Of a stretch of DNA of 33,151 nt, positions 1 through 33,151 are shown one piece after another; positions within the stretch are counted from its first letter, which is position 1, and each line of letters opens with the position of its first letter. The DNA is from an uncultured Gammaproteobacteria bacterium (lineage in GTDB: Bacteria; Pseudomonadota; Gammaproteobacteria; Poriferisulfidales; GCA-002705445), in assembly GCA_913050095.1 (NCBI GenBank), contig CAJXAV010000014.1, forward strand, positions 1-33,151, read 5' to 3'. The notes under the pieces are model-generated. The model ran no database searches and was not told the DNA's origin. It saw only the letters and a program-made list of their open reading frames with translations. The translations under genes were made by a program, and so were the position numbers.

Positions 1-55
1 TTACCCGTATAACACCTTAGCAGGGTGCCGCTTTCGACCACTCAGCCACCTCTCC
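1..55 (-). tRNA. tRNA-Ser (anticodon GCU), 5' portion only, truncated by the window edge
   Basis: The reverse complement reads GGAGAGGTGGCTGAGTGGTCGAAAGCGGCACCCTGCTAAGGTGTTATACGGGTAA, with a tRNA-Ser D-arm and anticodon loop CTGCTAA (GCT). It lies next to csrA, as in many gammaproteobacteria. Confidence 0.93.
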
Positions 56-79
56 AAGATAGATTTTTATTTATTAAAT

Positions 80-283
80 CTAATTAGAACTTTCTGCGCT
101 ATCTTCAGAATTTCTAGAATTTTCTTCATTTATTCTGTCATAAACTTCTTCCCTGTGGACAGATACACTTTTTGGCGCATTTACACCAATTCTTACTTGA
201 GAACCTTTAATACCAAGAACTGTAACAGATACTTCGTCACCAATCCTTAGAGACTCTCCTACCCTGCGTGTTAAAATTAACAT
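80..283 (-). CDS. csrA: Carbon storage regulator CsrA
   Basis: 67 aa beginning [48 protein letters not shown], a canonical CsrA sequence. A strong SD (GAGGAGGGG) precedes the ATG. Confidence 0.98.
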
Positions 284-296
284 CGCCCCTCCTCGA

Positions 297-313
297 TTAC
301 TTGTTTCAAGTAA
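297..313 (-). promoter_or_regulatory. Perfect 7-bp inverted repeat (hairpin TTACTTG-AAA-CAAGTAA) in the csrA 5' leader, just upstream of the SD
   Basis: Read directly on the minus strand: TTACTTGAAACAAGTAA, then TCGAGGAGGGGCG and the ATG. The role is inferred. Confidence 0.45.
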
Positions 314-377
314 ATATTATTATTATTAAATTTCATTTACTATATTACATATAATGCGAAATACTACAAGACTAATG

Positions 378-1595
378 CTACTTATCTAATTCAAATGCAT
401 TATGTAAGACATTTACAGCATTTTTAAGGTTTATTTCATCTGTAACTATTGATATCTTGATTTCAGATGTAGAAATCATACTTATATTTATATTATTATC
501 TGCTAATACTGCAAACATTTTACTTGCAATACCAGGATGTGTTCTCATACCAACTCCTACCATAGATATTTTTACTATTTTATTGTTTCCAACAACTTTT
601 TTTGCTTTTAATTGAATTGAGCTTTTCTCAAGTGATTTCATAGCTATTTTAAAATCGTTTCTTGGAACAGTAAATGTGAAGTTAGCTAAACCATCTTCCC
701 CAACATTTTGAACAATCATATCAACGTCAATATTATGTTTGGCTATTGGGCCAAGTATTAAAGAAGCGATTCCAGGTTGGTCAGGAACACCTCGGATAGT
801 TAATTGTGCTTCATCTTTATTAAAAGCTATACCAGAAATTATTGCCTTTTCCATTTGGTCGTCATTTTCTTTATTTACCAAAGTTCCATTCCCTTCATCA
901 AACGTAGAAAGTACTCTTATTCCAACATCATATTTACCTGCAAATTCTACAGCTCTAGGTTGTAAAACTTTTGAGCCTTGACTTGATAACTCAAGCATTT
1001 CTTCAGTTGTAATATTATCAATCTTTTTTGCACCAGGTGATAATCTTGGATCGGTAGTATAAACACCATCTACATCTGTAAAGATTTGACATTCTTTGGC
1101 ATCTAAAGCAACAGAAATTGCTACTGCTGAAGTATCTGAACCACCTCTTCCAAGAGTAGTTATATCTCCATCTTTAGTCATTCCCTGAAAACCTGCAACA
1201 ATTACAATATTGTCATCATTAAGGTATTTTTTTATAGTAGAGTTATTTATTGAATCTATTCGAGCTTTATTAAATACAGAATCTGTTAGAATTCCTGCTT
1301 GAGATCCAGTAAGTGATATTGCCTTAAAACCTTTTTTTATAAGTGTCATAGATAATAAAGCAATGGTAACCTGCTCGCCAGTAGACACAAGAACATCAAG
1401 CTCTCTACCAGAAACATCACTATCTACTAGTTTTGCTAAATCTAAGAGCCTATTTGTCTCGCCACTCATTGCGGAAACAACAACTACAACATCATCGCCG
1501 TCATTTTTTGCCGATATAATTTTATCAGCAACTAATGAAATTTTCTCAATAGTACCTATTGATGTTCCACCATACTTTTGAACAATTATAGACAT
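378..1595 (-). CDS. lysC: Aspartate kinase, monofunctional, with C-terminal ACT domains
   Basis: 405 aa beginning MSIIVQKYGGTSIGTIEKI, with VSTGEQVTIALLS, GRGGSDTSAVA and FTDVDGVYTTDPR motifs. The alaS-lysC-csrA order is typical of Pseudomonas-like genomes. Confidence 0.97.
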   Translation of the reverse strand: MSIIVQKYGGTSIGTIEKISLVADKIISAKNDGDDVVVVVSAMSGETNRLLDLAKLVDSDVSGRELDVLVSTGEQVTIALLSMTLIKKGFKAISLTGSQAGILTDSVFNKARIDSINNSTIKKYLNDDNIVIVAGFQGMTKDGDITTLGRGGSDTSAVAISVALDAKECQIFTDVDGVYTTDPRLSPGAKKIDNITTEEMLELSSQGSKVLQPRAVEFAGKYDVGIRVLSTFDEGNGTLVNKENDDQMEKAIISGIAFNKDEAQLTIRGVPDQPGIASLILGPIAKHNIDVDMIVQNVGEDGLANFTFTVPRNDFKIAMKSLEKSSIQLKAKKVVGNNKIVKISMVGVGMRTHPGIASKMFAVLADNNINISMISTSEIKISIVTDEINLKNAVNVLHNAFELDK

Positions 1596-1598
1596 TTT

Positions 1599-4226
1599 CT
1601 AATTTTCCTTTGACGAAACTATTTCTGATATATATTTTTTTATGTTTGTAGCAAGATCATCTAAATTATTTTCGTACTCAAGGCCTGCCTGTGCTAAGTC
1701 TTCTCTTCCGCCACCTGTGGATCCATATTTATTGTTTAACATATTTATAATTTCTTTTGCAGTAATTAGCTTAAAACAATCTTTTGTTACTAACGTATAT
1801 ATTTCTAATTTAGATTTATTTTTTTGAAGAATAGTCAAAATTAAATTCTCTTGTGAATTTTTTATATCTTCTAGTATATTTTTTAAAATTTTTCCATCAA
1901 AATGTTCTTGCGCTAGTACTTGTATGTTATATCCTGAAACTATATTTTCATTGCTAATAGTTTCTAAGATTTTTAAATAGTTAAATTTTTTTAATAAATT
2001 TAAATTTTCTTTTTTTAATTTTTTATTATCACTAAGGATAGTATTAATCTTTTCAGGAAGCTCAGCATCCTGTACATTTAGAATTTGACATATATCCGTT
2101 ACAAGTTCATCTCTTTTAGTTAAGTATTTGTTTGCTGACATACCAGTAATAGCCTCTATTCTTCTTACTCCTGATGAAACACTAGATTCAGATAGTATTT
2201 TAAATACACCAATATCTCCAGTACTATTTACATGAGTCCCACCACAAAGCTCTATTGAAACATCACCAAAACTTAAAACTCTGACTTCATCATCATATTT
2301 TTCTCCAAATAATGCTATTGCGCCTTTTGAAATAGCTACTTCTTTAGACATTAATTGTGTTTTAGCAACTATATTACTATCAATATAACCATTTACTTCT
2401 GACTCAATTTTTACTAAGACGTCTTTCTTTAAGGGTTTTTGACAACTAAAGTCAAAGCGTAACTTAGTGTCGGAAACTAATGATCCCTTTTGTTGAACTT
2501 CATTACCTATATTTTTTATTAGAGATGCATGAAGTAAGTGTGTTGCCGAATGATTTATTTTTATGTTATCTCTTTTCTCTGCATTTATTTCAGCGACAAC
2601 CTTGTCATGGGTATTTATATAACCAGTTAAAACTCTTCCATATAGTATATTTGTAGATCCATGTTTTTTAGTATCAAAAACCTCAAATTTACCATTATCA
2701 GTAGTAATAAAACCAGAGTCTCCAATTTGCCCTCCTGATTCTGCGTAGAATGGGCAAGGGTCAATAATTAAACAGCCCTCTTTGCCGTTATTAATTTTTT
2801 CATGATTTTGACCATTAACATAAATATCTAAAACTTTTGCGTTATTTTTGTAATCATTGTAGCCAGTAAAATTTGTTATATAATTAGTTTCGATATTTAT
2901 AGAATCTTGAACATCAAATTTATTTGATTTTTTACTATTCGTTTTTTGCTGCAACATTAGTTTTTCAAATTGATCAATGTCTACGGTAAAATTTTTTTCT
3001 TCGGCTATCGTTGTCGTTAAATCAACAGGAAACCCGTAAGTATCATAAAGTAGAAATAATAATTCACCAGGAATCTTCATGGGGCTTTTTTCAGCGATTA
3101 TTTTTTTTATGCTTTTATCAAGAATATCTAAACCTATGTCTAATGTTTCCTTAAATTTTATTAGCTCAAGAGACAATACTTCTTTTATAATTTTATAATT
3201 ATCTATTTCTTTATACTGCTGATCTAATGTTTTTATAAAAATAGGAATTATTTCTAAAAAACTTTTAGTTTTTAAATCTATTTTTTGCGAGTGCCTCGCA
3301 GCTCTTCTAATTATTCTTCTTAATACATATCCATGACCTTCGTTTGATGGTCTTACACCTTCAGATATTAAAAAAGAAATTGATCTAATGTGGTCTGCTA
3401 TTACTTTCATTGAGCTTTTTTCTTTTAAAAAATCTTTGCTTATATTACTCTCTATATGTTTTGTTATCGGGACAAATAAGTCTGTATCATAATTACTATG
3501 AGCGTTTTGCATAACTGCACATATTCTCTCTAATCCCATTCCTGTGTCTACCGATGGTGCTGGAAGATCTATAATTTTATCTTTTGATATTCTATTAAAT
3601 TGCATAAAAACTAAATTCCAAATTTCAACGTATCTTTCACCCTCATCACCTAGTCCTGGCGGATTTCCTTCATAATCATCTCCATAGTCATAAAATATTT
3701 CTGTACATGGGCCACATGGCCCAACGTCTCCCATACTCCAAAAATTATCATTAGTACTAATCACAGATAATCTATTTTCATCGATTCCTATTTGAGATAT
3801 CCAGATATTTTTTGCATCTAAATCAGTGTCATGAACCGTAATCCATAATTTTTCTTTTGGAATATGTAATTCATTAATAAGGAAGTCCCAAGCATATTTT
3901 ATTGCATCCTCTTTAAAGTAATCTCCAAAACTAAAGTTTCCTAACATTTCAAAAAAAGTGTGATGTCTTTCTGTAAACCCAACATTGTCTAGATCATTGT
4001 GCTTACCTCCAGCTCTTATACATTTTTGACTAGTGACAGCAGATTTGAATTTAGATTTTTTTAACCCTAAAAAAATATCTTTAAATTGAACCATTCCAGC
4101 ATTTGTAAATAATAATGTTTTATCATCATTGGGAGGAATTATTGGACTAGAGTCAATGTAAACATGCCCCTTAGATTTAAAATAATCTATAAATTTTTTT
4201 CTTATTTCTGAACTGCTAATTTTCAT
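1599..4226 (-). CDS. alaS: Alanyl-tRNA synthetase
   Basis: 875 aa with LLFTNAGMVQFKDIFLG, GFTERHHTFFEMLGNFSFGDYFK, the editing-domain HSATHLLHASL, and CGGTHV. Confidence 0.99.
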   Translation of the reverse strand: MKISSSEIRKKFIDYFKSKGHVYIDSSPIIPPNDDKTLLFTNAGMVQFKDIFLGLKKSKFKSAVTSQKCIRAGGKHNDLDNVGFTERHHTFFEMLGNFSFGDYFKEDAIKYAWDFLINELHIPKEKLWITVHDTDLDAKNIWISQIGIDENRLSVISTNDNFWSMGDVGPCGPCTEIFYDYGDDYEGNPPGLGDEGERYVEIWNLVFMQFNRISKDKIIDLPAPSVDTGMGLERICAVMQNAHSNYDTDLFVPITKHIESNISKDFLKEKSSMKVIADHIRSISFLISEGVRPSNEGHGYVLRRIIRRAARHSQKIDLKTKSFLEIIPIFIKTLDQQYKEIDNYKIIKEVLSLELIKFKETLDIGLDILDKSIKKIIAEKSPMKIPGELLFLLYDTYGFPVDLTTTIAEEKNFTVDIDQFEKLMLQQKTNSKKSNKFDVQDSINIETNYITNFTGYNDYKNNAKVLDIYVNGQNHEKINNGKEGCLIIDPCPFYAESGGQIGDSGFITTDNGKFEVFDTKKHGSTNILYGRVLTGYINTHDKVVAEINAEKRDNIKINHSATHLLHASLIKNIGNEVQQKGSLVSDTKLRFDFSCQKPLKKDVLVKIESEVNGYIDSNIVAKTQLMSKEVAISKGAIALFGEKYDDEVRVLSFGDVSIELCGGTHVNSTGDIGVFKILSESSVSSGVRRIEAITGMSANKYLTKRDELVTDICQILNVQDAELPEKINTILSDNKKLKKENLNLLKKFNYLKILETISNENIVSGYNIQVLAQEHFDGKILKNILEDIKNSQENLILTILQKNKSKLEIYTLVTKDCFKLITAKEIINMLNNKYGSTGGGREDLAQAGLEYENNLDDLATNIKKYISEIVSSKEN

Positions 4227-4671
4227 AATTTTTCATATTATTTATAACTTTTAAAATTATATTATTATCAAAACCTCTAGATTTGAAATGATTCATAAAT
4301 TTGATAATTACTTTTTCATCTTTTAAGTCTTGTTTATTAACTTTATTTAAAGCAAGATTAGATAAAATTTCATAATCATCTATAAATTTACTTAAATTTT
4401 CGCTAATGAGTTCTGTGTCAATTCCATTTGACTTCAACTCATATATTATTTTTTTTTTGCTATGACCTTGGCTTTGCCTATATCTTATATATTCGCTCAA
4501 GTATCTTTGGTCAGATTGAAAACCCGCGTCTTTCAACTCTTTTACAACATTAGATATAGTCTCAGTGTTAAAGCCTTTATTTGCTAACTTATTTTTAATT
4601 TGATAACTAGAATGTTCTCGCATTGCAAGCGATTTTTGCGCTGATGCTAGACATTTGTCGTACTCAGACAT
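4216..4671 (-). CDS. recX: Regulatory protein RecX
   Basis: 151 aa with RecX-type three-helix repeats ([20 protein letters not shown]). It lies immediately downstream of recA and overlaps both recA and alaS slightly. Confidence 0.93.
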
Positions 4672-5719
4672 TCTCCTCTTCTTTTTTATTCTTTTTTTCT
4701 TCTTTTGTACTATCTTTGCCAGTCTTTGTCTCTGGTAAAATTATTTCATAAAGCTGCTTTTCAATTACTTGTAACGTTTCCGGATTATCTTTTAAATAAC
4801 TCATTGCGTTATCTTTACCTTGTCCAATCTTATTACCATCAAAACTATACCAAGAACCAGCTTTTTCAACAATTTTATGCTCAACACCAAGATCTATAAT
4901 TTCCGCAACTTTACAAATTCCTTCGCCATATCTAATTTCAAACTCTGCTATTTTAAAAGGTGGGGCAACTTTATTTTTTACCACCTTGACTCTTGTTTCG
5001 TTTCCTAAAATTTCGTCACCTTTTTTTATAGCACCAGTTCTTCTAATATCGAGCCTGACAGATGAGTAAAATTTTAATGCATTTCCACCCGTAGTTGTTT
5101 CAGGATTACCAAACATTACTCCTATTTTTAATCTAATTTGATTTATAAATATTACTAAAGTATTAGATTTTTTAATTGAAGCTGTTAATTTTCTTAGTGC
5201 TTGAGACATTAACCTAGCCTGAAGCCCCATATGACTCGAACCCATTTCACCTTCAATCTCAGCTCTCGGCGTAAGTGCAGCAACTGAATCTATAACAATT
5301 ATATCTATTGCGCTTGAGCTAATTAACATATCTGTAATTTCTAAGGCTTGTTCTCCAGTATCTGGCTGCGATAAAAGAAGGTTATCTACATTTACTCCTA
5401 TTTTTTCTGCATAATCTGGATCTAACGCATGTTCTGCATCAATAAATGCTGCTGTTCCTCCAAGTTTTTGACATTCAGCAATAACTTGAAGAGTTAGAGT
5501 TGTTTTACCCGAAGACTCAGGGCCATATATTTCAACTACACGTCCTTTTGGTAAGCCCCCTATGCCCAGAGCTTGGTCCAATGTCAAAGATCCAGTCGAT
5601 ATCGACTCAATTTTTTCTCTAGGTCCCTCATCTCCCATTCGCATTACTGCGCCTTTACCAAATTGTCTTTCTATCTGACCAATTGCTGCTTTTAGAGATT
5701 CTATTCTTTCATCTGACAT
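4664..5719 (-). CDS. recA: Recombinase RecA
   Basis: 351 aa with Walker [23 protein letters not shown], and [30 protein letters not shown]. Confidence 0.99.
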
Positions 5720-5770
5720 GGTTTATTCCTATAAAAAATTAATTATGATAAATTATTGCATATTTTTTTC

Positions 5771-6268
5771 TTATTGTGACTTAATATCTGCAACACAATC
5801 AAGGATTATTTGAATACCTTTTCTTGCAGCTAAATTTCTTATTTCATTTCTAGTACCAGAAAAAAAACATTTTTCTTTCGCCTTGAAACCAAATTTATCT
5901 ATATAAGAAAAGTATACTGTCCCAACTGGTTTTTCTTTGCTGCCGCCATTTGGGCCTGCTATTCCCGTTATACTCAGACATATATCTGCTTTTGTAAGTT
6001 TTAAAGTAGAAGCTGACATTTCATCTGCCGTATCCTGACTCACAGCTCCAAATTTTTCTAAAACTGTTTTTTTAACACCTATAATCTGTTTAAACTCATT
6101 ACTATAGGATACTATACTTCCGGAAAACCATTGTGAACTTCCGTCCAAATCGGTACATATTTTCGAGATCAGTCCGCCTGTACAAGATTCGCATAATGAT
6201 AATTTTAAGTTTTTCTCAACTAAAATCTTAACTAAATTATTTAATATCTTCTCTAAATTAATTAGCAT
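5771..6268 (-). CDS. pncC: Nicotinamide-nucleotide amidase (CinA C-terminal domain / PncC)
   Basis: LSLCESCTGGLISKICTDLDGSSQWFSGSIVSYSNEFK, SITGIAGPNGGSKEKPVGTVYF. The ORF track extends to 6352, but the homologous region begins at the internal Met at 6268 (MLINLEKILNNLVKILVEKN), which also removes the overlap with the divergent gene. It is upstream of recA as expected. Confidence 0.92.
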   Translation of the reverse strand: MLINLEKILNNLVKILVEKNLKLSLCESCTGGLISKICTDLDGSSQWFSGSIVSYSNEFKQIIGVKKTVLEKFGAVSQDTADEMSASTLKLTKADICLSITGIAGPNGGSKEKPVGTVYFSYIDKFGFKAKEKCFFSGTRNEIRNLAARKGIQIILDCVADIKSQ

Positions 6269-6327
6269 ATTATATATTGTATGTTTTATGAATAAGCTCT
6301 CTACATTATAAGGTAAATAAATTTCAT

Positions 6328-8535
6328 ATGAAAAGTTTTTGGGATAAAGCAATAGAAAAGCATCGAAAAGGTAAAGGTATTAAGGCTAGAACAAATAGAG
6401 GTCCTAAACTTAAAGCTTCTGCGAAATATGGTGGTATGGCAGAAAGACAAGTGCAAATGCATCTTGAGCTTCATTTGGAACCTATATTATCCAACCAAAA
6501 AGGTATTATAGGCCCTGCGAAAGATCTTTGTTTGTTTAGCATGCAAGATCAAGAAAGATTCATTCAAACTGTTGGTAAAATATGTGATCTTGATATGGAG
6601 TTGGCTTATGAATTTTGTCATCATGGTGTCGAATCGCTAAGGTTGTTAGACGAGTCCCAATGGTCAATATGGATAGAAAAAATAGAAGAAGTTTTTGATA
6701 AGAGTGGAATTCAAGAGTCCATAAAATTTATGGATGAAATTCATTTTTATGCAAATAATTTAACAGGATCATCATCAAGCATTGATTTCATAAATTTTTC
6801 AAAAACTATAGAATCTCTTCTGACCGGATTGAACGGAAGACCATTAAAAGTTGAAATGTCTGACAAAATTTACACTGATACAGAAACAATATATTTACCA
6901 GAAAGGATTTCATCTCAGAAAACAAAGGAAGAAAATTTTCATTTGATAAAAGCTAGTGCGATTCATTTATGGGCGCAAACATATTATGGAACTTGGAGGA
7001 TAAGCAAGGACGCTTTTGATAAGTATAGCGACAAGAACAAAGCAATAAAAGCTTACCATTTATTAGAGACGGTAAGACTTGATGAAAAAATAAAAAAAGA
7101 TTTGCCAGGAGTTGGTAGAATTATTGAAAAGTTAAATCCTAGAAAGCAATTATTAAATATTTCAAAAAATTTTAATAATGCGATAAATTTACTTTCAAAT
7201 GATAATTCAACTTTTAAAAATTCTTTAGAACTAATAGATTCGATTATAGATGATATTGATAAAATACCTGATTCACCTTATTCAGGAAAATTTGATATAG
7301 ATATTGCTGTCACGGTATCTGAGGAAAGAAAAAATCAAGATAAAATTAATTTTGAAAAAGCCCTTGATGAACTTCATGAACAATGGAAAGAAGTTGAAAA
7401 CGAACCTGATGAAATAAATAATAATGAAAATAGTTCTGAAAAAACATTTTCTGTGTCACAAGAAAACAATGAAAATGAATATGATGTGGTTTTAGAGTAT
7501 GGTGACAGCAATATTACTCCACCAGAAAATATAAAACAGATTATGGACTCTATAATTCAAGATTTTGGCGAAATTCCCGAAGATTATTTAGAACCTGCAG
7601 GTGATGGTGGCTATAACAATGAAGAAAATGTTGATCAAACCTCCAATGAATATGAAAATTATGATTACGAATTTTTATATAATGAATGGGATCATGCAAG
7701 ACAACAGTACAAAAAAGATTGGTGCAAACTGAATGAAGTACCTATTGAGGGTATCAGTACTAATTTTATAGCAGATACGCTAAATAAATATCGAGGTCTT
7801 TTAAGAAATATCAACAGAACTTTTGAAGCTCTAAGACAAGATGAAAAAAGGCTTAAAAGACAAAATTACGGAGATGAAATTGATATTGACGCATTTATTG
7901 ATGCTTATATCGACTTAAAGCAAGGAAAAGAAATCGATGAAAAACTCTTTACAAAGCTTAATAAGGTTGAAAGAAATGTAGCGGTAATGTTTATGATAGA
8001 TATGAGTGGCTCTACTTCTGGATGGATTAATAAAATGGAAAAAGAATCTCTTGTCCTTTTGTGTGAATCTTTAGAAATTCTTGGCGACACATATGGAATT
8101 TATGGTTTTTCAGGAAAAACAAGAAATAGGTGTGAAGTATATAAAATTAAAAATTTTGACGAAAAATATGATAATGATGTTAAAGACAGAATATCGAATA
8201 TTCAAGCAATGGATTACACAAGAATGGGAGCAAGCATAAGGCATCTAACAATGCTTTTAAATAAAGTTGAAGCAAAAACAAAGTTGCTTATAACTTTATC
8301 AGATGGAAAACCGGATGACGTTGATGGATACCGAGGTACATATGGAATTGAGGATACAAAAAAAGCACTTATCGAGGCAAGATTTCAAGGTATTCATACC
8401 TATTGTATAACTATTGATGAAGAGGCTATGGATTATTTACCATATATGTATGGGAAATCAAATTTTGCAGTGATTAATCAAATTGATAAACTGCCAACAA
8501 AAGTATCTGATATATACAGAAAAATAACAGCATAA
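6328..8535 (+). CDS. NorD/CbbO-family von Willebrand factor type A (MIDAS) protein
   Basis: 735 aa. The C-terminal VWA domain has MIDAS DxSxS (MFMIDMSGSTSGW), a TRMGASIRH segment and LITLSDGKPDD. The C-terminus LPTKVSDIYRKITA and the N-terminal region (IYLPERI, HLWAQTYYGTWR) resemble NorD/CbbO activators. A long acidic linker separates the two parts. Confidence 0.82.
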   Translation: MKSFWDKAIEKHRKGKGIKARTNRGPKLKASAKYGGMAERQVQMHLELHLEPILSNQKGIIGPAKDLCLFSMQDQERFIQTVGKICDLDMELAYEFCHHGVESLRLLDESQWSIWIEKIEEVFDKSGIQESIKFMDEIHFYANNLTGSSSSIDFINFSKTIESLLTGLNGRPLKVEMSDKIYTDTETIYLPERISSQKTKEENFHLIKASAIHLWAQTYYGTWRISKDAFDKYSDKNKAIKAYHLLETVRLDEKIKKDLPGVGRIIEKLNPRKQLLNISKNFNNAINLLSNDNSTFKNSLELIDSIIDDIDKIPDSPYSGKFDIDIAVTVSEERKNQDKINFEKALDELHEQWKEVENEPDEINNNENSSEKTFSVSQENNENEYDVVLEYGDSNITPPENIKQIMDSIIQDFGEIPEDYLEPAGDGGYNNEENVDQTSNEYENYDYEFLYNEWDHARQQYKKDWCKLNEVPIEGISTNFIADTLNKYRGLLRNINRTFEALRQDEKRLKRQNYGDEIDIDAFIDAYIDLKQGKEIDEKLFTKLNKVERNVAVMFMIDMSGSTSGWINKMEKESLVLLCESLEILGDTYGIYGFSGKTRNRCEVYKIKNFDEKYDNDVKDRISNIQAMDYTRMGASIRHLTMLLNKVEAKTKLLITLSDGKPDDVDGYRGTYGIEDTKKALIEARFQGIHTYCITIDEEAMDYLPYMYGKSNFAVINQIDKLPTKVSDIYRKITA

Positions 8536-8537
8536 AG

Positions 8538-9209
8538 ATGAAAAAATTACTTATAATACTTTCAATTTTGATACTCACATCATGTCAAAAAAATGTCTTA
8601 ACAAATATTGCAAAAACTGACATTGATATAGTTACAGAAATACATATAAATAATGCGAAAGGATATATTGAAGATTTAATTATAAAGCTATACAAAATGA
8701 ATCCAATTTTTTTATCAAAAAATAAAAAATTCGATAGTGTGTCACAAGTCATTATTGATATTTTTAAAAAAAAGGATTTGAAAAAAGTTGATAAGACAGG
8801 TAAAGAAAATATTGATTTAATATTAAAAGGCTTTGACAAAAATTTTAATGGAGACAGAATTTACTATATATGTAAAGGTTTGTATGGAATGATTAATGCT
8901 TCGTATAATTACAAAAATAGATTTTACCTAACAGATAAAAAACTAGATGCTCAAAAAATTATGAATACAGCAATAAATATAGAAACCTTAGTATGGAGAT
9001 TGAGTCATTCTATGCATAACAATGAATTATTAATAAAAACTAATAGTATTAATGGTAAAAAAGTTAATCTAAGTTTTGAAAGATTATTTGGTAAATTAAT
9101 TAACAATCAAGAAAATATGGCAAGAATAATATCATCACAACAAGGCAGAATGGTTCAAAAAGCTGCCAAAGGTATAGTTTCATCAATATTTTTACCTATA
9201 GGATTTTAA
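8538..9209 (+). CDS. Putative lipoprotein of unknown function
   Basis: 223 aa with signal peptide and lipobox MKKLLIILSILILTSC. It starts 2 nt after the VWA gene. No family recognised. Confidence 0.7.
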   Translation: MKKLLIILSILILTSCQKNVLTNIAKTDIDIVTEIHINNAKGYIEDLIIKLYKMNPIFLSKNKKFDSVSQVIIDIFKKKDLKKVDKTGKENIDLILKGFDKNFNGDRIYYICKGLYGMINASYNYKNRFYLTDKKLDAQKIMNTAINIETLVWRLSHSMHNNELLIKTNSINGKKVNLSFERLFGKLINNQENMARIISSQQGRMVQKAAKGIVSSIFLPIGF

Positions 9210-9212
9210 AAA

Positions 9213-9791
9213 ATGAAAAAAATATTAATTATTTATTTTAGCAATGATGGTTCAACTGAAAAAATGGCTGAGAAAATTTCTCACGGAGTAAATTCTGTAG
9301 ATAATGCTGAAGCTGTATTGAGGACAATACCAAAAATTAATGACTCGCACGCTGACAGTATTGCGAATGAAAATAATATTTTATATGCGACAAATGATGA
9401 TCTCAAAGATTGTGATGCATTAATTATGGGTTCTCCTACTCATTTTGGAAATATGGCAGCACCGATGAAATTTTTTTTAGACGGAACAACTGCTGAATGG
9501 TTCAATAATACCCTTTGCGGGAAACCAGCAGGAGTTTTTACATCTACATCTAGTATTCATGGTGGTCAAGAAAGTACATTACTTAGCATGATGTTGCCGC
9601 TGCTGCATCACGGTATGATAATATCCGGAATTCCATACAGTAATAAGGAATTAAGCGAAACAAGAACTGGTGGTACGCCATATGGTCCTACTCATTTTTC
9701 AGGAGATGGTAAAAATAAATTATCTGACTCAGAGGCAAAATTATGTTTTTCTTTTGGTGAAAGAATCGCGAAACTGACATTAAAATTATGA
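9213..9791 (+). CDS. wrbA: WrbA-like flavodoxin-fold NAD(P)H:quinone oxidoreductase
   Basis: 192 aa with IIYFSNDGSTEKMAEKIS, GSPTHFGNMAAPMKFFLDGT, GVFTSTSSIHGGQESTLLSMMLPLLHHGMIISG and GGTPYGPTHFSG, as in WrbA. Confidence 0.93.
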   Translation: MKKILIIYFSNDGSTEKMAEKISHGVNSVDNAEAVLRTIPKINDSHADSIANENNILYATNDDLKDCDALIMGSPTHFGNMAAPMKFFLDGTTAEWFNNTLCGKPAGVFTSTSSIHGGQESTLLSMMLPLLHHGMIISGIPYSNKELSETRTGGTPYGPTHFSGDGKNKLSDSEAKLCFSFGERIAKLTLKL

Positions 9792-10144
9792 ATAAAATTT
9801 TTATATATGAATATTTGTCGTATTTTTCAATCGTAATTTTAATAATAACAATTGCGGTTTGGAATAGCTTTGTCAATCCATCAGATAACATACCAAGAAT
9901 ATTACCAACAATAATATATAATATACCATTATTAATAATAATGATTAAGCTTAACAAAAATAAGTTCAGCACATATATTATGAGTTCTTATATAATGCTC
10001 TTGTATTTTGTAGTTGGTGTAGGAAATATTATTAGATCAGAAACATTTTTACTCGGGTTGATACTTTCTGTATTTAGCATGATAATATTTTTTAGTTCGA
10101 TAATGTACGTAAGGGAAATAAATAAGCCCTCAATTAATAATTAG
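9788..10144 (+). CDS. DUF2069 family membrane protein
   Basis: 118 aa, several predicted TM segments. Its position between wrbA and hda is the usual DUF2069 context in gammaproteobacteria. Family call is moderate. Confidence 0.65.
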   Translation: MNKIFIYEYLSYFSIVILIITIAVWNSFVNPSDNIPRILPTIIYNIPLLIIMIKLNKNKFSTYIMSSYIMLLYFVVGVGNIIRSETFLLGLILSVFSMIIFFSSIMYVREINKPSINN

Positions 10145-10819
10145 CTTTAAATCTCTTACGCTAATTTTTTTATTAAGAGACAATGAATATCTCCCTATTT
10201 TGTGAATATTTTCTATTAGAAAGAAAGTATCTCTTTCCTTATTATTTAACAAATAATCTATTACGTTTGTAGAAATATTATAGTCATTTTCAGAAACTAT
10301 TTTATTAATTATACTTTTTTTAATATTTTCATTTGGATTTTCAATCATATAAATAAGTCCCCAGGAAATTCTTGATTGTAAATCTTTGAGATTGATTTTA
10401 TTTAAAGCTAAACTTGAAGACGACGTAAAAATAATTTTCTTAGATTTTTCTAAAATTTTATTTATTAAAACAAAAAAACTATACTCCCAGTTATTTATTC
10501 CAAAAATTTCATCAATATCATCGATGCATATTAGATCATAATCAACAAAACTATTTAAAATATCATCACCAAACATATTTTTTTCTTTTAAAGGCAAATA
10601 AATACATTTCTTATTTTTCTTACTATAATAATTACATGCTGAGTATAATAAGTGGGACTTGCCTGAGCATTTTTGACCCCATAAATAAGTTTGACTATTC
10701 TCCCTATCAAATATATTTTTTAAACTATCAACTATTTGTAAATTTTTATCATTATCAGAAAAGAAACTATCAAAAGTTCTTTTAATATTTTTTTGGTATG
10801 GCAATATTAATTGATTCAT
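10130..10819 (-). CDS. hda: DnaA-homologous regulatory inactivator Hda
   Basis: 229 aa. N-terminal MNQLILPYQ resembles the Hda beta-clamp-binding motif (QLxLP). Also P-loop LWGQKCSGKSHLLYSACNYY and Walker B LICIDDIDEI. It lies next to the CDP-alcohol phosphatidyltransferase and purM. Confidence 0.9.
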   Translation of the reverse strand: MNQLILPYQKNIKRTFDSFFSDNDKNLQIVDSLKNIFDRENSQTYLWGQKCSGKSHLLYSACNYYSKKNKKCIYLPLKEKNMFGDDILNSFVDYDLICIDDIDEIFGINNWEYSFFVLINKILEKSKKIIFTSSSSLALNKINLKDLQSRISWGLIYMIENPNENIKKSIINKIVSENDYNISTNVIDYLLNNKERDTFFLIENIHKIGRYSLSLNKKISVRDLKLIIN

Positions 10820-11373
10820 ATATTTGAAGAATATCTTATATTTTTATGTATATTATTGTTTTTGAAATTATATATATATTCAACCGCGCTAAATATTGTT
10901 GTCAAAATAACGACGTTTATCATATCTTTGACATATTTATATTCTGTTATGTTGTTTAAACAAAGAAGACAATATATCACTAGAATAATTTGCATAAAAG
11001 TATTTACTTTGCTTATGAATATTGGTTTAAGCTTAAAGTCATGTTGCACTTTGCTCTTGATAGTTATTCCATAAAGTATTATAAAATCTCTAATCAAAAC
11101 AACTGTAAGAATATAAAATGGTAAAACGTTCATTAAACATAGAATATATAATGATGAAATTATCATGAGTTTATCTGCTGTAGCGTCAAGATATGCTCCA
11201 AAAGTAGATTCACAATTATAACAACGCGCAATATAACCATCTATTGCATCAGAAGAGCCCATTGCTATAAATAACAACAAAGAATAAAAATAATAATTAT
11301 TTAAAATTAAATATACAAACAAAGGAATCAATAAAATTCTTAATCCACTAATGATATTTGGTATATAATTCAT
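10816..11373 (-). CDS. CDP-alcohol phosphatidyltransferase family protein (PgsA-like)
   Basis: Exact CDP-alcohol phosphotransferase motif SDAIDGYIARCYNCESTFGAYLDATADK (DxxDGxxARx8GxxxDxxxD). Multiple TM segments. ATGA overlap with hda. Confidence 0.92.
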   Translation of the reverse strand: MNYIPNIISGLRILLIPLFVYLILNNYYFYSLLLFIAMGSSDAIDGYIARCYNCESTFGAYLDATADKLMIISSLYILCLMNVLPFYILTVVLIRDFIILYGITIKSKVQHDFKLKPIFISKVNTFMQIILVIYCLLCLNNITEYKYVKDMINVVILTTIFSAVEYIYNFKNNNIHKNIRYSSNI

Positions 11374-11425
11374 AATTACATTTTAATACATAAATAAGTT
11401 AAATTAACATATATCGAGATAATAA

Positions 11426-12481
11426 ATGCCATATAAAAATAATGATAAAAATCATAAGGTTACTTACGAAAATTCAGGTGTGTCCATACAAAACGCTGAT
11501 AAATTAATAAATAAAATAAAACCTCTAGCAAAAAAAACATGTGATAAAAATGTAATTGGAAGCATAGGGGGTTTTGGAGCTTTATATGATATATCTAATA
11601 TCGGCTATAAAAAACCAGTTTTGGTATCAGGAACAGATGGTGTTGGGACAAAACTAAAAATAGCGCTAAAACTCAACATATTAGATAAAATTGGTATTGA
11701 TTTAGTTGCTATGTGTGTAAATGATATTATATCTCAGGGCGCAAAACCTTTATTTTTTCTTGATTACTACGCAACTGGAAAACTTGATAGTAAAAAAAGC
11801 TACGAAGTAATTAAAGGAATAGCTAAAGGATGTAAAACTAGCGGAATGTCATTAATTGGTGGTGAAACAGCTGAAATGCCAAAACTTTACAAGAATGATG
11901 AATTTGATATAGCAGGATTTTGTGTTGGCATATGTGAAAAAAAAGACCTGATACCTAAAAAGAACATAAATAAAAATGATGTGGTTATAGGCATAAGATC
12001 TAGCGGGCTTCATTCAAACGGATTTTCATTAATAAATCATATGATTGAAAAGAATAAAATAAGCTTAAAAGACAAAGTTAATAACACAACTATGGGCAAT
12101 CTATTAATTAAGCCAACAAAAATATATACAGAGATTTTAAAAATGAAAAGCTTTAAAAAAATAAAGGCAATAGCCAATATAACTGGAGGAGGAATTACTG
12201 AAAACATACCAAGAATACTTCAAAAGGATAAAAAAGTAGTGATTGATTTTAAAAGCCTAAAGATTCCAAAGTTATTTAAATATATACAAAAAAAAGGCAA
12301 CATTGAGAATTCTGAAATGCTTAAGGTATTAAATTGCGGAATTGGAATGATAATAATTGTAAACAAAAACGATTCAAATGTTATTATAAAAGAACTAAAA
12401 AAAATTAGAATGAACTCTTTCGAGATAGGATATATAAGTAACGGAAAAGGAACTCCTAAAGTTGAATATGTTAATATGTAA
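11426..12481 (+). CDS. purM: Phosphoribosylformylglycinamidine cyclo-ligase
   Basis: 351 aa with GVSIQNADKLINKIKP, GGFGALYDI, SGTDGVGTKLKIA, IGIDLVAMCVNDI and LIGGETAEMP. Confidence 0.98.
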   Translation: MPYKNNDKNHKVTYENSGVSIQNADKLINKIKPLAKKTCDKNVIGSIGGFGALYDISNIGYKKPVLVSGTDGVGTKLKIALKLNILDKIGIDLVAMCVNDIISQGAKPLFFLDYYATGKLDSKKSYEVIKGIAKGCKTSGMSLIGGETAEMPKLYKNDEFDIAGFCVGICEKKDLIPKKNINKNDVVIGIRSSGLHSNGFSLINHMIEKNKISLKDKVNNTTMGNLLIKPTKIYTEILKMKSFKKIKAIANITGGGITENIPRILQKDKKVVIDFKSLKIPKLFKYIQKKGNIENSEMLKVLNCGIGMIIIVNKNDSNVIIKELKKIRMNSFEIGYISNGKGTPKVEYVNM

Positions 12482-12483
12482 TT

Positions 12484-13122
12484 ATGAACTCAATAAGTAT
12501 ACTTTTTTCAGGCAGAGGATCTAATGCACATAATATTATCGACAATATTATTCAAAAAAAACTAAAATTCAATATTAAAAATATAATTTGTAACAATAAA
12601 AATTCTCCTGCAATAGAAACTTTTTCAAAAAAAAATATTTTTGTAGATGTTTTAAATTCTAATGATTACAGAAATAATGAAAATTTTAATAATGACTTAT
12701 TGAAGAAGCTAGATCCTCAAAATGGTGATCTATTATTGTTATGTGGTTTCATGAAAAAAATTCCTGCTAACATAATAAAGTCTTATAATGGAAATGTGAT
12801 AAATATTCATCCTTCTATACTTCCAAAATATAAAGGGCTTGATACTCACTCTAAAGTAATAAAAAATGGTGATTCGTTTCATGGGTGCACAACACATTTT
12901 GTAACTGAAGATATTGATTGCGGACCTATAATAGCCCAATATATTATCAAAGTTAATTCTGATGACAATGAAAAGTCTATAGCAGATAGGCTACTTATTT
13001 TTGAGCACAAATTATACTATAATACTTTAGAGTTAATACAGTGCAATATATTGAAATATCAAGATAAAAAAATATACTATAATGATAAAATTTTAGTGAA
13101 ACCTATAATATATAATGATTAA
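12484..13122 (+). CDS. purN: Phosphoribosylglycinamide formyltransferase
   Basis: 212 aa with ISILFSGRGSNAHNIID, LCGFMKKIP, NIHPSILPKYKGLDTHSKVI, GCTTHFVTEDIDCGPIIAQ. Confidence 0.96.
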   Translation: MNSISILFSGRGSNAHNIIDNIIQKKLKFNIKNIICNNKNSPAIETFSKKNIFVDVLNSNDYRNNENFNNDLLKKLDPQNGDLLLLCGFMKKIPANIIKSYNGNVINIHPSILPKYKGLDTHSKVIKNGDSFHGCTTHFVTEDIDCGPIIAQYIIKVNSDDNEKSIADRLLIFEHKLYYNTLELIQCNILKYQDKKIYYNDKILVKPIIYND

Positions 13123-13810
13123 AAAAATAATAATATTAATAATAAGTTTGTTTCTTCATAGCGCAAATGCAAACAATGTTAACTATTCTTATATTGAAGC
13201 AAAATATAAATTTTATTACAAGAATATTAAAGCTGGTGAAATGTATTTAAAAATTACAAAGGACAAGGATAGAATAGAAATTGATACATTGTATGATGGA
13301 AATATCTTGGCAAAACTTGGTAGCAGAGATTATAGGCATGAAAGATCTACTATACAAATTAAAGACAATAAGTACATACCATTAAATTACTTTTACAAAG
13401 ATAATAAATCTTCATACAAAATTTCATATAACTCTAGTAAAGAAATAATTTTACAAGATGAAGGTACAAATGAAGATATGGCGCTAGTAATAAATTCAAA
13501 AAAGGATATACATGATCCGCTTCTCATGCTTGTCAAAATTATGAATAGTTACCCAAATATTGATAATAGTTTTGAAACTATATCTAAAGGCAGGCTAAAA
13601 ACTTATAATTATTCTTTTAAAGATAATCAAACTATAAATATAAATAATATCAAATATGAAGGTTTTACAGCTGAATACAAATCAGGGAAAAAAACAAATA
13701 AATATTTTTTTTCGAAAAATCATCATAACTTAATGATTCAAACTAAAATAATAAAAAAAGGCGATGAAAGATTAAGAATTGTTCTATCAGAAATAATCTC
13801 TATCAAATAA
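13115..13810 (+). CDS. DUF3108 domain-containing secreted protein
   Basis: 231 aa with a signal peptide. The YIEAKYKFYYKNIKAGEMYLKI start and the position directly after purMN match the DUF3108 context. Confidence 0.8.
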   Translation: MIKKIIILIISLFLHSANANNVNYSYIEAKYKFYYKNIKAGEMYLKITKDKDRIEIDTLYDGNILAKLGSRDYRHERSTIQIKDNKYIPLNYFYKDNKSSYKISYNSSKEIILQDEGTNEDMALVINSKKDIHDPLLMLVKIMNSYPNIDNSFETISKGRLKTYNYSFKDNQTININNIKYEGFTAEYKSGKKTNKYFFSKNHHNLMIQTKIIKKGDERLRIVLSEIISIK

Positions 13811-13817
13811 ATTCAAT

Positions 13818-14639
13818 CTACTTAATTTTTTTTCTATGATCTAAGCATGGAAAATTTTTTCTTAAATTTGATTGGTAATTTAAATCTATTTCAGAAGTAA
13901 CTATCCCCGCCCCATTTTTCTTAATTGACAAAATTTCTCCCCAAGGATTAACAATTAAAGAGTTGCCATGAGTTTCACGCCCATTAACATGATAACCACC
14001 TTGGGCGCTAGCAGCAATGTATGATAGATTTTCAATAGCTCTTGATCTTACTAAATACTCCCAATGTGCTTTACCAGTAAATGATGTAAATGCAGCAGGC
14101 ACACATATTAAGTTAGCGCCTTTTTCAGTTAGCAACCTAAATAACTCTGGAAATCTTAAATCATAACAAATAGCAATACCAATTTTACAAAAAGGCGTTT
14201 CTACAATCTCAATAGAATTTCCACTTATAAATACATCTGACTCATTATACTTTTCGTTTGTTTCTAAAATATTTACATCAAATAAATGAATTTTGTTATA
14301 AGAAGATATAATTTCTCCTTTATTATTAAAAATAATAGATTTTGAATAAACTTTGTTTTTTTTATTCGAACTAATTGGTATTGTTCCAGCGATTATCCAT
14401 AAGTCATTTTTTAAAGCTTCACCACTTATAAAATCTTGTATTTTACCCCTACCAAATTCTTCTTTAAATTCTAAATACATTTGATCATTTGCTGCCATGA
14501 TTGCAAAATTTTCTGGTAAAACTACTAATTTTGCTCCAGCATCTTTAGCTTTTTCTATATATTTACTAGTCTCCAATAAATTTGCTTCTATATTTGGCCC
14601 CGATGCTATTTGAACACATGATACTTTAAAATTTTTCAC
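13818..14639 (-). CDS. Carbon-nitrogen (nitrilase-superfamily) hydrolase, Nit-like
   Basis: 273 aa with the catalytic triad context VLPENFA (E), YNKIHLFD (K) and GIAICYDLRFPELFR (C). It is linked to yhdP with an ATGA overlap. Confidence 0.93.
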   Translation of the reverse strand: MKNFKVSCVQIASGPNIEANLLETSKYIEKAKDAGAKLVVLPENFAIMAANDQMYLEFKEEFGRGKIQDFISGEALKNDLWIIAGTIPISSNKKNKVYSKSIIFNNKGEIISSYNKIHLFDVNILETNEKYNESDVFISGNSIEIVETPFCKIGIAICYDLRFPELFRLLTEKGANLICVPAAFTSFTGKAHWEYLVRSRAIENLSYIAASAQGGYHVNGRETHGNSLIVNPWGEILSIKKNGAGIVTSEIDLNYQSNLRKNFPCLDHRKKIK

Positions 14640-17600
14640 TTAAATAAATCCTCTATATTTTCAAAAACACTTGAGTCTTTTTTTATAATCTTGATTATCG
14701 GATTATCCCAAGTTCCAGTAACCTTATATTTAATTTTTATCAAATCATTTATATCTTTTCCAAAAGCTTTTGCAAGTTTTTCAGCAGCATATGTAGCTGC
14801 TGCTGTAATAGGACCACCTAATAGTGCAATAGCAGGCAAAGTATCTCCAAATTCTGGGCTCGCTATAACTTGCATGTCATATGTTTCATTTATAATATTA
14901 GTTGTTCCAACAGTTAATAATTCTGCTGATGGGCCTTTAATAATTAGATTTGTTGTAAATATATTACCATTATTTATTCTAAAATCACCATTTAAAGAAT
15001 TAAAATAAAAACCATTTTTTGTAACATCATCAAAATCTAGTGATAATCTTTTTACTAACAAATCAATATTTAAAAGACCAAAAATACGAGTCGCCCTATT
15101 ACCAACTTTTTTAATCCTACCATCAAGCATATTTGTTGAAAATTTACCGTCAACTTTGCCAATCTCATAGTCAAATAATCCACCTTTCCAATTTATATCA
15201 AATTCAGCATTTACAGATGATTTGCGAAGGCCATGCTCAATTTTCCAAAGGTTTAGAAGGTTTTCTAAATTATTGCTTTTTAAATTAATTTTAAAAGTTG
15301 AAATGTTATCGAACTCAACTTTACCACTAGAAGACAAAGTAAGAAAATTTGAATTTGTATTTATATTTGTAAAAATAAAGTGTTTACCATCATTAAATCC
15401 AACAATAGAAAAATTATTTAAAATAAAATCCTTGTACTTAAATTTATTAAATTTTAAATTAATAGTATTTATATTTAAAAGAAAATTATTATTAGATTTA
15501 TTATAATCAATATTTTTCCATTCAAGAAGATCTAGATATTCTATTGTTCCATAAATACTAAAATTATTTTTTGGAATATTTTGTTTGCGACCTGAGAAAT
15601 CAATATAACCAACAAAATTTTCCAGATCGTTAAATTCAGCGTATAGATCATTATACTTTATCTTAATATTTTTTGGAGAACCATCAATTAAGTTAAATTT
15701 CAAGACAGTATTAAAATTATCTAATTTATTTTTTCTAAATGGTGATGGAAAAATTAACTCAGTTCCGTTCAATTTTGATTTAGCTGATACAAGTATATTA
15801 TCTTTTTTGTTTTGAAAACCAGGAATTATTATTTTATAATCCCAATTTGATTTTCCAATTATTCTTTTTTCTAAAATTTTATTTTTAACATATTCTTGTA
15901 TGTCTAATTTTTGACTTCCTGTGACAATAAAGTTTTTATCTTTATTAGTTTCTAAATTAATTCTTATATCCTTTTTATTATATTTGGCCTCGATATAATT
16001 TCCATCCTTCGTAAAAAAATTTCCATTATTGTATTTTATTGTTCCTGATATTTTATTCAGAATATTTTTCTGATTAATAATATATGAAATATTTTTTAAT
16101 TTTATTTGGCTTTTATATTCATTTTCTTTTCCATTGAAACATATTTTCATATAAAATTTAGTTTCTGTTTCACCATCTATACTACTTAGTTTGTCTTTTG
16201 ATATGTTTGTAAGACTTGCTGCATTTGAATAATTTATAAGATCGTTTATTGGGCCATTTAAGTTTCCTGATATTTCAAGTTCTGCGTCTTTTACATTATC
16301 TATATAAATATTTGGATTTTTAGCATAAGTATTTAAAACTTTAAAATCCTCAGACATAAAAAAAGCATTTCTCTTTTTAAAATATGCAGTACCATTTATT
16401 CCACTAAAAGGTATCCAGCCATGCTTATAATCTACATCTAAGTTAGATATTGGGAATATTGCATAAGATATGCCTGAATAGTCACTATAGAAAGGATATT
16501 TCTTTAAATTACCATTAATTAAAATCCTTGCGTTATTCGCAACACCATTTTTAAAGGCATTTTTAAACCATCTAGAAGATTTTTTTGATATAAAACTTGC
16601 TGGCATATAATCTGTAATATTCTTCATATCGACAAAATTTATTTCTGAAAGAATATTAATTGAGTCTTCAGAATTATTTATATTTCCATATACCGCTATA
16701 TCAATATTTTTATCACTAAATCTAAGATTTGAAAAATAAATATCTGGCGAACTATAGTTATTAATTTTTATACTACCACTAACACTATCGAAGTATGGAG
16801 TCTTTCTAATGAAAGAATTAAAACTTAACTCAACATTTTTTGAATCAAAATAAATATCAGTAAAGTTATTTGATGATTTAATATTTCCAGTGAAATTTTT
16901 AACATATCCGGAGCTAGTGTTTATATTAGCGTTTCTAATATCTGAAGAAATATAAAAATCATTTATAGGTGAATTTGCATTAAATTTAGCAACTATATTT
17001 TCAAAATTTCCCAAAAAATTATTTTTGAAAGTATTTGAAAAAATAAAATCTTCATACAATTTTCTGGAATCTAAAAATATGGAATTTACAAATAAGGACA
17101 CATTTTTATTAATTAAATTAATTGAAAAAGCAGATTTATTTATTAAATAATTATTATTATTTTTTGATTTAAAACTTATATTTGATAATTCAAAATTAAC
17201 AAAATTCTTAAAATCTCCAGTAAAAATTAAATCACCATCTAAATTTATAAATTCATTTCTATCAATTATTATCCTTGATTCATCAATAGTATTAAAATGT
17301 AATTTATTATTTTTAAATACGTTATCTTGATAACTTCCTTGTGCTATTATTTTTATATTTGAGTCATCTATGCTTATATTGTGTTTATTTAAAAATTTTT
17401 TAAAATCATAATCAAATTTTCCAATTATATTAAATTTATAATCAAGGTTTAAAATTTTATTTTTTTTAATTTTTATATTGTCAACTTCTGCTATTAATTT
17501 TTTATTTTCGTCAATATTAGATTCGATTATAATTGAATTTCTATTTACCGAAATATTTGTATTCTTAAGATCTATAACATTATTTTTATAATCTATTAAA

Positions 17601-18028
17601 AAATTAGAATTTTTTACATTAATACTCTCTACTAAAACAAAGTCTGAATTTTTGTTTTCTGAAAATATTTTTATTATTTTTTCAATGCTATTTTTATAAT
17701 AAATATTTTCTACATATACAGAATTGATCACGGGTTTAAGATAAATAATGGATTTATATATATTAATTTTCAGTTCAATATTTTCTGGATATTGAAATTG
17801 ACTCTTATTACCATTACTCTTCAACGTAAGATTTATCGACGGATACAAACCTTTCCAATCACCTTTTATATCGTCTACTTCAATATTTAGATTTTTGCTG
17901 TTTTTGATTAATTCCTGGATATATTTAGTATTCATATCCATATTAGATATGAATATCCTTGCGGTCCCTAAGGATATAGCAATATAGCTAATTATGATAA
18001 TCATTATATATCTTAAGATATTATTCAT
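14636..18028 (-). CDS. yhdP: YhdP family (AsmA-like, DUF3971) large envelope protein
   Basis: 1130 aa with one N-terminal TM segment and a C-terminal AsmA-like end (FRINNGNIFTTNLIIKGPSAELLTVGTTNI...GGPITAAATYAAEKLAKAFGKDINDLIKIKYKVTGTWDNP). It is adjacent to the nitrilase gene as in many gammaproteobacteria. Confidence 0.9.
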   Translation of the reverse strand: MNNILRYIMIIIISYIAISLGTARIFISNMDMNTKYIQELIKNSKNLNIEVDDIKGDWKGLYPSINLTLKSNGNKSQFQYPENIELKINIYKSIIYLKPVINSVYVENIYYKNSIEKIIKIFSENKNSDFVLVESINVKNSNFLIDYKNNVIDLKNTNISVNRNSIIIESNIDENKKLIAEVDNIKIKKNKILNLDYKFNIIGKFDYDFKKFLNKHNISIDDSNIKIIAQGSYQDNVFKNNKLHFNTIDESRIIIDRNEFINLDGDLIFTGDFKNFVNFELSNISFKSKNNNNYLINKSAFSINLINKNVSLFVNSIFLDSRKLYEDFIFSNTFKNNFLGNFENIVAKFNANSPINDFYISSDIRNANINTSSGYVKNFTGNIKSSNNFTDIYFDSKNVELSFNSFIRKTPYFDSVSGSIKINNYSSPDIYFSNLRFSDKNIDIAVYGNINNSEDSINILSEINFVDMKNITDYMPASFISKKSSRWFKNAFKNGVANNARILINGNLKKYPFYSDYSGISYAIFPISNLDVDYKHGWIPFSGINGTAYFKKRNAFFMSEDFKVLNTYAKNPNIYIDNVKDAELEISGNLNGPINDLINYSNAASLTNISKDKLSSIDGETETKFYMKICFNGKENEYKSQIKLKNISYIINQKNILNKISGTIKYNNGNFFTKDGNYIEAKYNKKDIRINLETNKDKNFIVTGSQKLDIQEYVKNKILEKRIIGKSNWDYKIIIPGFQNKKDNILVSAKSKLNGTELIFPSPFRKNKLDNFNTVLKFNLIDGSPKNIKIKYNDLYAEFNDLENFVGYIDFSGRKQNIPKNNFSIYGTIEYLDLLEWKNIDYNKSNNNFLLNINTINLKFNKFKYKDFILNNFSIVGFNDGKHFIFTNINTNSNFLTLSSSGKVEFDNISTFKINLKSNNLENLLNLWKIEHGLRKSSVNAEFDINWKGGLFDYEIGKVDGKFSTNMLDGRIKKVGNRATRIFGLLNIDLLVKRLSLDFDDVTKNGFYFNSLNGDFRINNGNIFTTNLIIKGPSAELLTVGTTNIINETYDMQVIASPEFGDTLPAIALLGGPITAAATYAAEKLAKAFGKDINDLIKIKYKVTGTWDNPIIKIIKKDSSVFENIEDLFK

Positions 18029-18030
18029 TA

Positions 18031-18492
18031 CTAGGACCTATGATACGGATGATTGTTCATTATACATATTGATCTATAAATTTGCTCAGATAGTATTACT
18101 TTAGCTAAATGATGAGGAAATGTTAAGCTAGATAAGGACATAATTTCGCTTGCCTCTTTTTTTATGTATTCTGTAAGCCCGTCTGGGCCACCAATTATGA
18201 AATATAAATTGACAAAATTTTCGGACACATATTCTATTTTTTCAGAAAATTTATAGGAATTTTGATTTTTGCCCTGCTCATCCAATGCAACAACGTAAGA
18301 CTGTGGTTTGATTAATGATACTGCTTTTTTGTATTCTTTTTCATATAAATTTTTTTTAACTTTTTTTTGTTTAAAATTTATATCTATAAATGTAATTTTG
18401 TAAAAATTATCTATTAAATCACTGTATTTTTTTATAATATCATTTAAATAATTGTCATTTTTATTACATATTGTAATAACAAAAATTTTCAT
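18031..18492 (-). CDS. rlmH: 23S rRNA (pseudouridine1915-N3)-methyltransferase
   Basis: 153 aa with VVALDEQGKNQNSYKFSEKI, FIIGGPDGL, MSLSSLTFPHHLAKVILSEQIYRSICIMNNHPYHRS, as in RlmH. Confidence 0.96.
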   Translation of the reverse strand: MKIFVITICNKNDNYLNDIIKKYSDLIDNFYKITFIDINFKQKKVKKNLYEKEYKKAVSLIKPQSYVVALDEQGKNQNSYKFSEKIEYVSENFVNLYFIIGGPDGLTEYIKKEASEIMSLSSLTFPHHLAKVILSEQIYRSICIMNNHPYHRS

Positions 18493-18495
18493 TTT

Positions 18496-18858
18496 CTATG
18501 CAATACTAGATTTTGAACTATAGGAACTATCTGATGACCATAATTTCTCAAGGCTATAAAAATCTCTTGTTTCATTTAGCATTATATTGACTACAACATC
18601 AAATAGATCAATCAATATCCATTCACCGTTAGATTCGACACCTTTTATAAATCTTCCATAACCGTTTTTTTTAATATTTTCTGTTACCTCACTGCCTATT
18701 GCTTTAATATGGGTAGATGACGTACCAGTACCTATAAAAAGAAAATCTGTAAAATTAGATTTTTTACTTACATCTATTATTACAATATCCTGTGTTTTAA
18801 GATTTTCTAAAGATTCAATAACAATATTTTTTACTATGTCTATATCTTTTTTACTCAT
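18496..18858 (-). CDS. rsfS: Ribosomal silencing factor RsfS
   Basis: 120 aa with SLENLKTQDIVIIDVSKKSNFTDFLFIGTGTSSTHIKAI and GEWILIDLFDVVVNIMLNETRDFYSLEKLW. Confidence 0.95.
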   Translation of the reverse strand: MSKKDIDIVKNIVIESLENLKTQDIVIIDVSKKSNFTDFLFIGTGTSSTHIKAIGSEVTENIKKNGYGRFIKGVESNGEWILIDLFDVVVNIMLNETRDFYSLEKLWSSDSSYSSKSSIA

Positions 18859-19492
18859 AATCTTCCAAATAAAGCTTATTTCTTTTTATATACGACATTA
18901 TTGAACCAGGTATTTTTCCTTTTACACTTTCTTTTTTTGATATCGCATTTCTAATATCAGTTGATGATATATTATATGATGCAGTTTCATAAATAAAAAT
19001 ATTTTTTTCTTTGTTGCTCATAAATAGTTTGAAGTCAGAAGTTGTCTTATCTAATATCTCAGAACTCATGCTTTCTATACTTTTTGTATCAAAATTTGGT
19101 CTATTAATAACGATTATACTAACATCTTTGATTATACCTTCATAATTATACCAAGATTCAATATTAAGAAATACATCTAATCCCATTATTAAACATATAT
19201 CTTCATTATTTCTTTCTTTCTTTATATTTTTAATAGTTTCATAACTATAAGAAATACCTTTTTTGATAATTTCAGATTTATCAGCTACGAAATTATTTTC
19301 ACCAGATGACGATATTATTGATACCATGTTATATCTATGATTTTCATCAGCATGAAAAGATTTATTTACTGGCGATATGTACGTTGGAATTAGCCTAATT
19401 TCAGTGAACTTAATAAGTTCCGACAGTTCATTTAATGGGTTAATATGCCCAAAATGTATTGGATCAAAGCTACCACCTAAAACACCTATCAT
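18851..19492 (-). CDS. nadD: Nicotinate-nucleotide adenylyltransferase
   Basis: 213 aa with MIGVLGGSFDPIHFGHINPLNEL, LIMGLDVFLNIESWYNYEGI, and a C-terminal ISSTDIRNAI motif. It is the first gene of nadD-rsfS-rlmH. Confidence 0.96.
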   Translation of the reverse strand: MIGVLGGSFDPIHFGHINPLNELSELIKFTEIRLIPTYISPVNKSFHADENHRYNMVSIISSSGENNFVADKSEIIKKGISYSYETIKNIKKERNNEDICLIMGLDVFLNIESWYNYEGIIKDVSIIVINRPNFDTKSIESMSSEILDKTTSDFKLFMSNKEKNIFIYETASYNISSTDIRNAISKKESVKGKIPGSIMSYIKRNKLYLEDYE

Positions 19493-19578
19493 ATGAACTA
19501 ATTGAATTATTTAATTTTTAATAGTGTACATTATGCAAAAACAAAATAAAATACACATTTAACTTAGAATATAACTTT

Positions 19579-20991
19579 ATGACAGATCACTTAGTATTTT
19601 TAACGGGAAAATTAGCTAAAATATCCTTAGAAAAGGTTTTGTCTGATATTAGCTCTAAAAATAAATTTACCTATGATGTTATCGATATTGGAGTAAATGT
19701 TGCTGCATTAGCAACAATAAAAATTATCATAAAAAAGATAAAGTTAGATGATATAAGTAAAGCTACAAAAATAATTATTCCAGGGCGTTGCAGAGGAAAT
19801 ATAGAAGAACTCGAAAAATTCTCAAATAAAAAATGCTTAAGAGGTCCCGAAGAACTTAAAGATATTCCTGGCTTTTTAGGTATGCAAGGAAAAGATCTTG
19901 ATCTAAGTAAGTATGATACAAAAATTATTGGTGAAATAACTGAGGCACCAAATATGAGTATCGAAGAAATACTAGATCAAGCCTTTTTATATAAAAAAGA
20001 TGGCGCAGATATTATTGATATTGGTTGCTTGCCTAGTACAAAATTTGATCATTTATCTGAAACAATTCAAGAATTAAAGAATCAAGATTTTATAGTGAGT
20101 GTAGACTCACTTGACACTGATAATTTAATAGCCGGTGCAAACGCAGGAGCAGATTTTTTGCTAAGCCTTCAGGAAAAATCTATTTGGGTTATGGATGAAG
20201 TTGACTCAATTCCAGTAATTATTCCAGATTATCCACAAGAGGAAAAAAATTTCTATAAATTAATTAATAAATTATTAAAAGATAATAAGCAATTCATCGC
20301 AGATTCCATACTTGAACCTATTAATTTTGGTTTTACTGATTCGATAGTGAGATATCAAAATTTAAGAAAAAATTTTCCGAGTGTTGAAGTAATGATGGGA
20401 ATTGGAAATCTAACTGAATTGACGCATGCTGACACAGCAGGCATGAATGCCCTTTTATTTGGCATAACATCTGAATTGAATATAAATTACGCATTGTGTA
20501 CGCAAGTAAGCGAACATTGCAATAAAGCTATTATTGAGGGAAATTTTGCAAGAAGAATAATGTATTCAACAAAAAAATATAGCATGCCTCCAAAAGATAT
20601 TTCAAATAAACTTTTGAATCTTCACGAAAGAAAACCTTTTCCATATAAAACAAATGAACTTAAAGAAATGTGGAAAAATGTAAAAGATAAAAACTATAGA
20701 ATATATGTGAATGATGACGGTATTCATGTATTTAATAACAGCAATTTTTATACTGAAAAAGATGCTGCTGAATTTTATCAATACCTAGATATTAAAAATG
20801 ACGACGGGCATGCGTACTATCTTGGAATGGAATTAGCAAGAGCAGAAATTGCCTATCAATTAGGTAAGAGGTATGATCAGGATGAATTATTGAAATGGGG
20901 ATGCTCAGTTGATATATCTGAAGATGATCTGATGAGATTCAAGACAGCTGGGCACACAATGAGAAAAATTAAAGAAAATAAGAAGGATTAA
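19579..20991 (+). CDS. DUF6513 / dihydropteroate synthase-like protein, probable C1-cofactor (tetrahydromethanopterin) biosynthesis
   Basis: 470 aa. Starts LVFLTGKLAKISLEKVL and has DHPS-like barrel segments GEITEAPNMSIEEILDQAFLYKKDGADIIDIGCLP and FIVSVDSLDTDNLIAGANAGADFLLSL. It is paired with DUF447 and MfnB-like genes. Confidence 0.85.
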   Translation: MTDHLVFLTGKLAKISLEKVLSDISSKNKFTYDVIDIGVNVAALATIKIIIKKIKLDDISKATKIIIPGRCRGNIEELEKFSNKKCLRGPEELKDIPGFLGMQGKDLDLSKYDTKIIGEITEAPNMSIEEILDQAFLYKKDGADIIDIGCLPSTKFDHLSETIQELKNQDFIVSVDSLDTDNLIAGANAGADFLLSLQEKSIWVMDEVDSIPVIIPDYPQEEKNFYKLINKLLKDNKQFIADSILEPINFGFTDSIVRYQNLRKNFPSVEVMMGIGNLTELTHADTAGMNALLFGITSELNINYALCTQVSEHCNKAIIEGNFARRIMYSTKKYSMPPKDISNKLLNLHERKPFPYKTNELKEMWKNVKDKNYRIYVNDDGIHVFNNSNFYTEKDAAEFYQYLDIKNDDGHAYYLGMELARAEIAYQLGKRYDQDELLKWGCSVDISEDDLMRFKTAGHTMRKIKENKKD

Positions 20992-20992
20992 A

Positions 20993-21562
20993 ATGACATA
21001 TGTAAGAGAGACAATTGTTACTACGAAAAATATAGATAATTCAATTAAATCCTCCCCTCTTGGGATATACATCGATAACAAAGTTCTAAAAATAAAACCT
21101 TTTAAACCGTCTACTTCATTAGATAATATTATTAGAAATAATTCAGGAGTAATAAACTATATTGATGATGTTAGGTTATTTGCATCGGCTATAACAAAAA
21201 AAAATATAGTAATAGGTTATGAAAATGCTAAAAAAATAGATTGCTCGAGAATTAAGAACTGTATTTCGCATACAGAATTTGTTGTGAAAAAAGTTGAGAA
21301 TGATCAAAAAAGACCAACTATAATATGTGAGCCAGTACATGAAGAAATACATAAAATGTATTACGGATTTAACAGAGCAAAATCTGCAGTTATAGAACTA
21401 TGTATACTTGCATCTAGACTTGGTATTATAGATGATAAAAAAATTGATGATGAAATTAAGTACCTTAAAATATCAATAGATAAAACAGCTGGTGAAAATG
21501 AAATTGAAGCTTGGGAGTGGTTAATGGATTATATAAATAAATATAGGGATAAAAATAAGTAA
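20993..21562 (+). CDS. DUF447 family protein, associated with tetrahydromethanopterin pathway loci
   Basis: 189 aa with RETIVTTKNIDNSIKSSPLGIYI, LKIKPFKPSTSLDNIIRNNSGVINYIDDVRLFA, YYGFNRAKSAVIELCILASRLGII and ISIDKTAGENEIEAWEWL, a DUF447 signature. Confidence 0.85.
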   Translation: MTYVRETIVTTKNIDNSIKSSPLGIYIDNKVLKIKPFKPSTSLDNIIRNNSGVINYIDDVRLFASAITKKNIVIGYENAKKIDCSRIKNCISHTEFVVKKVENDQKRPTIICEPVHEEIHKMYYGFNRAKSAVIELCILASRLGIIDDKKIDDEIKYLKISIDKTAGENEIEAWEWLMDYINKYRDKNK

Positions 21563-21563
21563 A

Positions 21564-22247
21564 ATGTCAAAAATTTTAGCAAGCATAAAAGATTTATCTG
21601 AAGCAAAACTTATACTAAATACAGAAGTTGATATTATTGATCTTAAGGATCCCTCAAATGGTGCTTTAGGAAGATTATGTAAAAATGATATTGAAAAAAT
21701 AGTTGAATATGTTGGCCAAAGAAAACTTACTAGTTCAACTGTAGGGGATTTACCAAATAATATTAATTTAATATCAAAAAACGTTAAAGAAATTTCATCA
21801 ACAAATATTGATTTTATAAAGATCGGTGTCTATGAAAATAGCTATGTTGAAACTTTATGTAATATTAAATCAAATAAAAAACTAATTGCAGTTTTTTTTG
21901 CCGATAGGTTTCTTCCAACGAATGAAGAAATTATACAACTTAAAAATTCTAATTTTTATGGTGTGATGGTTGATACATCAAAAAAGAAATCTGGTAACTT
22001 ATTTAATTTTGTGACATATGATGATATTGATGATTTTTTAAAATCTGCTAGAAAGCTTGGTTTGGTTACAGGTGTGGCTGGATCTATTAACGAAACTCAC
22101 ATCAAGGAATTAATAAAATTAAATCCTAACTATATGGGGTTTAGAGGAGCTTTATGTGAAGATAATACTGCAAGAAGTTCAAGCATCTCCAAGAATAACG
22201 TTAATAATATTGTAAATTTAATTAAATTCGACAATACGAATAATTAA
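21564..22247 (+). CDS. (5-formylfuran-3-yl)methyl phosphate synthase-like protein (MfnB/DUF556)
   Basis: 227 aa with ILASIKDLSEAKLILNTEVDIIDLKDPSNGALG, DFIKIGVYENS, FYGVMVDTSKKKSGNLF, LVTGVAGSINETHIKEL and PNYMGFRGALC, matching the DUF556/MfnB pattern. Confidence 0.88.
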   Translation: MSKILASIKDLSEAKLILNTEVDIIDLKDPSNGALGRLCKNDIEKIVEYVGQRKLTSSTVGDLPNNINLISKNVKEISSTNIDFIKIGVYENSYVETLCNIKSNKKLIAVFFADRFLPTNEEIIQLKNSNFYGVMVDTSKKKSGNLFNFVTYDDIDDFLKSARKLGLVTGVAGSINETHIKELIKLNPNYMGFRGALCEDNTARSSSISKNNVNNIVNLIKFDNTNN

Positions 22248-23719
22248 ATTTTAAAGGCTTTTCTATTAAAAAATATTGCACTATAAAGAAAAATTAAGAA
22301 CATAAACAAATATAATATTTTGTATCCATGTTGAGATAAAGGCGTATATCCGTTCCTTTCAATGATCTCTGCATTTATAACACCTTTTTTTTGAAAAGGA
22401 ATATTTTTTAATAAATCTCCAGACGGAGATATGACTGCTGAAATACCACTATTTGCAGCCCTAATAGAATATCTTTGGTTTTCAATTGACCTAAGTCGTA
22501 AAGCGTCTAGATGCTGATATGGAGCAAGAGAGTCGCCAAACCAACCATCATTTGAAACATTAATAATAAAGCTACTTTTACTATTTTTTACAAGAGATGA
22601 CAAAGAAAATATACTTTCGTAACAAATAGATGCGTAAGCTTCAAATTTTCCAACTTTTATATTATTAGGGGTTTCACCTGTTGTTATGTCTTGAAAGGAT
22701 AAGTTAACGTAAGAATAAAGCCTAGACAAAAAATTTCTAAAAGGTAAATATTCTCCAAAAGGAACAAGATGCTTCTTATGATAGATATTATTAGGGTTTG
22801 AAATATTTATAATAGAGTTATAATAAATATTATTATCAAGAAAAAAACTGCCGGCTACTAAAACTGATGTGTTTGAAATTTTTTTTCTTATAGAATCATA
22901 ATAATTCTTATTGATATTATTAAAAGGAACTGGAATAACTGCTTCTGGCCATAAAATAATATCAGGTGCAATATTATTTAAGCCCAAAGTAATTGTGTAC
23001 AAATCATCCATTCTCTCTTTAATTTCATTTTTTGTATAAGAAAGTTTATTTTCGTTATTTGGCTGAATTATCGAGATATTTATTTTTTCATTCCCTTCAA
23101 TAGTCCAATCCTTTGAGAATATTGAAATATGTGTTACGAATAGAAATATTACTATAGATAAAAAAAATTTTTTATTACTATTTTTAATAATATTTAAAAT
23201 TACAACTGAAATTAAAAATATTAAGAAAGTTACTCCATGCACACCAATTACGGGATAAAAACTTATAAAAGGAGTTGCTATGCCTGATTGTCCAAAATTA
23301 AACCAGGAAAAACCTGTAAAAAATAAAGATCTAAAAATTTCAAAAATGGTAATTAATACAGAAAGAATGATTAATATAAATCCTTCATCAAAACCCAACT
23401 TTTTTTTTAAGATACAAGCAAAAATAATTGGTAATACAAAATATAATGACAAATATATTATAAAAATTGATAAAAAAAATATATTTAAAAAATTATTTGC
23501 ATCAGAATAAGAACTTATTACATTTTGTAACCAATATGTACCTATTAAAAAATAACCAAATGCAAATAATGATGATTTTATAATTGCGTCTTTAATGTTA
23601 TCTAGATCAAGCAACATTAAAAATGTTACAATGCTCACAACTGATAATATTTGTATATTATATGGTGAAAATGACAAAGTGTATAAACTGCCAATAAAAA
23701 AACAAACTATATATTTCAT
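22244..23719 (-). CDS. lnt: Apolipoprotein N-acyltransferase
   Basis: 491 aa. Multi-TM N-terminus plus nitrilase-like domain with ILWPEAVIPVP, HKKHLVPFGEYLPFR, ASICYESIFS and NVSNDGWFGDSLAPYQHLDALRLRSIENQR. Confidence 0.97.
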   Translation of the reverse strand: MKYIVCFFIGSLYTLSFSPYNIQILSVVSIVTFLMLLDLDNIKDAIIKSSLFAFGYFLIGTYWLQNVISSYSDANNFLNIFFLSIFIIYLSLYFVLPIIFACILKKKLGFDEGFILIILSVLITIFEIFRSLFFTGFSWFNFGQSGIATPFISFYPVIGVHGVTFLIFLISVVILNIIKNSNKKFFLSIVIFLFVTHISIFSKDWTIEGNEKINISIIQPNNENKLSYTKNEIKERMDDLYTITLGLNNIAPDIILWPEAVIPVPFNNINKNYYDSIRKKISNTSVLVAGSFFLDNNIYYNSIINISNPNNIYHKKHLVPFGEYLPFRNFLSRLYSYVNLSFQDITTGETPNNIKVGKFEAYASICYESIFSLSSLVKNSKSSFIINVSNDGWFGDSLAPYQHLDALRLRSIENQRYSIRAANSGISAVISPSGDLLKNIPFQKKGVINAEIIERNGYTPLSQHGYKILYLFMFLIFLYSAIFFNRKAFKI

Positions 23720-23736
23720 TTATAGGCCCTGAATTA

Positions 23737-24540
23737 TCATTTTGTTTCAACTTGTATACTTCTAATTCTTCTTTGATCCGATATTTTTATTTGGAACTTA
23801 AATTTATCAACTTTTATAATATCATGTGTTTTAGGAAGGCTTTTATGCTTTTCAATAAGAAGACCGCTTATTGTGTCATATTTATCACTATTATAATTAC
23901 ATTTGAAAAACTCATTAAATTGCTCAAGAGTTGTTGATCCGTCGACTGTATATAAAGAGTTTTTAATCTTTTTTATATTATTATTTACTTGCACATTATC
24001 GTGTTCATCTATTATATCACCAACAATTTGTTCTAACACGTCTTCAATTGTTATTAAACCTGACACACCGCCATATTCATCTACTACAACTGCTAAGTGG
24101 TTTCTTCCGGATTTGAATTCGCTAAGCAGTACATTTAATTTTTTTGTTTCTGGAATAATTACACTTGGTCTTATAATTTCCTCAATATTAAAACTATCGT
24201 TTCTTTTATTTACATATCGTAAAAGATCCTTTGCTAATAAAATACCAACAATTTCGTCTTTGTTTTCTAAAATAACTGGAAATCTAGAATGAGAAGACTT
24301 TATTATTAATGGTAAGATTTCTTCTATAGAAGAATTTTTTTTAATTATTACCATATTGGTTCTTGGTATCATAATATCTTTAACTCTTGTTTCTTGAACT
24401 TTAAATACTCCAAGCAACATCGACAAAAGCTCCATATTTATGTACTTCTTATCGTGGTACCTTCGTAATTGACTAATAATTTTATTTTTATTTAAATTAT
24501 TCTCATATATTCTTTCTATAATTTTTTTTAAAATATTCAT
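23737..24540 (-). CDS. corC: CBS-domain transporter-associated protein CorC/YbeX
   Basis: 267 aa with VKDIMIPRTNMVII, SRFPVILENKDEIVGILLAKDLL, LAVVVDEYGGVSGLITIEDVLEQIVGDI. Neighbours lnt and ybeY. Confidence 0.95.
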   Translation of the reverse strand: MNILKKIIERIYENNLNKNKIISQLRRYHDKKYINMELLSMLLGVFKVQETRVKDIMIPRTNMVIIKKNSSIEEILPLIIKSSHSRFPVILENKDEIVGILLAKDLLRYVNKRNDSFNIEEIIRPSVIIPETKKLNVLLSEFKSGRNHLAVVVDEYGGVSGLITIEDVLEQIVGDIIDEHDNVQVNNNIKKIKNSLYTVDGSTTLEQFNEFFKCNYNSDKYDTISGLLIEKHKSLPKTHDIIKVDKFKFQIKISDQRRIRSIQVETK

Positions 24541-24546
24541 ATTTTT

Positions 24547-24990
24547 TTAAAAGTTATATGGATTTAGAATACTAAATTTCTTTAAAATATCTATTTCCAT
24601 ATTTTCCATATTATCTTGTTCATCTTGATTATCATGAGTGTAGCCTATCAAATGCAATGCGCTGTGGATAGTTAAGTGCGCCCACCTTTCCACTTTTTTT
24701 TTATTATATTCTATTGCATCTTCATTTATTTTATTTGCACACATAACAATATCACCTAAGATAACTTTATTTTCTATTACATGTTTCTCTGTAGGGAAGG
24801 CAAGAGTATCAGACACCTTGTTAATATTTCTATATATTTTATTATAATTTCTCATTTCTTCAGGATTTACAATTTTGATATTAAGTTCAGCGTCTTTTTT
24901 GAAATCAATTGCATATAACCATTTATTGAACGAGCTTTTATTTGGAACATATTCATTTAGTATCTGGTTGTTAAGAAGGCATTTTATCAT
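24547..24990 (-). CDS. ybeY: Endoribonuclease YbeY (rRNA maturation factor)
   Basis: 147 aa with the metal-binding motif HLTIHSALHLIGYTHDNQDE (HxxxHxxGxxH) and VSDTLAFP. Between phoH and corC. Confidence 0.95.
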   Translation of the reverse strand: MIKCLLNNQILNEYVPNKSSFNKWLYAIDFKKDAELNIKIVNPEEMRNYNKIYRNINKVSDTLAFPTEKHVIENKVILGDIVMCANKINEDAIEYNKKKVERWAHLTIHSALHLIGYTHDNQDEQDNMENMEIDILKKFSILNPYNF

Positions 24991-25937
24991 TATGTTTTAT
25001 TTTCATAAGCTTTAATTATCTTTTTAACTAAAGGATGTCTCATTACATCATCGTTAGTGAAATCACATACGCTAATTCCAGGAATTTCTTTAATCAAAGG
25101 TATTACATGAACTAAGCCAGAAAATGCATTTGGTAAGTCAATTTGTGTTATATCTCCAGTGATAACTGCTTTAGATTTTTTTCCTAACCTTGTAAGAAAC
25201 ATTTTCATTTGTTCTTTGGTACTATTTTGTGCTTCATCTAAAATTATAAAACAATTGTTTAACGTTCTACCACGCATATATGCTAGTGGTGCTACTTCTA
25301 TAACATTTTGATCAATCATTTTATTAAGCACATTAGTATCCATCATTGTGTTTAAAGCGTCATACATTGGTCTTAGATATGGGTCGATCTTTTGTGATAA
25401 ATCACCAGGCAGAAAGCCAAGCTTCTCACCAGCTTCAACAGCAGGCCTAACCAGAATAATTTTTTTTACAAGCCCAGATTCATAAAAATATAATGCAGAA
25501 GCTATCGCTAAAAAAGTTTTTCCTGATCCTGCAGCACCAATTGAAAAAACAATGTCATCTCTATTTATACAATCGACAAAGTTTTTTTGACTTTTATTTG
25601 ATATTTTTAATTTATAATTTTTTAGAGTTAATTCTTGATAGTCTAAACTATCTATTTCTTCTGCTCTACTGCCCAATGAATTTGGTTGATGCAAAAATTC
25701 TCTTAATGAATCTATAGATAACTCCTCATTATCTATTGATTTATATAAGTTTTTTAAGGCTTCTGATGCAAATTTAATATTTTTTTTATCCCCTAAAAAA
25801 TTAAATAAATTACCACGTTGATTTATCTCAACATCAAAGCGAAGCTCAATTTCTTTAATATTATTATTTAAAGGACCACACAAATTTAGTAATTTGTTGT
25901 TATCTTGTGGCTCTAATGTAATTTCAATTTTATCCAT
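24990..25937 (-). CDS. ybeZ: PhoH-like ATPase YbeZ
   Basis: 315 aa with FSIGAAGSGKTFLAIASAL, LVRPAVEAGEKLGFLPGDLSQKIDPYLRP, FIILDEAQNSTKEQMKMFLTRLG and VITGDITQIDLP. Confidence 0.97.
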   Translation of the reverse strand: MDKIEITLEPQDNNKLLNLCGPLNNNIKEIELRFDVEINQRGNLFNFLGDKKNIKFASEALKNLYKSIDNEELSIDSLREFLHQPNSLGSRAEEIDSLDYQELTLKNYKLKISNKSQKNFVDCINRDDIVFSIGAAGSGKTFLAIASALYFYESGLVKKIILVRPAVEAGEKLGFLPGDLSQKIDPYLRPMYDALNTMMDTNVLNKMIDQNVIEVAPLAYMRGRTLNNCFIILDEAQNSTKEQMKMFLTRLGKKSKAVITGDITQIDLPNAFSGLVHVIPLIKEIPGISVCDFTNDDVMRHPLVKKIIKAYENKT

Positions 25938-25943
25938 AAATTA

Positions 25944-27272
25944 TTATGTTGTTAGCACTTCTCCTTTAAGAGTCTTATTATTTAATTCAGTAACATGAAT
26001 CTTTAATAATTTGCCAATTAACTTTTCTGTACCCGGAATGTTTATAATTTTATTATTTGTAGTTCTTCCGGTTACCATGTCATTGTATTTTGATGATACT
26101 CCTTCAACAAGAATTTCAACATTTTTTCCAATTATCGACTTAGACCTTTCTTTTGAAAGACTATTAATTGTACTTTGCAGATAATTAAGTCTTTCTTTTT
26201 TCTTATCTTCACTAATATTATCTTCTAATGACGCTGCAGGGGTACCCGGTCTTTTGCTATATATAAAACTATATGATTGTTCAAATTCAATTTCTTTAAT
26301 TAATTCTATTGTTTGTGAGAAATCATTATCAGTTTCTCCAGGAAAGCCAACTATAAAATCTGAAGAAAATGTCATTTCAGGCCTAATTTTTTTAAGTTTC
26401 CTTATTATAGATTTATACTCTAAAACTGTATAACCTCTTTTCATTGCTGCTAATACTCTATCTGAGCCGCTTTGTATTGGTAAATGTAAATGACTTACAA
26501 GCTGTGGTATTTTTTCGTATGCTAAAAAAGTTTGCTCATCAAAGTTATTTGGATGAGATGTGGTATATCTTATTCTCTTTATACCCTTGTTTCTTGCAAT
26601 ATAGAATAATAGCAAACCAAAGTTAACAAAATTTCCTTTTCCATCGTCATAAAAATATGCATTGACATTTTGCCCTAATAAAATAATTTCTTTTGTACCA
26701 TTTTTTACCAATATATCTATTTCTTCCAATATATCATTAAGTGGCCTACTTACTTCCGTTCCTCTTGTGTATGGAACAACGCAGTATGAGCAATATTTAC
26801 TACAGCCTTCCATTATAGTTACAAATTCGGAAAATTTTGCTTCGGTTACAGATGGAAGGTTATCAAACTTTTCTATCAATGGAAATTCAACATCAATTAC
26901 TGTTTTATTTGATTTTAATGAGTCTTTGTATATTTCTGGAAGTCTGTGAATTGTTTGTGGCCCTATTACCATATCAACGTAAGGAGCTCTTAAAGATATT
27001 TCACTACTCTCTTGAGATGCTACGCATCCTGCTACGCCTATAACTAAATCTGGTTTTTTGTTTTTAAGTTTTCTCCATTGTCCTAAAAGTGAAAAAACTT
27101 TTTCTTGAGCTTTCTCTCTTATTGAGCAAGTGTTCACGATAAGTATATCGGCCTCTTCTTTTGCTAAGGTTGGCTCAAAATCCATATTTTTTTTAAGCAA
27201 ATCTTTCATTTTATCGCTATCGTACTCGTTCATTTGACAGCCTTGTGTTTCAATATAATACTTTTTTTTCAT
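25944..27272 (-). CDS. miaB: tRNA-2-methylthio-N6-dimethylallyladenosine synthase
   Basis: 442 aa with YYIETQGCQMNEYDSDKM, NTCSIREKAQEKVFS, radical-SAM motif EGCSKYCSYCVVPYTRGTEVSRP, and SDFIVGFPGETDNDF. Confidence 0.98.
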   Translation of the reverse strand: MKKKYYIETQGCQMNEYDSDKMKDLLKKNMDFEPTLAKEEADILIVNTCSIREKAQEKVFSLLGQWRKLKNKKPDLVIGVAGCVASQESSEISLRAPYVDMVIGPQTIHRLPEIYKDSLKSNKTVIDVEFPLIEKFDNLPSVTEAKFSEFVTIMEGCSKYCSYCVVPYTRGTEVSRPLNDILEEIDILVKNGTKEIILLGQNVNAYFYDDGKGNFVNFGLLLFYIARNKGIKRIRYTTSHPNNFDEQTFLAYEKIPQLVSHLHLPIQSGSDRVLAAMKRGYTVLEYKSIIRKLKKIRPEMTFSSDFIVGFPGETDNDFSQTIELIKEIEFEQSYSFIYSKRPGTPAASLEDNISEDKKKERLNYLQSTINSLSKERSKSIIGKNVEILVEGVSSKYNDMVTGRTTNNKIINIPGTEKLIGKLLKIHVTELNNKTLKGEVLTT

Positions 27273-28294
27273 GTTGTTCTATAATTCTCTAGTCCGGCTC
27301 CAATTTTAATTAGATATACCAGTAAAGGCAAATATGCCACAAATGCAATTATTATATGATAATCCATAAATATATTAGATAAAACTGATAATGGCAAAAC
27401 CCAGAAAAAGTTTATCACAATCATTGCTTTTACTGTGTATAAATGGGAATTTTTAATTTTTGTTAAAATATGAAAACCATGAGTAAGATGTGGTTTAGAT
27501 ATATTCTTTTTCGTAACTATCCTTACAAACAATGTATAAGTCGCATCAGATATAAATACCGAAAGAAGAACAAGCCAAGTATAAATACTTATGATTGATT
27601 CAGACGCACTGTAAAATATAAAAAAAGCTAAAATACAACCTAATGATACACTTCCTGTATCACCCATAAAAATCTTTGCGGGGTACCAATTTCTAACTAG
27701 GAAACCAATATTTGATAGGCTTAGACCTAATAAATAAATAAATACTAAACTACTAGAGTCGTTCATGTAAGCAATTAAGGCTGCAAAAGCTGACACAATA
27801 ATACACTCTGACGCAGCATAACCGTCTATACCATCCATAAAATTAAATAAATTCATAAGCCAAACAGATAGAATTATAGAAAAAGTAATTATTATAAAAG
27901 AAGATTGAGAATATAAACTTACACCAAAAATATTATTATGTATTTGGAAGAAATATATAATTAAAGATGCTGAAAAAAACTGTACGAGCAATCTAATAAA
28001 GATATTTATTTCATTATAATCGTCAATTAACCCAATGATAATTATAGGTAGTAATGCTATAAATAAAATAAAAAATTCATTTGTTTCTACCATATAAATA
28101 TATTTTGATATTAATATAAATAAAAAAAATGAAAAAATTATGGCTAAACCACCGGCTGTTGGTTTTGCTTCAATGTGTGAGCTTCTAGTATTTGGGTGAT
28201 CTATAAAAAAATTATATTTTAGAAAAACTTTCTCAATACAATATGTTCCAATAAAAGAAAATATTATTATGAATAAAAATAAATATAAAATCAT
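27269..28294 (-). CDS. WecA/WbpL-type (MraY family) polyprenyl-phosphate sugar-phosphate transferase
   Basis: 341 aa polytopic protein with FFIDHPNTRSSHIEAKPTAGGLAI, LMNLFNFMDGIDGYAA and PAKIFMGDTGSVSLG. ATGA coupling to miaB. Confidence 0.9.
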   Translation of the reverse strand: MILYLFLFIIIFSFIGTYCIEKVFLKYNFFIDHPNTRSSHIEAKPTAGGLAIIFSFFLFILISKYIYMVETNEFFILFIALLPIIIIGLIDDYNEINIFIRLLVQFFSASLIIYFFQIHNNIFGVSLYSQSSFIIITFSIILSVWLMNLFNFMDGIDGYAASECIIVSAFAALIAYMNDSSSLVFIYLLGLSLSNIGFLVRNWYPAKIFMGDTGSVSLGCILAFFIFYSASESIISIYTWLVLLSVFISDATYTLFVRIVTKKNISKPHLTHGFHILTKIKNSHLYTVKAMIVINFFWVLPLSVLSNIFMDYHIIIAFVAYLPLLVYLIKIGAGLENYRTT

Positions 28295-28317
28295 TGAAAA
28301 TTATTTTTTAATTTGAT

Positions 28318-28767
28318 TTAAAAAGGTATGTCGTCCTCAAAGTCATCTTTGTTAGAACTTTCTTGACTACTACTCGGACTTTGATTCATATTATTATCCT
28401 CAAATTGATTAGAATTTGAAGCAGATGAAGCTCCTCCAGATCCGCTAATAAAATTAAAAGATGATCCAATTATATTAGTCGTATATCTTTCAATACCATC
28501 TTTTTCATATTTGCTTGTTGAGAGACTTCCTTCAACATAAAGTTCTTGTCCTTTTTTCACATATTGATCAATAATTTCTGCTGGCCTTCCGAAGAATACA
28601 ACTCTATGCCATTCTGTTTTTTCTTTTTTTTCTCCTGATGATTTATCTGTCCAACTTTGTGAAGTTGCTATACTTAAATTGCATGATGTAACACCTGAAG
28701 GTGATGATCTTAAGTCAGGGTCAGCACCTAACCTCCCAAGAATGATTACCTTATTTACACCAGCCAT
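28318..28767 (-). CDS. ssb: Single-stranded DNA-binding protein
   Basis: MAGVNKVIILGRLGADPDLR...WHRVVFFGRPAEI...C-terminal DDFEDDIPF tip. The ORF track starts at 28800, but an AAAGGAG SD lies just upstream of the internal ATG at 28767, which matches the SSB N-terminus. Confidence 0.97.
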   Translation of the reverse strand: MAGVNKVIILGRLGADPDLRSSPSGVTSCNLSIATSQSWTDKSSGEKKEKTEWHRVVFFGRPAEIIDQYVKKGQELYVEGSLSTSKYEKDGIERYTTNIIGSSFNFISGSGGASSASNSNQFEDNNMNQSPSSSQESSNKDDFEDDIPF

Positions 28768-28879
28768 ATTTGTTACTCCTTTTATATAAACATTATTCAT
28801 ATATGTGCAATTAGTACTATACCTTTCAATTAAGTAGATATATTCTATGCAGTTGGTTCCATAATAATATCATATGTAA

Positions 28880-31690
28880 ATGCAGAATATAGTAATTAAG
28901 GGCGCTAGAAGCCATAATTTAAAAAATATAGACATAGTCATACCAAGAGACAAATTGGTTGTGATAACTGGGCTATCAGGGTCAGGCAAATCAACACTAG
29001 CTTTTGATACTATATTTGCAGAGGGTCAGAGAAGGTATGTTGAGTCATTATCAGCGTATGCAAGACAGTTTTTAACTAGAATGGAAAGACCAGATGTTGA
29101 CCATATAGAAGGTCTTTCTCCAGCAATATCAATAGAGCAAAAAACAACATCACATAATCCGAGATCAACGGTTGGTACAATTACAGAGATTCATGATTAT
29201 TTAAGACTATTATTTGCAAGAGCAGGGACACCAATATGTCCTAAACACAAAGAAAGCTTAGAGGGAAAGTCAGCATCTGAAATAGTAGAAGAACTATACA
29301 GCAGTTATAGCAATGATGAGCCAATAATAATATTGACACCAATAGTAAAAAATAGAAAAGGAGAGCATAAAAATATTATTGAAGATGTAAAGATGAAAGG
29401 TTTTGTAAGATTAAGAATAAATAACACAATTTATAATATAAACGAAATTCCAACAATTGACCCAAAAAAAAATAATACAATTGAATTAGTGGTAGATAGA
29501 TTAAAAATTAATAAAGATTCGAAAATAAGAATCACAGAGTCTATTGAAACAGCATTAAACTATAAAAATGATTTGGTAACAATCTATTCTGTAGATAAAG
29601 ATAAGAATGAAAGTTACTCTTCCAAATTTGCATGTCCACAATGTGGTTATAGCATAAACGAATTAGAACCAAGATTATTTTCTTTCAACAGTCCAGTTGG
29701 TGCATGTAGTGAATGTGATGGCCTAGGAGTTAATCAATTTTTTGACGATAATAAAATTGTTAATAAGGAATTGAGTTTATCAAATGGGGCTATTAAAGGA
29801 TGGGACAAGAGAAATGAATTCTACTATCAAATAATTAAATCTCTTTCAAATCATTATAAATTTGATACAGAGAAACCCTTCTCCTCCCTTTCAAAAAAAA
29901 TTCAGAATATGATTTTGTATGGAACTGAAAATGAAGAGATAAAATTTACGTATTATAATAATTCTGGAAAAAAAATTTATAAATCTCAAGTTTTTGAAGG
30001 TGTAATTAATAATTTCGAAAGAAGATATAATAATACAGAATCAAATTTTGTTAGAGATGAATTAAATAAATATTTGTCAAAGCAAACTTGTGGAAACTGT
30101 AACGGTACAAGGCTGTCTGAAGATGCTAGAAACGTTCTGATCGATAAGTTTAATATTTCAGATATTTCAATAATGCCAATTGAAGAATGTTTAATTTTCT
30201 TTAAAAAACTAACTTTATCTGGAAAAAGAAAAAAAATAGCTGACAAACTAATATCTGAAATCTCTTCTAGATTAGGTTTTTTGAATAATGTTGGGTTGAA
30301 TTATCTTAGTCTAGATAGAAGTGCTGAAACCTTGTCTGGTGGTGAAAATCAAAGGATAAGGCTAGCAAGTCAAATCGGTGCCGGACTTGTTGGTGTTACA
30401 TATATTTTAGATGAGCCATCTATAGGACTTCATCAGCGCGACAACGATAAACTTATAGATACATTGTACAACCTAAGAGATTTAGGTAATACCGTAATTG
30501 TTGTAGAACATGATGAATGTACAATACGTGCAGCTGATTATGTTATTGATATAGGACCTGGTGCTGGTTCTAATGGCGGAGAAATTATTGCTAGCGGCAC
30601 ACCAAAAAATATTGAAAAAAATAAAAACTCTCTTACAGGAATGTACATTTCTGGGAAAAAAATAATTGAAGTCCCTGTGAATCGAGTTCCTCCCACAAAT
30701 AAAAAAATAATTATATCTGGCGCCTCCTCAAATAATCTTAAAGATCTTGATACAAGTATACCTATTGGATTAATTACATGCGTTACCGGGGTCTCTGGCT
30801 CTGGAAAATCTACATTAATAAACGAAACCTTATATAAGTTTTTAAGTAACAAAATAAATAAAAATAGTAATGCATTTGGAAATGTAAAAAATATTAATGG
30901 ATGGGAAGACCTTGATAAAATTATAGAAATTAATCAAAGTCCTATTGGTAGAACACCAAGATCTAACCCTGCAACATATACTGGATTATTTACACTTATA
31001 AGAGATTTATTTTCAGCTACGCAAGAATCTAGGTCAAGGGGATATAATCCTGGAAGGTTTAGTTTTAACGTAAAAGGTGGAAGATGTGAGTCTTGCCATG
31101 GAGATGGGGTGATTAAAGTTGAAATGCATTTTTTACCTGATATTTATGTGCAATGCGATATCTGCAAAGGTAAAAGATATAATAATTCAACACTTGAGAT
31201 ATTGTATAAGAATAAAAATATTGCTGAAGTTTTAGATATGACAGTTGAAGAAGCATTCATATTCTTTGACAGTGTGCCTACAATAAAAAGAAAGCTTAAA
31301 ACACTTGTGGATGTAGGCTTGTCATATATAACAGTTGGTCAAAATGCTACAACTTTGTCAGGTGGTGAAGCACAAAGAGTAAAACTTGCAAAAGAATTAT
31401 CTAAAAAAGACACTGGTAAAACTATATATATATTTGATGAACCAACAACAGGATTGCATTTCCATGATATAAGCCAGCTGTTAAAAATTATCTATAAGCT
31501 TAGAGACAAGGGCAATACTATTGTAATTATTGAACATAATTTAGATGTGATTAAAACTTCAGATTGGATAATTGATATGGGTCCAGAAGGTGGCTCCAAG
31601 GGTGGGACTGTTATTGATGAAGGGACACCTGAAAAAATTGCCAAAAACAAGAAGTCTTTTACAGGAAAATATTTAAAAGATATATTATGA
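28880..31690 (+). CDS. uvrA: Excinuclease ABC subunit A
   Basis: 936 aa with [61 protein letters not shown], two zinc-finger Cys sets, two ABC signatures ([24 protein letters not shown]). Divergent from ssb. Confidence 0.99.
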
Positions 31691-32077
31691 TTCTTCTTTG
31701 GATTCTTCTGTAACTTCTTCTTTTTTATCTACTAGTTGAACAATTGCCATTGGGGCCTTATCACCTGCTCTATAACCACATTTTAAAACTCTTGTATAAC
31801 CACCAGGTCTTTGCTTGAACCGTGGCCCAAGTTCTTCAAACAATTTTAAAACCGCTTCTTTTGATCTTATTCTTGAAAAAACAATTCTTCTTTTCGCAAC
31901 TGTATCATTTTTAGATATAGTAATTAGTCTCTCAACAAAGCCTCTTAGTTCTTTTGCTTTAGGTAATGTTGTTTTAATTTCTTCATGTTCTATAAGCGAG
32001 GCCATCATATTTTTAAACATTGCTGCTCTATGTGATGACGTTCTATTTAATTTTCTTCCAGAATACTTATGTCTCAC
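31685..32077 (-). CDS. rplQ: 50S ribosomal protein L17
   Basis: 130 aa beginning [45 protein letters not shown], with [27 protein letters not shown]. Acidic C-terminal tail. Confidence 0.99.
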
Positions 32078-32086
32078 TTTGTTCTC

Positions 32087-33088
32087 CTAAAACTTTTTTG
32101 CTTGATTATCTTGATCTTGTAAGTTGCTTGGAGGCCAATTATCAAGTTTCATTCCTAACGACAGACCATATGTACCAAGTATATCTTTTATTTCCGTTAG
32201 TGATTTTTTCCCAAGATTTGGAGTTTTTAATAGTTCATTTTCACTTCTTTGTATTAAATCACCAATATAATATACATTTTCAGCTTTTAAGCAATTTGCA
32301 GATCTTACTGTGAGCTCTAGGTCATCTACTGGTCTTAATAAATTTGGATCAATTTCCGCCTCTACTGGTTTTTGTTCTGTTTCTTCAATTGCTTTTAAAT
32401 CTACGAATACTGAAACTTGATCATGAAGTATTGTTGCAGCTTCTCTTATGCAAGCTTCTGGATCAATTGTGCCATCAGTTTCTAATTCGATAATTAACTT
32501 ATCTAAATCTGTTCTTTGTTCTACTCTTGCAGAATCAACTTTGTACGATACTTTTTTAATTGGGCTAAAACTCGCGTCTATTAATAATGAACCTAAAATT
32601 CTATTTGAATCATCTTTTCTTTGATTTGCGGACGAATACCCTATACCTTCATTAACTTCTATTTGCATGCTCAGTGATGAACCTTTTGTTGTAATATTTG
32701 CAATTACATGGTCTGGGTTTACAACTTCAATATCTCCTGTTAGTTCTATATCTCCAGCTGTAACTTGTCCAACTTCATTTTTAGATAATTTTAATGATGC
32801 ATTACTGCTACCATTCATTTTAAATGCAACGTCTTTAAGGTTAAGCATTATATCAATAACATCTTCTTGTATTCCCTCTATTGTGCTGTATTCGTGCTGC
32901 ACGCCTTCAATAGACAACTCAGTCACGGATGAGCCTACAATAGACGAAAGCATAATTCTTCTTAAGGCGCTTCCCAGTGTATGACCAAAACCCCTTTCAA
33001 GAGGCTCTAGTGTTACTCTGGTATTATTTAACGATACATTTTCTATATTAACTATTCTTGGTTTTAATAAATTATTAAAATTTGACAC
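32087..33088 (-). CDS. rpoA: DNA-directed RNA polymerase subunit alpha (GTG start)
   Basis: 333 aa with [61 protein letters not shown], alpha-[21 protein letters not shown]. The start codon reads GTG on the minus strand, with an upstream GAGG. Confidence 0.99.
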
Positions 33089-33103
33089 AATAAAATACCT
33101 CTT

Positions 33104-33151
33104 TTATTTAGAATATAATTCAACTACTAATGATTCATTTATATCTGAAGG
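33104..33151 (-). CDS. rpsD: 30S ribosomal protein S4, C-terminal fragment truncated by the window edge
   Basis: The minus strand reads PSDINESLVVELYSK*, the conserved S4 C-terminus, directly upstream of rpoA as in the alpha operon. Confidence 0.93.
   Translation of the reverse strand, partial: PSDINESLVVELYSK

Follow-up and report, generated by a model that had tools for sequence, protein, structure and literature searches.

In textbook methylotrophs the complex that processes formyl-methanofuran (formyl-MFR) is redox-dead. Carbon from their H4MPT branch reaches folate through free formate and formate-H4F ligase (FtfL) (PMC539335). Genes for H4MPT and methylofuran are grouped in islands, as described for Methylorubrum extorquens and Methylosinus trichosporium (orf19-orf20-afpA-orf21-orf22; PMC3615186, PMC8141765), and MyfA, MyfB and Orf17 are needed for methylofuran in M. 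extorquens or M. flagellatus (PMC8141765). As for the redox-active counterpart, Fwd, FwdB was recorded in no bacterium in a 2020 study (PMC7331816), a 2023 survey placed FwdB, by transfer, in a limited array of bacteria and Fhc exclusively in aerobic methylotrophs (PMC10100899), and Actinobacteria from Hakuba carry a fwdDBA-ftr-fwdC operon (PMC7325909).

The window analysed here (the whole stretch of DNA, 33,151 nucleotides long, from an uncultured gammaproteobacterium) holds a trio of ORFs within 19579-22247, all on the + strand. The first-pass annotation had described them as separated by single nucleotides, with stop-A-ATG at both junctions, and coordinates as well as junctions (TAAaATG at 20989-20995 and at 21560-21566) were verified in the sequence. 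The trio, presumably co-transcribed as one unit, is listed below together with its two conserved neighbours.

18851..19492, - strand, nadD (conserved upstream neighbour; a landmark outside the pathway)
19579..20991, + strand, DUF6513/DHPS-like protein (470 aa; C-terminal pterin-binding-like part, TIGR00284 type)
20993..21562, + strand, DUF447 protein (189 aa; PF04289, PF20766, PDB 3b5m)
21564..22247, + strand, MfnB (227 aa; predicted 4-HFC-P / (5-formylfuran-3-yl)methyl phosphate synthase; PF04476, MJ1099)
22244..23719, - strand, lnt (conserved downstream neighbour and landmark; PF20154, PF00795)

The lnt and mfnB genes overlap by 4 bases at their stops. Like the Methylorubrum and Methylosinus islands, this locus includes MfnB (Orf22 in Methylosinus) and is one of several separate islands, but it consists of three genes only, with no mfnE or afpA beside them. 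Elsewhere in the window (6328-8535), a 735-aa VWA-domain protein (PF13519 only) lies between cinA and a short protein without Pfam match.

Profile searches placed all three proteins in the families proposed for them at first reading, with TIGR00284 matched below its curated cut-off by the DUF6513 protein (E 2.8e-57, 194 bits against 257). This protein reached PF20123 above cut-off (E 4.6e-19) and PF14251 and PF00809 weakly, below cut-off; it is 78% identical to its L012 counterpart, and a sequence search of the PDB returned no solved relative for it. An AlphaFold model was set aside (mean pLDDT 38.7, two rows). Its most likely role, to which we give about an even chance, is in pterin handling during H4MPT biosynthesis, in a dihydropteroate-synthase-like step. 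The DUF447 protein has both its N- and C-terminal domains (PF04289 DUF447_N, 2.7e-23; PF20766 DUF447_C, 7.7e-18) and matches PDB entries 3b5m (1.4e-16) and 2iml (1.4e-4); it presumably acts at some step of the same cofactor biosynthesis. MfnB matched PF04476 (4-HFC-P synthase, E 3.1e-56, 191 bits) and the solved M. jannaschii MJ1099 (PDB 4rc1/4u9p, 8.8e-20), with which the lysines and aspartates of IIDxK and DTxxK (presumably the catalytic, active-site residues) align identically; it is predicted to make the furan precursor of methanofuran/methylofuran.

DUF6513 is carried by 45 of the 369 sampled Gammaproteobacteria. We compared 18 stretches around it in other gammaproteobacterial genomes, plus L012, and found DUF6513-DUF447-MfnB contiguous and in the same order in 13/18. 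The trio keeps this order between nadD and lnt in the source genome (G000), G001, G007 and L012, and in G012 (family f2 of the same taxonomic order) it stands beside lnt, with two extra ORFs before nadD; because both order and place are kept in these five, the cassette is not a chance arrangement. In the congener G007, overlaps of 4 to 8 nt stand in place of the window's 1-nt gaps, so that it is the tight gene coupling, rather than the exact gap, that is conserved. Cassette dN/dS against congeners was 0.06-0.23 where measurable (dS being saturated or unreliable), which is only roughly indicative of purifying selection. We reject recent horizontal import, given the conserved position and a GC content (28.6%) matching that of the window (28.0%). 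The gene order of the trio is an old and commonplace one, and by itself the cassette adds only another host.

The source genome is 1.08 Mb in size and 96% complete, and the other pathway genes looked for in it were found on contigs other than that of the cassette. The expectation that the host has H4MPT-linked formaldehyde oxidation, with its genes scattered, held: besides two copies of fae (on C23 and C3), we recovered mtdB (PF09176), mch (TIGR03120, 413 bits), RFAP synthase (TIGR00144, 185 bits), FTR and FwdABC (TIGR03119, TIGR03121, TIGR03122, TIGR03129), spread over at least four contigs. Scattered H4MPT/methylofuran islands are known from Methylosinus too (PMC3615186). A single run on C23 (L013) comprises RFAP synthase, mtdB, a MyfA-like ATP-grasp gene, mch, a MyfB/MptN-like ligase gene, an Orf7/CitG-like gene, fae and a PTPS-family gene. 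The second fae (L014:6228-6776, on C3) is more divergent and stands alone. We are highly confident that the cassette and the scattered pathway together provide H4MPT and MFR biosynthesis serving formaldehyde oxidation. The xoxF/mxaF genes, also proposed for searching, are absent from the source genome (best match to the PQQ dehydrogenases 39.6 bits, cut-off 480); methanol as a substrate is hence unsupported, and formaldehyde presumably arises from a source other than methanol dehydrogenase. Contig C6 encodes a PhsA/DmsA-like three-subunit Mo oxidoreductase operon (L140:2234-6843) and a second Mo oxidoreductase (L141:9655-13038, 747 aa) adjoining a flavin reductase; one of these two Mo/W oxidoreductases could be a formate dehydrogenase.

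We propose that the cofactors from the cassette would serve a route in which formaldehyde is taken to formyl-H4MPT by Fae, MtdB and Mch, and FTR then moves the formyl group to MFR. From there, formyl-MFR would be oxidised to CO2 by FwdABCD, with electrons passing to the ferredoxin FdxA and on to an FprA-type ferredoxin-NADP reductase (FNR), or a second FTR (FTR2) would move its formyl group to the N5 position of H4F, so that free formate is bypassed. 5-formyl-H4F cyclo-ligase (FCL) would then spend ATP to form methenyl-H4F, which FolD would reduce to methylene-H4F for the serine cycle. The branch point of C1 flow would be formyl-MFR, not free formate. For the order as a whole, such a branch point, with Fwd leading to CO2 (NADPH as end product) and FTR2-FCL-FolD leading to the serine cycle, is a proposal to which we give roughly even odds, with the Fwd part firmer than the FTR2 part.

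FTR2 is encoded on contig C4 of the source genome, beside FCL and FolD. It is over the cut-offs of TIGR03119 (300 bits, cut-off 292.6) and NF002554. Members of its clade share 67-100% identity, compared with 37-43% to other FTRs. The clade is monophyletic (support 100), with ten conserved positions switched; all FTR types have 62 conserved columns in common, and Glu245, which we take to be the catalytic residue of FTR, is kept in 15/15 FTR2 sequences. Across 16 FTR2 loci from six families, FTR2 has FCL next to it in all 16 and FolD in 13 cases, and 11 of the loci continue into serine-cycle genes (sga, mcl, mtkA, mtkB, hpr). Such neighbours stand beside FTR2 in the congeners G001 and G007 and in G011 (mtkA passing the cut-off for malate-CoA ligase); the source contig ends just past folD, and they are visible only in these and other relatives. 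The serine-cycle aminotransferase (L084:4657-5895, L152:9399-10670) scored best, below cut-off, against BhcA (aspartate-glyoxylate aminotransferase).

FTR enzymes yield N5-formyl products, and FCL consumes N5-formyl-H4F. Because the product of the one meets the substrate of the other, FTR2 -> FCL -> FolD would be a chemically complete replacement for FtfL, as judged from gene content and the chemistry of FTR and FCL. A dedicated second FCL is ruled out, since the gene is single-copy in these genomes, and FCL therefore does housekeeping work as well. We lean, by a little, towards assimilation running via FTR2 to 5-formyl-H4F and on through FCL and FolD to the serine cycle; MFR might, however, remain attached to the complex, as in Fhc, and this would leave FTR2 without free formyl-MFR. 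As in the M. extorquens entry through FtfL (PMC539335), C1 would pass through the H4MPT branch before methylene-H4F and the serine cycle, but with FtfL absent and FTR2-FCL-FolD in its stead, free formate would not be needed.

FTR2 might instead be a second H4MPT formyltransferase, brought near FCL and the serine cycle by shared C1 regulation, a reading in keeping with the two family cut-offs it passes, the 62 columns shared by all types and the retained glutamate. The genome, however, already has a Fwd-linked FTR, and the separate clade with its switched positions, the invariable adjacency of FCL and the lack of FtfL in the order all speak against a duplicate function, which we place on the unlikely side. 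A use of FTR2 in charging H4F, as proposed above, accords with the distribution of FtfL (PF01268), which is over cut-off in none of the 20 genomes of the host order. In the class sample, FtfL occurs in 2/11 genomes with FTR2 versus 31/39 without it (Fisher p 3.6e-4), a contrast that, once relatedness is counted, comes down to 3 independent FTR2/FtfL pairs, none contrary, and is not significant. The f87 genomes have FTR2 and FtfL together.

Alternatively, H4F could be charged by other means (glycine cleavage, serine hydroxymethyltransferase or direct condensation with formaldehyde), with the H4MPT branch being only dissimilatory or detoxifying. Many Gammaproteobacteria do without FtfL, which is absent from most of the 55 relatives, among them ones that have no H4MPT genes; the lack of a methanol dehydrogenase points the same way. 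Yet serine-cycle genes adjoin FTR2 and FCL, and FTR2 itself would be left unexplained, which makes this account unlikely, and we retain the transfer of formyl groups from MFR to H4F by FTR2 as the preferred reading of the assimilatory arm.

The dissimilatory arm rests on the operon of contig C26 (L049, - strand), which reads fwdD, fwdB, fwdA, ftr, fwdC, fdxA, FNR. Where the first-pass annotation had looked for fhcABCD, a formyl-methanofuran-processing operon is indeed present, but it is of the archaeal fwdDBA-ftr-fwdC type and not Fhc. The FwdB of the source genome scores 389 bits against archaeal FwdB (5t5i_B) versus 48 bits against the Fhc chain 6s6y_B, and its FwdA 469-471 bits against archaeal FwdA versus 341 against 6s6y_A. 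FwdD matches FwdD structures (2ki8, 1.1e-14; 8rja_D, 2.3e-12) and scores 57.6 bits with NF042908, below the narrow cut-off of 175. All 19 of 19 Fwd-type FwdB sequences retain the four cluster cysteines together with the metal-ligand cysteine of SVCHGPS; the Mo/W-ligand cysteine is present in that of the source genome and in 0/27 of the Fhc-type FhcB. In the FwdB tree the Fwd-type sequences and the archaea stand apart from Fhc (support 100, branch 1.9). Relatives of FwdB are bimodal in Gammaproteobacteria (66-100% identity in 14/369 genomes, 25-31% in most other positives), and in a wider phylum sample only the 25-31% (Fhc-like) kind was found outside the host. Genes for FdxA and FNR lie next to the Fwd operon in 16/16 loci with complete context, and next to the operon in 0/15 Fhc-only loci; the reductase of the operon is of the FprA/adrenodoxin reductase type (1e-100).

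With Fhc, the C26 operon shares subunits A, B and C, FTR and the operon order B-A-FTR-C, and differs in keeping the ligand cysteine of FwdB, in having FwdD and in its linkage to FdxA and FNR; we classify it as archaeal-type Fwd rather than redox-dead Fhc, with the activity of the complex being a prediction. Archaeal Fwd/Fmd has in common with it the FwdA, B, C and D homologues and the catalytic and cluster cysteines, but here ftr lies inside the operon, and FdxA and an FprA-type reductase are found with no FwdF/FwdG polyferredoxin in the operon. Closest is the Fwd-type operon of the Hakuba Actinobacteria (PMC7325909) and of the transferred bacterial FwdB (PMC10100899), with ftr inside and the same order; unlike the Hakuba case, the host here is gammaproteobacterial and has the methanopterin pathway (fae, mtdB, mch), the ferredoxin and FNR. 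Bacterial Fwd is thus already known as a family; we found no description of it being used next to a full H4MPT pathway and with a dedicated ferredoxin/FNR outlet. A literature search for FTR2 or gammaproteobacterial Fwd returned none (earlier mention in Adam 2019, Hemmann 2019 or Kalyuzhnaya 2005 is possible).

Formyl-MFR is thus probably oxidised to CO2 by the archaeal-type FwdABCD, with FdxA and the FprA-type FNR as the likely electron route. It is improbable that the complex works in the ordinary Fhc manner, only hydrolysing formyl-MFR to formate with FwdB as a scaffold as in Methylorubrum: the hydrolase fold of FwdA occurs in both types and Fhc is the form known from bacteria (PMC8141765, PMC10100899), but the metal-ligand and [4Fe-4S] cysteines and FwdD are kept, and ferredoxin and FNR are linked only to the Fwd type.

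Fwd and Fhc operons also occur in tandem in several families (G030, G137, G252), the host genus having Fwd only; at L143, L144 and L080+L081 (G252, G137 and G030) the tandem lies inside one H4MPT supercluster. Such tandems suggest different jobs for the two complexes in one cell. One family of the host order has Fhc-type and Fwd-type operons (L075, G014:C19, and L076, G016:C49) in different genomes, so the types appear to turn over quickly within a family. The FhcB of L078, L104 and L112 has lost the [4Fe-4S] cysteines as well (SPFCGIASDD), seemingly a further step in the decay of the redox subunit.

That the cassette is a relic, or has another role without active H4MPT/MFR chemistry, is hardly credible: the genome is small and streamlined and the genes are scattered, but every pathway gene tested is there with an open reading frame, and congeners keep the cassette at low dN/dS.

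Both the free-formate/FtfL step and the redox-dead formyl-MFR complex seem to be replaced here, and the C1 rewiring (Fwd plus FTR2) of the host order appears to be new, with a likely move of the branch point as read from the genomes. If this is true, 5-formyl-H4F, usually regarded as a dead-end folate, would be a main-line intermediate, and an archaeal CO2-forming enzyme would be at work in a bacterial formaldehyde pathway. The order would then hold a natural link between archaeal-type and folate C1 systems that is independent of formate ligase, and with it a new module for synthetic methylotrophy.
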